Below are positions 1 to 59,314 of a stretch of DNA of 59,314 bases, piece by piece. The position numbers and the translations under genes are program-made. The first letter of the stretch is position 1, and the number at the start of each line of letters is the position of its first letter. The stretch is taken from assembly GCA_903844155.1 (NCBI GenBank), contig CAIMSU010000125.1, forward strand, positions 1 through 59,314, written 5' to 3'. Source of the stretch: an uncultured Pseudomonadota bacterium (lineage in GTDB: Bacteria; Myxococcota_A; UBA796; SXON01). Below the pieces are notes generated by a model, which saw nothing but the letters and a program-made list of their open reading frames with translations, had not been told where the DNA came from and did not search any database.

Positions 1-61
1 GCGCTGAAGGCGCCCCCTCCGGCCGCCCTGCGGGACGGCCTACCCCCGGGCCGGGCCCTAA

Positions 62-139
62 CGCCGATTTGGACTACCAAATCGGCGCGACTTTGCGCGA
101 CCGCGAGCGCCGGAGTACCGGCGGGCGGTCGCGCAAAGG
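62..139. repeat. Intergenic hairpin cluster (REP-like)
   Basis: Three nested or adjacent inverted repeats lie before the first gene. There is a perfect 11-bp stem (62-72 with 77-87, loop ACTA), a roughly 13-bp stem (about 90-103 with 125-138), and inside it a 6-bp stem CGCCGG/CCGGCG. No gene is seen in 1-265. The structure could be a terminator for an upstream gene or a REP-type element; there is no T-run to decide. Confidence 0.6.
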
Positions 140-251
140 TCCGGGCCGGCCGCTCGTTTCATCCCCCGGTGAGTGGCGGCCAGCCGCATGTTCGACCAAT
201 ACGAACCCGGGTGTGCCGGACCGACCCGCCAAACGAGCTGGCGCTTTCTGA

Positions 252-257
252 TACGCT
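252..257 (+). promoter_or_regulatory. -10-like box TACGCT
   Basis: The TA lies 14 nt before the ATG at 266. It is one of a set of similarly placed hexamers in this window, consistent with a near-leaderless transcript. Confidence 0.35.
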
Positions 258-265
258 CCGTCTCC

Positions 266-1273
266 ATGCTGCCCGCCGTTGTCCTTGTTGTCCCGCTCGC
301 GTTCTCCGCTCCCGCCCTCGCCGCCCCCACCCAGGCGCCGCCCGTGGAGACCTCGCCCGTCCTTCGCGCGGGCGCGGTGACGTGCACGGCCGGCGGCTAC
401 GTGTTGGGTCTGCACGATCTGGAGCCAGCAAAGCACAGCTTTGGAGCGGACCTCTGGCTCTGGGCGCAGTGTGACTCGGACGTTGTTCGGCCCCTTGCGG
501 CGACCGAGTTCATCAACGGGCGGGACGTCAAGATCACCCAGGCGGCAACGGTCCCCCGCGCCGGCAAGTTCTGGTCGTACGAGAAGGTGAGCGGCACGTT
601 TGAGTATGACTGGCAGATGGCCAACTTCCCCTACGATCGCCAGGAGCTGGTGTTGGAGGCGGAGTATGTGGCGGACATCGTCGCCAATTTCCAGTTCGTC
701 CCGGACCTTGGGGGAACGCGCGTGGACCCCGACGTGCGCGCCGAGGGGTGGAAGGTAGGCCAGATGGAGATGACGGCGCCCATCCACACCTACCCGACGA
801 CCTTCGGCGATCCCTTGCTCCAGCAGACGCGAGAGAGCGAGTATTCCCGGCTGGAATTCCGGATCCCCCTGCAGCGCGACAGCACGTTCACGTTCATGAA
901 GCTCACGGCGGGCGTCTATTCCGCCGTCGCGATGGTGATCCTCTCGTTCTTCCTGGATTCTCGTCAGACCTCGCTGATGAGCGCCCGGATGAGCATGATC
1001 GTCGGGTCGCTCTTTGCGGTGCTCGTGAACCTGCGCGCCACCGAGGGCGTGCTGGGGCGCGCGGAGGGGCTCACCCTCGTCGACCGCATTCATCTACTGG
1101 CGTTGCTCGTCGTGTTCCTCTCCGGGGTGTGCGGGATCCTGTCGCGCTGGCTGGTGGAGCGGGACGCGAGGGTGGTCCCATCGTGGTTTGACCGGCGCGC
1201 TGCCGTGGTGCTCGCCTTCGTCTTCCTGGCGAGCAACGCGTGGCTGGTGCTCAACGCGCAGGCGAATGGCTAA
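266..1273 (+). CDS. Prokaryotic pentameric ligand-gated ion channel homologue
   Basis: A 335-aa membrane protein with the architecture of Cys-loop-type (pLGIC) channels. A signal peptide (first about 20 residues of the ATG-266 start) is followed by a beta-rich extracellular domain of roughly 190 residues and four hydrophobic helices in the C-terminal third. The motif FPYDRQ at about residues 121-126 corresponds to the FPFDxQ of the Cys-loop; the flanking cysteines are absent, as is usual in bacterial members. The family forms homopentameric, ligand- or proton-gated cation or anion channels in the cytoplasmic membrane; the ligand cannot be read from sequence. A longer reading frame opens upstream, but ATG 266 gives a clean signal peptide and a -10-like box 14 nt away. 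The gene converges on the patatin gene with a 4-bp overlap of ends. Confidence 0.75.
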   Translation: MLPAVVLVVPLAFSAPALAAPTQAPPVETSPVLRAGAVTCTAGGYVLGLHDLEPAKHSFGADLWLWAQCDSDVVRPLAATEFINGRDVKITQAATVPRAGKFWSYEKVSGTFEYDWQMANFPYDRQELVLEAEYVADIVANFQFVPDLGGTRVDPDVRAEGWKVGQMEMTAPIHTYPTTFGDPLLQQTRESEYSRLEFRIPLQRDSTFTFMKLTAGVYSAVAMVILSFFLDSRQTSLMSARMSMIVGSLFAVLVNLRATEGVLGRAEGLTLVDRIHLLALLVVFLSGVCGILSRWLVERDARVVPSWFDRRAAVVLAFVFLASNAWLVLNAQANG

Positions 1274-4188
1274 CGAGGGCAGACGTACACCCCAAATCCG
1301 TCCGCCGCGCGGGCTCGTGCGCGCTGTGCGACGAGGGAGGGATCCCGCCCCCACACGTTAGCCGCCGTCGTCCACAGGCCCTGCTCCTCTGAAGACGGGT
1401 TGCCGGTTTCGTCCAGCGCGGGGGCGAGGAATGCAGCGTCACCCGACTCCCGCACATCGATGCAGCCGGAGCCGCTACCGGTCGCGAGGTCGCCGTCGGT
1501 GGGCGCGGTCTGGAGCGCCGTCGCCAGGGCGAGGGCGTCCCGATGGGCGGCGTCACCGCCGGCGTTGCACCACGTGATCTCGATGCTCGTGGCAGGGCAG
1601 GGGAGGCTGAGGCTGTGTGCGGGATCCCAGGCCACGTGGAGGTAGTCCCAGCGGTCCTTCCCGACCGTGACCGACCGCGCCTCGCGCACAGTCACCTGGG
1701 CGCGATCGGTGGCGAGGGCCACGGGGATGTCGCCCGGCCCGTCGGGAAAGCGGCTGTGTACGGTGATGCGGCGCGCGAGCTGGACCTTGTCCCCGGGGAG
1801 CGACGTGACCTGCACGGCGGCGGGGATGTCGATCTTGCTCCAGAGCAGGGAAACAACGCCGTTTCCATCCGGCTGGTACCGGCGAGCCGCGATCCACCCG
1901 TCCAGCCGCTCTTCGAAGTCCAGGCTCACGACCCCGACATCGGCGATCCGTTCGGCGCCGCGTAGCGCGACGTCCGCGGTCTCAAACGCGGCCTGGGTTG
2001 CTGCCCCTGCGCCGAACGTTCGCACCGCGGTGGTGTGCGCCAGTTCCACGTCGTAGTACCGCAGCGCGCGGTCCATCAGCGTCCAGGCGATGGGCGCAGC
2101 GCGCTCGTCGCCGGGCGGCAGGGTGTTGAGCACCGCGGCATCGGCAGCGGGCTGAACGTGGTCGGGCTGAAAGGCTGTCGCGATCTCGTTCAGCGGCGAG
2201 GCGTGGAGCGTCGGGTCTTGTGGGCCCTCAAGGTCGGCTGATCCCGCAAAACACCGCCCGCTCAACGTCCGGTCCGCAAACTGCTGTAGCAACGTCGCCT
2301 TTTCCTGGGGGCCGAGCGCCCAGGCGGTGGTGATCGTGTCCGCCGCGTTCTTGGGGCAGTAGGCGAACGCAGCCCAGCTCGAGCGCGAGATGATGCCGCT
2401 CAGGTCCCTGCGACGCAGCATGACCGCCATCCGCTCCCGGGTGTAGTCCGCGCTGTTCAACGCATCGGCCGGTCCGAGGGCGGGCTCCAGCACGCGGGCC
2501 AAAATCCCGCGTTCCGGCACGGGTTTCGCGCCCGAGTCGATCTCCACCACCACCACACCACGCTCGTCCAGCTCGTGCAGGATCTCCCGGGCGTCCGCGT
2601 TCTGGACGCTCTCGGCGCGCAAGCCCCGAAGGATGTCCGTCAGCGAGGCCGTCCCGGTGTTGTCGACCATGCCGCCGTCGCCAACCACCAGGTCGCGCGC
2701 TGGCAGATCGGGCCGGTCGCCGCCGCCGGGGACCGCTGGCGTTGTCACCGTCGCCATGTCCATCCCCCACGGAAAGCTCGCGGACATGCGCACTGCCGTG
2801 CCAATCGTGGGGCGCACGGTGGGGCTGATCGAGGCCAGGGAGACGGGCGTGATGCGCGAGATCGCGGTCATCGGGATGTCGGCGGGGCGGCTCAGCAGCC
2901 AACTGGAAAGCAGGCTCTGCGGGATCGGCGGCTCGCCGATCATCAGGCGACGCCCGCTCGCAGCGAGGGTGGCGTTGAAGATCACCAAAGGGCGGGGCAC
3001 CGTGGAGGGCGCGCGAAAGCTGGACTCCCAGCCGTACTGGGCGTTCCAGAAGCTCGCGAGCGTGCTGCCCCGCGTCGAGACCGGGCTGAGCATGCCGAGC
3101 AGGGCGGGGGCGTTGAAATCGGCGAGCACGTCGTCGAGCTGGTGGGTGCGGAGCAGGTTCCCGGTCAGCCGGCCGACGTCGCTGGGTACGCCCTGCGGCG
3201 CAAAGGCGCTCCGATAGCCGTTGAGCATCTCGGCACCCGTCCCGATCTGGCCGCGCCCACCGTTCCCGTAGTGCGTGGCCACGTGGTGCGCGACCGCCAC
3301 GCTCCCGCCGGAGACGCCGGAGAGCATCCAGACGTAGTCGGAGAGCGGGTGGCTGAAGTGGGTTGGGACGGTGTGGGTCGCGTCGGCGTAGGCGAAGAGC
3401 TGGTCCGGAGGCTGGCTCAGCGTCTCGAGCACGAGGGTGCCGAACGTTGCGGCGTGCGAGCCCCCGCCCGAGGCGGCGACGAGAAGCACCGGGCCGTCCT
3501 TCGGGATCGCCTGCAGACGGGCGAGCGCGGCAGCATACCAGTCGTCCGCGTTGGCGGGCGGGGCGGAGTCGGCGAGGTGGTCGCGCTGCAACATCCACGC
3601 CGTCGCGTAGGTGAGGAACGGAGCTGCCATCAGCGCGACGGGCAGGCGGCGCCAGGGGTCTGCGACCCAGCCGTCGACGAGTCGCCCGAGGCCGAGGAGC
3701 AGCACGCCGAGCATGCCGACGGCCCAGATGGTGGCGATCCGGCTGCTCGCGAGTCCCCCGCTGTAGACCGAGTGCCAGACGGCCTGGCCGAGGAGCAGCC
3801 AGCCGGCGACGACGATCGCAAACCGCAGGGAGGGCGGAAACGGGCCCCAGCGGGTCTGGATCGGGTGGCGGGGCGTGACGAAGCGGGGCGTGGAGAGCGC
3901 GAGGATGACAAGCGCGCCGCTCTGGAAGTAGAACCTGAACGCCCCCCAGAACTCGCCGGAATCGCTCATGCGGCAGAGGTCCGGCCCGTCGAAGACGACG
4001 TGCGTCGCGAGCGGCAACGTGCCGACAAACCCGACGAGCGTCACGAACGACGCGAACGTCGCCCAGTCCTCCTTCGCCCGCACGCGCCAATGCGCCCTCG
4101 ACAGCGAGAAGACGATCGCGAGGCCGTAGATGGCCTCCAGCCCGGCGAGGAGGAAGCCGGTGTGGCTCCCACAAATCCATGAATCCAT
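1270..4188 (-). CDS. Membrane-anchored patatin-like phospholipase
   Basis: A 972-aa protein. Residues 1-200 hold about six hydrophobic segments. From about residue 235 there is a patatin fold: oxyanion glycines GGG at 241-243, nucleophile elbow GVSGG with Ser293, and catalytic Asp504 in GDGGMVDN. Patatins are Ser-Asp dyad lipid acyl hydrolases; the membrane portion suggests action at the cytoplasmic membrane. About 330 further residues after the catalytic domain match nothing I recognise and contain scattered cysteines near the C-terminus. The ATG start is preceded by a -10-like TACCCG with its TA 12 nt upstream. It is divergent from the gene at 4256 and convergent with the channel gene. Substrate unknown. 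Confidence 0.7.
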   Translation of the reverse strand: MDSWICGSHTGFLLAGLEAIYGLAIVFSLSRAHWRVRAKEDWATFASFVTLVGFVGTLPLATHVVFDGPDLCRMSDSGEFWGAFRFYFQSGALVILALSTPRFVTPRHPIQTRWGPFPPSLRFAIVVAGWLLLGQAVWHSVYSGGLASSRIATIWAVGMLGVLLLGLGRLVDGWVADPWRRLPVALMAAPFLTYATAWMLQRDHLADSAPPANADDWYAAALARLQAIPKDGPVLLVAASGGGSHAATFGTLVLETLSQPPDQLFAYADATHTVPTHFSHPLSDYVWMLSGVSGGSVAVAHHVATHYGNGGRGQIGTGAEMLNGYRSAFAPQGVPSDVGRLTGNLLRTHQLDDVLADFNAPALLGMLSPVSTRGSTLASFWNAQYGWESSFRAPSTVPRPLVIFNATLAASGRRLMIGEPPIPQSLLSSWLLSRPADIPMTAISRITPVSLASISPTVRPTIGTAVRMSASFPWGMDMATVTTPAVPGGGDRPDLPARDLVVGDGGMVDNTGTASLTDILRGLRAESVQNADAREILHELDERGVVVVEIDSGAKPVPERGILARVLEPALGPADALNSADYTRERMAVMLRRRDLSGIISRSSWAAFAYCPKNAADTITTAWALGPQEKATLLQQFADRTLSGRCFAGSADLEGPQDPTLHASPLNEIATAFQPDHVQPAADAAVLNTLPPGDERAAPIAWTLMDRALRYYDVELAHTTAVRTFGAGAATQAAFETADVALRGAERIADVGVVSLDFEERLDGWIAARRYQPDGNGVVSLLWSKIDIPAAVQVTSLPGDKVQLARRITVHSRFPDGPGDIPVALATDRAQVTVREARSVTVGKDRWDYLHVAWDPAHSLSLPCPATSIEITWCNAGGDAAHRDALALATALQTAPTDGDLATGSGSGCIDVRESGDAAFLAPALDETGNPSSEEQGLWTTAANVWGRDPSLVAQRARARAADGFGVYVCPR

Positions 4189-4194
4189 GCGGCG

Positions 4195-4200
4195 CGGGTA
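4195..4200 (-). promoter_or_regulatory. -10-like box TACCCG
   Basis: TA exactly 12 nt before the ATG at 4188, so +1 would be the A of ATG. Confidence 0.45.
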
Positions 4201-4243
4201 TCTCGATTGGGCCGGCCCCGGGCGGTGGGAGCGTTGATCCGGC

Positions 4244-4249
4244 TACGTG
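4244..4249 (+). promoter_or_regulatory. -10-like box TACGTG
   Basis: TA exactly 12 nt before the ATG at 4256. A GTG in frame at 4247 lies inside the box, which argues for the ATG as start. Confidence 0.45.
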
Positions 4250-4255
4250 GAGCCC

Positions 4256-5005
4256 ATGCTCCTGCTGGTCACCTTCGCGACCCTCTGGCGCGCGGTCGCG
4301 TTGGCCGTTGCCGATCCCGCGCCCGTCGCCGACGCCCTCGATGGCCGCGTTCAGGCGCTGATCGCCGCGCTGCACACGGGCTGGCTGCGCGAGGACATGG
4401 CCGTTGCCGCGGGCCTTGACCCCTCGGCCCTCCCTCCGGACCGCGCCGAGGAGGTGGCCCGGGCCCGGCTCGACCCGCTGCTCGTTGGGGCGATGGCCAG
4501 CTACCAGACCCGCTCGGTGCTTGGCGCGCTGACCCCGGCGTTCTGGCGGGAGGCGCTGTCCACCACCACCGAACACGCCGTGGCGCAGATCCTCGTCGCG
4601 CCGCCGGGGTCGAGGGAGGCAGACCTGCTGCTCGCGAACAACCCCTGTCTGCCCCAGATCGATGAGCGTCGCGCGCATGTCCGTCGCCGGTTCGGGCCGC
4701 CCTCGGGGACCCCGCCTGACGCCGACGACTTCGGGCCGCCTGCCCCGATCCCCTCGCTCATCGTCCAGTACGACCACGGCGCTGTGCTACGCGTCCAGCT
4801 CGGCTCGCCAGCCGGCGTACGGGCCCTGGGGTGTGACGCGCCGGCGCTCCGGTTCCTGGAGGTGCCGGAGTGGCAGCGCGCCTGGGAATATGGCCCCACG
4901 ACCGGCGAGCTTTCCCGCTACGGCGTCCCCGACACGAAGCTCTCCTGGGTCGCCTGGGTCTCCGGCGGCACCGTGATGCTGACTACGGCTTCGGCGGGGG
5001 AGTAG
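4256..5005 (+). CDS. Hypothetical exported protein
   Basis: A 249-aa protein of unknown function. The N-terminus (MLLLVTFATLW...) looks like a short signal peptide, followed by a helical region rich in Ala and Arg and a beta-rich C-terminal half with two cysteines. A GTG four codons earlier is also open, but ATG 4256 fits both the signal peptide and the -10-like box 12 nt upstream. The 3' end overlaps the convergent glycosidase-like gene by 23 bp. No recognised domain. Confidence 0.6.
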   Translation: MLLLVTFATLWRAVALAVADPAPVADALDGRVQALIAALHTGWLREDMAVAAGLDPSALPPDRAEEVARARLDPLLVGAMASYQTRSVLGALTPAFWREALSTTTEHAVAQILVAPPGSREADLLLANNPCLPQIDERRAHVRRRFGPPSGTPPDADDFGPPAPIPSLIVQYDHGAVLRVQLGSPAGVRALGCDAPALRFLEVPEWQRAWEYGPTTGELSRYGVPDTKLSWVAWVSGGTVMLTTASAGE

Positions 5006-6329
5006 GGGCCGGGCTGACCGCCGCAGGGGCCGGTGGAGCCGCAGGTGCGGCCGACGGCGTGTCGGTCGGCGTCGTAGCAGGTTTCGCCGCGGCTTTCGTC
5101 GCCTTGCCGGGCGTCGGCGCGACGACGGGAGGCGGTGGGATGGGGACGAGCGTGTCCGGCGTGTTCACCGGTGCCGTCGTCCCGTTCGCGTCCGCCGGTC
5201 GCATCATCACGGCCATGAAGTCACGCGTGTCCTCGGTCAGGTAGCGGTCGCCGGGGTGCTGGATGGACTTGTCGAGCTTTGTTCCGTGGACCACGCCCTT
5301 AGGGTCGGCCGCGTAGGTGTTGAAGCTCACCCACTCCTTGTTGATCTCAAGCTGCATCCCGCGCACCGCCCCCGCTCGCACGAGCGTCTCCCCCAGCGTG
5401 ACGATGCTCAAGGCCGGCCCGGCGACGTAGACGAAGCTGCCGTCTGCCCGCACGCCCGCGCCCGACCGGAAGACCGCAGTGACGTTCGCTGGCCCCGTGT
5501 ACCCCCACTGTTCGTTGGGATCCTTCACCAGCTTGGGGTCGACCTTGCCCCCGTCCACGATCAAATCCAGGTTCTGCCGGGCGGACTCGAGCGTTTCCAA
5601 AGGGTAGTCGCGCGGGACCCGGCCAACGCCGATGTGCCCTTGCTTGTCGACCACCAGCGATGCCGCGGTGTCCCGCAGCTTGCGCTTCTCGACCCCCAAC
5701 AGGAAGAATCCGCCCTTGGAACCCGAGAGTCGGAACCCGTCCGCGAAGGCCGCGAGCAGATGGGGCTGGTCGGCCGGGGGCACAAAGTTTGGCCGGGCCC
5801 AGGGTTTTTCGAGCTTGTCGCCGCAATGCTGCTCGAACTTGAACGCCTCGGGGTCGATCCACACCACCCGGTCGACGGACGAGGTGTGCCTGGCGTCCGG
5901 CCGGATCGAGGTCACCCAGGCGGCGTAGCGGTCGTCGACGACGGGGCCGAAGGGCACCCACACGCCTTCGTCCGCGAGGGCGGGGGTCGCCGGGCTCACC
6001 AGCGGCTCGGGCGGGAGCAGGTGCTTGGGCGGGCCTGGGACGACAGGGGCGGCGGGGAGGGGTGCAACGGGGGCGACGTCGGCCTTCTCGTCAGCCGGGT
6101 CGGGAATGCCGCCGGTGGGCGCCTCGTCCCAGGCATAGAACACGCGCTCTGCCGCGTCGATCACGTCGTCCAGGCCGTGGTCGCGGCCCCATTCGACGAG
6201 GCGTTGGGCGGTGGTGTCGGTGCCGGGAGCGACGAGCGCTGCGTGGATCGAGGGGGCGAGGGGAAGCGCCGCGAGCGCGCCAACCCCCACGATGACGCCG
6301 ACGGCGCGGAGGACACGTTTACCGTTCAT
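4983..6329 (-). CDS. Phosphodiester glycosidase-like (DUF2233/NAGPA) secreted protein
   Basis: A 448-aa protein with an N-terminal signal segment (residues 5-30), a proline-rich linker, and a C-terminal half resembling the phosphodiester glycosidase (NAGPA) domain. Recognisable pieces are the VGRVPRD stretch, the ARQNLDLIVDGGK segment typical of the family's RQN...LVxxG signature, and a closing region that would place a saccharide-binding Asp/Glu. The tail is a Pro/Ala-rich low-complexity stretch, probably a wall or surface spacer. Its ATG overlaps the stop of the upstream hydrolase gene by 4 nt, so the two are probably cotranslated. Domain assignment is by motif memory only. Confidence 0.55.
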   Translation of the reverse strand: MNGKRVLRAVGVIVGVGALAALPLAPSIHAALVAPGTDTTAQRLVEWGRDHGLDDVIDAAERVFYAWDEAPTGGIPDPADEKADVAPVAPLPAAPVVPGPPKHLLPPEPLVSPATPALADEGVWVPFGPVVDDRYAAWVTSIRPDARHTSSVDRVVWIDPEAFKFEQHCGDKLEKPWARPNFVPPADQPHLLAAFADGFRLSGSKGGFFLLGVEKRKLRDTAASLVVDKQGHIGVGRVPRDYPLETLESARQNLDLIVDGGKVDPKLVKDPNEQWGYTGPANVTAVFRSGAGVRADGSFVYVAGPALSIVTLGETLVRAGAVRGMQLEINKEWVSFNTYAADPKGVVHGTKLDKSIQHPGDRYLTEDTRDFMAVMMRPADANGTTAPVNTPDTLVPIPPPPVVAPTPGKATKAAAKPATTPTDTPSAAPAAPPAPAAVSPAPTPPPKP

Positions 6330-9316
6330 GGGATCCTTGAGGGAGGCGGGGCCGGGGTTTCCGAGGCGGTGATCGTCGGCAGGGGGAGGAAGCCACCGGC
6401 CACAAACCCGCGCCCGTTGAGGATGTTCCCGGCGTCCAGGCAGCGGATGCGCTCGTCCCACACCAGGTAGTCGGGCAGGTACCTGGGCAGGCAGCGCGAG
6501 AGGTCGAGCGCCTCGTGGCCGCCCTCGTAGACGGTGAGCGAGTGCTCCGGCTCGAGCGGGTTGACGATGACGAACACCGCGCCGACGTCGTCGCCAGAGG
6601 CGTGTGCGCCGTCGACGCTGACGCCTTCGGCATCGAAGCGAACCGGGAAGGGCGTGCCGTGTTGTCGACCGGCCGCCTCTGCGCGGGCGACGAGGGCGTT
6701 GGCAGCGGCTGAGCCGACGGCGACGATGTCGTAGGCGTCGAGCTGATCCTCGGTCACCGCAACATCGGGTTCGACGGGGAGCTTCGTTCCACGAATGCCC
6801 GGCTGGTTGGACAGGCGCTCGGCGATGGCCTTTTCCGCGACGGTCTCGCTGGGATCGAGGGTGCCGTACACGAAGAGGCGGGGCTGGATGTGGTTCCCGC
6901 CGATCGGCCCGGGCGGGTTGGTGTCGTGCGGGAGTGCGACCCGATAGAACCCCTTGGACGCCGAGAATGCGAACGCCTGGAAGCCGCGCGCGCTGCGGGT
7001 GACGAGCTTGCCGTCCACGACCACGTCTGCGGGTGCATCGAGTCGCAGCGTGAACCCATCGACGTTCGCGGTGGTGACCTCCACGCGCGTCGGCGCGGCC
7101 CCGGAAACGCGCCTGGCGTCGACGCGCGCGAACTGGTCGGCGCGCTGGGCGCTGTCGATCCGCACCCAGTACTGGGCGCGGTACTGCAGGTCGCCGCTCA
7201 CCACCGTGACGTGCTCGGGGTTGTCGTTGCGCGGCGCCAGCGGTGTGGTCCAGATCGCCCCGTTTGCGTAGGTGGCATCCTGCACGTCGTGCCCGAGCAT
7301 CGGCTTCACGAACGTCTTGAACGGCGACGAGAGCGCCGCAAGCCGATCCATCATGAGCGCCGAGTTGGAGGCGTCGATCGCGGTGTCCTTCTTGCCGTGC
7401 ACGCAGTCCATCGGCAGATCCCACAGGTTCTCGGCCCACTCCACGGCCGCGACAGACGCGAGCACGCGCGCCTCGAACTGGGTGACCGGCTTGCCGCGCA
7501 CGCTGTCGAAGCGCCGGATGTCCGCAGCGCCCGCCAACACCAGCGCGCGCTGAAAGATGTCCGGGCGATGGCTGGAAAGCTCGAACACGCCGATCCCGCC
7601 CATGCTCACGCCCGTGAGGTCCACCTGGTCGCGGGCGATGGGGTACCGCCCGAGCACGGTGTCGAGCACGGAGAGCACGTCGTCCTCGCCGGCGCCGCGG
7701 TACGCCACGTCGCCTCGGCCGTACGGAGCGACGATGAAGTCGGTGGGATCGGGCAGATCGACGCCGGTCGGGTAATCGTGCTCGGCGTCGTGGTCGCTCT
7801 GGTAGCGCTTGAGCGGGACCCCCAGAAGCTCGCGGATGTACCGCCCCGGCCCGCTCCCAAGCCCGTGCAAGCCGATGTGCATGCGCCATTTTCGCTCGGT
7901 GCCGCCGTGGAACGTGGACGGCACGACGATCGCGAAGGGCTGCGCGGTGCCGTCCAGGCGCGACCGGTAGGCCATCAGCATCTGACCCGTGCGGCCCTCG
8001 AACGGGTCCCGGCCGGCGCGGATCGGGTCGAGGACCGCCGTGATCTGCGCAGCGAGGCGCGTGAGCCAGGGCGTGTCCGTTTCACCGGCTTCGAGGCTGG
8101 TCTTCAGCGTCGTCGCCAGCCACTCCAGCGTCGCGACGCCGGTGCTGTCGAGGCCGGTGACGGGCGGGCCGGGCTTCCTGCCTCCGGCCTCCGCGAGCTT
8201 CTCCTCCCAGGCGCCGAGGTGGGGTGCTGCATGCGCATCGAAGAGCGCCGGACGGGTCGATCGTAGCGTCGCCAGCTCCGCGATCGCGTCGAGGGCCACG
8301 CTGGCGAGATCGGGGTGCATCGGGCGTTCGAGGTGGACGGTGCGCGAGGCGCCGCCCGGGCCGTGGAGGACGAGGTCCATGGTGGCGAGGGGCCCGGGGC
8401 CGCCGGCCATCGAGTAGGGTGGGCCGAGGAGAAAGTCGGCTGGGGCGCCGAAATGTTCCGTCTCACTGCCATCCGTTTCGGCGAGGAGCGGGGTCGCGCC
8501 GGGGACGGCCGGCGGCGGCGTGACGGTGACCGTCGCGCCGTACCCGTTGGTCAGCAGGGTGACCTCGGTGTCCACGACGCTCTCGTCCACCAGTGCCTGT
8601 CCGATGGCGGCGAGGTGCGCCGGGACATTTACGCCGGGCACCGTGAGCGTGATCGGCAGCGGACGGCCGACGAGGTCGGTGAGCCGCGCGGAGAAAAGCC
8701 AGGCGCCATCGACCTGACCGACGCGGAGGAGCAGGTGATTGACGCCCGCGTTGAGGTGGACCGGCGCTGTCGCGCGATCGGCTGACCAGGCGTGGGGCCC
8801 GGTGTCCGCGACGACCGGCGCGCCGTTCAGCGAAGCCGTCGCGTCATCGTCCGCGGCGACGTGCAGGATCGCGTCCACGGGCATGCTCGCGTGGATGTCC
8901 ACGGCGGCAAAAACGGCGGTGTTGGGCTTGGAGTCGAGCCATCCGTCGGCATCCGCATCGGCGCCGCCGGGGAGCGCCGACACATGGAGCAGGTTCGCCC
9001 GGGGATCGCCGAAGACCACGCGCCAGTCCAGCCACGTCGCCGGATCACCCGGATCGGGCGGTTCCGCGCCCGGTTTCCAGGGCAGCGCGCCCGAAACGGC
9101 CCACGCGCGCAGGTACCCATCCGCGTCCGGCAGCGACGCGAGCACGCTCAGGTCGGGTGACGGGCTCGCCACCGTCGTCCCTGTCGGCACCACCGGGACA
9201 GTCCCCGCCGTCGCCCGACCGCTCCCCGCGAGGACGCCGCCAGGGAGGACACCCCCCGCGAACAGGAGCATCCCGCCAATGGCGACGAGGGGCCGGATCG
9301 TGCCGGACTGGCGCAT
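6326..9316 (-). CDS. Large secreted alpha/beta-hydrolase (esterase/S9-like)
   Basis: A 996-aa exported protein. A signal peptide precedes a beta-rich N-terminal half that includes a carbohydrate-binding-like segment with WLFSARL near residues 195-205. An esterase/peptidase-like alpha/beta-hydrolase domain follows at about 440-680. The nucleophile elbow is TGVSMGGIG; HGLGSG a little earlier may form the oxyanion region, and LGHDVQD later offers the catalytic His. The last 180 residues form a separate domain. It is likely a lipid, polyester or carbohydrate esterase acting outside the cell. It starts a two-gene operon with the glycosidase-like gene. The -10-like TATCGC has its TA 12 nt before the ATG. 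Confidence 0.6.
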   Translation of the reverse strand: MRQSGTIRPLVAIGGMLLFAGGVLPGGVLAGSGRATAGTVPVVPTGTTVASPSPDLSVLASLPDADGYLRAWAVSGALPWKPGAEPPDPGDPATWLDWRVVFGDPRANLLHVSALPGGADADADGWLDSKPNTAVFAAVDIHASMPVDAILHVAADDDATASLNGAPVVADTGPHAWSADRATAPVHLNAGVNHLLLRVGQVDGAWLFSARLTDLVGRPLPITLTVPGVNVPAHLAAIGQALVDESVVDTEVTLLTNGYGATVTVTPPPAVPGATPLLAETDGSETEHFGAPADFLLGPPYSMAGGPGPLATMDLVLHGPGGASRTVHLERPMHPDLASVALDAIAELATLRSTRPALFDAHAAPHLGAWEEKLAEAGGRKPGPPVTGLDSTGVATLEWLATTLKTSLEAGETDTPWLTRLAAQITAVLDPIRAGRDPFEGRTGQMLMAYRSRLDGTAQPFAIVVPSTFHGGTERKWRMHIGLHGLGSGPGRYIRELLGVPLKRYQSDHDAEHDYPTGVDLPDPTDFIVAPYGRGDVAYRGAGEDDVLSVLDTVLGRYPIARDQVDLTGVSMGGIGVFELSSHRPDIFQRALVLAGAADIRRFDSVRGKPVTQFEARVLASVAAVEWAENLWDLPMDCVHGKKDTAIDASNSALMMDRLAALSSPFKTFVKPMLGHDVQDATYANGAIWTTPLAPRNDNPEHVTVVSGDLQYRAQYWVRIDSAQRADQFARVDARRVSGAAPTRVEVTTANVDGFTLRLDAPADVVVDGKLVTRSARGFQAFAFSASKGFYRVALPHDTNPPGPIGGNHIQPRLFVYGTLDPSETVAEKAIAERLSNQPGIRGTKLPVEPDVAVTEDQLDAYDIVAVGSAAANALVARAEAAGRQHGTPFPVRFDAEGVSVDGAHASGDDVGAVFVIVNPLEPEHSLTVYEGGHEALDLSRCLPRYLPDYLVWDERIRCLDAGNILNGRGFVAGGFLPLPTITASETPAPPPSRIP

Positions 9317-9322
9317 CGCCGG

Positions 9323-9328
9323 GCGATA
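9323..9328 (-). promoter_or_regulatory. -10-like box TATCGC
   Basis: TA exactly 12 nt before the ATG at 9316. Confidence 0.45.
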
Positions 9329-9356
9329 ATTGTCTGCGAGTCGGCAGGCACCCCTG

Positions 9357-9368
9357 TTGACACGTCAA
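9357..9368. promoter_or_regulatory. Near-palindrome TTGACACGTCAA
   Basis: A 12-bp near-palindrome between the divergent genes at 9316 and 9428. The same 12-mer occurs in reverse complement at 58940-58951. It may be an operator; neither position gives a convincing -35/-10 spacing. Confidence 0.3.
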
Positions 9369-9414
9369 ATTTCGCCTGCCGCTCGCCTCGGCCGGCTGCT
9401 CCCGCCGCCCGGGT

Positions 9415-9420
9415 TACTCT
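9415..9420 (+). promoter_or_regulatory. -10-like box TACTCT
   Basis: TA 13 nt before the ATG at 9428. The context CCGCCCGGGTTAC is shared nearly base for base with the box before the gene at 19736. Confidence 0.45.
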
Positions 9421-9427
9421 TTTCACG

Positions 9428-10009
9428 ATGTCTGCTGTTCGACTGCTCGCGTTTGTCGCCCTCTGCGGCTGCACCGGGCAGTCCTGCCCGGTCCTGGACA
9501 CGGCCTGCGTTGGGGACACCGCGTTCGACACGGGCGGCTCCCACGCCGGAACGCGCGCGAACATCTTCTACGCCGGCGAGGCCCAGACGTCCGGAGGACA
9601 GTTCCTCAGCGGACATTTCGGCTTCGACTTCGCGAACGCACAGGGCGCTTCGGTGTGCACAGTGCTGTCCGAGTGGTCGGATGCGGGACGCCCGCCGCCG
9701 GTGTGCCCGGACTGCGAGTGGGCGTTCACCCTCTCGCTCGGGAACGGCGTCGCGAACGGCGCGGAATGCACAGCTCTGGCTGCGAACGGCTCGCATTGGG
9801 ACGGGTTCACGGCGTCCTGGGGTTTTGCGCCGACGTTCGACTACGACAACGGCGGCACCGTCTTCCATCTCGACACCGTGCTGCTGTACTACTCGAAGAC
9901 CTACGGCTGGGTCCCCCTGGCCTACAACTACGGGGGCTACGGGTACAACACGGGCGATGCGTCGGACGTCGCGTTTCGCCGGTACTATTCGTATCAGTAC
10001 TTCTACTGA
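9428..10009 (+). CDS. Hypothetical lipoprotein, aromatic-rich
   Basis: A 193-aa predicted lipoprotein: MSAVRLLAFVALCGC ends in a lipobox (LCGC), and the mature part has about eight cysteines in its first 110 residues. The C-terminal 60 residues are rich in Tyr and Gly (for example YNYGGYGYNTG). No domain recognised. Its 3' end overlaps the convergent LolB-like gene by 7 bp. Confidence 0.55.
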   Translation: MSAVRLLAFVALCGCTGQSCPVLDTACVGDTAFDTGGSHAGTRANIFYAGEAQTSGGQFLSGHFGFDFANAQGASVCTVLSEWSDAGRPPPVCPDCEWAFTLSLGNGVANGAECTALAANGSHWDGFTASWGFAPTFDYDNGGTVFHLDTVLLYYSKTYGWVPLAYNYGGYGYNTGDASDVAFRRYYSYQYFY

Positions 10010-10794
10010 CCGACCGGGCGGGTGTCAGCGCCGTCCAGCGGGACGACGGTTGCGCCGGCGGGGACCGGGAGATCGAAGATGGCATCCACAGGATTCGCCA
10101 CCTGCCACGGTCCGAAGTCGACGGTGAGGGAGGTGTCCAGCGGCGGCACGGTCAGGGCCAGGTGCGTCGGGAAGGGGCTCGCCGGATCCGCGTAGGAGTA
10201 GACCGCGCTCACGTGGGTCGCGCCGAACCCGTCCTTCGAGAGAACGCTCGTCAGCCGGGTGGTTTCCGGATTGACGATCGCCGTGAGGGACCCGCCGTTC
10301 AGCGCCGTCCACCACCAGCTCCACCCGTCCGGTCCGGCGGCGCCCGAGCCCGTCGGCACCCCGAGGCCGGGGGACAGGCGCCCGAGGAGCAACGCGGTGA
10401 CGACCTCGGCACCGGGAACCCCGCCCATCCACCCCCTGAACGCGGGGTCGGCATGCGGCCCGGTGTAGAACGTGGCGGTCGCGGCGAGCCAGGCGCTGAC
10501 GGCCTCTCCGTCGCAGGCAAGCACCACAAGCGGCGGCCCGATCGGCCCGGCCAGGTCCACCCGGAAGCGGTTCGGCGGGGCGACGACAATCCCGCCCCAG
10601 GCGAGCGAGTCCCGGTCTGCGCTGTGGATGGCGACGTGAAATCGGCTGGTGACCGGGCCCCCGCTGGCGCCCGCCTCCGCAGCGGCCAGAAGCGCGTCGG
10701 GGTCGATCGCAACGGGGGCTGGTGGCGCTGGCGGGTGGCAGCCGGCCAGCCCCGCGGCGGCCAGGGCGGCCACGATTTGGGGAGCGCGTGGCAT
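10003..10794 (-). CDS. LolB/DUF4292-like outer-membrane lipoprotein
   Basis: A 263-aa lipoprotein with lipobox LAGC at residues 15-18. The mature protein has the pattern of the LolA/LolB-type half-barrel: an early segment ending FRVDLAGP followed by LVVLACDGE, and alternating hydrophobic strands. These proteins bind lipids or the acyl chains of lipoproteins at the outer membrane. No strong catalytic motif is expected. It lies 22 nt downstream of the small cysteine-rich lipoprotein gene and is probably the third gene of that operon. Assignment is by overall pattern, not a firm motif. Confidence 0.45.
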   Translation of the reverse strand: MPRAPQIVAALAAAGLAGCHPPAPPAPVAIDPDALLAAAEAGASGGPVTSRFHVAIHSADRDSLAWGGIVVAPPNRFRVDLAGPIGPPLVVLACDGEAVSAWLAATATFYTGPHADPAFRGWMGGVPGAEVVTALLLGRLSPGLGVPTGSGAAGPDGWSWWWTALNGGSLTAIVNPETTRLTSVLSKDGFGATHVSAVYSYADPASPFPTHLALTVPPLDTSLTVDFGPWQVANPVDAIFDLPVPAGATVVPLDGADTRPVGQ

Positions 10795-10816
10795 CGCTAG
10801 CGTGCCCTGATCGCGG

Positions 10817-11110
10817 TCAAAAGCTCCAGATCGTGTCGTCGTAGCAGGTGCCCGCCGCGATGTCCTCGCAGGTCGCGCCCTGCAGGCAATCCAGCTCGGT
10901 CTGCAGGGCGTCCTGCTTCTGCACGTCCCCCCAGTGTTCGTAGAGGGTCGTCTGACTCTTGCACGAGTCCTCGCACTCGGAGCTGCTCACGCGCTCGGTC
11001 GGGAGCCCGTCGCAGGCGACGACCTGGTCGCACACGTCCGCGCAGGTGGCCTTGCAACCCCCGATCATCAAGGCCAGCGCCCAGAGGCACCCGGCGAGCC
11101 TACTGCCCAA
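10817..11110 (-). CDS. Small cysteine-rich lipoprotein
   Basis: A 97-aa protein if translation starts at the TTG at 11110, which overlaps the stop of the preceding gene by 11 nt. The start gives a signal sequence ending in the lipobox IGGC. The mature protein has nine cysteines. The order CxxxC...C...ECExxC...DC...C.D...C matches the neighbouring gene at 11100-11519, so the two are tandem paralogues. Function unknown; such small disulfide-rich lipoproteins probably sit in the outer membrane. Confidence 0.5.
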   Translation of the reverse strand: MGSRLAGCLWALALMIGGCKATCADVCDQVVACDGLPTERVSSSECEDSCKSQTTLYEHWGDVQKQDALQTELDCLQGATCEDIAAGTCYDDTIWSF

Positions 11111-11519
11111 GGCTGGTCCCAAAATTGGTGGTTGGCGCACAGTAGTTGTCCTTGAGATCCGAGCACGCGGTCGTGTCCACGCAGTCCATCCAGAGCGCGG
11201 CCTGCGCGTCGTTGTCGAGCCCGACCTTCTCGTTGCCGGAGGTGCGGACGAGGGGATTGTACGTGCCGACATCTCCCGCCTTGTCCATCGCCTGCTGGCA
11301 GTAATTCTCGCACTCGTTCAGCATGTACGATTGGCCATCCGCGCCCGTGTGGCCGGGCACCTGGATGTCGCACTGGCCGTTGGTCGCGCCAAAAAGCTTC
11401 TCGCACGAGCTCACGCAGTCGTGCTGCTGCGGCGCGCACGCTGGCGCTGGAAGCCCGCTGACGAGGACCACGAGGGCAAGGGCGAGCCGGGCGGGGAGGG
11501 GACGGGCGAAGCGGCGCAT
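11100..11519 (-). CDS. Cysteine-rich lipoprotein, paralogue of next gene
   Basis: A 139-aa protein beginning MRRFARPLPARLALAL, with a signal peptide ending near PAPAC. It has about ten cysteines arranged as CVSSC...C...ECENYC...DC...C.D...C, like the downstream small lipoprotein. The ATG at 11519 is preceded by GGAG about 5 nt away, so this is one of the few genes here with a Shine-Dalgarno, and by a -10-like TATGCC further up (TA at 11542). Probably first in a three-lipoprotein operon. Function unknown. Confidence 0.55.
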   Translation of the reverse strand: MRRFARPLPARLALALVVLVSGLPAPACAPQQHDCVSSCEKLFGATNGQCDIQVPGHTGADGQSYMLNECENYCQQAMDKAGDVGTYNPLVRTSGNEKVGLDNDAQAALWMDCVDTTACSDLKDNYCAPTTNFGTSLGQ

Positions 11520-11623
11520 GGGGACTCCGGTCGCGCGGCATAACCGATCGGCGCCATCGCGGACGCGCGGAGTGACGGTTGCGAGAGGGTGCGGAACGGC
11601 GTAGGAAGGAAGGATGGAATGCT

Positions 11624-14600
11624 GTGGAGGCGGGCCAGGGACCGGCGGCGCTCTGTGCGACGGGGCGGGCAACGAGCAACCTGCACGGGGGCCTTGTGGC
11701 GACCCCTGAGGTGAAGGGCTTCGCGAACCTGGAGCGCGTCTACGCGAGCGCTCGCACGCAGGTGTTCCGCGCGAGACGCGAACGGGACGGGCGCAGCGTG
11801 GTGCTGAAAGGCGCAGCGCCGGGACGCGCCGAGGCACGGGGCTTCGGCCGCATCGAGCAGGAGTATGCGATGCTGCGGGGGATCCGGGCCGAGGGGGTGG
11901 TCGCAGCCATCGGGCTTCACGCCAGCCCCCTCGGCACCCTGCTGGAGTTGGAGGACGGTGGCCCGCTGACGCTCGCCGACTACGCCAAGGCCCGGGTGGA
12001 GGTCGCGGACTTCCTGAGGGTCGCGCTCACGCTCACCTCGGCGCTCGCGAACTTGCATGCCGCCGGTGTCACCCACCGCGATCTCGCCCCCTCGAACGTT
12101 GCTTTTGACCCCGTCGTGGGGACGGTTCGCCTGATCGACTTCGATCTCGCGACGCGGCTTGGGCGTGAGTGGCTGGATTCGGCGCCCCCGGTGCAACTGG
12201 AGGGGACCCTCGGCTATCTCTCCCCCGAGCAGACCGGCCGGATGAACAGGCCGGTCGACCGCCGCGCGGATCTCTACTCACTCGGCGCGATCTTCTACCG
12301 GATCCTTGGCGGGCGGACGCCCCTCACGGCCCGGGACGCTGGCGAGGCGGTCATCGTCACGGTTGGGGGCCTGCCAGTGCCCATAAGCGAGCTTCGCCCG
12401 GACGTCCCGGCGGCGCTCGGCGCTTTGGTGATGCGGCTGCTGTCGAAGCTCCCCGAGGATCGGTTCCGCTCGGCGGATGCCGTCGCACGCGAGCTGCACG
12501 CACTCGCGAGCCCCGGGACGGGACCTGCCCCGGAATTTCCGCGTCGCTTTGAACTCAGCGACCGGCTCTACGGGCGTGACGACGCGCTCGCAGTCCTGAC
12601 GCAGGGGATCGAGCGCGCCCGGCGAGGGGAGCGCGTCACCGTGGCGGTGGTCGGCCCTTCGGGGATCGGCAGATCCGCGGTGGTCCAGGAGATTGATCGA
12701 CGGCTCGTGGAGGCCGGCGGCCGCCTTGTCGCCGCGTCGTTTGAGCGCGACGGCAGCGCCATACCGCATTCGGGGTTCGCTGGCGCAATTCGGGAGCTCG
12801 TCCGGCGGGTAATTGCCGGCGGGGTTGGCGAGGTCGAGCGCTGGCGCTCACGGCTGCTGGACGCGATGGGGGCGGAGGTCGGAGTCATCGTCGATCTGGT
12901 GCCGGACGCCGCGGTCCTGTTCGGCCGAAGCGGGACCCTGCCTGCGGTCCCGCCACACCAGGCCGAGTGTCGGGCGCGCGCTGCAGTCTCCACGTTCTTT
13001 CGGGTTTTCCACGCGCCAGCGCACCCCCTGCTGCTCCTCGTGGACGACGTCCAGGACGCCGACGCCGATGCCGTCGCCATGCTGGAGGCCATCCTCGCCG
13101 AAGGCCGGGGTACGCCGCCGTTCGTCGTCCTGGCCGTGAGAGCCGAACCGCTGGACTCCGGAGCGACGCTGGAGGCGCTCCGCGAACGCCTCGGCTTCCC
13201 GCGGTGGACGGCGCTGGCGCTCGAGCCGCTGGGGATCCCGGACGTGGTTCGGATGCTCGTCGATGGGGGCGGGTACAGCCAGGCGGAGGCCGATGCGATC
13301 GCCCGCGCGGTCCATGGGCGGACGGGCGGGAACCCACTCCACACCCGCTATCTCCTCGCCGCCATGCACCCGGCCGGGACGACGCCCCATTTGACGGGCG
13401 CGGCCCTCGACGCGGTCTTCGGCCCGGCCTCGGCGGTCGCGCTCGCTGGGTTGACCGTCGGCGCGTTGCCCGGGCCTGCTGGTCGACTCCTCGCGCTCGG
13501 AGCGGCGTTTGGGAGGTCGTTCACGGTGGGCGGCGTCGCGCTCGCGGCGGGCCAGCCCTGTGAGGCGGTGGCAGGCGCGCTCGGGACCGCGGTGGAGGCA
13601 GGACTCCTGCACCCGGTCGGTGACGCATGGCGCGTCCTGCAGCTTCGAGGGGTGGATCCGGCGGCCCCTCTCGGCACGGCCCGTCTGCGCTTCGCCCACG
13701 GCGTTGTCCATGAGGCTGCCGCCGCGCGGGCCTCACCGGAGGAGCGCACGTCGCTCCTCGCGATCGGCCGTGCGCTGCTTGGGGCGTCCTCCGCGGGCGC
13801 CACGGGCTCGGAGCCCATTGACTGGCGGCTCGACATCGTTCGCCTGCTGCGTGGGGTGGACGTGCGGCTGTACGACCCGGCGGAGCGCGGGCTGGTCGCG
13901 GGCCTCCACCACCGGGCGGGGCAACGGGCCCTGGCCGCCGCAGCGTTCACGGTCGCGGTGGCGTGTCTGAAGGCCGGGCTGCGGGCGCTCCCGGCTGATC
14001 CCTGGGCCGAGGCGTACGGGCTGGCGTTCGCGCTGCACCGGGATGCCGCGGAGGCCTCGGTTGGTGCGCGGGATCCGGCGTTCGTGCGGGAGCTGCTGGA
14101 CGCCGCCGGACCGCACGCCCGGACCGTCCTGGACCTCGTCGCACTCCAGGAGCTTCGGGTCCGGATGCACGTTGCCCTCGGCGAGCACGCGCTGGCGCTG
14201 GCGGCCGCCCTTGAGGGCCTGCGGTGGCTTGGCGTCGAGCTTCCCCGGAGCCCCAACGCGGCTCAGGTCGCGCTGGAGGGTGTTCGGACCCGCCTCGCCC
14301 TCCGCGGGCGCAGCCCGGACGAGCTGCGGACGTTGCCGGCCGCGGGTGGGCCCGACTCGGCGGTGCTCTACCGCCTGCTTGTCTTGACGGCCGAGGTCGC
14401 GGACGTCGCGTCGCCGCAACTCCCGGCGGTGGTGTATGGCCGGTTGGTGCGAGAGGCGCTGGTGCGGGGGGTGCAGGGGTGTTCGGGCTGGGGATTCGCC
14501 GGGTACAGCGCGGTCCTGGCGACGATCTCCGACGATCTACCCGGGGCGATGCTCTACGGCCAGCTCGCCAGGGACCTGGTGGACCGCTTCGGCGTGCGCG

Positions 14601-16972
14601 CGGAGCTCGGGGGTGTGGAGCTGATCTGGCTTGAGGCGGTGCAGTCCCGGACATCTGCCTGGCGCTCCCTCATCCCACGCTTCTCGGCGAGTCGCGATGC
14701 CCTGCTCGCCACGGGGGATGGGGCGCGGGCGGCAGAGGCCCTGGGCCAGGTCGTGACGTTCAGTTTTCTGGCCGGGGTCGGGCTCCCAGCCGTCGCGGAG
14801 CTCGGGGCGCAGGCCGTCGCGTTTTGCGACCGGCTCGGGGCGCGCAGCCAAATGCGTTCCGTGGAGGTGGTCGCGTGGACTGTCGGCACCCTGCGGTCCG
14901 GGGGTGGCGCCGACCCGGGCGGCGGGTTCTCGGGCGAGGCGTTCTCCCGCACCGAGTTCCTGGCGGCGGCCGAGCGTGAGGGCGATGAGGAAGCGCGCCT
15001 GCGCCTCCACGCCTACGAGGGGATGCTTGCCCTGTGGTTCGAGCGGTTCGACGAGGCCAAGGCGGCGCTCGATGCAGCGAGCGCGCTCATCGCCGACCGG
15101 CCGATCTCCGTGGACGTCGAGCTTGCCGTCTGGTGCGATGCCATCGCCCAGATCGCGTTCGCTCGCCGTGGGGCGGTACTGCCGCGGCGCCGGGTCCGAC
15201 AGGCGATCGCGCGGGTGCAGAAGCGGGCGGAGGAGTGCCCGGCCAACACCCTCCACCGGCTCCGGGTGCTTGAAGCCGAGCTGGCCTCGCTGGAAGAGCG
15301 GGAAACGGACGCTGTGGCGCTCTACGACGAGGCGATCACGCTGGCGCGCACGGCCGGCCTCGGGGGTGAGTACGCGTTCGCCCTGCAGCTCGCCGCGCGG
15401 CACTTCGGGCGTCGCCAGCACGACCGGATGGCAACGACCTACCTGCTTGAGGCCCGGCGGGTGTGGCAGAAGTGGGGGGCTGTCGCGCCCGCGTACGGTC
15501 TCGGGGACGGCGAACTGACGACGACGCCGGGGACCGCGAGCGTTGCGGGAAGCGCGCCCGTTGTAGTCGACCCGCTGACCCCGGAGGGGCTGCTGGAGGC
15601 GGCCAGGGGGCTCGTCGGTGAGCTGGACCTGAACGAGCTGATGCGTCGGGCGTTGCCATTGGTCATTGCGCTTGCGGGCGGCGATGGCGGTGTCCTTGTC
15701 GTCGAGCACGAGGGCAAGGTCCTGGCCAGGGTGTCCGCGGCCGACGGCGTGCTGACGGTCGAGCGGGGCGGCGCCGGACTGGCTTTGCCCGCGGCGTCGC
15801 ACGTCACAGCGTTGCTGAGCCAGGCGACACGTGGTCGTGCGGCCGTGGTGGTGGACGCGTGTGCGCAGGACAAGCGGTTCGCCCGGTCGGGCGTGGGCGC
15901 ACCTGGAGCGCCGATCGGGCCGGCGTCGGCGATGGCGCTGCCGCTTCGGAACGGCTCGCGCCCGGTCGGTAGCGTCTATGTCGAAAACTGCGCGACGAAC
16001 GCGTGCTTCACGGCGGATCGCGTTGAGGCTGCGGGCGTGATCGCACCGTGGCTCGCGATCGCGCTCGAGAACGCGAGATTGTACGACGCGTTGCGCGGTG
16101 CGCTTGAGCTCCAGACCCGGCTCACCTTCGCATATGAGCGCTTTCTTCCGAGACAGTTCCTGGAACAATTGGGCCGTCCGTCCATCGTCGAGGTGGACCT
16201 CGGCGACCAGATCCAGCGCGAGATCAGCGTGCTGTTCGCCGACATCCGCGGCTTCACCCGGATGTGCGAGCAGATCGGCCCGGCCCGCTCGTTCGCCTTC
16301 GTCAACAGCTACCTGCACTGGATCGAGCCCGCGATCCTCGGCCATGGCGGCTTTGTCAACGCGTTCCTTGGCGATGGCATCATGGCGCTCTTCCCGACAT
16401 CGCCGGACGACGCGGTCCGCGCCGCCCTGGGGATGCTCGCCGCCGTCGACGAGTACAACCGGGTGCGCGCCCGCAGCGGTGACGCCGCGATGCGGATCGG
16501 CATCGGGCTCAACACAGGGCCGCTGATGGTGGGCGTGATCGGGGGAAACGACCGGATGGACCGGGGTGTCATCGGGGACGCCGTCAACGTCGCCTCGCGT
16601 GTCGAGGGGATGACGAAGCACTACGGCGCCACCCTCCTCCTCACGGCGGAGACGGCCTCGCGCCTCGTCGAGCCGGAGCGATTCCAGATGCGCGTGGTGG
16701 ACCGGGTGGTGCCCGCTGGCCGTTCTGAGCCGCTCACGGTGGTCGAGGTGCTCGACGGTGAGCCCGAGCCCCGACGCGCGCAGAAGATCGCCACGATGGC
16801 CGATTATGCCAGGGGCCTTGCAGCCTGGGACGCGGGGGACGTCGACGCGGCGCAGGCCTCCTTTGAGGCTTGTCTGGACGCCTGCCCGGAGGACATCGCC
16901 GCGCGTCTCTTCGTCGCCCGGTGCCGGCAAGGCGTGCCCGTGGAGGCAGTGACGCGCCTCACGGAGAAGTAG
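11624..16972 (+). CDS. Ser/Thr kinase - AAA ATPase - GAF - class III cyclase fusion
   Basis: A very large signalling protein, about 1780 aa. In order: a Ser/Thr kinase domain in the first 300 residues (VVLK lysine, HRDLAPSNV catalytic loop near 152, LIDFDLA in place of DFG); an AAA/STAND ATPase with Walker A GPSGIGRS near 345 and Walker B-like LLLLVDDVQDAD; a long helical repeat region; a GAF domain at about 1325-1485; and a class III cyclase at about 1530-1710. The cyclase keeps both metal aspartates (FADIRGF, FLGDG) and the transition-state Asn/Arg (GDAVNVASR). The usual adenine-binding Lys (NKxxGD) is Ala, and the following specificity position is also changed (RGVIGD). The glycine-rich kinase loop is weak. 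Start is uncertain: GTG 11624 follows AGGAAGGAAGG, with GTG 11696 and GTG 11711 as alternatives. Confidence 0.75.
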   Translation: MEAGQGPAALCATGRATSNLHGGLVATPEVKGFANLERVYASARTQVFRARRERDGRSVVLKGAAPGRAEARGFGRIEQEYAMLRGIRAEGVVAAIGLHASPLGTLLELEDGGPLTLADYAKARVEVADFLRVALTLTSALANLHAAGVTHRDLAPSNVAFDPVVGTVRLIDFDLATRLGREWLDSAPPVQLEGTLGYLSPEQTGRMNRPVDRRADLYSLGAIFYRILGGRTPLTARDAGEAVIVTVGGLPVPISELRPDVPAALGALVMRLLSKLPEDRFRSADAVARELHALASPGTGPAPEFPRRFELSDRLYGRDDALAVLTQGIERARRGERVTVAVVGPSGIGRSAVVQEIDRRLVEAGGRLVAASFERDGSAIPHSGFAGAIRELVRRVIAGGVGEVERWRSRLLDAMGAEVGVIVDLVPDAAVLFGRSGTLPAVPPHQAECRARAAVSTFFRVFHAPAHPLLLLVDDVQDADADAVAMLEAILAEGRGTPPFVVLAVRAEPLDSGATLEALRERLGFPRWTALALEPLGIPDVVRMLVDGGGYSQAEADAIARAVHGRTGGNPLHTRYLLAAMHPAGTTPHLTGAALDAVFGPASAVALAGLTVGALPGPAGRLLALGAAFGRSFTVGGVALAAGQPCEAVAGALGTAVEAGLLHPVGDAWRVLQLRGVDPAAPLGTARLRFAHGVVHEAAAARASPEERTSLLAIGRALLGASSAGATGSEPIDWRLDIVRLLRGVDVRLYDPAERGLVAGLHHRAGQRALAAAAFTVAVACLKAGLRALPADPWAEAYGLAFALHRDAAEASVGARDPAFVRELLDAAGPHARTVLDLVALQELRVRMHVALGEHALALAAALEGLRWLGVELPRSPNAAQVALEGVRTRLALRGRSPDELRTLPAAGGPDSAVLYRLLVLTAEVADVASPQLPAVVYGRLVREALVRGVQGCSGWGFAGYSAVLATISDDLPGAMLYGQLARDLVDRFGVRAELGGVELIWLEAVQSRTSAWRSLIPRFSASRDALLATGDGARAAEALGQVVTFSFLAGVGLPAVAELGAQAVAFCDRLGARSQMRSVEVVAWTVGTLRSGGGADPGGGFSGEAFSRTEFLAAAEREGDEEARLRLHAYEGMLALWFERFDEAKAALDAASALIADRPISVDVELAVWCDAIAQIAFARRGAVLPRRRVRQAIARVQKRAEECPANTLHRLRVLEAELASLEERETDAVALYDEAITLARTAGLGGEYAFALQLAARHFGRRQHDRMATTYLLEARRVWQKWGAVAPAYGLGDGELTTTPGTASVAGSAPVVVDPLTPEGLLEAARGLVGELDLNELMRRALPLVIALAGGDGGVLVVEHEGKVLARVSAADGVLTVERGGAGLALPAASHVTALLSQATRGRAAVVVDACAQDKRFARSGVGAPGAPIGPASAMALPLRNGSRPVGSVYVENCATNACFTADRVEAAGVIAPWLAIALENARLYDALRGALELQTRLTFAYERFLPRQFLEQLGRPSIVEVDLGDQIQREISVLFADIRGFTRMCEQIGPARSFAFVNSYLHWIEPAILGHGGFVNAFLGDGIMALFPTSPDDAVRAALGMLAAVDEYNRVRARSGDAAMRIGIGLNTGPLMVGVIGGNDRMDRGVIGDAVNVASRVEGMTKHYGATLLLTAETASRLVEPERFQMRVVDRVVPAGRSEPLTVVEVLDGEPEPRRAQKIATMADYARGLAAWDAGDVDAAQASFEACLDACPEDIAARLFVARCRQGVPVEAVTRLTEK

Positions 16973-16985
16973 CGGGCGGTCGGGG

Positions 16986-16991
16986 TATGAG
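16986..16991 (+). promoter_or_regulatory. -10-like box TATGAG
   Basis: TA 11 nt before the GTG at 16997, in the short gap after the cyclase gene. Confidence 0.35.
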
Positions 16992-16996
16992 GGCGC

Positions 16997-18115
16997 GTGC
17001 ATGTCCTCCACGTCACGCCCTACTTTCCGCCAACGTGGGCGTACGGAGGCATCCCCCGAGTGGTCGTCGCGCTCGCCACTGCGCAGGCGCGGACTGGGGC
17101 GCGCGTGCGCGTTTGGACGACGGACGCGTTTGACGCCGTCCGGCGCTCCGACATGCCCGCACAGCGGGTGCAGGACGGCATCGACGTGCGGACATCCCGG
17201 CTTTTATCCAATGATCTTGCCTGGCGCCATCAGCTCTTCCTCCCCCGCGGCGAACCGCCCATGGACGGCGTCGACGTGGTCCATCTGCACGCGCATCGAA
17301 ACCTCCTCAACCACGCCGCCTTCCGGGCCGCTCGCCGCCTGGGGGTCCCCGTCGTGCAAACCCCGAACGGCACGTTGCCCCGACACGAACGCAAGATCGG
17401 CGCGAAGTTCGTGTGGGACCGACTGTTCGACGGCGTAGTGCCACGCGAGGCCCATGCGGTCGTGGCGACCAGCCGGGCGGAGGTGCGCGACTTCCTGCAG
17501 GCCGGCGTGCCGGGCGAGCGGATCCGTCGGATCCCGAACCCGATCGTGATGGAGGAGTTCGCGGAATTGCCGCCGCGAGGCACCTTTCGCCGCAAGCAGG
17601 GGTGGGGCGAGGAGCCGCTCGTCGTCTACCTCGGCCAGATCAGCCCGAGAAAGGGGGTCGAGCACCTGGTCGCGGCCTGCGCCGATCTCGACGGCGTGCG
17701 CCTCGCGATCGCGGGTTCGGCCCGGGGCATGGAGCTACCGAGGGGAAAGGCGCACTATCTTGGGACGATCGAGGGGCCGGACAGGCTCGCGCTGCTCGTC
17801 GACGCCGACGTCCTGGTGTACGCCTCCGCGCGCGAGGTCTTCGGTCTTGTGCCGCTCGAAGGGCTACTTTGCGGGGCCCCGGTCATCGTCGGCGGGGATT
17901 GCGGGTGCGGCGAGATGATCGCGGAGGCCGGCGCCGGCTTGCTCGTCGCGCACGGCGACGTCGGGAGCCTGGCGGCGGCGATCAAGCGCCTCCTCGCGGA
18001 CAGGCCGGCGGCCGCGGAGTTCGTCCGTCGGGGTCGCGCGTGGATCGCCCAAAACGCTGACTCCGAGGCGGTCGCCCGCCGCTATCTGGCCCTGTACGAG
18101 GAGGTCTCGCGATGA
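16997..18115 (+). CDS. GT4-family glycosyltransferase
   Basis: A 372-aa GT-B fold glycosyltransferase starting with GTG (MHVLHVTPYFPP). The N-terminal domain has the glycine-rich loop AYGGIPRVV and VVHLHAHRN. The C-terminal domain has YLGQISPRKGVEHL and the E-x7-E nucleotide-sugar motif around SAREVFGLVPLEGL. It transfers an activated sugar to a glycan or lipid acceptor at the cytoplasmic face; the donor cannot be told. Its stop overlaps the start of the TMTC-like gene by 4 nt (ATGA). Confidence 0.75.
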   Translation: MHVLHVTPYFPPTWAYGGIPRVVVALATAQARTGARVRVWTTDAFDAVRRSDMPAQRVQDGIDVRTSRLLSNDLAWRHQLFLPRGEPPMDGVDVVHLHAHRNLLNHAAFRAARRLGVPVVQTPNGTLPRHERKIGAKFVWDRLFDGVVPREAHAVVATSRAEVRDFLQAGVPGERIRRIPNPIVMEEFAELPPRGTFRRKQGWGEEPLVVYLGQISPRKGVEHLVAACADLDGVRLAIAGSARGMELPRGKAHYLGTIEGPDRLALLVDADVLVYASAREVFGLVPLEGLLCGAPVIVGGDCGCGEMIAEAGAGLLVAHGDVGSLAAAIKRLLADRPAAAEFVRRGRAWIAQNADSEAVARRYLALYEEVSR

Positions 18116-19695
18116 CGCGCCGCGAGGGGGTGCTTTGCACAGTCGGGCTCGTCGCCGTCGCCCTCCTCTGGTCGCTGGGGATTCACGCGCCGTTCGTCTA
18201 CGACGACAAGATCGAGGTGATCGGCAACCCCACGATCCGCATCTACACGGAGCTTGGCGCGATCGCGACCTACAACGTCTCCCGGCCCCTGCTCATCGCG
18301 ACCTACGCGCTGAACTGGGCCTGGGGCGGGTTCGACCCGACCGGCTACCACGTCGTCAGCATTGCGGTGCACGTCGTCAACGTGCTGCTCGTTGGGTTGG
18401 TGCTCCGTGAGTTGGTGTCACCCCGGGTTGCGCACACGACGGCGCTGCTCTGGGGCGTCCACCCGATGTGTGTGCAAGGCGTGACCTACATCACGGGACG
18501 TTCCGACGCGCTTTGCGCCACGTTCTGGTTGGCGGCATCGCTGGCGTGGCTGCGGAACAATGGGCGATGGACATTGATCTTCGTCGCTGCCGGGCTCCTG
18601 ACGAAGGAGCACACGGTGCTCCTGCCCCTCTGGCTGTGGTTCCTCGCGCCGCATCGCAGGGCGCAGTCCGGACCGGGGTGGGCGCTCGCGTCGATGTGTG
18701 GCCTCGTCGTCGCCGGTGCTGCACTGCGCGTAGGCATCATGGGCTGGCCGCATCTGGAGCTTCAAAGGCCAGTCTGGCAGCAGACGATGCAGCAGGCCGC
18801 CGCCTGGGATCGCTACGTGTTGCTCTGGTTGGTCCCGTACGGGCAGTCTGTCCTCCACGACCCGCCGCCGCTCGGACCCTGGCCAATTGTGCCGATGGTA
18901 TCCCTGGTCTTCTGGCTCGCGGCGATCGCTGCGGCGCTGGCGTCCCGTCGAATCCCCCCCTGGCGTGGGTCCGATGTAAGGTGGCCTCCGCTCGCGCTCG
19001 GCTTCCTGCTCTTTGTCTGCTGGCTCCTCCCCACCAGCATCCTCCCGTTGAAGGAGAGTGTCGCCGAACATTGGGCATACCTCGCCGGGGTTCCGTTGAT
19101 CGCGGCGGGTTGCCTCTGGCTCGAACCGCGCGGCGCTCTCCTGCCGGTGGCGACGCTGTTCACGCTGGGCCTGGGTGCGCTTACTGTCCAACAGAATCGC
19201 ATGTGGTCGAGCGAGGTCGCGCTCTGGCAGAACGCGGCTGTGCTGTACCCCCAGAGCGCTGATGCAAACTACGGATACGCGGATGCGCTCCGGTTCGCCG
19301 CCGACTGGTCCCCTGCGGAGGCTGGCTACCGGCACGTGCTCGAATTGCGAAAGGACGACGAAAATGCCGCAATAAACCTTGGTATATGTCGCGCTCAGCA
19401 GGGTCATGCCGACGAGGCGCATGCCATCTGGACGGAGGTGACCCGCCTCCACCCGCATGCCTGTCGGGCGCACGACAACCTCGGTGCCTGGGCGCGACGG
19501 TACGGCACCCGGCGGGAGGCGCTCGATGAGTACCTGAGCGCGTTCCATTGGTGCTCCGACGACGCCGACGCGCTGCTGAACCTCGGGGACCTGTTCTGGG
19601 AGCGCGGCGATACGGGCCTCGCGCGGAAGTATTACGCGCAGTACCTCGCGGTCCTGCCCTACGGGGCCGAGGCCGAGCGGGTCCGGGCCCGGTAG
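18112..19695 (+). CDS. TMTC-like polytopic membrane protein with C-terminal TPRs
   Basis: A 527-aa protein with about nine to eleven membrane segments followed, from about residue 375, by TPR-like repeats. The N-terminal part matches the GT-C fold of the TMTC family (O-mannosyltransferase-like). It has an acidic first loop APFVYDDKIEV after the first helix, then SRPLLIATYALNW and TYITGRSDALCA. These enzymes use a lipid-linked sugar to glycosylate exported protein or glycan on the far side of the membrane. It is translationally coupled to the GT4 gene, which may build that lipid-linked donor. Confidence 0.6.
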   Translation: MTRREGVLCTVGLVAVALLWSLGIHAPFVYDDKIEVIGNPTIRIYTELGAIATYNVSRPLLIATYALNWAWGGFDPTGYHVVSIAVHVVNVLLVGLVLRELVSPRVAHTTALLWGVHPMCVQGVTYITGRSDALCATFWLAASLAWLRNNGRWTLIFVAAGLLTKEHTVLLPLWLWFLAPHRRAQSGPGWALASMCGLVVAGAALRVGIMGWPHLELQRPVWQQTMQQAAAWDRYVLLWLVPYGQSVLHDPPPLGPWPIVPMVSLVFWLAAIAAALASRRIPPWRGSDVRWPPLALGFLLFVCWLLPTSILPLKESVAEHWAYLAGVPLIAAGCLWLEPRGALLPVATLFTLGLGALTVQQNRMWSSEVALWQNAAVLYPQSADANYGYADALRFAADWSPAEAGYRHVLELRKDDENAAINLGICRAQQGHADEAHAIWTEVTRLHPHACRAHDNLGAWARRYGTRREALDEYLSAFHWCSDDADALLNLGDLFWERGDTGLARKYYAQYLAVLPYGAEAERVRAR

Positions 19696-19723
19696 CGCCG
19701 GCATCGGCGGCAGACGCCCGGGT

Positions 19724-19729
19724 TACCTT
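19724..19729 (+). promoter_or_regulatory. -10-like box TACCTT
   Basis: TA exactly 12 nt before the GTG at 19736, in the context CGCCCGGGTTACCTT. Confidence 0.5.
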
Positions 19730-19735
19730 CCGCCC

Positions 19736-22675
19736 GTGAAACCCCGCCGTTCGCCCTCCCCGAATCGCCGTCTCCCCCTCGCCGTCGGCGCCTTCGTTGG
19801 CTTGTCGGCCGCCGCGGGGTGTGACACCCCCACCTGCCTCAACGGCGACGCCTCGTGTGTGATGCCGACCCCCTGCCCGCAGGTCGCCTACACCTGCGAC
19901 GGCGGCTACACCGAAGCCTACACACTGACAGACGACAAGCCGGCGCCCGGCGGCATGGACGCCCTCGGCGCAACCGGCGATGTCCTCCTCGGCAACGACA
20001 AGGTCGTCATGGTCATCGACGCCCTCGACCACCCCCATTACATCGCCCCGACGGGCGGCGCTGTGTTGGACTTCGGGATCCGGGGGAAGGACAACGACTC
20101 GCTGCGCCACATCTTCAACGCCACCGGCCTGTTGCCGGAAGAAGCGGCCAATTACACCTCCCTGAAGGTCCTGGACGACGGAAAGACGGACGGAATCAAG
20201 GCGGTGCAGGTCATCGGCACGCTGGACGGCTACCCGGACATCCCCATCGCGACGCGGTACGAGATCCGACCGTGCGAACCGGGCGTTCGGGTGCGAACGG
20301 AGATCGCGAACGGCACGCCGGACACGCTGTCGATGTACCTGACAGACGCCTTCTATTGGGGCGATCGCGCCAACCTCGCGTTCACGCCGCGGCCGGGCGG
20401 CGGCTTCATGAACCCCGACTTCGGCTTGTCGACGATCCAGCAGGCCTTCTACGATGTGCCCTTCATGGTCGCCGGCGTGCACGAAAACCCAGCGACGACC
20501 TACGGCATCGTCTCGTGCGACGATGAGACCCTCTCCGGGTTCCAGAGTGTGTACGTGTCGGCGATGGGCCCCAAGCCAAGGGTGTTCAACCCGAAGGACT
20601 GGCAGGTCTACGACCGCTTCTTGATCGCGACGGACGGACCGTCCGTCTCCGGCGCGGCAGACGTGGCGTTGGAGCTGCGGAACATGCTCTGGAGCGAGCC
20701 GTTCGTGACCGTGACGGGGAAGGTGGAGGCCGCGGGCGGGCACGTCGGGCAGACGATGCGCGCGAGCGTGGAGCTCTCGGACGGGGACACGCCCTGGACG
20801 CACATCATCCCCAACGACGACGGCACCTTCAGCGCGCGTGTACCCGCGTCCATCGAGAGTCTCGGCGTCAAAGCCGAGGCGTTTGGCCAGGTGGTGCTGT
20901 CCACGACCGTCCCCATCAACGGCAAGGACGCCGATCTCGGCACGCTGGAGCTACCCGCGGTCGGCGAGGTCAGCATCAATGTCACCGTGGACGGGACCGA
21001 AGATCACGCGCTGGTCTTCGTGATCCCGTCGGACGACGCGACCGAAGCGGCGGTTTCAAGCACCACGTTCGGCGTCTGGGACCCCTGCGCACCCCTGCTC
21101 GGCTTGCCCCACGGCGGCTCTCCCGGCTGCAACCGCGTGCTCGTCGACGGCGCGACGACCATCGCGCTGCCCGATGGCAACTACGACTTCTACACGGCGG
21201 ACGGGCCGTTCACGACGATGGGCGCCATGCAGAACGTCCACGTCGACGCGTCCACGTCGCAATCCGTGCTGTTGACACTCACAACGCTGCCGCTCCAGCC
21301 AGCCGGCACGCTGTCTGCTGACTTCCACGTCCACGGCGCCGCCAGCTTTGACTCGGAGATCCCCGACACTGACCGCGTCAAGGCCTTCCTCGCCTCCCGG
21401 ATCGACGTCATCGCCACGACCGACCACGACGTCGTCCACGACTACGCGGACGCGATGGCCGCCCTCGGCGCAAACACGAGGATGAAGCTGATCACGGGCA
21501 GCGAGTCCACCGGCCATGTCCTCTTCCACTTCCGCACGGACTACAGCTTTCCGCAGGTCATCGGCCACTTCATCTTCTGGCCCATCCCCTACGACCCCGT
21601 CGGCCCCTACCGCGGCGCCGCCTACGACGAGAAAATGGAGCCCGGCATGCTCTTTACCAAGGAGCAGGAGGCCGGCTGGGACGCGGACATCGGCGTGAAC
21701 CAGCTCAACCACCCCTTCGGCGGCACCCAGTTTGGCCGCGACTACAGTTGGGCGAGCGCGGCCGGCTTCGATCTGACCAAGCCGCTCAAGACCACGTACG
21801 ACGGCACGGGTCAGAGCCTGTTCTTTCACACGCCGGACGGATCGAGCTTCTCCAACGCGGACTACGACGTGGAGGAGGTCATGAACGGGTCCAAGAACGA
21901 GAACTACCTGCAGTACCGGGCGCTTTGGTTCTACCTGCTCAATCAGGGCATCGTCCGCGGCGGCACCGCCAATTCCGACAGTCACACGTTGACCGAGAAC
22001 GTCCTCGGGACACCGCGAAACATCGTCTTCACCAGCACGACCCTCGACAACTGGGACCTCGCTACGTTTGACGCAGACGTTCGTGCCGGCCACATGATCG
22101 GCACCAGCGGCCCCATCATCCTCGCTTCCATTGGGACACACGCGCCGGGCGTCGAATCGTTCACGCCGTCCGCCGACGATGTGCTCACCGTCAGCGTCTC
22201 CGCGGCGCCGTGGGTGCCCGTGGACGAGGTCCGCATCATCGTCAACGGTCAGGTCGCGAAGACCATCACCGATCTGCCCGTCCCCGCTGACCCCTTCGGC
22301 AGTGACGGCACCGACCGCCTTGACACCACCATCGCTCTCTCGGACATCCTCCCGGCGACCGGTGACGCCTGGATTGTCGTCGAAGCGGGCACCCCGCTCG
22401 CCACCAACGCCGATCTGGACTGCAACGGGACGCCCGACACCGGCGACAACAACGGCGACGGCGTTATCGACTGGCGCGACGTGACCGGCCTGACAGCGGA
22501 CCCCGGCGTGGATTGCCTACCCACCGTAGGCCCGCTCGCCGAACCGCCAACCCCCACGCGCGGCGACGCCAACTGGATCTTCCAGACTGTCACGCCGAAC
22601 GGCTACCCCATCGGCTTTACCAATCCTCTCCTGATAGACCGCGATGGAAACGGGTTTTCGGGGGTGGCCCAGTGA
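19736..22675 (+). CDS. Secreted PHP-domain phosphoesterase lipoprotein (CehA/McbA-like)
   Basis: A 979-aa exported protein. The signal peptide ends in a lipobox-like AAGC near residue 29. After a beta-rich N-terminal half, a PHP metal-dependent hydrolase domain runs from about 525 to 790: SADFHVHG (HxH), ATTDHDVVHD, ITGSEST, NQLNHPFGG and a late NSDSHT. The order fits the CehA/McbA family of PHP hydrolases that cleave phosphate or carbamate esters with di- or tri-metal centres. The C-terminus carries two EF-hand-like loops (DNNGDGVIDW, DRDGNGF), perhaps calcium-binding. It starts with GTG; its stop overlaps the next gene by 4 nt. Confidence 0.7.
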   Translation: MKPRRSPSPNRRLPLAVGAFVGLSAAAGCDTPTCLNGDASCVMPTPCPQVAYTCDGGYTEAYTLTDDKPAPGGMDALGATGDVLLGNDKVVMVIDALDHPHYIAPTGGAVLDFGIRGKDNDSLRHIFNATGLLPEEAANYTSLKVLDDGKTDGIKAVQVIGTLDGYPDIPIATRYEIRPCEPGVRVRTEIANGTPDTLSMYLTDAFYWGDRANLAFTPRPGGGFMNPDFGLSTIQQAFYDVPFMVAGVHENPATTYGIVSCDDETLSGFQSVYVSAMGPKPRVFNPKDWQVYDRFLIATDGPSVSGAADVALELRNMLWSEPFVTVTGKVEAAGGHVGQTMRASVELSDGDTPWTHIIPNDDGTFSARVPASIESLGVKAEAFGQVVLSTTVPINGKDADLGTLELPAVGEVSINVTVDGTEDHALVFVIPSDDATEAAVSSTTFGVWDPCAPLLGLPHGGSPGCNRVLVDGATTIALPDGNYDFYTADGPFTTMGAMQNVHVDASTSQSVLLTLTTLPLQPAGTLSADFHVHGAASFDSEIPDTDRVKAFLASRIDVIATTDHDVVHDYADAMAALGANTRMKLITGSESTGHVLFHFRTDYSFPQVIGHFIFWPIPYDPVGPYRGAAYDEKMEPGMLFTKEQEAGWDADIGVNQLNHPFGGTQFGRDYSWASAAGFDLTKPLKTTYDGTGQSLFFHTPDGSSFSNADYDVEEVMNGSKNENYLQYRALWFYLLNQGIVRGGTANSDSHTLTENVLGTPRNIVFTSTTLDNWDLATFDADVRAGHMIGTSGPIILASIGTHAPGVESFTPSADDVLTVSVSAAPWVPVDEVRIIVNGQVAKTITDLPVPADPFGSDGTDRLDTTIALSDILPATGDAWIVVEAGTPLATNADLDCNGTPDTGDNNGDGVIDWRDVTGLTADPGVDCLPTVGPLAEPPTPTRGDANWIFQTVTPNGYPIGFTNPLLIDRDGNGFSGVAQ

Positions 22676-23436
22676 CCCCGCTCTGTGACGCCGTCGAGAG
22701 TGGACTGGCGCAAGGCCAGGTGCAGGTCGGCTTCTACGACGGTGATCTCGGGGTTGCCCCGTCCGTCTGCCCGACCACGAGCGTCGGCTTCACCGGCGGC
22801 GGCTCCGCCATCATCGACACCGCCAACCTCTACGGACGCATCATCGGGACTGGCACGTTGCGAGGGAGCGTTGCCCTCTCGGACCGCACGGCGCTGTATG
22901 TCACGATCGAGGGCCTGCGCTACGACAGCGTCATCGCGCCGATCTCGTCGTCCGCCGTGGGCCCTGGCTACACAGACGTCGGCGGGAGCTGGCAGGCTCA
23001 CACGGGCGACAAGATGATTGTCGCAATCCAGGGAAAGCTGGTCCTGCCCACCGCCTTCAACGACGACGTCAACAGTTGGCCGCTTGCGTTGGACGCTGGC
23101 GCGAATGTGGCGTGGCGACCGGCGGAGCGGTGGACCGTTCACGGCTCCCTGCTCGGCATGTACTCCATGGCGCTGGGCGGCGGGCCCGTGTTCCCCACAG
23201 GTGGAGTAAGCCTCGATCTTGGCGGAGAATGGAACGCGACGAAGGGCTTTGGGCTCGTGTTGGATGGGCGCAGCGGGTTCGGGTACACGTCCGCAGTGGA
23301 CGTCGTGAGCGCAGGGTTTGGGGTGCGCGGAGCGGTCGGCAAACACGCAGGGCTGGCGTTCGAGGCGGTGAAGCCCCTGGCTGGCCGGGAGCGGGCGCTG
23401 GCGGGAGCGGACCTGAGGTTCGATTGGCGGATCTGA
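22672..23436 (+). CDS. Beta-barrel-like outer-membrane protein lacking a signal peptide
   Basis: A 254-aa product if started at GTG 22672, which overlaps the PHP gene stop (GTGA). The sequence is a run of amphipathic strands (for example GKLVLPTAFNDD, VAWRPAERWTVHGSLLG) ending in an aromatic-containing strand ADLRFDWRI, as expected for an outer-membrane barrel of eight to ten strands. No signal peptide can be found at this start or upstream in frame, which is odd for a barrel. Either it is produced as an extension of the PHP protein by frameshifting, or the reading frame is disturbed. Confidence 0.45.
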   Translation: MTPLCDAVESGLAQGQVQVGFYDGDLGVAPSVCPTTSVGFTGGGSAIIDTANLYGRIIGTGTLRGSVALSDRTALYVTIEGLRYDSVIAPISSSAVGPGYTDVGGSWQAHTGDKMIVAIQGKLVLPTAFNDDVNSWPLALDAGANVAWRPAERWTVHGSLLGMYSMALGGGPVFPTGGVSLDLGGEWNATKGFGLVLDGRSGFGYTSAVDVVSAGFGVRGAVGKHAGLAFEAVKPLAGRERALAGADLRFDWRI

Positions 23437-24524
23437 ACGCCATCGTCGAGAGGGTCCACCGCATCGGCTGGCTGTACCAGACCGGTGGGACGGGGCTGTA
23501 CCTGTCGCTGGCGGCGCGGATTCCGGGCGTTACACGGGCGGATATTGACTTCGCGGTGGCTTCCAGAGCGTTGCGGGTGCTCACGACCGTGCGTGGATGC
23601 ACGATGCTCGTGCCTGCTGCGGACGTCACGCTTGCCCGGGCGGCGGGTGCGCGGGCGTTTGCGCCGACGGTGCAGGCGATCTTGCGCTCGGGAGAGTTGG
23701 ACGAGGCTGGCCGCGATCGGCTCTGCGACGAGGTCGTCGACGTGCTGGGGTTCGGGACGACGTCGTCGGCGGTGTTGAGGGCCGAACTGGCAGAGAGGGC
23801 GGAAATTCCGGCCCTGGGCCCGGTTGGCCGCAAATTCGGGTTTTCGAACGCGCTTCCTCTGGCGTTGCGGGTCCTGGAGTGCTGGGGACGCGTGGAGCGG
23901 GTCCCCGGTCGGCTCGACGGGGATGACTACGCCTGGCGACGGGCTCCCGACGACGAGCGCGAGAACGGCCCGACGGGAGCGGCGCTGGATCTGGGCCTCG
24001 CACGTCGTTTTCTCGGTTGGGGCGGCGAAGGAGCCGCTTTCACCGCGGATGACCTCTCAGCGTGGCTGACCTGCGGAAAGCGGGCGGGGCGCGCGCTTTT
24101 CGACGAGGCGGGCGGTGGGTCTGGCGACTGTGCCGGGTTCGGCGCTGGTGTCGTCTACCTCCCGTTTCGGGACCCGTACCTCGAAAACCGGCGCGGAATG
24201 AGCCGTCTCGTCGCGCCCGAACACCTGCACGCGCGCGTGGACGGTTGGGGAAAGGGGACAGTCGCGGTCGGCGAGGCGGAGAGCCTGCACCACCACGCGA
24301 TCGTCGCGCAAGGGCGCGTCGTTGGCATTTGGGAGTGGGCGGACGGGCAGGTTGTGTCGGGGTTCTTCGGCGAGCCGCCGAAGGATTGGGCGCAGGCGGC
24401 CGAGGCAACTGGGAATTGGGTCCGGGATCAGCTTGGCGACGTGTTCATCTACGCGCAGGATGGGGCGAGGCAGCGGGCGGGGAGGGTGGAGATTGTGCGC
24501 GGGTTGGGGGTAGCGACGACCTAG
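23424..24524 (+). CDS. Winged-helix (HTH_42, AlkZ/YcaQ-like) protein
   Basis: A 366-aa protein. It resembles the DUF1006/HTH_42 group, whose studied members (AlkZ, YcaQ) are DNA glycosylases acting on crosslinks and bulky adducts. Features are several winged-helix-like segments, the FRDPYLENRRGM block where the family has a PFDP-[x]-R motif, and the terminal VVGIWEW strand. The proposed TTG start (LADLNAIVERVH) overlaps the preceding gene by 13 nt; no ATG or GTG is available nearby and the length fits the family. It is cytoplasmic and unrelated in function to the secreted proteins before it. Confidence 0.6.
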   Translation: MADLNAIVERVHRIGWLYQTGGTGLYLSLAARIPGVTRADIDFAVASRALRVLTTVRGCTMLVPAADVTLARAAGARAFAPTVQAILRSGELDEAGRDRLCDEVVDVLGFGTTSSAVLRAELAERAEIPALGPVGRKFGFSNALPLALRVLECWGRVERVPGRLDGDDYAWRRAPDDERENGPTGAALDLGLARRFLGWGGEGAAFTADDLSAWLTCGKRAGRALFDEAGGGSGDCAGFGAGVVYLPFRDPYLENRRGMSRLVAPEHLHARVDGWGKGTVAVGEAESLHHHAIVAQGRVVGIWEWADGQVVSGFFGEPPKDWAQAAEATGNWVRDQLGDVFIYAQDGARQRAGRVEIVRGLGVATT

Positions 24525-24525
24525 G

Positions 24526-25845
24526 TCAGCGCCTACGCCTTCGTCGCAAGAGCCCAAGCGGAAACAAGAGAAACGCGCTTGCCCCCGCGCCGCAGCCGGT
24601 TGCAGTCGTCTGCTTGCCGGCTTCGGGTGCCGGGGCGGGGGGCGCGACTGTCGGCTTGTGCACGTCCACACACGGCCGGTCCTCGCCGGTGCAGTCCTGG
24701 TCCACCCCATCGCCGCAAACTTCCGGATTCCCAGGGAAGCGCTCGGCGTCGTAGTCGTCGCAGTCGTCGGGGTTGGGCCCGCCCGTCCCTTCGCCGTCGT
24801 GGCCGTCGCCATCAAAGTCGGTCCAATCCGCGCCCGAGCAGTCCTGGTCGATGCCGTCGGCGTAGGTTTCGACCGCGCCGGGGTGAACCGCGATGTCGGC
24901 ATCGTTGCAGTCGTCGCCCCCCGCCTCGACCGCGATGTAGCCGTCCCCGTCTGCGTCATTCAGGTCCACGCCGTCGCAATTCTGGTCGACGCCGTCGTAC
25001 GGCACCTCGATCATGCAGGGGTTCACCCCGGCGTCAGAATCGTCGCAGTCCCCCATCGCGGCGTCCCAACCGTCGCCGTCCGTGTCGGTGCCAAGCGTCG
25101 ACTCCCAGGTGAGCGCGTCCACGGTGCCGAAGGTCACGTCGTCGAGAACGGCGACGGGGCCAAGGACATCGGAGTAGCAGTACCCCGTGGGTCCGGCGTA
25201 CGTCTCCACCTCCACGGTGTGGCCGCCCATGGTGACGGTGTCTTGCGTGAATTCGTCGTCGTAGCTGTCGGACACCGACGTCCAACTGCAGGTGGGATCG
25301 GCCCAGGAAGCCGAGGAGTAACCCTCGCCCATGCAGTCGCTCGAGGACACACTTGCGTCGAAGGCGGCATCGGACGGCCACCCGGCTTCCAACGTGCCCA
25401 CCCAACTCGCGGTGGTCGTCCCCGTCCCGCCGTAGCAACTTCCACAACCTGAGCCTACGTCATCCCGTGTCACGGTCGCCGTGCTCCAGGCGAGACCGAG
25501 CGCTGGCCCCGGTGCGACAGTCAGCACTTCCTCGTCGTTTGAGGTGTCGCAGACGTCCGACTCCCACGTCCAGGTGTGCCACCAACTCACGACAGAGCCG
25601 TCCGCGAGCTCACAGTTTGCGAAGCCCTCCCTGCCGCCCGTGTAGCAGTCCTCGCAGGTCACGTCGTACACGCACGCTGAGGTGTCGAACGCCGCGAGGT
25701 CGTCCCACGCGACGTACGCGGGGCCGTGGCCGTCCGCCCCGGACCAGCCGACGGCGTCGGCCGGGATCGCTACGTCCTGGCACTGCCAGCTACGGTCGGC
25801 CGCCATTGCGGGTGCCGCGACCAGGAGGGGCAGAACCAGGAGCAT
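24526..25845 (-). CDS. Secreted MopE-repeat protein with MYXO-CTERM-like tail
   Basis: A 439-aa exported protein with signal peptide MLLVLPLLVAAPAMA. The N-terminal 230 residues are Trp-, Cys- and Thr-rich. Then come about four MopE-type metal-binding repeats of the form DCDD...P...E...DGVDQNCDG. After a Pro/Ala linker the C-terminus is GCGAGASA, a hydrophobic stretch, and six arginines, like the MYXO-CTERM surface-sorting tail. A GTG is open five codons upstream (25860), but ATG 25845 has a -10-like TACCGT with its TA 11 nt away. It is only 1 nt from the convergent winged-helix gene and lies downstream of the flippase. Confidence 0.65.
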   Translation of the reverse strand: MLLVLPLLVAAPAMAADRSWQCQDVAIPADAVGWSGADGHGPAYVAWDDLAAFDTSACVYDVTCEDCYTGGREGFANCELADGSVVSWWHTWTWESDVCDTSNDEEVLTVAPGPALGLAWSTATVTRDDVGSGCGSCYGGTGTTTASWVGTLEAGWPSDAAFDASVSSSDCMGEGYSSASWADPTCSWTSVSDSYDDEFTQDTVTMGGHTVEVETYAGPTGYCYSDVLGPVAVLDDVTFGTVDALTWESTLGTDTDGDGWDAAMGDCDDSDAGVNPCMIEVPYDGVDQNCDGVDLNDADGDGYIAVEAGGDDCNDADIAVHPGAVETYADGIDQDCSGADWTDFDGDGHDGEGTGGPNPDDCDDYDAERFPGNPEVCGDGVDQDCTGEDRPCVDVHKPTVAPPAPAPEAGKQTTATGCGAGASAFLLFPLGLLRRRRRR

Positions 25846-25850
25846 TCTCC

Positions 25851-25856
25851 ACGGTA
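25851..25856 (-). promoter_or_regulatory. -10-like box TACCGT
   Basis: TA 11 nt before the ATG at 25845. Confidence 0.4.
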
Positions 25857-25872
25857 GCACGCGCCGGAGCGC

Positions 25873-27111
25873 TCAGCCGCTTTCGCTCCGCAGGGCCCAA
25901 AAATATCGCCCCACCAGCGCCACACTCCCGCCCGCGACCGAGATCATCCGCGCGTAGAGGATCCCCGAAGGCCCAAGGTGCGACACAAACCAGACGTCCA
26001 AGCTCACGTTGAGCAACCCAAAAAAGATCACGTTCCACATATTGAGCGCTGCGTGCCCTGTGGCGACGATGAACGTGTTGCCGACGTACTCGCTCAACGA
26101 CTGGAACGGGAACAGGAACATGGCGACGTAGAGGATCGCGACGACCAAAGGCACGTTCATCGCTGGCAGGAATGTCCCGAGCAGCAGCGGGCCGACCCAA
26201 ACGGCCACAACCGCCACCGGCGTCGTGACGCCCACGACCGCCATGACCGCCCGCCGCACCTTGTCGAGGATCACGTCCCGCTCGCCCTTTGCGTGCAAGG
26301 CCACGATGCGCGGCGCCTCCACCTGCGCGAGGATCCCGGCTGGCATCAGCAGCAGCATCACCCACTTGTTCACCAGCTCGTAGTACCCAACCTCGGTGAC
26401 GTACCCGTAGTGTCCCAGCACGAGCTGGTCAGCGCGATTGCACAGGAAGTACGCTGTCCAGATGACGCCGACGGTGCCCGCGTAGAGTCCGACTTCTCGG
26501 ACGACCTCCGGGTCCCAGAGGTAGCGGCTGCGCGGGAAAACGGCAGCCTCGCCCGACAGCAGGAGGAAATAGTAGGCGTTCAGGGCGATGAGCGCGCCCG
26601 TGAGCCCGAACGCGTGCGTGAGCGCGAAGGAGGCAGCCAAGGAGAGCGCGCCGGTCGCCATCGTGACCAGTGACAGGTCCCGGAAGCGCCCAAGTCCGCG
26701 GTAGAGTCCGTCATAGAGCGAGGTGAGGGGGATCGTGTAGAGCAGCGGGAGGATGAGCCAGGCGTGCCAGTCGGCGCCTGGGTTGGCGCCCTGGTACGCG
26801 ACGAGGCCGAGCGCGATGGCCGTTGCGAGGCCGAGGATCACGATGGCCGCGTTGTAGAGCACCAGATCGTATTTGTCGGAGCCCAGGACCCGGTAGCGGG
26901 TCACGAAGCGGGCGCTGGACGCCGAGATCCCAAAATCGCTGAAGATGACGAGCAGGAACGCGATGGCGAGAAGGTAGTTGTATCGCCCAAAGTCTTCGGG
27001 CGACAGGACCTTGGCCGCGACGAGGAAGATGACGAACGTGGAGCCTTGCTTGGCGGCGACCTGGAGGGTGCGCCAGACGACGTCGGCGTTGCGGTCGGAG
27101 AGCCAACTCAT
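25873..27111 (-). CDS. Wzx-type polysaccharide flippase
   Basis: A 412-aa protein with about twelve hydrophobic helices of the MOP/MATE superfamily (polysaccharide transport family). The N-terminus has the family pattern LSPEDFGRYNYLL after the first helix, and SDFGISASSARFV follows. It would flip a lipid-linked oligosaccharide across the cytoplasmic membrane. It is last in a four-gene operon with three glycosyltransferases; its ATG overlaps the stop of the preceding gene by 4 nt. Confidence 0.8.
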   Translation of the reverse strand: MSWLSDRNADVVWRTLQVAAKQGSTFVIFLVAAKVLSPEDFGRYNYLLAIAFLLVIFSDFGISASSARFVTRYRVLGSDKYDLVLYNAAIVILGLATAIALGLVAYQGANPGADWHAWLILPLLYTIPLTSLYDGLYRGLGRFRDLSLVTMATGALSLAASFALTHAFGLTGALIALNAYYFLLLSGEAAVFPRSRYLWDPEVVREVGLYAGTVGVIWTAYFLCNRADQLVLGHYGYVTEVGYYELVNKWVMLLLMPAGILAQVEAPRIVALHAKGERDVILDKVRRAVMAVVGVTTPVAVVAVWVGPLLLGTFLPAMNVPLVVAILYVAMFLFPFQSLSEYVGNTFIVATGHAALNMWNVIFFGLLNVSLDVWFVSHLGPSGILYARMISVAGGSVALVGRYFWALRSESG

Positions 27112-28196
27112 CTGCGGAGCGCCTGATGGAAGACTTGCTTGTAGGCCTCGATCGCGGTGCGCATGTCGTGGTTGGCGAGCGCGGTGGCGTAGGCGCGCTC
27201 GCTTTGGGAGCTCCAGACGGCGGGCTCGTCGAAAAGTTGGGCGAGACCGTCACCGAGGCGATGGACGTCGCCCTCAGCGCAAGCGCCGCAGCCCTCGCGC
27301 GTGAGAAAACTGTCGGGGTTGACGTTGAGCGAGTGGATTGGCACCCCAAACTTCATCGCCTGCACGAAGGTGTTGGGAAAGCCCTCGTAGATCGAGGTGT
27401 TGACGAAGGCGTACGCGTGCCTGAAGTACGCGTCGATGATTGAGAACGGGACGCTGTCGAAGAGCTGGAGGTTTGGGAGGCGCCCGGCCCTGGCCTTGAG
27501 CGCGTCGCGGTCGACGCTGTGAAAGTTGGCCGGCGGACAGATCATCACGAAGCGCCGATCCGGAAAGCGGGCGACCAGGTCGAGGAATACATCTGGTTGT
27601 TTGAGCGTTTCGCTGCGGCCGACCCAGAGGACGTTTCGTCGCTCGACCGACTCCAAGTGCGGAATGCTGGTGGCGTTCCGGATGACGGTGCTTCCCACGC
27701 CATACCTCTCGCGGAGTTGGGTCTGATGCGCCTCGTTCTGGGCCACCACGGTCGCATGCCTCAACCCATACTCAAACAGGCGGCCCTCCAGCCGATTCTT
27801 GGCGACGAAGGTACCGTCCACCTCGATGTCCGACGCGGTCCGGTAGACAAACCCACGGCCCATGGCCCTGCACATTCCGGCGATCACCCCCGTCCCGCCG
27901 CTCGCCGCCTCCTGCACATAGACGTCCGTGCGCTGGCCAGCGAGTGTGCGGACGAGCGTCGCCATCTGGAAGACTTTCTGTTGGTCAAACCGGTAGGACT
28001 TCACGACCCGCACGCCCTCCCAACGCTCCTCCGGCGCCTGTCCGAAGTCGCCGACGACGAAGCTCACGTCGTACGTCTCGTCCTTCGCCAGCTCCCTTGC
28101 GATGAGGTAAAGATCGACCTCCGCACCACCAAAAACCGCGCTGCAGGCTGGGTTGAAGAGCGGGTACGCCGACCGCGAGAAGAAGCAGACCTTCAT
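27108..28196 (-). CDS. GT4-family glycosyltransferase
   Basis: A 362-aa GT-B enzyme starting MKVCFFSRSAYPLFNP. It has a glycine-rich FGGAEVDLYL acceptor loop. The nucleotide-sugar domain carries VLWVGRSETLKQPDVFL and the late signature NTSIYEGFPNTFVQAM, whose Glu pair is the usual E-x7-E. It acts in the cytoplasm on a growing glycan. Third gene of the operon, with 4-nt overlaps on both sides. Confidence 0.75.
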   Translation of the reverse strand: MKVCFFSRSAYPLFNPACSAVFGGAEVDLYLIARELAKDETYDVSFVVGDFGQAPEERWEGVRVVKSYRFDQQKVFQMATLVRTLAGQRTDVYVQEAASGGTGVIAGMCRAMGRGFVYRTASDIEVDGTFVAKNRLEGRLFEYGLRHATVVAQNEAHQTQLRERYGVGSTVIRNATSIPHLESVERRNVLWVGRSETLKQPDVFLDLVARFPDRRFVMICPPANFHSVDRDALKARAGRLPNLQLFDSVPFSIIDAYFRHAYAFVNTSIYEGFPNTFVQAMKFGVPIHSLNVNPDSFLTREGCGACAEGDVHRLGDGLAQLFDEPAVWSSQSERAYATALANHDMRTAIEAYKQVFHQALRR

Positions 28197-29311
28197 CGCA
28201 GCAACGCCGCATACGCTTGGGTGACCGCGGGCCAGCCGTACCGGGCGAGCGCACGATTCCGCGCGGCGGTCTGTAGCGCCAGCCGACGCGGCGCGTCCGT
28301 CACCAGGTCGGTCAGCGCCGCGGCCAGAGATTCCACCGCTCCAAATCGCACAAGCACGCCATCCTCTCCCACCATTTCGGCCGTCCCCGAGCCGGTCGAC
28401 GTCACCAGCGCACACCCAGAGGCCATCGCCTCCAACAGCACAACGCTCGCGTTCTCCCGCTCCGAGGCGAGCACGAAGATCCCCGCGCTGCCGACGAGTT
28501 CGCGGTATGCGGAGCTCTTGTTGTCCATCCAGCCGTGAAACACGATCGGGGTGCGTGACGCCGCCGCCATCCTCTCCAGCTCCGCCCGCATCGGCCCATC
28601 CCCCGCGATGTGTACCTCCCACCCCAGGTCCGCTTCGGAGACCGCCGCGATCAGGTGCTGGAAGCCCTTGTTCACGAGCAGCCTACCGCTGGAGAAGATG
28701 ATGTTTCGCTTGGGCCTGGTCGCCCACACGTTCACGTCCACCCCGTTTGGAATCACCCTGAGGTGGTCGGCCGGCAAAGGGTTGCTGTACGCACGCTCAA
28801 TGGCCTCCCGCAGGTACGCGGACGGGCAGACTACCGTGCTTGCTCCATGCACGATCCGACCCCACGGCACCCGCAGAAAGGGGTACAGCCGCTCAAAGCG
28901 CGGGCCATAACCAAGCACGTCGCTGCCGTGCGAGGTGAGCACGTAGGGGAGCCCGAATTGGGCCTTCAGGGCTAGCGCCAGCGCCCCCGTCGGTATGATG
29001 AAGTGGCAGTGGACAACGTCGTACGCGTGCGCCCGGTGAAGTGCGCTCGCCTTCGCGTAGGCGGTCACGAGGTAGGTGAGCTGCTCGTGCGGCTCACACA
29101 TCTCCTGCTTGCTCCTTATGCATCGCACCCGATGCACCTTTAGTCGTGGTCCAAGCGACTCGAACTTCGGCAGCATTCCGAAGCGCATGGTCACGACGTC
29201 CAGGTCAAACTCACCGGTCTCGGCGAGTCTTTGGGCCACCTCCAGGCTCACCGGGCTCGCCCCACCCCCAAGCGGGGGAAATTCATAGTTCAACACGAGG
29301 ACGCGCCTCAT
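28193..29311 (-). CDS. GT4-family glycosyltransferase
   Basis: A 372-aa GT-B enzyme beginning MRRVLVLNYEFPPLGGGASP, whose PPLGGG is the acceptor-side loop. Clear nucleotide-sugar features are SSGRLLVNKGFQHL, AGDGPMRAELERM and the end motif ASERENASVVLLEAMASG. A His in VVHCHFIIPTG matches the family's usual position. Second gene of the operon; ATG and stop each overlap neighbours by 4 nt. Confidence 0.8.
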   Translation of the reverse strand: MRRVLVLNYEFPPLGGGASPVSLEVAQRLAETGEFDLDVVTMRFGMLPKFESLGPRLKVHRVRCIRSKQEMCEPHEQLTYLVTAYAKASALHRAHAYDVVHCHFIIPTGALALALKAQFGLPYVLTSHGSDVLGYGPRFERLYPFLRVPWGRIVHGASTVVCPSAYLREAIERAYSNPLPADHLRVIPNGVDVNVWATRPKRNIIFSSGRLLVNKGFQHLIAAVSEADLGWEVHIAGDGPMRAELERMAAASRTPIVFHGWMDNKSSAYRELVGSAGIFVLASERENASVVLLEAMASGCALVTSTGSGTAEMVGEDGVLVRFGAVESLAAALTDLVTDAPRRLALQTAARNRALARYGWPAVTQAYAALLR

Positions 29312-30288
29312 GTTTCGGTGATCTCCCGAACGTAATACCGCTTTTCGTGCGGCGAGGTGCCAAGCTGGATGCGGATCAGCAGATCGATGACGATCCCAAA
29401 GGAGAAAAGCATGATCGCGGCCAGCAGACAGAAAAAGCCGAGGAAGAACCATCCGTCCCGGTTCAACGAGAGGTTGAGCGCGATCTTCGCGTACGCGGAG
29501 TACCCCAGGGCCACGACGGCGAGCGCGAACGACGTCACGCTCATGTACCCGTACAGGTGTAGCGGGCGCTGCGAATACTTGTAGAGGAACCAGATGTACA
29601 CGAGGTCGATGAGGCCGCGCACGGCCTTTGACATGCCGTAGTTGCTCACCCCATGAATTCGCGGCCGATGGTTGACCACGACCTCCCCGATCCGGAACCC
29701 CTTCCAACGCAGAAGCGCAAGGATGTATCGGTGCATTTCGCCACCGATGTCGAGCGCGGCCACCGCTTCTCGCCGGTAGACGCGAAGCGTGCAGCCCGTG
29801 TCGTGCACGCCGTCCTGGATCAGCAGACCCCGAAACGCACGGCCGATACGGGTGAGAACCAGAAACCGCGCCTGATCCTTGCGATCCCGCCGCCAGCCAG
29901 CCACCACGTCGAGATCCTCACGCTCCAGCTTTTGGAGGAGCAGGGGGATGTCCGCGGGATCGTTCTGGCCGTCGCCGTCCAGGCTGATGACGATGCGGCC
30001 TTGGGCGTGCTTGAATCCCGCGTCGAGCGCGGTGGCTTGCCCGTAGTTCCGGTTCAGCGTGATGACCACGACACCTGGGAGGCCACGCAACACGGCATCC
30101 GATCCGTCGGTGCTCCCATCGTTGACAAAAATGATCTCGGTGGACTGGCCCAGGGCGCTCATCGCGCGGGTGATCTCCGCGTGCAGCGACGGGAGGTTGC
30201 CGGCCTCGTTGTGGATCGGCACCACCACCGAGTAGTGTGGCGGCGACGGGATCGTTGGCGCTTCTGGCGCTGAATTCGGGGGCGGCAT
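29308..30288 (-). CDS. GT2-family polyprenyl-phosphate glycosyltransferase
   Basis: A 326-aa enzyme of the DPM1/ArnC type. The GT-A domain has YSVVVPIHNEAGNL, NDGSTDGS (DxD region) and SLDGDGQNDP, then two C-terminal membrane helices. These enzymes load a sugar on polyprenyl phosphate for use outside the cytoplasm. It heads the GT2-GT4-GT4-flippase operon. A Pro-rich first 15 residues precede the domain; no Shine-Dalgarno is seen. A TAGAGT box (30323-30328) is about 40 nt upstream, facing a TAGACC box for the divergent gene. Confidence 0.8.
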   Translation of the reverse strand: MPPPNSAPEAPTIPSPPHYSVVVPIHNEAGNLPSLHAEITRAMSALGQSTEIIFVNDGSTDGSDAVLRGLPGVVVITLNRNYGQATALDAGFKHAQGRIVISLDGDGQNDPADIPLLLQKLEREDLDVVAGWRRDRKDQARFLVLTRIGRAFRGLLIQDGVHDTGCTLRVYRREAVAALDIGGEMHRYILALLRWKGFRIGEVVVNHRPRIHGVSNYGMSKAVRGLIDLVYIWFLYKYSQRPLHLYGYMSVTSFALAVVALGYSAYAKIALNLSLNRDGWFFLGFFCLLAAIMLFSFGIVIDLLIRIQLGTSPHEKRYYVREITET

Positions 30289-30385
30289 GGAGACCGGGGG
30301 GACCGGGTTGGCGGGCCGCGCGACTCTAAGCGATCCACGGGACGCGCCGCAATGTCGAGGGCCGGCATCGGCGGCGCGGGCCGCT

Positions 30386-30391
30386 TAGACC
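30386..30391 (+). promoter_or_regulatory. -10-like box TAGACC
   Basis: TA 13 nt before the ATG at 30399. The same hexamer occurs before guaB. Confidence 0.45.
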
Positions 30392-30398
30392 GCCGGCG

Positions 30399-32021
30399 AT
30401 GTCCGAGTCGATGCCTCGCCCGCCCCCGCAGCCTCCGGCCAGGGCCAACGGTGGTTGGGTCGGGCGCGTTGCCCTTCCAGCCCTGCTGCTGGTCGTCGCG
30501 CTGTATTGGACGTGGTTTGGGCTTCATGGCCGGTCCATCCGGACGGACGACGGCATCTCGCTGCTGGCGGCCGCCGGCATCCGTATGCATGGCTTCCCGA
30601 TTCTGCCGTCGGGGGCGATCTACGCACGGGCCTATCTTGCGCACTACGCAGTGGCGCTTTCGACGATGGTTTTCGGCGTCAACGACGTCGGAATTGCGCT
30701 GCCAGCGTTTGTAGCGGCGCTCGGGACGGTCGCGCTCACCTTTGGGTTGGCTCGTCGGACACTGGGTTCGGACGTTGGCGGGGTGCTCGCTGCCGGGCTC
30801 GTCGCGGCGTCGTCGGCGCAGACGGAGTACGCGGTCAGCCCGCGCATGTATGGGCCGCTCACGTTCTTCGCAGCGTGGGCGAGCTACGCTGCGTTTCGGG
30901 GGTTCGTCGAGGGCGAAAGGGCGCAACGTGGCTGGTGTGTAGCTGCCATCGCGCTTGGGCTGCAGTGCGAGCGCGGTACGGCGACGGTGTTGCTTGCCCT
31001 CCCTGTCGCGTGGCTGCTGCTGGGGCCGCCGTCCGCTCGCGAGCGCTGGCGGGGACGATTGGGTTGGGGGCTGCCCGAGGTCGCCGCTGGGCTTGTCCTT
31101 GTCGCGAGTGTGGCGCTGATCGAATGGCACCCTGCCCACGTCGTCCGACCGCTGGTCGTCGAGGCTGGGGCGGTGGCCGATTCCATCGGGTTTTCGGTCG
31201 CTCCCAAGCGAATCCTTTGGCACCTGATCCACATGGATTCGCTCTTGCCCGGCACCCTGGGCCTCGCGGTGCTGGCGACATTCACGGCGTTTGGTGGGGA
31301 TCATCGGCTCCGCTACGTCGCGGCGCTTTGCTGGTTGCCTTTCGCCATGGTTGCATGCCTGCTCGTCGACGCGGGGCAGCGCATGGTGCTGTTCCTGTTG
31401 CCGGTGTACGCGACCCTCGTCGTGGCCGGGGCGAGGGCGCTGGGGCGGGCGGTCGTTGGTCGCGATGCCCGGGTAATCGGCCTCGCGGCGGTATCGGCGG
31501 TCGTCTACGGCGGGACCTATGCTGCGGCGATCACCACGCCGACCCGCGCACGTTCCGTCTATTCTGGCGGGTGGTGGTTACCGGACGAATCGCGGGAGGG
31601 CGACCCGGAGACCGCGGTGGAGCTGCGCGCTCTGAGGCCAAAGATCGCGGCGACCGACCTTGTCATCTCGAGCAATCCCTGGGTGACGGACTACTACCTG
31701 GACCATACCGACGGGCTGCTGCGACAGCGCACGGGCAAGCACCATGTGTACTCGGCATTTGCGTCTCCCACCGACGAGTACTTCGGGTTGCCGATCTATG
31801 ACGACTTTTCCAAGATCCAGGCCGTGATCAAGGATCTCAGGCCCGGCCAGAACCTCTGGGTCCTGCGCGACTTCAAGAGCGATGAGTTCACGTCCGTCCC
31901 GTTCCGCCACGCGCTGTCGCAAGTCGCCCAGCGTGTGAACAAATCCAGGCGGATCCGGATCTATCGGGTGACGGGTCCTCCCGCCGGACCCGCGGGTTCT
32001 GGTGTCGCGCCCGCTCAATAA
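30399..32021 (+). CDS. GT39/PMT-like membrane glycosyltransferase
   Basis: A 540-aa polytopic membrane protein with about ten helices and a C-terminal extracytoplasmic domain. After helix 1 comes RSIRTDDGISLL, the acidic loop (DD) used by GT-C enzymes; later GERAQRGW and a long helix-rich middle match the ArnT/PMT group. It probably moves a sugar from a polyprenyl carrier to an acceptor outside the cytoplasm. It is divergent from the glycan operon that makes such a carrier-linked sugar, which suggests one pathway. Its 3' end overlaps the convergent lipoprotein gene by 7 bp. Confidence 0.6.
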   Translation: MSESMPRPPPQPPARANGGWVGRVALPALLLVVALYWTWFGLHGRSIRTDDGISLLAAAGIRMHGFPILPSGAIYARAYLAHYAVALSTMVFGVNDVGIALPAFVAALGTVALTFGLARRTLGSDVGGVLAAGLVAASSAQTEYAVSPRMYGPLTFFAAWASYAAFRGFVEGERAQRGWCVAAIALGLQCERGTATVLLALPVAWLLLGPPSARERWRGRLGWGLPEVAAGLVLVASVALIEWHPAHVVRPLVVEAGAVADSIGFSVAPKRILWHLIHMDSLLPGTLGLAVLATFTAFGGDHRLRYVAALCWLPFAMVACLLVDAGQRMVLFLLPVYATLVVAGARALGRAVVGRDARVIGLAAVSAVVYGGTYAAAITTPTRARSVYSGGWWLPDESREGDPETAVELRALRPKIAATDLVISSNPWVTDYYLDHTDGLLRQRTGKHHVYSAFASPTDEYFGLPIYDDFSKIQAVIKDLRPGQNLWVLRDFKSDEFTSVPFRHALSQVAQRVNKSRRIRIYRVTGPPAGPAGSGVAPAQ

Positions 32022-33007
32022 TCGTACCGCGCGCCATCGTCGGAGGGGAACGGAACCATGACCACGTTGGTGCGCTCCAGGACGATGGACCCGCTGTCGT
32101 CCGACCGGTTGCGAGCGTCGCCCGCAGTCAGGAAGAAACCGACCTGTTCGCCGACGGCTGGCTGGTACCCGGTCATCGCGCCCCAGCGATCCGCGGCGTA
32201 GTACCAGTTCTCTGCGTATCCGGAGGGCGGGCCGCCGTTGCGTTCGAGGCCGTACCAGTATTCGATGCAGCCTGAGGTGTACCAGGTCCCGTCGATGTCG
32301 AGCGCGATCCACAGGGTGTACTCAAGGTTGCCGCCGTCGCCGAAGGGGACGTCCGGCCAACGGTCGTCGCCGTCGCGCTTGGTGAAGTTGATGTAGACGC
32401 CGTCGGTGTTGAAGTCGATGGTCGTGATGGTCGCGGTCTCGGGCCAGGTCGTGGCGTCGGGCGGGGAATTCATGACGATGGCGCTCGGAAGATCGAGGGG
32501 GTTGGACGGTGCGGTGCTGTCGCCGCCACCCCCGTTGTCGCCGCCGCCGGTGTCGGGCGGGGTGCCAGTGTCAGAGTTGGCCGCGGCGACGTTGACCTCG
32601 TGGCTCGCGACGTCGCCGAACCACTGCAGGGACTCGTGCACCATCTGCCAGTCGGTCACGTAGGCGCCGGGCGCCGAGGGGCCGACGATGGGGATGTCAA
32701 ACTCGTGCGTGCCACCGGGCAGGACGCTGTCGGTCGGCAAGAGCAGGACGCGGCTGTCCGAGGTGTAGAGCGGGTCGCTGTCGCCGACGGCGCCGAGCTT
32801 GTAGCCATCAGCCGCGGTCCATGTGCTCGTGCCGGTGTTCACCACGGTGACGATGCCCGTGGCGGCCTCGCCGGGTTGGAGGCTGTCCGGAAACGCGGCG
32901 CCCGTGATCTGGGCGTTGTCCGTCGTCGATCCGGCAGGCGGGTTCGAGGCGGTGTCGGTCGGCGGGAAGGACGTGGAGGTGCAGGCGAGGAGAAGGAGGA
33001 TGGGCAT
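32015..33007 (-). CDS. Lipoprotein with NBR1-type Ig-like domain
   Basis: A 330-aa lipoprotein: MPILLLLAC carries the lipobox. Residues about 30-130 match the Ig-like domain found in NBR1 (next to BRCA1), with the conserved GTSTWTAADGYKLG, VLPGGTHEFD and TDWQMVHE pattern. A Gly/Asp/Ser linker (DTGGGDNGGGGDS) leads to a beta-rich C-terminal domain. In bacteria this Ig-like domain is common in surface proteins, probably for carbohydrate or protein binding. The start is ATG 33007 with GGAG 5 nt upstream; no -10-like box near. Confidence 0.6.
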   Translation of the reverse strand: MPILLLLACTSTSFPPTDTASNPPAGSTTDNAQITGAAFPDSLQPGEAATGIVTVVNTGTSTWTAADGYKLGAVGDSDPLYTSDSRVLLLPTDSVLPGGTHEFDIPIVGPSAPGAYVTDWQMVHESLQWFGDVASHEVNVAAANSDTGTPPDTGGGDNGGGGDSTAPSNPLDLPSAIVMNSPPDATTWPETATITTIDFNTDGVYINFTKRDGDDRWPDVPFGDGGNLEYTLWIALDIDGTWYTSGCIEYWYGLERNGGPPSGYAENWYYAADRWGAMTGYQPAVGEQVGFFLTAGDARNRSDDSGSIVLERTNVVMVPFPSDDGARYDY

Positions 33008-33056
33008 GGCGGCTCCGGGTTCGCGGAGGGTCAGAGCAAGCGCCGTGCCAGCCGAC

Positions 33057-33077
33057 GATCCGCACAGCATGCGGATC
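33057..33077. other. Perfect 8-bp hairpin GATCCGCA/TGCGGATC
   Basis: An inverted repeat with 5-nt loop between the guaB stop and the next gene on the same strand. No T-run follows, so it may be a factor-dependent terminator or an operator. Confidence 0.4.
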
Positions 33078-33142
33078 ATCCCGTTGCGTGCGCCGGAGTG
33101 GGACGGCGCTGCCACACCGTTCCGGGGCGCGGGTGCCCCGGT

Positions 33143-34618
33143 TCATTCCATCCGGTAGTTCGGCGACTCCTTGGTGATGATGACGTCGTGGACGTGGCTC
33201 TCGCGCAGGCCCGCGGCCGTCATCCGGACAAACCGGGCGTTCGCCTTCATCGTCGGGATGTCCGGTGAGCCGGTGTAGCCCATGCTCGCCTTCAGCCCGC
33301 CGACGAGCTGGTAGACCGTGTCGCCGACCGGTCCCTTCGCTGGTACGCGGCCGACAATTCCCTCGGGGACGAGCTTGCGCGTCTCGGCTTCGGGGTCGCC
33401 GGCGTCGTCCTGGAAGTAGCGGTCGGAGCTGCCCGCCTGCATGGCCTCGACGGAGCCCATCCCGCGGTAGTTCTTGTAGGATCGGCCCTGGTAGAGCACC
33501 AGCTCACCTGGCGCCTCGTCCGTCCCGGCGAACAGGCTGCCGATCATGACGGCGTCGGCACCGGCAGCGATGGCCTTGGCGACGTCGCCCGAGAACTTGA
33601 TGCCGCCGTCGGCGATCACGGGAATACCCGCTTTCCCAGCTACCTTTGCGCACTCGGCGATTGCGGTGAGTTGCGGGACACCCACACCTGCGACAACGCG
33701 CGTCGTACAGATGGATCCGGGCCCGATGCCCACCTTGACGGCGTCAGCCCCCGCGGCGATGACCGCCTCGCACGCCCCGGCCGTGGCGATGTTCCCGACG
33801 ATGATCCTCAATTCCGGGTACCGCGCGCGCGTTGCCCTCGCGGCGGTCAGCACCCCCTCGCTGTGGCCATGCGCCGTGTCGATGACGATGACGTCCACGC
33901 CCGCTTCAACCAGCGCTGCCACGCGATCCTCGCGGTCCGCGCCAACGCCGACCGCCGCACCCGCGCGCAGCCGGCCGGCCGGATCCCGCGCCGCGTTGGG
34001 GTGCCGCGTGTGCGCCTCCACGTCCTTGAACGTGATCAAGCCCCGCAAGGCCCTGTCCCCGTCGACGACGAGCAGCTTTTCAACCCGATGTTCCTGCATC
34101 AGGTCGCGCGCCGCCTCGAGATCGGTTCCTGGCGCGCACGTCACCAGCCCCTCACGCGTCATCGCCTCGCCGACCGGCTTGTCGAGGTTGCGCTCGTACC
34201 GCAGGTCGCGGTTGGTGAGGATGCCGACCACGCGCCCGTTTTCGAGGATCGGCAGCCCGTTGATGCCGTGCTCGCGCATCAAATTTCGCGCGGTCCGGAG
34301 CGTGGCGTTCGGGGCCAGGGTGACGGGATCGAGGATCATCCCGGTCATCGCCTTCTTGACCCGGCGCACCTCCCGCGCCTGCGCGGCGATCGGCATGTTC
34401 TTGTGCAGGATGCCGATTCCACCGAGCCTAGCCATCGCGATGCCCATCGCAGACTCCGTCACCGTATCCATCGCCGAGGAGAGGAACGGGACGTTCAGCA
34501 CGAGGTCCCGACACAGCCGGGTGCTCACATTCGCATCCCGCGGGAGGATCAGGGAATGTCCCGGTTGGAGTAGGACATCGTCAAAGGTGAGGGCGAGGGG
34601 GGTATCGTCGAGCAGCAT
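33143..34618 (-). CDS. guaB: IMP dehydrogenase
   Basis: A 491-aa inosine-5'-monophosphate dehydrogenase, which oxidises IMP to XMP with NAD in guanine nucleotide synthesis. Family landmarks in order: [11 protein letters not shown] at the start, two CBS domains, VIDTAHGHS, then [15 protein letters not shown] with the catalytic Cys, and the flap ending [13 protein letters not shown]. Length is normal. It is alone on its strand, with its own leaderless-type -10 (TAGACC). Confidence 0.95.
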
Positions 34619-34623
34619 GGCGG

Positions 34624-34629
34624 GGTCTA
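34624..34629 (-). promoter_or_regulatory. -10-like box TAGACC upstream of guaB
   Basis: TA 11 nt before the guaB ATG at 34618; no separate leader would remain. Confidence 0.45.
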
Positions 34630-34660
34630 ATTCAAAACCCGTCGATCGGCGCGGCGACCG

Positions 34661-35521
34661 TCAACGCCCGCGGCGCGCGAAGATCGGGTAGTCGCGCTTG
34701 GCGTGGCCACGAGCGATCGCGGCGTCCATGCCGGCGGCGATCCCGGGGAGGACGTGGAGGTCGGAAGCACCCGTCGGGCCTGCGGCGGTCTCGATCATCA
34801 GCCGCACGTCCTTGCGTGCCATTTCGAGGGTGAAGCTCGCGTCTCCCCTGGGGCTGCGCTCCATGCGCTGGACGAAGGCAGGGAGCATGCCGCCGGGGTT
34901 GAAGTTCTCCAGGAGCGTCAACATCTCGGCCGGTCCGAAGCCGGCGGAGCCCCCGATCTGGAGCGCGTCGCCAAGCACGCCCGACATGCCGATGATCAGG
35001 GAGTTCCCCATCAACTTGTAGACAGCGGCGAGCTCCGGACGCTCCCCGCAGTACCAGACGCGGCCGGTCATGGTCAGGAGTGTGGCGGTGAGCGCTTCCG
35101 CGTCCGCTGCTGGCCCGGCGAGGAGCATGAGGCCGGTTCCAGCACGGGAATTGGCGGGTGCCATGAAAACGGGCGCTGGGATGTAGCGGATGCCTGCAGC
35201 GCGCAGACGTTGGAAACGCGCGGCGACCTTTGCCGGCTCGTTCGTGGAGTGGTCGACGACGGGCACGCCTGGTGCCAGCGCAGGGCCCATCGCGGCGATG
35301 ACGGCGTCGACGGCATCGTCCTCGGACAGCACGATGTGGACGCGATCGACGCCGCGAATGGCGTCGGCGGGGGTGTCCGCGACGACGGCTCCGCGTTCGG
35401 CCAGCGGAGCGAGCTTGGACGCCGTCCGGTTCCACACCTGCACCCGCGCCCCGCGGTCGAGCAGGTGCTCCGCAAACCCCGCGCCGAGCAGGCCGACACC
35501 GATGACAGCGACGTTTTCCAT
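34661..35521 (-). CDS. 3-hydroxyisobutyrate/beta-hydroxyacid dehydrogenase family protein
   Basis: A 286-aa oxidoreductase. The N-terminal Rossmann motif is AVIGVGLLGAGFAEHLL; the substrate signature appears as PAPVFMAP and the catalytic Lys sits in VYKLMGNSLI. Members oxidise beta-hydroxyacids with NAD(P), or reduce succinic semialdehyde or imines. The true substrate is open. A -10-like TACGGA with TA 12 nt before the ATG supports this start. Confidence 0.8.
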   Translation of the reverse strand: MENVAVIGVGLLGAGFAEHLLDRGARVQVWNRTASKLAPLAERGAVVADTPADAIRGVDRVHIVLSEDDAVDAVIAAMGPALAPGVPVVDHSTNEPAKVAARFQRLRAAGIRYIPAPVFMAPANSRAGTGLMLLAGPAADAEALTATLLTMTGRVWYCGERPELAAVYKLMGNSLIIGMSGVLGDALQIGGSAGFGPAEMLTLLENFNPGGMLPAFVQRMERSPRGDASFTLEMARKDVRLMIETAAGPTGASDLHVLPGIAAGMDAAIARGHAKRDYPIFARRGR

Positions 35522-35527
35522 GCGGAG

Positions 35528-35533
35528 TCCGTA
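35528..35533 (-). promoter_or_regulatory. -10-like box TACGGA
   Basis: TA exactly 12 nt before the ATG at 35521, in the context GGGTTAC. Confidence 0.45.
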
Positions 35534-35564
35534 ACCCGCCACCGCCCCTTCGTCCGCGCGATCT

Positions 35565-35627
35565 ATCAAAAGCGACGACGTCGCTTTTGATATGTATGAA
35601 AAGCGACGTCGTCTGTTTTGATATGTT
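35565..35627. repeat. Palindromic intergenic repeat, family A, copy 1
   Basis: A perfect 12-bp inverted repeat (35565-35576 with 35580-35591, loop GAC) is followed by a degenerate second copy to about 35627. Arms contain AAAAGCGACG and CGTCGTCTGTTTT, related to the arms of the large palindrome at 55948-56033. It sits between divergent genes. Confidence 0.6.
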
Positions 35628-35674
35628 TCTGGTCCGCGACGGGGGCCTCGGGATAGACGGCGCGTGGAGTCTTG

Positions 35675-37252
35675 ATGCTGTCCCTGTTGCTCGCGACTGG
35701 CTGGGCGACGGGGTGTTCGCGCGTACCCGAGGCCGCGCACGGCACCCTCGTCCTCGACGCGCTCGTCGATCACCTGCCCGTCCTGCGCAGCGACCGTCGT
35801 GATGCCGCGCAGCCCTACGGCGCGTCCACGACTTTTCGGCTCCCGGCAGCCGTGCCGCACGCCGACCTCATCCTCGAAGGCCTCTGGTGGACCGGCGAGG
35901 TGACTGTGAATGGCCACGCGCTGCCCCCGGTCACCGGGGGTTACGCGCCCGTCGCCGTGCCGGTCGGCGGGTGGCTGAAGGACGGCGAGAATACGATCGC
36001 GCTGAAGGTGACGCCTCCGGGCGACACGGTGGACTCGGTCCAGGACGGTGAATTGCGGGCGTTCGCGCCCCTTGCGGGCCCGCCGCGGCTGGTTCTGCAT
36101 GGTGCCGGGTGGGTCGAGGACGCTGGGATCGTGGGTGGGCGGGCGCGGGCGCGGGTGGGAGACCCGCCGTCCGGTTCGCGCGTTGCGTTCAGCCTCTGGG
36201 ACAAGGGCGCGAAGCTGGCTGATCTTGCGGATGCCACAGTCGTGAGCGGGGTGGCGTCCGTGAAGGTGCCGGAGGGGGGCGTGCCCGGCTGGGACGTCGG
36301 CGCGCCCGCGCTGGTGTGGCTGCGGGCGGTTCTCAAGTCTGGTGACGCGGTGCTTGACGACAGCGCCTTCCGGACGGGCGCAGCGACCATCGGAGTCGGC
36401 GCGCGAGGGATGACGGTCAATGGAAAACCCCGTCCCCTGGCCGGCTTGCGGTGGTCGGGGGGCCCGGTCGACGGGGACCTGCAATGGCTGGGCGCGACCG
36501 GGCTGGACACGCTGGAGCTCCACGGCCAGCCGATCACGGATGCCCTCCTCGACGCGACCGACGAGGCGGGCGTCGGCGTCGTGATCGTGCCGCGCTGCGA
36601 CGGGCGGATCCGGCAGGGCGGTGGCACGCGGCGACCCGTGGGGAATGCTGGAGCTTCTTCCTGGGAGAGCCCGCTACTCGACGCCCAGGACGCCCGCGCG
36701 CTGACCGCCGTGCTCCGGCACCCGTCCGTGCTCTTGTGGGCGATGGAGGCCAACCAAGCGCAGCAGCCCGCCCGGATCGCGTCGATCGCGGAGGACGGCC
36801 GCCCGGTGGCCGGGAGGGACCTCCCGCTCCTCCACACCACGCCCGGCGCAAACGCCGCTGGGGGCTGGCAGATCGAGTACACGGCCGACGTCGCCAACCC
36901 CGAGCAGGTGCTCGCCGACGCGCTCTCTGTCGGGGCGACCGGTGGCATCCTGCCGGGGCCTCCGGGTCGAACGCCCGAGGCGTGGATCGCGTCGGTGAAG
37001 GCGGCACTTGAGACGGCGAACCTGCCAATTCCCGTCGTCCGGGTCGGGCCGGGGAGGGTGGAGGCCTCGGGCCTGAAGGCGGGGGATGTCGTCTGGGTGG
37101 AGCAGGAGGGGGGCGACCGGGTCGGGGCGATCGCGGGCACGGATGGGCGGGCGACGGTGCCGGTGCGATGGACGGGCGAGGGGACGGCCACGCTGCCGAA
37201 CGGATCCCAGGCGGTCAAGGTGACGGCAGGGACCTTGACGACCGTGCGGTAG
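35675..37252 (+). CDS. Lipoprotein with glycoside hydrolase family 2-like N-terminus
   Basis: A 525-aa lipoprotein with MLSLLLATGWATGC as signal and lipobox. The first 200 residues resemble the sugar-binding and Ig-like domains of GH2 enzymes (GEVTVNGHAL, then DGENTIALKV). A later half with WLGATGLDTLEL, AGVGVVIVPRC and VLRHPSVLLWAMEAN follows the order of a GH2 TIM barrel. The usual acid/base Asn-Glu would be the NE of the last of these, but here it reads AMEAN. Catalysis is therefore doubtful. ATG 35675 is preceded by GTGGAG and, at -21, a TAGACG box. Confidence 0.55.
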   Translation: MLSLLLATGWATGCSRVPEAAHGTLVLDALVDHLPVLRSDRRDAAQPYGASTTFRLPAAVPHADLILEGLWWTGEVTVNGHALPPVTGGYAPVAVPVGGWLKDGENTIALKVTPPGDTVDSVQDGELRAFAPLAGPPRLVLHGAGWVEDAGIVGGRARARVGDPPSGSRVAFSLWDKGAKLADLADATVVSGVASVKVPEGGVPGWDVGAPALVWLRAVLKSGDAVLDDSAFRTGAATIGVGARGMTVNGKPRPLAGLRWSGGPVDGDLQWLGATGLDTLELHGQPITDALLDATDEAGVGVVIVPRCDGRIRQGGGTRRPVGNAGASSWESPLLDAQDARALTAVLRHPSVLLWAMEANQAQQPARIASIAEDGRPVAGRDLPLLHTTPGANAAGGWQIEYTADVANPEQVLADALSVGATGGILPGPPGRTPEAWIASVKAALETANLPIPVVRVGPGRVEASGLKAGDVVWVEQEGGDRVGAIAGTDGRATVPVRWTGEGTATLPNGSQAVKVTAGTLTTVR

Positions 37253-37272
37253 GTCGGCTTCCAGCCTCCGGT

Positions 37273-37779
37273 CTACGTCGCCCGCTTCCGACGGTGCGCC
37301 GTGAACGCCTCCGCCACGCTCGCGCCCTCCGGCACGTACACGATCGCAAACCCATTCACGCAGTGTCGATTCCGCCGTTTCCCCGCCGCGTCCCGCGGGC
37401 CGTCGTCGAAGATGTGGCCCATGTGGCCACCGCACCGGGCGCAGCGCATCTCGGTGCGGACCATGAAGTGCGAGACGTCCCGGTGGATCTCCAGCGCGCC
37501 AGGCTCGACCTCCTCAAAAAAGCTCGGCCAGCCACAGCCGGAGTGGAATTTGTGGCCTGCACCATACAGTTTGTGGCCGCAGCCGGCGCAATGGAAGGCG
37601 CCGGGCCCGGGGTCCTCGAGGTAGCGGCCGGTTCCGGGGCGCTCCGTAGCGGACTCGCGGAGGATGGCGAATTCGAGAGGATCAAGCAACGACCGCCACT
37701 GTTCGACGGTGAGCTTGCGCGGGTCGACGGCAGCGTTGAGCGCGGGGTCGCCGACGGGGCCTTGAATAGGTTGGGTCAT
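37273..37779 (-). CDS. msrB: Peptide methionine-R-sulfoxide reductase
   Basis: A 168-aa enzyme reducing methionine-R-sulfoxide. The zinc-binding pairs are Cys64/Cys67 (CAGC) and Cys113/Cys116 (CARC). The catalytic Cys140 is in RHCVNGFA, the family's RYCxN motif, and HSGCGWPSF is conserved. The ATG overlaps the stop of the upstream lipoprotein gene by 4 nt. Being downstream of a secreted protein gene may mean a role in repair of exported proteins, but no signal peptide is seen. Confidence 0.9.
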   Translation of the reverse strand: MTQPIQGPVGDPALNAAVDPRKLTVEQWRSLLDPLEFAILRESATERPGTGRYLEDPGPGAFHCAGCGHKLYGAGHKFHSGCGWPSFFEEVEPGALEIHRDVSHFMVRTEMRCARCGGHMGHIFDDGPRDAAGKRRNRHCVNGFAIVYVPEGASVAEAFTAHRRKRAT

Positions 37780-39134
37780 TCGCACACATCTCCAATGCCG
37801 TCGCCGTCGCTGTCTGTCTGGTCCGGCAGCCAGGTCGGGTCGGCGGACAGGCTGGGGACGAGGTCGGTGACGCCGACGCCTCCGTCGAGCAGGCGGGCCG
37901 CGAAACCCCAGCCGCCACCTTGATCGTAGACCTTGACCAGCAGCGTGTTGACGCCGGCGAGCACGTCCACAGGGCCCTGGAACTGATCCCCGTACACGCC
38001 CTGGCAGGAGCTCTCTTCGATGACCTTGACCCCGTTCCACCACGCTTGCATGCCGTCGTTGGCGCCCATCGAGAGTGTCAGGCTTCGGGCTGTTGCCGAC
38101 GTGAGGTAGACGAAGGCGTAGGCCTCGCGCGGCGCGGCGATTGTGCGATAGCGAGCTGTGAAGTCGGGGACCTCGCCGGTGTTCAGGTCCGCGACCCAGG
38201 CAATGCCGGTGTCCGCGCCTGCCGGATCGCCGATCTCGGGCGACAGCGGCCCATCTTCGCCGACCCAGGCCGTGGTGGACGGCAGGCAGGTGTCCGGGCT
38301 AGTGGCTGAATAGGGTCCGGCGGTCAGGAAGCCAGTGATGTAGCCGTACCCGTCGACGGCGAGGGGAGGGGTGTTCGGGCCGTTGGAGAGGTCGGGGCAG
38401 TCGTCGGTAGCGTCCGGGACGCCGTCGCCATCGCGATCATCGTCGCAGGAGTTCGGGATGCCGTCGCCGTCGGGGTCGGAGGTGTCCACCGGCCAGGATG
38501 GGTCGGACGCGCCGGTGGTGACAGTCAGCGCGTAGTCGGGGACGAGCGCGTTGGCGATGGCCGAGGCGCAGACGACGTAGCCACCGCCGCTCACCCAGCG
38601 GGCGCCGGGCTCCTCGGCGGGGGTGAGCGAGGCGCAGCCGTCGCTGCCGACAGCGCCGTTGGCGACGGGCGCGCCTGCGGCTGTGTAGAGTGTCAGTACG
38701 AGCGGGTTGGTGCAGGCGCTCGGGCCGTCGACCTGGCCCACGGTGATCGCGCCGCAGCTCTCGGCGGTAAAGCTCCAACAGTCCACATCGCCGCCGGGCA
38801 GTGACCCGTCGAGGAGGTTCGGGGAGCTGGCGGGGTCGATGGCCGTGGCGCTCGCCGGCGTCTCGTTGGGTTCGACCTCGGGTTGACCGGTTTCGACGGT
38901 GCATGTCGACGAGCACCCGTCGCCCCCGAGGGTGTTGCCGTCGTCGCAGGCCTCGCCGTTGTTGATGGTGCCGTCGCCGCACCAGGTGTAGGGGACGCCG
39001 GTGTCGACTGGGGCCGTGTCGGCGTTGGAGGCGGATGAGTCGGCAGGAGCGGAGTCAGGGGGCGCGGTTTGCCCGCAGGCGGTGAGCGCGGCGGCGCCAA
39101 CCAACAGCCAGGCGCTGAAACGGCGCGGGGCCAA
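37776..39134 (-). CDS. Lipoprotein with DUF4215, PPC-like and thrombospondin-3-type repeats
   Basis: A 452-aa lipoprotein. The TTG start at 39134 gives a signal ending LTAC. Next come an Ala/Ser/Asp stretch, a DUF4215 cysteine-rich repeat (CGDGTINNGEACDDGN, GGDGCSSTC), a pre-peptidase C-terminal-like domain starting EVEPNETPASAT, and Ca-binding type-3 repeats (DPDGDGIPNSCDDDRDGDG). A final domain with WWNGVKVIEE and DVLAGVNTLLVKVYD is likely PA14-like or carbohydrate-binding. It ends with another DSDGDGIGD loop. A GGTGGA lies 8 nt before the TTG. Likely a surface calcium- and sugar-binding protein. Confidence 0.6.
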   Translation of the reverse strand: MAPRRFSAWLLVGAAALTACGQTAPPDSAPADSSASNADTAPVDTGVPYTWCGDGTINNGEACDDGNTLGGDGCSSTCTVETGQPEVEPNETPASATAIDPASSPNLLDGSLPGGDVDCWSFTAESCGAITVGQVDGPSACTNPLVLTLYTAAGAPVANGAVGSDGCASLTPAEEPGARWVSGGGYVVCASAIANALVPDYALTVTTGASDPSWPVDTSDPDGDGIPNSCDDDRDGDGVPDATDDCPDLSNGPNTPPLAVDGYGYITGFLTAGPYSATSPDTCLPSTTAWVGEDGPLSPEIGDPAGADTGIAWVADLNTGEVPDFTARYRTIAAPREAYAFVYLTSATARSLTLSMGANDGMQAWWNGVKVIEESSCQGVYGDQFQGPVDVLAGVNTLLVKVYDQGGGWGFAARLLDGGVGVTDLVPSLSADPTWLPDQTDSDGDGIGDVCE

Positions 39135-39217
39135 CGCGGCGTTCCACCGTAGGATATTGAACGGCGAAAGGCCGGGCGAGCCGCCCAGAAGGACCGGAAG
39201 ATCCCGCGAGGATCGCC

Positions 39218-41125
39218 TCACGAGCGGCGCCTGAGCAAGGCGCTGGCCAGGAGGCCGGCGAGCAGGAGCGCTACGCTCGTCGACGCGGGCGCAGTCGTGC
39301 AGCCTGACTTCTGGGTAGGCTTCGGCTTGGATTGGGTGTCTGTGTCCGCGGTGTCGACGGGAACGACAGGGGCTGCGACGGTGAGTGTCGCGGTCGCGCT
39401 CGCCGGGCCCTCGCCCCAGGGATCGACGGCGGCGACGGTCCACGTGACGACGTCCGTGTCGACGAACGCGACGGGTGGCCGGTAGAACGTGCCGTTGACG
39501 GTGATCTCGCCGGAAGTCGGGACCGGAGCCGCGCCCGTGTCACCGGTGTCGGAAGCGCCGGAGTCGGCCGGGATCGGGGAGTCAGCGCCGGCCCGGGAGT
39601 CGGGTGCGGTGTCTGTCGCTGAATCGGTACCCGAGTCAGCGGCCGAGTCAACGCTGGCGCCAACGGTGCCGGTGTCACCCGCGCCTGTCGCGGCGGTCGG
39701 CGCAGGCCCGCTGACCGACCAGCGCACGACGTACCGCAGGGCGTCATTGTCCGCGTCAAAGGCGGGACTCCACGTCAGCGCGTGCGGACCGGGGAGGACG
39801 GTTGCGTCGGCTGGGACCGTGGGGGCTTCGGGCGCTGTGTTGGCAACCGCCGCGACCGCAGCGCCAGCGTTGACACGCCCGCAGCCGTAATACGGGTTGC
39901 GTCCCTCCGAATCATACGTCACGTCGGCCAGGTCGACCTTGACAGCGGTCTCACAGAGCACGTCGCGAGCGTCCGCTGCGGTCAAACGTGGGTTGGCCGC
40001 GAACATCAACGCGAACACCCCCGCGACGACGGGGGTGGCGCCGCTCGTCCCGGAAAAGTAGGGGTAGTAGCCGTCGTCTCCGTTGTACGTGCCGTAGCCA
40101 CCGGTGGTCCAGTCGGTCGTCAACAGGTTGGTAGGCGCTGAGATGTCGACGGCGTCGCCATAGTCGGAGTACCAGGAGCGGACGTCGTTGGACTCCAGGG
40201 CGGCGACGACGACGGGGCGATCATCGCTGAGCATGCCGTTGTTCGCCGTGTCACAGTTGTCGTTCCCCGCCGCGAATACGACAACGCTTCCGAGCCCGCC
40301 TCGGCCCTTGTTCTCGGCGTACCGGTACATCTTGGAGAACACACTGGACGCGGAGACCGCATCACACGTCCCGTAGCCCCAGGAGTTGGACAACACACTG
40401 GCGCCGGCGTCGACAGCCTCGGCGAAGGCGTTGTAGACGTCGTCCGTGCTCGTCGCGCCGCCGATCAGTCGGATCGCGTAGATATCGGCGTCGTACGCCA
40501 CGCCCGCCACGCCGATCCCGTTGTTCCCGCTTGCCGCCGCGATGCCGGCGGTCCCGGTGCCGTGGGGCGCGGCCGTCGCGTCGGTGTAGTCGGGCGTCGC
40601 GTCATTGTCGTGGTCGACGTAGTCGTAGCCCATGGTGACGCGCAGATCGGGGTGGTCGGGCTGCGTGCCGGTGTCGATGATGGCGATGAGCTGGCCGGCG
40701 CCGGTCGCGTAGAGCCAGGCGGTCTCGGCGTCGATGTCGGTGTCCACAACGCCGGATTGACCCGTGTTTTCGAGGTGCCACTCGCCGGAGTAGTAGGGGT
40801 CGTTGGGTACGGTGTCGATGGTCAGCGGCAGGATCAGGTCAGGGACGGCAAATTCGACGCCGGGAAGCTGGTCAAGCACGCGGGCCAGGGCGAGGTCGTC
40901 CGTTCCGCGGGCGCCGTACACTCGGTAGAGGCCACCGCGCTGTGGAGTGACAGTGAGGTTCGGGATGGCGCCGACGGCGGTCGGGAGCCGGGTATCGTCG
41001 CCGGTCGCGCCGACGAGGACCGCGCCCGTCCGGCCGAGGATCTGGTGGCTGTCGAGTAGATCGCGGTAATGGACGATCTCGCCGGGGGCGATGCGAAAGG
41101 TGTCGTCGACCGGGATCAGCGGCAT
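39218..41125 (-). CDS. Subtilisin-like (S8) protease with MYXO-CTERM-like tail
   Basis: A 635-aa subtilase. The triad is Asp151 (IAIIDTG), His188 (PHGTGTAGIAA) and Ser361 (SGTSGATP), with oxyanion Asn288 in AAGNDN. Residues 1-100 resemble a propeptide. The C-terminus has a Ser/Thr/Asp-rich linker, GCTTAPAST, a hydrophobic helix and RRRS, a surface-sorting tail. No signal peptide is present at ATG 41125, which overlaps the upstream stop by 1 nt (TGATG). This is unexpected for an exported protease and is flagged separately. Confidence 0.75.
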   Translation of the reverse strand: MPLIPVDDTFRIAPGEIVHYRDLLDSHQILGRTGAVLVGATGDDTRLPTAVGAIPNLTVTPQRGGLYRVYGARGTDDLALARVLDQLPGVEFAVPDLILPLTIDTVPNDPYYSGEWHLENTGQSGVVDTDIDAETAWLYATGAGQLIAIIDTGTQPDHPDLRVTMGYDYVDHDNDATPDYTDATAAPHGTGTAGIAAASGNNGIGVAGVAYDADIYAIRLIGGATSTDDVYNAFAEAVDAGASVLSNSWGYGTCDAVSASSVFSKMYRYAENKGRGGLGSVVVFAAGNDNCDTANNGMLSDDRPVVVAALESNDVRSWYSDYGDAVDISAPTNLLTTDWTTGGYGTYNGDDGYYPYFSGTSGATPVVAGVFALMFAANPRLTAADARDVLCETAVKVDLADVTYDSEGRNPYYGCGRVNAGAAVAAVANTAPEAPTVPADATVLPGPHALTWSPAFDADNDALRYVVRWSVSGPAPTAATGAGDTGTVGASVDSAADSGTDSATDTAPDSRAGADSPIPADSGASDTGDTGAAPVPTSGEITVNGTFYRPPVAFVDTDVVTWTVAAVDPWGEGPASATATLTVAAPVVPVDTADTDTQSKPKPTQKSGCTTAPASTSVALLLAGLLASALLRRRS

Positions 41126-42906
41126 CAGGGCCAGACACCGTTCTTGCCGCCATACGCGCCCATGTCGTCCGTGGAGCCATCCGCGTCTGTCTGGGTGGGA
41201 TCGCCCGTTCCAACGCATCCACTCGCGTGCTGCAGTGTCAGAACGTCGCTCGCATAGTCGGTGTCATCGGCGTAGGAGGTGAACTTTGGCGGAGATTCGA
41301 TGTTGCCGTTCGTGCCGGTCGGGTCGGTGATCGAGTAGTAGTTGGACCTTGAGTTGGTGTACACGTCGTTGTAGCTGAGATTGAACGTCGCCGGGCCGTC
41401 GCTGCTGGCGTTGTAGATGCCGTAGTCGTTGCCGGCGATGATGCTGTTGCTGACGTTGATCGTCGCTTCGTAGTCGCCGTAGACCCCGACGCTGTTGCTT
41501 ACGATCGTGGCATGGTCAAGCGTCAGGGTCGAAAGGTAGCCGGCGTATATCGTGCCGATCTCGTATTCCGACGTCGTCGCGTCCACGATCACGTTGGTGA
41601 GGTTGACCGTGTCCTCGTAGCCTGCGTCCAGCGCCGCGCCATACCCGGCGTAGTCCCCATAGAATTTTAGCCGCGTACCGGTCAAGGCCGCGTAGCTGTC
41701 GACATACATGCCGCCGCCGTAGCTCGCCTGGTCGCCCGTGAAGGTCACGTCCGTAAGCGTTGGGCTGCCACCGCCAACGTACACGCCGCCGCCGTAGCTG
41801 TTGGTGTCGTACTGGTATGCCGTGTACCCGTCGCTGCTCGTTGAGTAGGAGTACGAGTAGAGCGGCAGGACACTGTCGGTGATTGTCAGGTTCCGCAATG
41901 TCGGTGAGGCGTACAGGATGTAGATGCCGCCGCCGTAGTAGTAGGTCTCGTAGTAGTAGTAGTAGGGTGCAGAGTCGTAATAGGAGTCGTACTCTGTGGC
42001 GTAGCCGTAGCTCCCGGAGATCGAGAACCCGTCGAGCGTAGCGGTCGCATCCTCGGAGCTTTGAAACGTCACCGCGGGGCCGCCGTTGGCGTAGATCCAC
42101 GTGGTGGCCTGGCCGTCCGTGGACTTCACGGATGGATTAAGACCGTCGAAGTTCACGGATTCGTAGTAGGCGCCTGGGCCGACGAGCACGCACGTCGCGT
42201 AGGAGTCGATCGCAGCCTGGATCGTGCTGACCGGGTCGGCGATGGTGCCGCTGCCGCCGTAGCGGCCCCACGTCTGCACCCACTGTGGGTTGCGCGCGTC
42301 TGTGTCGTCGCAATCGTCGCTGTTGGCGACATAGCCAGCCGGCACCTGGCAGTCCGTGGTGGTGTTGGTGGGGTCGCCGCTACCGTCACCGTCGAGGTCC
42401 GCGTAACTGGTCACGATGGGGAGGTTCTCGTCGACGTGGCCATCGCAATTGTCGTCGTGGCCGTTGCACACTTCGTCGGCGCCGGGAAATGCGAGGGGGT
42501 CGGTGTCGTTGCAGTCGGCGGAGTTGGTGACACCGTTGGGATCGGAGCAGGCGAGGGGCGAATTCGGGTCGCCATACCCGTCGCCGTCGGCGTCTGTGTA
42601 GGTCGCCGGGACGCCTTCGTCGATGTTGCCGTCGCAGTTGTCGTCGACTCCGTTGCAGGCCTCGGTCGCGCCCGGGTTGACGCTCGGGTCGCCATCGTCG
42701 CAGTCGTCGCCCCCGTCGCTCGTCGCGATGTAGCCGTCGCCGTCGGCGTCGGTGCCTGCCGGTGCGGTGTCATCGCCGTGGTTCGGGTGCTTTTTTCCGG
42801 TGTCGCTCGTCCCGCTTCCGGCGCACGCCACCAACGCGAACGGGACGAGGAGGAGGCCAGCGCGGAGGGACAAGAAAGGAACCCGAATTGAGGCGTGACA
42901 CGGCAT
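41125..42906 (-). CDS. Secreted MopE-repeat / right-handed beta-helix lipoprotein, Tyr-rich
   Basis: A 593-aa lipoprotein (signal ends LVAC). Residues 50-200 hold MopE-type metal-binding repeats (DADGDGY...DCDD...NP...E.CNGVDDNCDG). The remainder is a right-handed beta-helix (pectin-lyase-like) with repeated short strands such as LTLDHATIVSNSVGVY. One part is extremely rich in Tyr, with five in a row and the motif YYYETYYYGG. Such beta-helices bind or degrade polysaccharides at the cell surface. The start has a -10-like TATGCT with TA 12 nt before ATG 42906. Confidence 0.65.
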   Translation of the reverse strand: MPCHASIRVPFLSLRAGLLLVPFALVACAGSGTSDTGKKHPNHGDDTAPAGTDADGDGYIATSDGGDDCDDGDPSVNPGATEACNGVDDNCDGNIDEGVPATYTDADGDGYGDPNSPLACSDPNGVTNSADCNDTDPLAFPGADEVCNGHDDNCDGHVDENLPIVTSYADLDGDGSGDPTNTTTDCQVPAGYVANSDDCDDTDARNPQWVQTWGRYGGSGTIADPVSTIQAAIDSYATCVLVGPGAYYESVNFDGLNPSVKSTDGQATTWIYANGGPAVTFQSSEDATATLDGFSISGSYGYATEYDSYYDSAPYYYYYETYYYGGGIYILYASPTLRNLTITDSVLPLYSYSYSTSSDGYTAYQYDTNSYGGGVYVGGGSPTLTDVTFTGDQASYGGGMYVDSYAALTGTRLKFYGDYAGYGAALDAGYEDTVNLTNVIVDATTSEYEIGTIYAGYLSTLTLDHATIVSNSVGVYGDYEATINVSNSIIAGNDYGIYNASSDGPATFNLSYNDVYTNSRSNYYSITDPTGTNGNIESPPKFTSYADDTDYASDVLTLQHASGCVGTGDPTQTDADGSTDDMGAYGGKNGVWP

Positions 42907-42912
42907 CCCGTG

Positions 42913-42918
42913 AGCATA
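42913..42918 (-). promoter_or_regulatory. -10-like box TATGCT
   Basis: TA exactly 12 nt before the ATG at 42906. It is back-to-back with the cmk box 29 bp away. Confidence 0.5.
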
Positions 42919-42946
42919 TCCGCGCGGCGAGCGGCTCGTCAGGTGA

Positions 42947-42952
42947 TACCGG
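42947..42952 (+). promoter_or_regulatory. -10-like box TACCGG upstream of cmk
   Basis: TA 11 nt before the GTG at 42958; supports that start over an earlier in-frame GTG-free extension. Confidence 0.4.
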
Positions 42953-42957
42953 GCCGG

Positions 42958-43614
42958 GTGCGCATCGCGATCGCCATCGATGGACCCGCGTCCTCCGGAA
43001 AAGGCACGGTTGCCCGGTTCGTCGCGGCCCGTCTGGGCTACAGCTACGTCGACACAGGGGCGCTCTACCGCGGGGTGGGGCTGGCGCTCATGCGAGCTGG
43101 AATGGATCCGACGGACGCGGAGGCCGCGACGGAGATGGCATCGAAGCTGGCGTTTCGGTTTGAGTGGCGAGAGGGGTCGCTGAGGGTGGCCGTCAACGGC
43201 GTCGACGAGTCCGAGGCGATCCGGGGCGAGGCGGTCGGTCGGGCTGCGAGCGCGGTCGCCGTTCATCCTGGCGTTCGGTCTGCGTTGTTGCAGACGCAGC
43301 GCGATCTCGGGGCGCGCGGGGGAGTGGTCATGGACGGACGTGACATCGGCACGGTCGTCCTCCCGAATGCGCAGTTGAAGGTGTACCTGGACGCGTCGCT
43401 CGACGAGCGGGCGCGTAGGCGTCACGCGGAGGCGCCCGGGGTGGCGCTTGAGGAGGTCCGACGTCAATTGGCGGCCCGGGACCAGCAGGACTCCGGGCGG
43501 GCGACGGCACCGCTGAAGCTGGCGGAGGACGCCGAATATGTCGACACGACGGGGCGAAGCGTGGAGGAGGTCGTGCAGCAGGTGATCGCGCTGGCGCGGG
43601 AGCGGGGCGCGTGA
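42958..43614 (+). CDS. cmk: Cytidylate kinase
   Basis: A 218-aa kinase phosphorylating CMP and dCMP with ATP. The P-loop is GPASSGKGT at residues 9-17; SYVDTGALYRG, VMDGRDIGTVV and RQLAARDQQDSGRATAPL are standard family blocks. The GTG at 42958 gives the canonical N-terminus (RIAIAIDGP). An open stretch 21 codons longer exists upstream but would overlap the divergent gene and lacks family residues. Its pairing with rpsA is the classic bacterial order. Confidence 0.9.
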   Translation: MRIAIAIDGPASSGKGTVARFVAARLGYSYVDTGALYRGVGLALMRAGMDPTDAEAATEMASKLAFRFEWREGSLRVAVNGVDESEAIRGEAVGRAASAVAVHPGVRSALLQTQRDLGARGGVVMDGRDIGTVVLPNAQLKVYLDASLDERARRRHAEAPGVALEEVRRQLAARDQQDSGRATAPLKLAEDAEYVDTTGRSVEEVVQQVIALARERGA

Positions 43615-43620
43615 CGTTCC

Positions 43621-43685
43621 TTGACACCCCCGCGAACGTCGTTAGACGCCGCCGGTCCCCGCACCTTCTTTCGGTCGGCGCGGGG
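43621..43685 (+). promoter_or_regulatory. Candidate rpsA promoter and leader hairpin
   Basis: TTGACA (43621-43626), 16 nt, then TAGACG (43643-43648), the only good -35/-10 pair noticed here. The transcript would have about a 160-nt leader, starting with a CCCCGC/GCGGGG hairpin (43657-43662 with 43680-43685). The hairpin may take part in S1 autoregulation. Confidence 0.45.
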
Positions 43686-43817
43686 ATGACGGCACGCGCG
43701 CAGCGAGGAGGCGCACGGGCTGAAGGTCTCCCCCAATCCCGGGGTTGACCGGTTTGAACCTTCCTCTTCGTCACTAATAGTCCGGCCGGTGCGTCGGACA
43801 CTGGATCACTCGCCTAC

Positions 43818-45527
43818 ATGACCATCGACCTCGATACCCCCCTCGACCAGATCAGCGCTGACGACTTCAAGATGTTCTTCGACGAGTTCCTCAACGACCG
43901 ATCGGTCCGCGAGCAGAGCGTCGTCAAGGGCACGGTCATCGAGATCGGCGAGGACCTGGTCACCGTCGACATCGGGTACAAGGCCGAAGGCGCCATCAAG
44001 AAGTCCGAGTTCATCAATGAAGCGGGCGAGTTGACCGTCAAGATCGGCGACGTGGTCGAGGTCTACCTCGACGCGATGAGCGAGGAGGACGGCCTCCTGG
44101 AATTGTCCAAGGAGAAGGCTGATCTCATGCGTGCATGGGACGAGATCTCCAAGGCCGTCGAGAAGGACGAGACCGTCAAGGGCGCCATCATCGGCCGCGT
44201 GAAGGGCGGCCTCGCCGTCGACATCGGCGTCAAGGCGTTCCTCCCCGGCTCGCAGGTCGACCTGCGCCCGGTCAAGAACCTCGACCGCCTCATCGGCGAG
44301 ACGCACGAGTTCAAGATCATCAAGTTCAACAAGAAGCGCGGCAACATCGTGCTCTCTCGCCGGGTGCTGCTCGAGCGCGACCGCGAGGACAAGAAGAGCG
44401 AGACGCTCAAGAGCCTCAAGGTGCACGCCATCATGCTCGGCACCATCAAGAACATCACGGACTACGGCGCGTTCGTGGACCTCGGCGGCATCGACGGCCT
44501 GCTGCACATCACCGACATGTCCTACGGGCGCATCACGCACCCCTCCGAGATGTTCGAGGTCGGCCAGCAGATCGAGGTCAAGGTGCTCAAGTACGACGAG
44601 GACAGCCAGCGCGTCTCCCTCGGCTACAAGCAGATCCGGCCCGACCCCTGGGACGACGCCGAGTACAAGTACCCGGTCGGCGCCATCGTGCGCGGCAAGG
44701 TCGTCAGCATCGTCGACTACGGCGCGTTCGTGGAGCTGGAGGACGGCATCGAGGGCCTCGTCCACATCAGCGAGATGACCTGGAACAAGCGGGTCAAGAA
44801 CCCGTCCAAGCTCGTCAACCAGAGCGATCTGGTCGAGGCCATGGTGCTCGGCATCGATCTGGAGAACCGCCGCATCTCCCTCGGTATGCGCCAGCTTGAG
44901 GCGAACCCCTGGAAGGCGATCAGCGACAAGTACCCGGTCGGCACCATCGTGCGCGGCAAGGTCCGCAACATCACCGACTTCGGCATCTTCATCGGCATCG
45001 AAGAGGGCATCGACGGCCTCGTGCACATCAGCGACATGAGCTGGGGCCAGCGCGTCCGCCACCCGTCCGAGCGCTTCAACAAGGGCGACGAGGTCGAGGC
45101 GCGCGTGCTCAACGTGGACGTCGAGAACGAACGCTTCTCGCTCTCGATCAAGGCCTTGAGCGAGGATCCGTGGCTCGGCGTGCAGGGCCGCTATTACCTC
45201 GGCCAGGTCATCGCCGGAAAGGTCGTTCACAAGGCCGACTTTGGCGTGTTCGTGGAGCTGGAGGACGGCATCGAGGGCCTCGTCCACTACAGCGAGCTCA
45301 TCAACAACGCCGGCGACTGGCAGGCTGCGTACCCCGATGGTCAGGCGATCAACGCCGAGATCATCAACATCGACACGCACGACCGCAAGGTCTCGCTCTC
45401 CGAGCGCGGCGCGGTTGATCGCGCGGGCGGCGGCGACGTGAAGGAGATCCTCCGCAAGCAGGGTGACTCCTCCGCGCGCCTCGGCGACATCATGGGCGAC
45501 CTGTCGCGGCGGATGCGGGACCGCTAG
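43818..45527 (+). CDS. rpsA: 30S ribosomal protein S1
   Basis: A 569-aa ribosomal protein S1, which binds mRNA and helps structured or leadered messages onto the 30S subunit. Six S1 (OB-fold) domains can be seen, at about 35-100, 117-185, 200-270, 287-355, 372-442 and 458-530; the central ones share GAFVELEDGIEGLVHISE-like cores. Domain 2 has the altered pattern GLAVDIGVKAFLPGS typical of S1. Follows cmk with about 200 nt of leader; the ATG lacks a strong Shine-Dalgarno. Confidence 0.95.
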   Translation: MTIDLDTPLDQISADDFKMFFDEFLNDRSVREQSVVKGTVIEIGEDLVTVDIGYKAEGAIKKSEFINEAGELTVKIGDVVEVYLDAMSEEDGLLELSKEKADLMRAWDEISKAVEKDETVKGAIIGRVKGGLAVDIGVKAFLPGSQVDLRPVKNLDRLIGETHEFKIIKFNKKRGNIVLSRRVLLERDREDKKSETLKSLKVHAIMLGTIKNITDYGAFVDLGGIDGLLHITDMSYGRITHPSEMFEVGQQIEVKVLKYDEDSQRVSLGYKQIRPDPWDDAEYKYPVGAIVRGKVVSIVDYGAFVELEDGIEGLVHISEMTWNKRVKNPSKLVNQSDLVEAMVLGIDLENRRISLGMRQLEANPWKAISDKYPVGTIVRGKVRNITDFGIFIGIEEGIDGLVHISDMSWGQRVRHPSERFNKGDEVEARVLNVDVENERFSLSIKALSEDPWLGVQGRYYLGQVIAGKVVHKADFGVFVELEDGIEGLVHYSELINNAGDWQAAYPDGQAINAEIINIDTHDRKVSLSERGAVDRAGGGDVKEILRKQGDSSARLGDIMGDLSRRMRDR

Positions 45528-45809
45528 GACTCATCCTCGCGGATTTCGCCGGCTGATCGGTCGCTCCCGCTTCCTTTGGCGCGGGCGCTCGGTCGGGCAG
45601 TGGTGAGCTTCGGGCATGAGCCTGGAGCCTCCGGAGCGCGCGTGGCGGGGCACGGGCCGGTTCGGGCGTGAATCCGAGCCGGCTTCCGTGCTTTTCAGGC
45701 CATGCTCACACTGGGCCAGCCGTACCACTTCAGCGTCCGTCGAAAGTGGTAGGTGCTGTGGATAAGGTGGGTGGCGACGTGCGCGGGCGGGGAGGGGTAG
45801 GCTTTGGGG
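45528..45809. other. Non-coding stretch downstream of rpsA
   Basis: No gene is seen. It contains a perfect 8-bp hairpin TACCACTT/AAGTGGTA (45723-45730 with 45744-45751, 13-nt loop) and looser GC-rich inverted repeats near 45570-45600 that could end rpsA transcription. Confidence 0.4.
45798..45803 (+). promoter_or_regulatory. -10-like box TAGGCT with 13-codon leader ORF
   Basis: TA 12 nt before an ATG at 45810 that opens a 13-codon frame (MSVLRRPSGPLRE), stopping at 45851 and overlapping the GTG of the next gene by 8 nt. It could be a leaderless coupling ORF or just a short 5' UTR. Confidence 0.3.
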
Positions 45810-45843
45810 ATGAGCGTCTTGCGTCGCCCGTCCGGGCCTCTCC

Positions 45844-46179
45844 GTGAGTGATCTCGTTCGCTGGCAGGGGCGTGCCGCCCGCTCGTTGCTCGTCGCCGTG
45901 CTGTTGCCGTCCGGGATTTTCGTGGCCGGGGGCGCCCTCCGCCTCGTCTGCATCGCCGAGGTCGGGCGACTGCCGGTCGGGGCATGGGCCGACGCATTCT
46001 CGGTGGGTGCGCTCGTTGGGGCAACGCTCGCAACGTCCGCACCCATCGTGGGCGTTGTACCTGGGGTGATGGCGCTCGGTCATGTGCGCCCCGGATCGCC
46101 GGAACTGCTCGGTGGCTTTCTCGTCATCGTCGCTTTTCTGGCTTCCGTCGCCTTCTTCATGTTCTGGTCGTGCCGGTGA
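45844..46179 (+). CDS. Small membrane protein ending FFMFWSCR
   Basis: A 111-aa protein from GTG 45844 with three hydrophobic segments. It ends in FFMFWSCR, exactly as does the downstream protein at 46332, and both share the pattern of a Gly-rich middle helix followed by a short basic/acidic loop. They are tandem paralogues. Function unknown; no domain recognised. Confidence 0.55.
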   Translation: MSDLVRWQGRAARSLLVAVLLPSGIFVAGGALRLVCIAEVGRLPVGAWADAFSVGALVGATLATSAPIVGVVPGVMALGHVRPGSPELLGGFLVIVAFLASVAFFMFWSCR

Positions 46180-46331
46180 TCGGGCTCTTCTGGGCAGGGA
46201 TCCTGATCGAGTTGAATTTCGGCCCAACGCCCGTCCCGGTCGGCGAGGATGACTGAGCTGAGTCCGAGGAATCTCGGTCCGCTCCCGAGCGTGCGGGCGT
46301 TGGGGCTGCTCCCGACGTTGGACCATGCGTC

Positions 46332-46670
46332 TTGACCGACGTGCCCTCGGACCCTGCCGCCCGCGCGAAGTCGCTGGTCGTCTGGGCGTGGACGGTGCCG
46401 CTGGTCATGGCGCCTGCGGGACTCGTCATGGCGACGCTCGGATTCATGGTGTTGTACCCGCCTGCTCCGACGGTTCAGGTCCTGGTGGGTTGGTCGATGA
46501 TGGTCGTCGGCGGGCTTGCGGTCCCGCTTGCCCCGGTGGCCGGCGTCATCCTCGGGGTGATGGCGGTCGGCGAGGCCCCGAAGGGTGCGCGAGGGGTTGT
46601 CGGGACCGCGGTCGTCGCGATCATCCTCTGCGTCGCCGTCCCCTTCTTCATGTTCTGGTCGTGCCGCTGA
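46332..46670 (+). CDS. Small membrane protein ending FFMFWSCR (paralogue)
   Basis: A 112-aa protein from TTG 46332 (GTG 46341 possible) with three hydrophobic segments. Shared features with the preceding gene are VGVI/VPGVMA-type glycine spacing before the last loop, and an identical FFMFWSCR end. The gap between the two genes is 152 nt with no strong promoter. Function unknown. Confidence 0.5.
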   Translation: MTDVPSDPAARAKSLVVWAWTVPLVMAPAGLVMATLGFMVLYPPAPTVQVLVGWSMMVVGGLAVPLAPVAGVILGVMAVGEAPKGARGVVGTAVVAIILCVAVPFFMFWSCR

Positions 46671-46984
46671 GGCGCCGGGACTTCGGAGGATCGTTTCGCA
46701 CGAGGAACCCCGTCGACCGCCCTCTTCCTGCGGCCAGACATGCCTCAAATGTCGGCTTTCGCGTTCAGACAGGGGTGAAAAGTCGTCGTCGGTCCGGCGG
46801 GCGGGACCGGACGGGCGGCCAGCTGCCGGACGCCGATGTCTCTCGCGCAGAGCCGCGAGATTATCGGCGTTCCCTGGTGGCGTGCCACGGCCACGCCTCC
46901 GAAGACGAGCGGGACCGCGGCTGTTCGGGGCGGCGGGCGACTTTTGACCCTCCTCAGGAACTCGATCGCGACTTTTGACGCCTG
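46671..46984. other. Non-coding stretch with a 23-nt direct repeat
   Basis: No gene is seen. Two imperfect direct repeats, GCGACTTTTGAC...TCAGGA, lie at 46937-46959 and 46968-46990, 31 nt apart; the second runs into the end of the Uma2 gene. A GGTCC/GGACC hairpin lies near 46792-46815. Confidence 0.4.
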
Positions 46985-47587
46985 TCAGGAGGCCGCCACC
47001 GCCCCCGGCGCCGGATGTGGCGCCGCCCCAAACCTCACCCCCTCGTAAACCTCCGCAACATCGAGCACCACGTCGATCCCGGGCACCCGGATCATGCCAC
47101 TCACGGCGTCCGTGATCGTCCAGGTAGCGTCGGGGTTTCGGCTCACGACGGTGATCGCCTGCGCGCACGAGTCGATGAGCACCACGGCCTGGACGGACGC
47201 TCGGTGCCGGTAGTGCTCCAGCTTTTCGCCGCGGTCGGAGCCGGCGGTGCTGTCGGAGAGGACCTCGACGAGGACGGTGGGATTGAGGAGGGTTTCGGGC
47301 GTGGTTGGCGCGAATTCTTGTTCGCCGCACGCAATCACGATGTCCGGGTACGCGTAGAGGCCGGTCTCGTCGATGGCGACGCGCAGATCTGCGACGTAGG
47401 CTCTGCATCGGTCCCGCAGCGCGAGGCGGAGGAGAAAATGCGCGTTCGATACGAGCGCTCCGTGCTCGGGGGACGCCGCTGCCATCGCGATGATCTCCCC
47501 GTTCACGATTTCATGGCGTCCCTCATGGGTGCGATCGTATTCGAGGTACTCGGCCTGGGTGACGAGGGCGGCTTTCGGACCTTTCAC
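46985..47587 (-). CDS. Uma2 (DUF820)-family restriction-endonuclease-like protein
   Basis: A 200-aa protein starting from GTG 47587. It shows the Uma2 pattern: HEIVNGEIIAM, AYPDIVIAC (catalytic Asp), LVEVLSDST and KLEHYRH. The fold is PD-(D/E)xK nuclease-like, but the family's function is unclear; such genes are often mobile and multicopy. It has its own -10-like TACGTC (TA 12 nt from the GTG). Confidence 0.75.
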   Translation of the reverse strand: MKGPKAALVTQAEYLEYDRTHEGRHEIVNGEIIAMAAASPEHGALVSNAHFLLRLALRDRCRAYVADLRVAIDETGLYAYPDIVIACGEQEFAPTTPETLLNPTVLVEVLSDSTAGSDRGEKLEHYRHRASVQAVVLIDSCAQAITVVSRNPDATWTITDAVSGMIRVPGIDVVLDVAEVYEGVRFGAAPHPAPGAVAAS

Positions 47588-47593
47588 GGTGTG

Positions 47594-47599
47594 GACGTA
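47594..47599 (-). promoter_or_regulatory. -10-like box TACGTC
   Basis: TA exactly 12 nt before the GTG at 47587. Confidence 0.45.
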
Positions 47600-47614
47600 A
47601 CGCAGGTCCGAGGC

Positions 47615-48154
47615 TCAACCGGCGTGGTCGCGCCACGCCTGAAACCAAGCCTGCTCCTCCGCCAACAATTCGCGCCAGGGCACCCCATCGTCTTGGTGCT
47701 CGCCGCAGGGCGTGAACGTGGTGTAGCCAGCGTAGTCCGGCGTTGTATCGGGATCGTGACCGGGCGAAGGCGGCGGGACGAGCGCTTCGCCGCGATTACC
47801 GAGCCGTAGCGGGTGCAGCCAGCAGGCGAGCGGCTTCCAGGTCCACGGGGGCTGGCCGGCGATCTCGGCGGCGGTCTGGAGCGAGCAGCGGCCGTCCGAC
47901 AACGCGAAAACACAGCGCGTATCGGTGAAGTGGGCGGGTCGATGCCGGTAGACGTGCGAGCGCGTTGCTGTCTTGCGCGCGCCGGTCCTGCCGACGATCA
48001 TGACCCTGGGAAGCTGTGAAAATGCGGTGGGGACGCTGCGGATCGCCTCCCGCACGCGTAGCTCGTCATCGCCAGTGAGCCAGACGCCGTCGTGGCAGCA
48101 GAGCGCTTCGCAGACGGCGAGATCGCAGCGACGGAGGCGGACTTCTGGAGACAC
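47615..48154 (-). CDS. DUF3109-like cysteine-rich protein
   Basis: A 179-aa protein. Cys pattern: RRCDLAVCEALCCHDG, then RCVFALSDGRCSL and WKPLACWLHPLRL, resembling DUF3109/YkgJ-type proteins thought to bind iron or zinc. The start at GTG 48154 is favoured over an ATG 19 codons upstream because a TAGACT box lies 11 nt before it. It lies 27 nt upstream of the Uma2 gene on the same strand. Confidence 0.6.
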   Translation of the reverse strand: MSPEVRLRRCDLAVCEALCCHDGVWLTGDDELRVREAIRSVPTAFSQLPRVMIVGRTGARKTATRSHVYRHRPAHFTDTRCVFALSDGRCSLQTAAEIAGQPPWTWKPLACWLHPLRLGNRGEALVPPPSPGHDPDTTPDYAGYTTFTPCGEHQDDGVPWRELLAEEQAWFQAWRDHAG

Positions 48155-48159
48155 GAAGC

Positions 48160-48165
48160 AGTCTA
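48160..48165 (-). promoter_or_regulatory. -10-like box TAGACT
   Basis: TA 11 nt before the GTG at 48154. Confidence 0.4.
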
Positions 48166-48246
48166 AGCCGGGCCGGGCGTCGACGGCGCTGCGCCGGGGT
48201 CGGCGGCCCAAAGTTCGCGACGCGACACCTGATCGGTGAAAAGGTT

Positions 48247-48339
48247 CACGGAGAGGCGCGGAGCCGCAGCGTAGAGGGCGGAGTTGACGAGGGCCCCGTT
48301 CCGCGCCGTCCTCTCTGTGCGCCTCGGCGGCTCTGCGTG
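48247..48339. repeat. Imperfect 30-nt inverted repeat
   Basis: Arms at about 48247-48276 and 48311-48339 pair imperfectly (about three quarters of positions). The arms consist of CGCAGAG/GCGGAG-type units. No gene lies in 48155-48667 apart from these repeats and the MBOAT leader. Confidence 0.45.
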
Positions 48340-48414
48340 CGGTCCTCTTCTGCTTTCAACCTGCGGTGTTGACCGGGATCGTCACAATGCTCGGGGTGCA
48401 ATTCATCACGCGAT

Positions 48415-48480
48415 GATATGAAATGCGGGATGAACATCGTCACGGTGTGATATGTAATGCAGGATGACGATTGTAACGGG
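48415..48480. repeat. Family B intergenic repeat, two tandem units
   Basis: Two 32-34 nt units beginning GATATGAAATGCGGGATGA (48415-48448) and GATATGTAATGCAGGATGA (48449-48480). A reverse-complement copy of the core occurs at 55804-55829. Confidence 0.6.
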
Positions 48481-48556
48481 GGCCGGACGAGCGAAGGCTG
48501 CGGTTGGCCCCGATGGAGAGAGCGTGGGGGTAAAGCGGCGTTCCATGCGGAACCTT

Positions 48557-48562
48557 TAGCGG
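48557..48562 (+). promoter_or_regulatory. -10-like box TAGCGG
   Basis: TA 11 nt before an ATG at 48568 that opens a six-codon frame (MVASRP). It would give the MBOAT gene a leader of about 100 nt. Confidence 0.3.
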
Positions 48563-48667
48563 CCGGGATGGTAGCAAGCCGCCCGTAGGACGATCAAGGA
48601 CCCGAGCGGACCGGCCTCGCGCGGTCCGTCTACGGCGGTGGGGCGCAAGCGCGCTAAGGGACGCGGG

Positions 48668-50008
48668 GTGCTGTTCAACTCGCTCGTGTTCGTCGGGTTC
48701 ATGGCGGTCGTGTGGCCGGCGTACCTGTTGGCGCCGGCGGTGTTGAGAAAGTACGTGTTGCTGGCGGCATCGCTCGGATTTTATGGCTGGTGGAGCCTGC
48801 GGTTTTTGGGCCTGCTGTTGGCCACGAGCACGCTCGACTGGGCCGTCGGACGGGCGATGGGGCGGTGGCCGGCGAGCGCTCGCCGGCTCGCGGCAGTGTC
48901 GATCACGGCAAACCTCGCGGTGCTCGGGGTGTTCAAATACTACAACTTCTTCGCCGGGCAATTCGCGTTGCCGGCGCTCGCGGTGGTGTTGCCGCCGGGC
49001 ATCTCGTTCTACACCTTCCAGGCCATCGGCACGACCGTCGACGTGGCGCAGGGCCGCTTCAAGCCCATCCGTCGCCTCGACGACTTCCTTCTTTTCATCA
49101 GCTTTTTCCCGCATCTCGTCGCCGGGCCGATCCAGCGCGCTTCAACCCTCGCCCCGCAGCTCGCCCACCCCCGCCGGCCGACCAGCCTCGAGGTCTCCGA
49201 AGGCCTCGTGCTCATCGCCTGGGGGGCGTTCAAGAAGGTCGTGGTGGCCGACAACCTGGCGCCGCTCGTGGCCGCGGGGTTCGACGTCAAGGGGCCGAGC
49301 GGCTTTGACGTCGCGCTCTCGGCCTACGCGTTCACCCTGCAAATCTACGGCGACTTCTCGGGCTATTCGGACATGGCGCGCGGGCTTGCGAGGTTGTTTG
49401 GGGTGCAGTTGATCCAGAATTTCGACGTGCCACTGTACGCGGGCAGTCCGCGAGAGCTGTGGCATCGGTGGCACATCTCGCTGTCGAATTGGCTTCGCGA
49501 CTACGTTTATCTGCCCCTTGGCGGCTCGCGGCGGGGCATCGCGGCGCTCAACCTCATCGTCACCATGCTGCTCGGCGGGCTCTGGCATGGTGCAAACTGG
49601 ACTTTTGTGGTGTGGGGCGCGTGGCATGGTGTCGCCCTCGCGGCGCAGCGGCTACTCGGAAACCCCGAACCAAAGGGCCTTGTTCGCCTGCTGACGACGC
49701 CGCTGATGTTCCACTACACGGTGCTCGGCTTTGTCATCTTCCGCGTCGCCCACGTCGCGGACCTGGGGCCGCTCTGGGATGCTGCCTATGTGAACCCATT
49801 CCCGACGACCGGCCTCGATTATCAGCACCTCCGCCTTTTCGGCGTGCTTACCGCACCAATGGCGCTGCTCGACGCGTGGCTCTATCTCCGGAAGGACGTC
49901 CTCCTCCTCCCCTCGGCCGTTCAGCCGCTCCTCGCCGCCGCCTCGCTCGCGGCGGTGCTCGTCCTGGGCGCTTCTACCGCCCACTCGTTCATCTACTTCC
50001 AATTCTGA
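48668..50008 (+). CDS. MBOAT-family O-acyltransferase (AlgI-like)
   Basis: A 446-aa polytopic membrane enzyme. GTG 48668 gives LFNSLVF, the family's usual beginning, and is preceded by AAGGGA at good spacing; an earlier GTG at 48638 adds ten basic residues. The active-site His is in LLGGLWHGANWTFVVWG (about residue 307), and SFYTFQAIG and LWHRWHISLSNWLRDYVY are family blocks. It would move an acyl group across the membrane to a surface polysaccharide. It is coupled to the SGNH-like gene by TGATG. Confidence 0.85.
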   Translation: MLFNSLVFVGFMAVVWPAYLLAPAVLRKYVLLAASLGFYGWWSLRFLGLLLATSTLDWAVGRAMGRWPASARRLAAVSITANLAVLGVFKYYNFFAGQFALPALAVVLPPGISFYTFQAIGTTVDVAQGRFKPIRRLDDFLLFISFFPHLVAGPIQRASTLAPQLAHPRRPTSLEVSEGLVLIAWGAFKKVVVADNLAPLVAAGFDVKGPSGFDVALSAYAFTLQIYGDFSGYSDMARGLARLFGVQLIQNFDVPLYAGSPRELWHRWHISLSNWLRDYVYLPLGGSRRGIAALNLIVTMLLGGLWHGANWTFVVWGAWHGVALAAQRLLGNPEPKGLVRLLTTPLMFHYTVLGFVIFRVAHVADLGPLWDAAYVNPFPTTGLDYQHLRLFGVLTAPMALLDAWLYLRKDVLLLPSAVQPLLAAASLAAVLVLGASTAHSFIYFQF

Positions 50009-51018
50009 TGCCTGAACCGACCGTTTCCACCCCCACGTTCGCGTCCGGTGCGCCCGATCCGCATGAGGCGGATCGGGCGCGGCCTGGCGCGCGCACCCCA
50101 CGGTTGCGCTGGATGATCGCGGTCTTCGCCCTGGGTCTCGTGCTTCTCCACCAGGCCATCCGCCTCGTCCCCCTCCCGCCCTCGCTGGCGGACACGATCG
50201 CGCGCGTCCACGCGACGCCCGGCGACGATGTCGTCATCCTCGGAACCTGCCTTGCATCGCAGGAATTGAGCGAGAAACGGATGGAGGCGGCCTGGGGCGG
50301 TGGGGCGGTCGACGGGCTCGGGATGGCCGGGACCGGTCCGATGGACTGGGCGCTGGCGGTGAAGAACGAATTGCCGGCAGGCATCGAGCACGTCGTCGTC
50401 GCATTCGTGGCGGGTGACCTCCAGAATGGCGTGCCGCCCTGGGAGAGTCGGACGCCGGAATTGATGCGTGCGACTGACGTGCCGGCGGTATGGGAGAGCT
50501 GCGACAGCCGGCTGAGACCGGGGAGTGGCTCGGCGGCCGAGAACGCGATCCGTTGTCGCGTCGACGTCACGCTGCTGTACGCTCTGCCGGCGTATCGCTA
50601 CCGTGGATTCGTAGCCGCAGAGGTGTGGAACTGGCTGGGTGCCCAGACATTGGGGGGCGAGAAGACCATCGGCGGACGAGCGAAGGCCGGGTCGTTGGAC
50701 GACCTGCGGTTGACGGCGCCGACGCCGGCGGAGGCGCTCCGGTGGCTGGAGCGGCTGGCTGACGCGGCCCGCGCGCGCGGCGTCACGCTGACGTTCCTGC
50801 AGATGCCGGTGCGGGCAGACGCGAGCGTCGGATTCATCGCCGCAGACCCGAATTTTCCGGCCCTCCCGGCCGACCTGAAGTCGCGTGGCGCGACCTACCA
50901 CGCCCTGCCGACGATCAACGCGGACTTGTTCGAGGACGAGCACCACGTCCGTCCCGAAGGCTCCGACGCCCTCTCCGACGCCGTCGGGGCCTGGCTGAAG
51001 CAGACCTGGCCGCGTTGA
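50008..51018 (+). CDS. SGNH-hydrolase-like partner of MBOAT
   Basis: A 336-aa protein with one N-terminal membrane helix (residues 34-52) and an extracytoplasmic domain resembling AlgJ/AlgX-type SGNH proteins that accept the acyl group from an MBOAT protein. The first block reads VVILGTCLASQ (Cys81) in place of GDS or GSS, so the usual serine is replaced by Thr-Cys unless another Ser acts. The last block EDEHHVRPEGSDALS retains the DxxH pair (Asp310, His313). Starts at ATG 50008 overlapping the MBOAT stop by 1 nt. Confidence 0.55.
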   Translation: MPEPTVSTPTFASGAPDPHEADRARPGARTPRLRWMIAVFALGLVLLHQAIRLVPLPPSLADTIARVHATPGDDVVILGTCLASQELSEKRMEAAWGGGAVDGLGMAGTGPMDWALAVKNELPAGIEHVVVAFVAGDLQNGVPPWESRTPELMRATDVPAVWESCDSRLRPGSGSAAENAIRCRVDVTLLYALPAYRYRGFVAAEVWNWLGAQTLGGEKTIGGRAKAGSLDDLRLTAPTPAEALRWLERLADAARARGVTLTFLQMPVRADASVGFIAADPNFPALPADLKSRGATYHALPTINADLFEDEHHVRPEGSDALSDAVGAWLKQTWPR

Positions 51019-51025
51019 AGGCGGG

Positions 51026-52165
51026 TTATTCCCAGCCGCGCTTGAGGTGGCGGGCGATGACGACGCGTTGCACCTGGTTCGTCCCCTCGACGATCTGCAT
51101 GACCTTCGCGTCACGCATCAGGCGTTCGACGGGGTATTCTCGCGTGTAGCCGTAGCCGCCGAGCACCTGCACGGCGTCCGTCGTCACGGCCATGCTGCAA
51201 TCTGTCGCCGCACACTTCGCCATGGCGGCGATGTGCGAAAAAGGCAGCTTGTTGTCCTTCAACCACGCGGCCTTGTGGGTGACCAACCGTGCCTGCTCGA
51301 TGCGGACAGCCATGTCCGCCAGCATGAACCCGACGGCCTGAAAGTCGATGATCGCCTGGTCAAACTGCTTGCGGGTGATCGCGTAGCGCCCGGCGCAGTC
51401 CATCGCGGCCTGCGAGATCCCCACGGCGGTCGCGGCGATGGTGATGCGGCCGGAGTCCAGCGCGCTCATGGCGACGGAAAAGCCGTTGCCCTCGGGTCCG
51501 ATCCGGTTGGCGACGGGCACGACGGCGTCTTCGAGGATCATCTCCACCGTCGGCGAGGCTCGGAGGCCCATCTTCTCCTCCTTTTTCCCGAAGCTGAGCC
51601 CGGGCGTGTCCTTTGCCACCAGGAACGCCGAGATTCCCTTGGGGCCGGGACCGCCGGTGCGAGCCATCACCACGTAGACGTCCGCGTAGCCGCCGTGGGT
51701 GATCCAGAACTTCGTGCCGTTCAGTCGGTAGTTCTCGCCATCACGCACCGCGGTCGTTCGCAGCGCGGAGGCGTCCGAGCCACTCCCGGGCTCGGACAGC
51801 GCGAAGGCGCCGAGCAATTCACCGGCTGCGAGGCCGGGCATCCACGTCGCCTTCTGCTCATCGTTGCCGAACTGCGCGAGGATCACCTGCGGGAGGCCCG
51901 AGACCGCCACGGAGACCGCATACGCCGGCGCGACCTTGGCGATCTCCTCGATCACCAGCGCGTACTCGACGTAGCCGAGCCCCAAACCGCCCCACTGCTC
52001 GGCGGTCTGGACACCACAGAGCCCTGCGGCGCCAAGCCGATGGAACAGCTCCTTGCGAAAATGCTCGCGTTCATCATCTTCTTTTACGGTGGAGGCGAGC
52101 TCGGCGAGCGATGTGGCGCGGGTAGCGTCGACGAGGGCTTTCTGGTCATCGGAGAGGGTGAACAT
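51026..52165 (-). CDS. Acyl-CoA dehydrogenase
   Basis: A 379-aa flavoprotein of the short/medium-chain acyl-CoA dehydrogenase type. Landmarks: [16 protein letters not shown] (FAD/substrate), [11 protein letters not shown], and [12 protein letters not shown] with the catalytic Glu near the end. It removes two hydrogens from acyl-CoA and passes electrons to ETF. It converges on the MBOAT/SGNH pair with an 7-nt gap. Start: ATG 52165, with TACCCG (TA 13 nt upstream). Confidence 0.9.
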
Positions 52166-52172
52166 GCCGGCG

Positions 52173-52178
52173 CGGGTA
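52173..52178 (-). promoter_or_regulatory. -10-like box TACCCG
   Basis: TA 13 nt before the ATG at 52165. Confidence 0.35.
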
Positions 52179-52267
52179 TCAAGGAACGAGGCTGGAGGCG
52201 GGAGGCTGGAGGTCTGAGCCCTCCGGCCTGATGCCTCCAGCATCCCACTCCTCCCCCCACTTTCGGA

Positions 52268-52273
52268 TAGCCT
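52268..52273 (+). promoter_or_regulatory. -10-like box TAGCCT
   Basis: TA 14 nt before the ATG at 52282; likely serves the five-gene operon that follows. Confidence 0.35.
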
Positions 52274-52281
52274 GCACCGGA

Positions 52282-52752
52282 ATGAACTCCATCCTACTTC
52301 TGGCGCTCGCATGCGCCCGCGATCCCCTCGCCGAGGCGGGCCAGAGCTACGTCAGCGAGATGCAGCCGCTCTTTGCGCAGAATCGCGCGCTCGGCGAGCA
52401 GTTCCTCCAGGTCGCCAGCAAGGTCAAGAAGAACGAGGCGGACGCCACGGCGGTGGCTGGAGTGGTCTCGGACTCGGCGGCGGGCGAGGCCGCGGCGATG
52501 GCGACTGGCGCTGCGCAGGTCCATCCCGTTGAGGCGGAGCTGGCGGGCGCCCACGGGGAGCTGGTGGCGGCCTGGAAGCACCGGGCGGACGCCTACACCG
52601 CCGTGTCGACGGCCTGGAAGGCGAAGGACACGGCGGCTTTTGACAAGGCCGTCGCGGATGCTGGGAAGGCTTCGGACGAGGAGGCCGCCGCCGCCGACCA
52701 CCTGGAACGGCTCCTGGAGCCCGCCGGGGTGAACGTCGACGTCTACCCATGA
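52282..52752 (+). CDS. Small helical lipoprotein
   Basis: A 156-aa lipoprotein starting MNSILLLALAC (lipobox). The mature part is almost wholly alpha-helical, Ala/Glu/Lys-rich, with no domain recognised. It heads a tightly coupled operon; its stop overlaps the next start by 4 nt (ATGA). Confidence 0.6.
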   Translation: MNSILLLALACARDPLAEAGQSYVSEMQPLFAQNRALGEQFLQVASKVKKNEADATAVAGVVSDSAAGEAAAMATGAAQVHPVEAELAGAHGELVAAWKHRADAYTAVSTAWKAKDTAAFDKAVADAGKASDEEAAAADHLERLLEPAGVNVDVYP

Positions 52753-53597
52753 ACGCGCTGACGCGGGCAGAAGTGCAGCTTCGCGCTGCGGTATCGCGAC
52801 GGGCGGGTCGGTGGCCCGCCTGGGTCCGTAGCCGCCTCGGGCGGGTGGATGGGCCGGCTCGCATCGATCTGCGGCTCGACGACATCGACGGTGGCGCTCT
52901 GCTCGCGCAGCGGCCCCTTGGCGAGTGGCAATCCCGCATCCTCGACCTGTTCATGGCGCATGGGCCGTTGCCGCTCACCGTCATCGCGCTGCCGACGAAC
53001 GTACTGCTGGCGGAGGTCGTGCGCTTTTGCCATCGGCTGGACGCGCCGGTGACCGTACGGACGGTCGGCGCTGGGCTCGACGATCGCGCGGCAGGGTGGA
53101 TCATCGATGGCGGTGCGCGCCGCGTGGTGGTGGCGACTCCGACGGCCGGCGCGCTTGAAGCCCTCGTGCGCGTCCGGGTGTCGCGGCGGGCGAAGGTCGA
53201 CGTGGAGGCGGCGGTCGGCCCGGAGACGGCGTTGGTCGAGGCGAAGGCGCTCATGGCTGCGGGGGCGGACGGCGTGCGGGTGGAGCCGGCCTGGCGGGGG
53301 GCACCGAGCGGACCATGGCCCCTGCAGGACGTCGTGGCGTCTTTTCACAGGACGGACCCGGCCGTTTGGCGAGCGCTGGACGCCATGGTTGGGCCGACCT
53401 CGAGCCCGCCGGGCCACGCGCGCGCCGGAGGGCACTGCGGCATCGGGTCGCGAATTGTGCTCGACGAAGCGGGAGTGCGGTCCTGCCCGTGGAAGGACGG
53501 TGCGGTGGATCGAAAGGGCGCATGGGCCGATCTCGCGGCACATCGCGCAGCCATCGCCGCCTGCGACCGGGTCTGCTGGCACGTCGAAGCGCGATGA
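52749..53597 (+). CDS. Radical SAM-like barrel protein lacking CxxxCxxC
   Basis: A 282-aa protein. Alternating beta/alpha segments (PLTVIALPTNVLL, PVTVRTVGAG, RRVVVATPTAG) follow the order of a radical SAM TIM barrel. However, no CxxxCxxC is present in the first 60 residues (RIDLRLDDIDGG stands there). The C-terminus has a SPASM-like tail: Cys230, Gly242, Cys246 spacing as in CxnGx3-4C, then Cys272 and Cys276. It is therefore probably a degenerate or repurposed radical SAM/SPASM protein. Coupled by 4-nt overlaps on both sides. Confidence 0.45.
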   Translation: MNALTRAEVQLRAAVSRRAGRWPAWVRSRLGRVDGPARIDLRLDDIDGGALLAQRPLGEWQSRILDLFMAHGPLPLTVIALPTNVLLAEVVRFCHRLDAPVTVRTVGAGLDDRAAGWIIDGGARRVVVATPTAGALEALVRVRVSRRAKVDVEAAVGPETALVEAKALMAAGADGVRVEPAWRGAPSGPWPLQDVVASFHRTDPAVWRALDAMVGPTSSPPGHARAGGHCGIGSRIVLDEAGVRSCPWKDGAVDRKGAWADLAAHRAAIAACDRVCWHVEAR

Positions 53598-54364
53598 AGC
53601 CGCTGCAACCGGCGGTGCTGGCGCTGGGCTCGGCGGGGCTCTCCGTCGGTGGCGCCGCAGTTCTCGGCCTTGTGGGCGCGCCGTTCGCGACGGCGGTTGG
53701 TGGGGTTGCGCTCGCGGGGGTCGTCGGCGCGGTGGCGCTCGCGTCCGCCCGACCGGATCTAGCGTGGTTTGGCGAGGCGATCTGTCGTGGTCGGCACCCC
53801 GGGCGCATCGCGCTGACCATCGACGACGGGCCCGATCCCGGTTCGACGCCCGAGATGGTGGAAGCTTTGGAACGTGCGCAGGCAAAGGCGACGTTCTTCC
53901 TGCTTCTTGACCGTGCCGAGCGTCACCCGGGGTTGGCTCGGGCGCTGGTCCAGGCCGGCCACGAGGTCGCGCTCCATGGCCCGGCGCACGACGCCCGGTT
54001 CACCGTGCTCCCACCCGCTCGCGGGGCCGCGCAGCTCCGTACGGCCGCCGACCGCCTCTCCGAGCTGGTGGGGGCGCCGGTCCGCTGGTTTCGTCCCCCG
54101 TTCGGCGCCGTCAGCCCGCGAGTGTACGCGGCGGCGGCGGCGGCCGGGCTGCCAGTGGCCTGGTGCTCGGTGCGGACCGGTGACGGCGGGCTCGCCAGCC
54201 CCAAGGCCATCCTGAGACGTTGCGCTGAGGCCGTCGGCACCGACATCGTGTTGCTGCACGACGGCCCCGGGTACGCCCGCCGGCTGCTCCCCGAGATCCT
54301 CGCCGACTGGGACCGTCGCGGGATCGCGGCGTCCACGCTCGCCGCCGCCATGGACCCCGAGTGA
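53594..54364 (+). CDS. Polysaccharide deacetylase (NodB homology)
   Basis: A 256-aa protein with two to three N-terminal hydrophobic segments (residues 5-50) and a NodB-type catalytic domain: TIDDGPDP (Asp77/Asp78), LHGPAHD (His128/His132), RPPFGAV, and LLHDGPG. It would remove acetyl groups from a glycan or peptidoglycan, outside or at the membrane. It is coupled to both neighbours by 4-nt overlaps. Confidence 0.8.
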   Translation: MKPLQPAVLALGSAGLSVGGAAVLGLVGAPFATAVGGVALAGVVGAVALASARPDLAWFGEAICRGRHPGRIALTIDDGPDPGSTPEMVEALERAQAKATFFLLLDRAERHPGLARALVQAGHEVALHGPAHDARFTVLPPARGAAQLRTAADRLSELVGAPVRWFRPPFGAVSPRVYAAAAAAGLPVAWCSVRTGDGGLASPKAILRRCAEAVGTDIVLLHDGPGYARRLLPEILADWDRRGIAASTLAAAMDPE

Positions 54365-55581
54365 CCGCCGAGGCTCCCGTTCGGGAGGACGGCGGAACTT
54401 TTGGCCGCCTCCTCGTCGCCACGCTGGTCCTGGAGTTCGCCTCCGGCGTTCCGTACGGCGCCATCAACGAGCTCGTGCCCATCTGGCTGCGCGTGCACGG
54501 CACCGACCTTGCCAGCCTTGGCGCGATCACGCTCGTCGGCCTGCCGTGGACGCTGAAGCCGCTCTGGGCTCCCTTTGTGGACCGCCTCGGGACCTGGCAC
54601 GGGTGGATCGTTTTCGGCATGACGTTGGCGGCAGGCAGCCTCGCCGGGCTGACGCAGGTGGACGGCCACTCGCCGGGTCTCGTTCCGCTGCTCGTCCTTG
54701 CTGCGATGGGCAGCGCGACCGCCGATATTGCCGTGGACGCCTACATCGTCGCGCGGGTGCCGCCCGCGGAGCAGGGGCGGGTGACGGGGGTTCGCATCGC
54801 GGCGTACCGGGGCGCGATGGCGCTCGCAGGGGGTGGTGCGACGTGGGTCGGCAACCGATACGGCTGGAACGTCGCGTTTGAGGGGGTCGTCGGGCTGCAG
54901 CTCGCGACGATGGTGTGCGTCACGGGGTTGCAGCGGGTCAAGCAGGTGGCGTCGGAGTCGACGCCCGCGTGGGGGCGCGTTCTCGGCGAGTGGCTCTCGC
55001 GCCCCGGGACTTGGGAATTGTTCGCGCTGGTGCTGCTCTTCAAGCTTGGCGACAGCGCGATGGCGCCGATGACGCGGCCGTTCCTGCTCTCGGCTGGGCT
55101 CGACGCAGGGCAGGTGGGCATCGTGTCGACAACGGGTGGGAGCATCCTGACCGCGGTGGGCGCGGTGATCGGCGGAGCGCTGGTCAGCCGCTTCGGGGTG
55201 CGGACGACGTTCGTTGCGCTTGGTGTCACGCAAGCCTGCTCGAACCTTGGCTATGCGACGGCTGCGGTCGTTGGCGGGATCCCGGCTGCGGTCGTCGCGT
55301 CCATCAGCGAGAGCCTGACTGCAGGGCTCGGGAGCGCCGCGATGATGTCGTTGTCGATGCGTGCGTGCCGGGGTGCGGGCGAGGCGGACACGGGCGGCCT
55401 GGCAACGCGCTGGGCGCTGCTCTCGGGGATGATCGGCCTCACACGGACCCTTTCGGGCGCGATCTCCGGCGTTGGCGTGGAGCGCTACGGGTACGCGAGC
55501 TGGTTCTTCTTCACGTTCTTTCTCGCATTGCCGGCGTTGTTCCTTGCGCCCCGCGTGGTGGCCCGGTACGCGAGTGTCTGA
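54361..55581 (+). CDS. MFS transporter, AmpG/PAT-like
   Basis: A 406-aa transporter with about twelve membrane helices. The N-terminus ATLVLEFASGVPYGAI and the fourth-segment ATADIAVDAYIV resemble the AmpG/PAT subgroup (muropeptide or acetyl-CoA permeases). The start is GTG with GTGA overlap. Together with the deacetylase it suggests handling of cell-wall glycan pieces, which is inference. Confidence 0.7.
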   Translation: MTAEAPVREDGGTFGRLLVATLVLEFASGVPYGAINELVPIWLRVHGTDLASLGAITLVGLPWTLKPLWAPFVDRLGTWHGWIVFGMTLAAGSLAGLTQVDGHSPGLVPLLVLAAMGSATADIAVDAYIVARVPPAEQGRVTGVRIAAYRGAMALAGGGATWVGNRYGWNVAFEGVVGLQLATMVCVTGLQRVKQVASESTPAWGRVLGEWLSRPGTWELFALVLLFKLGDSAMAPMTRPFLLSAGLDAGQVGIVSTTGGSILTAVGAVIGGALVSRFGVRTTFVALGVTQACSNLGYATAAVVGGIPAAVVASISESLTAGLGSAAMMSLSMRACRGAGEADTGGLATRWALLSGMIGLTRTLSGAISGVGVERYGYASWFFFTFFLALPALFLAPRVVARYASV

Positions 55582-55804
55582 CCTTCCCCCGCTCGACCCG
55601 CGCGCCGCGGCGGCCCACGCCCGGGCCGACGGTGCGGGGCTTGATGGCTACATCGATCCACTGACCGGTTACTTCGTCATGACCGCGGGAAACCTGCTCC
55701 GGCGCGGGTTTTGCTGCGGGAATGGGTGTCGGCATTGCCCTTACACGGCGGCAACGGGCGCGGTTGGGCGATCGCCCGGTTTGCGGCGATCACCCCCTGT
55801 GTGA
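55574..55804 (+). CDS. DUF5522 protein
   Basis: A 76-aa protein from GTG 55574, overlapping the MFS gene by 8 nt. It matches the DUF5522 pattern: GYFVMTAGNLLRRG, then FCCGNGCRHCPY. The closely placed cysteines (four) probably bind a metal or cluster; function unknown. Last gene of the operon. Confidence 0.75.
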   Translation: MSDLPPLDPRAAAAHARADGAGLDGYIDPLTGYFVMTAGNLLRRGFCCGNGCRHCPYTAATGAVGRSPGLRRSPPV

Positions 55805-55860
55805 CAATCCTCATCCCGCATTTCATATCGGCGCGTGCTGAAATGCACGCCGATGATTGT
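55804..55860. repeat. Family B intergenic repeat, inverted copy with hairpin
   Basis: The segment 55804-55829 is the reverse complement of the GATATGAAATGCGGGATGA unit. It is followed by a stem TCGGCG..GTGC/GCAC..GCCGA and a closing GATGATTGT that pairs with the opening ACAATC. Confidence 0.6.
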
Positions 55861-55947
55861 AACGGCGGGGCTGGGCGGAGGGGGTGGTCGCTACGGTAGA
55901 GCGCAGGATCGACGCGGCGTTCCGCGCGGGTTTTGGACGAGCGGAAA

Positions 55948-56033
55948 GGGGAGCGTATGAAAACCGCCGATGTCACCTTTTCGCACATTCCGATGTGCGA
56001 AAAGTGACGTCGTCGGTTTTCGTATGCTCCCCG
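55948..56033. repeat. Large palindrome, family A, copy 2
   Basis: Arms of about 38-39 nt (from GGGGAGCGTATGAAAACCG to its near complement CGGTTTTCGTATGCTCCCC) close over an 8-nt loop, with four mismatches and one bulge. The inner part is a perfect stem TTTTCGCAC/GTGCGAAAA. Outer arms are related to 35565-35627. It lies in the 248-nt gap between convergent genes. Confidence 0.65.
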
Positions 56034-56052
56034 TTCGGGAGCGAGCCGCCCA

Positions 56053-56340
56053 TCAAGGGCAGAGGATCAACGCCAGGGTGACACCCGCGATGAGGTAGGG
56101 AAGGGAGCGTCGGAGCCAGGTGGCGCTCGTCGGAAAACGGGTGCAGAAGGCGGATAGCAGGGCGCCCCACCAGAGTGAGAGGGCCACACGCCAGTAGAAG
56201 CCGACGTGGGCGCTGGCGATGATCATGCGCGGGTCGGGCTCGCCGAGGATGCGGGTGAGGACGCGGTCGATGGCGTAGCCGGTCAGCGCGCCGTGGACGA
56301 AGCCGAGCCAGGCGGCGATCCGACGATCCGGTGCGATCAA
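56053..56340 (-). CDS. Small membrane protein downstream of radical SAM gene
   Basis: A 95-aa protein from TTG 56340, whose start overlaps the radical SAM stop by 4 nt (TTGA). Two or three hydrophobic segments, including WLGFVHGALTGYAID, are followed by WRVALSLWWGALL and a final helix LPYLIAGVTLALILCP. No domain recognised. Its coupling suggests it works with the radical SAM enzyme. Confidence 0.5.
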   Translation of the reverse strand: MIAPDRRIAAWLGFVHGALTGYAIDRVLTRILGEPDPRMIIASAHVGFYWRVALSLWWGALLSAFCTRFPTSATWLRRSLPYLIAGVTLALILCP

Positions 56341-57578
56341 AGGGTCGTACCCGCTGCAGCGTCCATCGCGGCCAGCACGCGCGGACACTCGGGGTCGGGC
56401 GCGAACCGGTCGCCGCCATGCGCGCCGGAGACCGCGTGGCAGCCGCCTTTGCACACAGGTTGGAAGGGGCAAGTTCCGCAGGGGCCGGAGAGGACGCCAG
56501 CGCGCCAGGCCGTGGTTTCCTGGGTGCTGGTTGCCGACGTGGTCGCGAGCGACGGGGCGAAGCTGCAGGGGTGACGGGCGCCGTGAACGTCGACCGAGAC
56601 GAGCTCGGCCGCGCCAAAGCAGCCGCGAAAGCCGAACGCGCGCATGCGGGCGAGGAGGGGGCCGGTCGTCGCGCTGTCGGCGTGGGCGGCGATGTAGGGG
56701 ATGGACGCGCAGTCGAGGCGGACGGTCACGCCGGGGTGGCGCGCCATGAGGCGTTGGGCGAGGGGCCATACGGCGAGGGCCTGTGCGGGGGTCAGCCGGC
56801 GCGCATGGTAGTCGTTCAGGGCGCGGCCGACGGGTTTCAGGCGGAGAAGCTGGATGTCTGTCGCACCGGCTGCAATCGCTGCGTGGACGGTTGCTTCGAC
56901 GGAGTCGAAGTTGTGACGGTCGAGGACGATGTTGACGCCGATGACGGGGCCCTCGGAGGTGAGCGCGGTGACGGTGGCCAACGCTGCATCGGCGCCGTCG
57001 TAGCCACGCGAGCGGACGAAGTCTTCGCCAAGGCCATCGATGGAGACATTCACCTGGTCAAACGCGGCGAGTGTGCGGTGCGGGCCCACGCCGCTGGTCG
57101 TGACGCCGATGGCCAGGCCGAGCGCGCGCGCGTGCTCGGCGATGGCCGCGAGGTCGGGGTGTCGGAGGGGCTCGCCGCCGCCGAGCGCGACGCGGAGGAT
57201 CCCGTCGCCAGCGAGCTGATCGAGGCGGTGGGTGAGGGCAGCGAGCGGCACGTGCCGACCGCTCGCGGTGGTGGGCATGTGGCAGCTCACGCAGGGCAGA
57301 CCACAGGCCTCGGTGATCTGGAGGTGGGCTTCGCGCGGGGGGTGGTCGACGGGCTCGTCGGCGTCCGAGTAGCGTAGAAGTGCAGATGGATCCTCTGTCA
57401 ACCTCGACTCCCCGCCCGGCTCGGTCCGTCGTCGCCGCGCCTGCCACGCCTCCGCCGCCGCCCAGACCGCCCCCGCGACCACCTGAGACCACACCAGCGC
57501 GTTGACGACGTTGCCGAGCGCCGAGCAATTCGCGGCGTGACCCAGCCGGACCTCCGTCAACCGCGCGGGTCCGCTCAT
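56337..57578 (-). CDS. Radical SAM/SPASM enzyme with N-terminal membrane segment
   Basis: A 413-aa enzyme. The cluster motif is Cys92-x3-Cys96-x2-Cys99 (ACGLPCVSC), followed by GGGEP and VSIDG. A full SPASM set is Cys320, Cys338 (Gx4C), Cys367-x2-Cys370-x5-Cys376-x3-Cys380 and Cys398, so two auxiliary clusters are likely. Unusually, residues 12-28 (LGHAANCSALGNVVNAL) and a membrane-like helix at 29-42 precede the barrel. SPASM enzymes modify ribosomal peptides or proteins; the target here is unknown. Coupled by 4-nt overlaps upstream and downstream. Confidence 0.8.
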   Translation of the reverse strand: MSGPARLTEVRLGHAANCSALGNVVNALVWSQVVAGAVWAAAEAWQARRRRTEPGGESRLTEDPSALLRYSDADEPVDHPPREAHLQITEACGLPCVSCHMPTTASGRHVPLAALTHRLDQLAGDGILRVALGGGEPLRHPDLAAIAEHARALGLAIGVTTSGVGPHRTLAAFDQVNVSIDGLGEDFVRSRGYDGADAALATVTALTSEGPVIGVNIVLDRHNFDSVEATVHAAIAAGATDIQLLRLKPVGRALNDYHARRLTPAQALAVWPLAQRLMARHPGVTVRLDCASIPYIAAHADSATTGPLLARMRAFGFRGCFGAAELVSVDVHGARHPCSFAPSLATTSATSTQETTAWRAGVLSGPCGTCPFQPVCKGGCHAVSGAHGGDRFAPDPECPRVLAAMDAAAGTTL

Positions 57579-58351
57579 CCCAGCCCCATCGAGTCAAACC
57601 AGCCGGCGAAATAGGCACAAAGCAGCGCCACAGACGCCGTCCCCGCAGCAGCGAGCCACGCAGGGGCACGCGGCGCCACGGCAACGCCGGCGACCACCGC
57701 CGAGCCCGTCGCCAGGACCCCCGGCCAGTCCGAAGCGCCCCACGCCCACGCGAGCAAAGCAGGCGTGATCGCGAGGAAAAACCAGCCGATTACGAGCGGC
57801 GTCGCGCTCACTGCGGTGCCCCGGCCGCGTAGTGCGACCCCAAGGTAGCCAGCCGCGACAGCGCCCAGGCCGATAGCGGTGTAGCGCTGTCGAGCCCGGC
57901 GTTGGAAGAGCTTTTCCTCGTTGGCAAGGGCAGCCCGCGTCGACGGAGCAGCTCCCGGGTCGCGGATCACGGCGTCACGGGCTTCCTCAGCGTCCGGCGA
58001 ATGCGTCAGCCTGCGCTCGTTGGCGAGCCAGGCGCGGAGCTGCGAGGCGGCGGGACCCGTCGGGTTGGCGTCCAACGCGGCCTGTACCTGGGTTGCGGCG
58101 GCCACGGGGCCCAGTTCGCGGTAGCGGTGGCGGACGCCCGCGAGGACGGTCCAGCCCGTGTAGCCGTCGGCCGCCTGTGGCTTCAGGAGCTTGGCGCGAG
58201 CAGCACAAAATCGGCTGTCTTCACCCGTAGTCTCGCAGGACTGATAGGCGACGAGCGCGGCGCCGTATTGCCCGTCTGCCTCGAGGCGCCTCGCATCGTC
58301 CACCGTCGCGGCATCGGCGAGCCCCGCGTGCAGGGCGAGCCAGATCGTCAG
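57575..58351 (-). CDS. Exported TPR-like protein with C-terminal membrane helices
   Basis: A 258-aa protein. The likely start is CTG 58351, which overlaps the preceding stop by 4 nt (CTGA) and gives a signal peptide TIWLALHAGLADA. Residues 15-130 are TPR-like helical repeats with two cysteines; the remainder holds four to five membrane helices and ends WFDSMGLG. No ATG, GTG or TTG is available near the signal sequence. Partner of the radical SAM enzyme by context only. Confidence 0.5.
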   Translation of the reverse strand: MTIWLALHAGLADAATVDDARRLEADGQYGAALVAYQSCETTGEDSRFCAARAKLLKPQAADGYTGWTVLAGVRHRYRELGPVAAATQVQAALDANPTGPAASQLRAWLANERRLTHSPDAEEARDAVIRDPGAAPSTRAALANEEKLFQRRARQRYTAIGLGAVAAGYLGVALRGRGTAVSATPLVIGWFFLAITPALLAWAWGASDWPGVLATGSAVVAGVAVAPRAPAWLAAAGTASVALLCAYFAGWFDSMGLG

Positions 58352-58899
58352 CGCGACCCGTCCGCGACGCTCCCGTTGCTGGGGGAGGGTGCTCCGTGGA
58401 GCGCGCTCGCGAGGTGGTCCAGCGTGGTGGCGTAGCATTGCTTCCACGCCACCTGTACCGCGTCGTAGTAGTACTTGCGGACCGGCCAGGGGGGTGGGTT
58501 GAGCGGGGTGAGGATGGTGACGTTGGTGGTCGTCGCGCCGGAGGCGTCCTGCACCGGGGCGAGGGTGATCACCGTGGTGAAACCGAGGTTTCCGAGGTGT
58601 TCCAGGTCGATCCGGTACGGCGCGTCGGCGCGCGAGAGGCTGACCGGCAGCTTCCGATGCATCGCGGCGATGTCGTAGCGGACCATGGCGCTCGCGCCCT
58701 CGCCGAACGTGCGCTGGCTCATCTCCCACTTGCCGATGCAGGGGATCATGGCCTGGAGGTGCTTCAGGTCGAGCAGGTAGGTGAAGACCTGCTCGGGCGG
58801 GGCGTCCACGGGTGCGGTGACGGAGACGTCCGCGCTGAGGCCGTCGAACTTGCCGGCCCAGGCCGGGGTGGATGCGTGCAGGGCGAGCGCGAGGAGCAT
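58348..58899 (-). CDS. Exported SRPBCC (START-like) protein
   Basis: A 183-aa protein beginning MLLALALHASTPAWA (signal peptide), then a SRPBCC/polyketide-cyclase fold: VSVTAPVDAPPEQVFTYLLD at the start, a beta-sheet with YDIAAMHRKLPV, TTVITLAPVQDA, and a closing long helix. These proteins bind lipids or hydrophobic ligands. GTG 58932 eleven codons earlier is also open. Head of the four-gene radical SAM operon. Confidence 0.65.
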   Translation of the reverse strand: MLLALALHASTPAWAGKFDGLSADVSVTAPVDAPPEQVFTYLLDLKHLQAMIPCIGKWEMSQRTFGEGASAMVRYDIAAMHRKLPVSLSRADAPYRIDLEHLGNLGFTTVITLAPVQDASGATTTNVTILTPLNPPPWPVRKYYYDAVQVAWKQCYATTLDHLASALHGAPSPSNGSVADGSR

Positions 58900-58939
58900 G
58901 GTGGAGTCCGGGTCGAACCGGTTCTTTGTCACGATTTCA

Positions 58940-58951
58940 TTGACGTGTCAA
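58940..58951. promoter_or_regulatory. Near-palindrome TTGACGTGTCAA
   Basis: Reverse complement of the 12-mer at 9357-9368. It lies 41 nt upstream of the ATG at 58899 and may bind a shared regulator. Confidence 0.3.
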
Positions 58952-59154
58952 CAAGAAAGTTAGAAGAAGCCGCAGCCTGGCGGGTGGCGACCGCGGCGTG
59001 GTTGTCGGTTTCCCGTCGCACGGGCAATCCTGATCCCGCGAATTCGGCTGATTCGTCGCCCGCGAGTTCTCCACAAGCGGTGCACCTCGCTTGGGATGGG
59101 AAACGATTTTCCCGCGAGCCCCCTCCAAAACGCCGCTTCGTCCGTTCGCGACGG

Positions 59155-59171
59155 TTGGCACGGTCCTTGCT
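59155..59171 (+). promoter_or_regulatory. Sigma-54 promoter TTGGCACG-N4-TTGCT
   Basis: TTGGCACG (59155-59162), four bases GTCC, then TTGCT (59167-59171): every position matches the YTGGCACGrNNNTTGCW consensus. The GG/GC spacing is right. Transcription would start near 59182 and read out of the window. No enhancer site was identified. Confidence 0.75.
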
Positions 59172-59188
59172 TAGGTCCCCCACGACAC

Positions 59189-59233
59189 CGGCGAAAGCCG
59201 AACGGTCGAAGCCGAAAGGCGGGTCGAAAGACC
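59189..59233 (+). ncRNA. Three tandem GAAA-tetraloop hairpins in the sigma-54 leader
   Basis: CGGC-GAAA-GCCG (59189-59200), GCC-GAAA-GGC (59211-59220) and GGTC-GAAA-GACC (59222-59233), followed by TTCTTT. The last could be a weak terminator or attenuator. A Shine-Dalgarno GGAGGAGA (59307-59314) stands at the window edge, so a gene should start just outside. Confidence 0.5.
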
Positions 59234-59314
59234 TTCTTTGACGTACTGACTCTTCCATCACGCAGATGGGATCCAGCCTTCACGGGCCGGGTTTCGGACG
59301 CGGGGCGGAGGAGA

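Follow-up and report, generated by a model that had tools for sequence, protein, structure and literature searches.

To our knowledge, few bacterial noncoding RNAs as large and intricate as the one described here are known, and each of them (RNase P, group II introns, OLE, GOLLD, and ROOL) opened new biology. GOLLD and ROOL are often mobile or phage-borne. The large ornate bacterial RNAs OLE, GOLLD, and ROOL form homo-multimers in cryo-EM (PMC12286853). Smaller RNAs driven by sigma-54 are also described as titrating proteins, as with CrcZ/CrcY (PMC6292655) and GlmY/RapZ (PMC7073468), and boxA, NusB, and NusE act in the antitermination of rRNA transcription (PMC4807359).

The locus considered here lies at the right-hand end of a contig of 59,314 nucleotides (C125 of genome G000), the whole of which was analysed and is called the window below. 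Judged from the anatomy of the sequence, the right-hand end of the window very probably falls within the gene of a very large noncoding RNA that is structured, autonomous, and driven by sigma-54. This RNA is, by prediction, a new class of large structured RNA, controlled by sigma-54 in the order of the window and distributed across Myxococcota. Only its first ~135 nt are assembled in the genome of the window, and the 3′ half, which was sought in that genome's own bin, is not present there; the body of the RNA in this species is therefore deduced from homology with sister species.

The full-consensus sigma-54 promoter that the earlier note had placed at the window edge is present as TTGGCACGGTCCTTGCT (59155-59171, forward strand), with the -24 GG at 59157-59158 and the -12 GC at 59169-59170. 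The extended sigma-54 consensus, TTGGCACG-N4-TTGCW, has this one match in the window and none in 100 dinucleotide shuffles. The further claim that the promoter is unlike any other in the window holds for the extended match and fails for the core, since a second TGGCACG-N4-TTGC at 33036-33050 on the reverse strand restricts the uniqueness of the promoter to the extended match. That second core, TGGCACGGCGCTTGC, is located just ahead of an ORF beginning ATGCCCATCCTCCTTCTCCTCGCCTGC, possibly a lipoprotein. Contig C343 of this genome has a further strong sigma-54 promoter (L003, 256-270), which precedes an ORF beginning ATGGCCCGCTCGCTCACC. Transcription from the promoter at the window edge is predicted to start near 59182, ~12 nt past the -12 GC.

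The region upstream of this promoter is conserved as well. A block, AAAACGCCGCTTCGTCCGTTCGCGACGG (59126-59154, forward strand), corresponds in relatives to AAAA-C-GGCGTTCGTCCGT at the same position, and the palindrome TGGGAA-ACGATT-TTCCCG (59097-59114) lies 59 bp upstream of TGGCAC, with one arm mismatch in the window copy. The palindrome is a candidate, and probable, site for the sigma-54 activator, that is, an enhancer-binding protein. In all 13 family-f1 loci of the RNA, TGGGA(N8)TCCCA is found ~59 bp 5′ of the promoter. A composite of palindrome-N28-58-TGGCAC-N5-YTGC gave 25 sites in 60 genomes and none for the reversed control; every one of the 25 leads into the large RNA, one of these contigs stopping 53 nt into the leader. 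At another locus (L010, 1536-1700, G007:C335), the upstream block and a sigma-54 promoter stand ahead not of the RNA but of a 33-residue ORF (MSKPLSLTDCKRIVTPSVRTGVRAGTGNGRFRF), possibly a co-regulated small peptide.

The frequency of the promoter was counted over the 36 loci of the window's order that have at least 700 nt upstream. TGG[CT]AC[GA]-N4-[TC]TGC[AT] occurs in 26 of them, at a background of 2 matches per 353,580 strand-bases, and the conservation of the promoter among orthologues of the RNA (TGGCAC-N5-TTGC) is that expected of a sigma-54-dependent unit. Outside the order, families f25, f30, f37, and f42 have a sigma-54 promoter ~440-520 nt ahead of the RNA core, and families f9, f13, and f17 mostly have boxA-like sites without a recognisable sigma-54 promoter. 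About a quarter of the order loci and most loci of these three families have no recognisable promoter of this kind, so control by sigma-54 does not extend to every member of the RNA family. In family f9 (L151-L165), sigma-70-like TTGCCC-N17-TAGTGT promoters could be seen by eye together with a boxA-like site, an apparent switch of promoter class for the same RNA.

Past the promoter, three GAAA-loop hairpins are followed by TTCTTTGACGT and then by GGAGGAGA at the contig end, so the hairpins, the TTCTTT, and the terminal motif had all been correctly read from the sequence. The GAAA tetraloops occupy 59193-59196, 59214-59217, and 59226-59229. The predicted fold of the leader has an energy of -55.4 kcal/mol, with z = -2.45 relative to 200 shuffles, and in it the 135 nt past the predicted start form P1/P1a, P2, and P3, then UUCUUUGACGUACUGA, which is unpaired, and the long P4, all on the forward strand. 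P1 (CGAC/GUCG, 59183-59208) is arranged around the hairpin P1a (CGGC-GAAA-GCCG, 59189-59200), and is followed by the hairpins P2 (GCC-GAAA-GGC, 59211-59220) and P3 (GGGUC-GAAA-GACCU, 59221-59234), for which relatives have GUUCGUUCACGAAC, CGUUCUUCUCGAACG, and GGUUCGCAAGAACC at the equivalent position. P4 (59250-59313) pairs CUCUUCC (59250-59256) with GGAGGAG (59307-59313). The earlier note had held that hairpins not conserved with compensatory changes would speak against a structured leader; all 17 leaders compared keep the four pairs of P1a, and two of these pairs show double compensatory changes.

The continuation of the leader can be followed in relatives. Contigs G002:C72 and G003:C28 run past it into ~1.36 kb of noncoding sequence, 77% identical to one another over the full length, and end in a G+C-rich hairpin and a T-rich run. 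In a second genus of the family (G015, G017, G019, G020, and G021), the promoter, hairpins, TCTTTGACGT, body, and terminator come in the same order. Predicted lengths in these homologues are ~1.06-1.5 kb, with terminator stems of 11-13 bp. In G051, boxA precedes the core by 1.84-1.87 kb and a T-run follows it at 0.7 kb, and the RNA may thus extend to ~2.6-2.7 kb there, lengths above 1.5 kb being derived solely from the positions of boxA and the T-run. At four loci (L149, L118, L137, and L077), a weaker second core match is located within the same RNA, which suggests internal module duplication and could account for the range of lengths. The proposal of a structured regulatory leader or a small RNA was thus borne out as regards a sigma-54 promoter with a conserved structured RNA, but not as regards small size, the RNA being ~1.1-1.5 kb in relatives.

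A covariance model of the 168-position core (R1), built from six sequences, gave matches in 35 of the 63 genomes from the order and in 40 of the 71 from the class, with up to six copies per genome. The search of other genomes by covariance model that the earlier note had advised recovered the core across Myxococcota: a second model (R2) matched 69 of the phylum's 379 genomes, and 29 of the 69 lie outside the class. In the outgroup phylum, that of Desulfatibacillum, R2 matched none of 198 genomes, and of 15 mixed genomes it matched two, in both of which the RNA loci were ones that the search of the order had recovered before. A core match is lacking in 28 of the 63 order genomes; incomplete assemblies with lost repeat contigs account for some of these, perhaps not all. 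Double changes are seen at 26 of the 36 core pairs among 24 diverse sequences, and the 116 double-change cells compare with 34.7 in shuffled alignments (0 of 500 shuffles) and drop sharply when partners are slid, although the core alignment was fitted to the model and the covariation count leans somewhat toward it. For six family members aligned over the full length without the model, the consensus fold has an energy of -238.6 kcal/mol, whereas 12 column shuffles gave -148 to -169; double-compensated pairs number 69, compared with 29-42 in the shuffles. This fold is automatic and its individual long-range pairs are unreliable. Covariation therefore exceeds the controls, as expected of a structured RNA.

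No known family accommodates this RNA. Among all 4227 families of Rfam 15, there was no match at the gathering score, nor at E values up to 5 (three loci) or 0.5 (eight loci). Membership of OLE, GOLLD, or ROOL was rejected for want of a covariance-model match in Rfam, as were group I and II introns for want of a match to the catalytic core or domain V. An earlier report of the RNA was not found in the open-access literature, and a partial earlier sighting may exist elsewhere.

With respect to function alone, a role of the RNA as an RNP scaffold is proposed tentatively, with somewhat less than even confidence. The strongest competitor is a protein sponge like the sigma-54-driven CrcZ, in which repeated CC-NNGA-GG and AACCCCAUGAG would be the binding sites. 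In the RNA bodies of 74 loci, CC-NNGA-GG occurs 195 times against 78 in shuffles and AACCCCA, as AACCCCA(UGA), 70 times against 2.4. The CC-NNGA-GG motif might alternatively represent a K-turn or a tetraloop receptor. It is because these motifs are repeated that the sponge is retained here, and the sigma-54-driven, protein-titrating sRNAs introduced at the outset provide a precedent. CrcZ, however, is a far smaller RNA with much less structure than the present one, whose conserved architecture and covariation point to a defined fold and not just a string of sites; we therefore regard a sponge as rather unlikely. Tetraloops are strongly enriched too, with 582 GNRA loops against 200 in shuffles and 215 UNCG loops against 55. 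By analogy with OLE, GOLLD, and ROOL, a scaffold or RNA assembly is favoured over a CrcZ-like sponge.

The RNA is a multi-copy element. One to six near-identical or related copies are found per genome, in unrelated gene neighbourhoods, and one genome that is 100% complete (G068, L151-L156) has six copies of the core. The promoter-leader element recurs in each of the four sister species within the genus, with two or three copies each, mostly at contig ends, and the sister genomes G001 and G004 likewise break at the leader. The last 141 bases of the window (59174-59314) are identical to the end of contig C343 from this genome, which marks an assembly-graph break at the multi-copy RNA; similarity between the two contigs reaches ~300 bp upstream, and the flanks beyond are unrelated. 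A length of 141 is a common maximal k-mer of assemblers such as MEGAHIT. On these observations, the end of the window is an assembly break within a multi-copy repeat, in a pattern like that of rRNA operons. The multi-copy RNA would account for the contig breaks, and short-read metagenome bins may hide such RNAs at contig ends. Three public contigs (L096, L126, and L136), titled Bifidobacterium breve (CALQBK020000055 and CALQBK020000009) or Klebsiella pneumoniae (CAMAWH010000102), carry the promoter-leader and are probably mislabelled Myxococcota bins.

Several copies per genome in unrelated neighbourhoods, and repeated internal modules, could also be expected of a mobile or phage-borne RNA or of a degenerate group II intron spreading in copies. 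Such an origin is improbable, since the copies retain their own promoter, boxA, and terminator and have no ORF, no match was found in phage or plasmid collections or to group II introns in Rfam, and the core pattern is absent from viral contigs, in which the promoter-boxA pattern has two matches. Moreover, long and short paralogue types of the RNA are found in each of three species, suggesting vertical descent.

The autonomy of the gene bears on a still less probable alternative, in which the leader would serve as 5′ UTR to a protein gene regulated by sigma-54, a pilin or other surface protein in the wording of the earlier note, with hairpins that regulate translation at GGAGGAGA. This could be thought of because the promoter is strong, the leader is structured, and the sequence stops before any gene. 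In relatives, however, the homologous contigs enter the ~1.1-1.5 kb noncoding RNA and its terminator, and no downstream gene is common to 20 loci. Among three close copies, substitutions are spread evenly over the codon positions (36/32/32 for G020a-G021a), and none of the five indels has a length divisible by three. No conserved ORF was found in the RNA; chance ORFs within it have a third-position G+C below that of flanking genes, and their frame and strand vary among loci. No conserved neighbour gene was detected near the 20 loci, which are of many genera, except for one cluster of three at more than 2.8 kb, and there was no tRNA or tmRNA nearby in the five loci scanned. As there is neither a coding signal nor a recurrent neighbour, the RNA is taken to be an autonomous gene. 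In addition, the supposed Shine-Dalgarno sequence, GGAGGAGA, is a strand of helix P4 in the predicted fold: GGAGGAG pairs with CUCUUCC, which leaves no free Shine-Dalgarno in that fold, and the partners are changed in relatives, with CUCCUC/GAGGAG and CUCCUU/AAGGAG pairs, then CCCAAGCCC, in G003 and G002. The attribution to a pilin or surface gene is thus abandoned as very improbable.

The TTCTTT of the window leader belongs to a boxA-like, putative antitermination site (UCUUUGACGU, 59235-59244, forward strand), which is unpaired in the fold. TTTGACGT is found 5′ of the core in 34 of the 36 order loci counted above. It resembles the boxA of local rRNA: in five of six 16S rRNA leaders checked from the order, boxA GGTCTTTGAAA is found a short way ahead of 16S, with a TCTTTGA core common to both, and none of the six has a sigma-54 promoter ahead of 16S. 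An rRNA operon leader with an unusual promoter, to which boxA, multiple copies, assembly collapse, and a bin without a 16S match in the window's genome might point, has the smallest likelihood of all and was rejected, because SSU or LSU rRNA was not found downstream, the 16S leaders of the order differ in having GGTCTTTGAAA near 16S without a sigma-54 promoter, and the RNA body matches no Rfam rRNA model.

Collectively, the autonomous, structured RNA remains the preferred reading, and a mechanism could be envisaged as follows. An AAA+ activator would bind the palindrome and open the sigma-54 holoenzyme on a specific, probably nutritional, signal; boxA would recruit NusB/NusE, allowing a long untranslated RNA to be made without Rho termination, as in rRNA operons; and the RNA might then work in trans, either as a scaffold on which an RNP or a multimeric assembly is built or as a protein-titrating reservoir. 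In a wider view, for and against which we are evenly divided, this would be a phylum-wide ancient RNA machine, a catalytic or architectural RNA of kilobase size with genes organised in the manner of rRNA (multi-copy, boxA) but switched on when needed through sigma-54 and an activator of its own, and without kin among known RNA classes. The RNA exceeds OLE, GOLLD, and ROOL in size and is found in many families of a phylum that contains complex multicellular bacteria. The inducible sigma-54 promoter hints at when the RNA is made, and full-length copies in several genomes (among them G002:C72, G003:C28, G021:C147, and G015:C7) open its structure and function to direct testing.

Compared to CrcZ/CrcY, GlmY/GlmZ, and Qrr, the RNA is likewise noncoding and under sigma-54 with a dedicated AAA+ activator, the latter being postulated here, but it is several-fold longer and extensively structured, has boxA, and shows no sequence relationship to them in Rfam. 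It shares with rRNA operons a boxA-like leader site, a long untranslated transcript, and near-identical copies that collapse in assembly, and differs in the class of its promoter and in having no rRNA homology. It resembles OLE, GOLLD, and ROOL, which are also very large and elaborate, with strong covariation and obscure function. Unlike these, the present RNA is not phage-linked and has no conserved neighbour gene; it belongs to Myxococcota, with sigma-54 and activator control, boxA, and several copies, and at ~1.1-1.5 kb in the window's family it is longer than OLE (~600 nt) and GOLLD (~800 nt).
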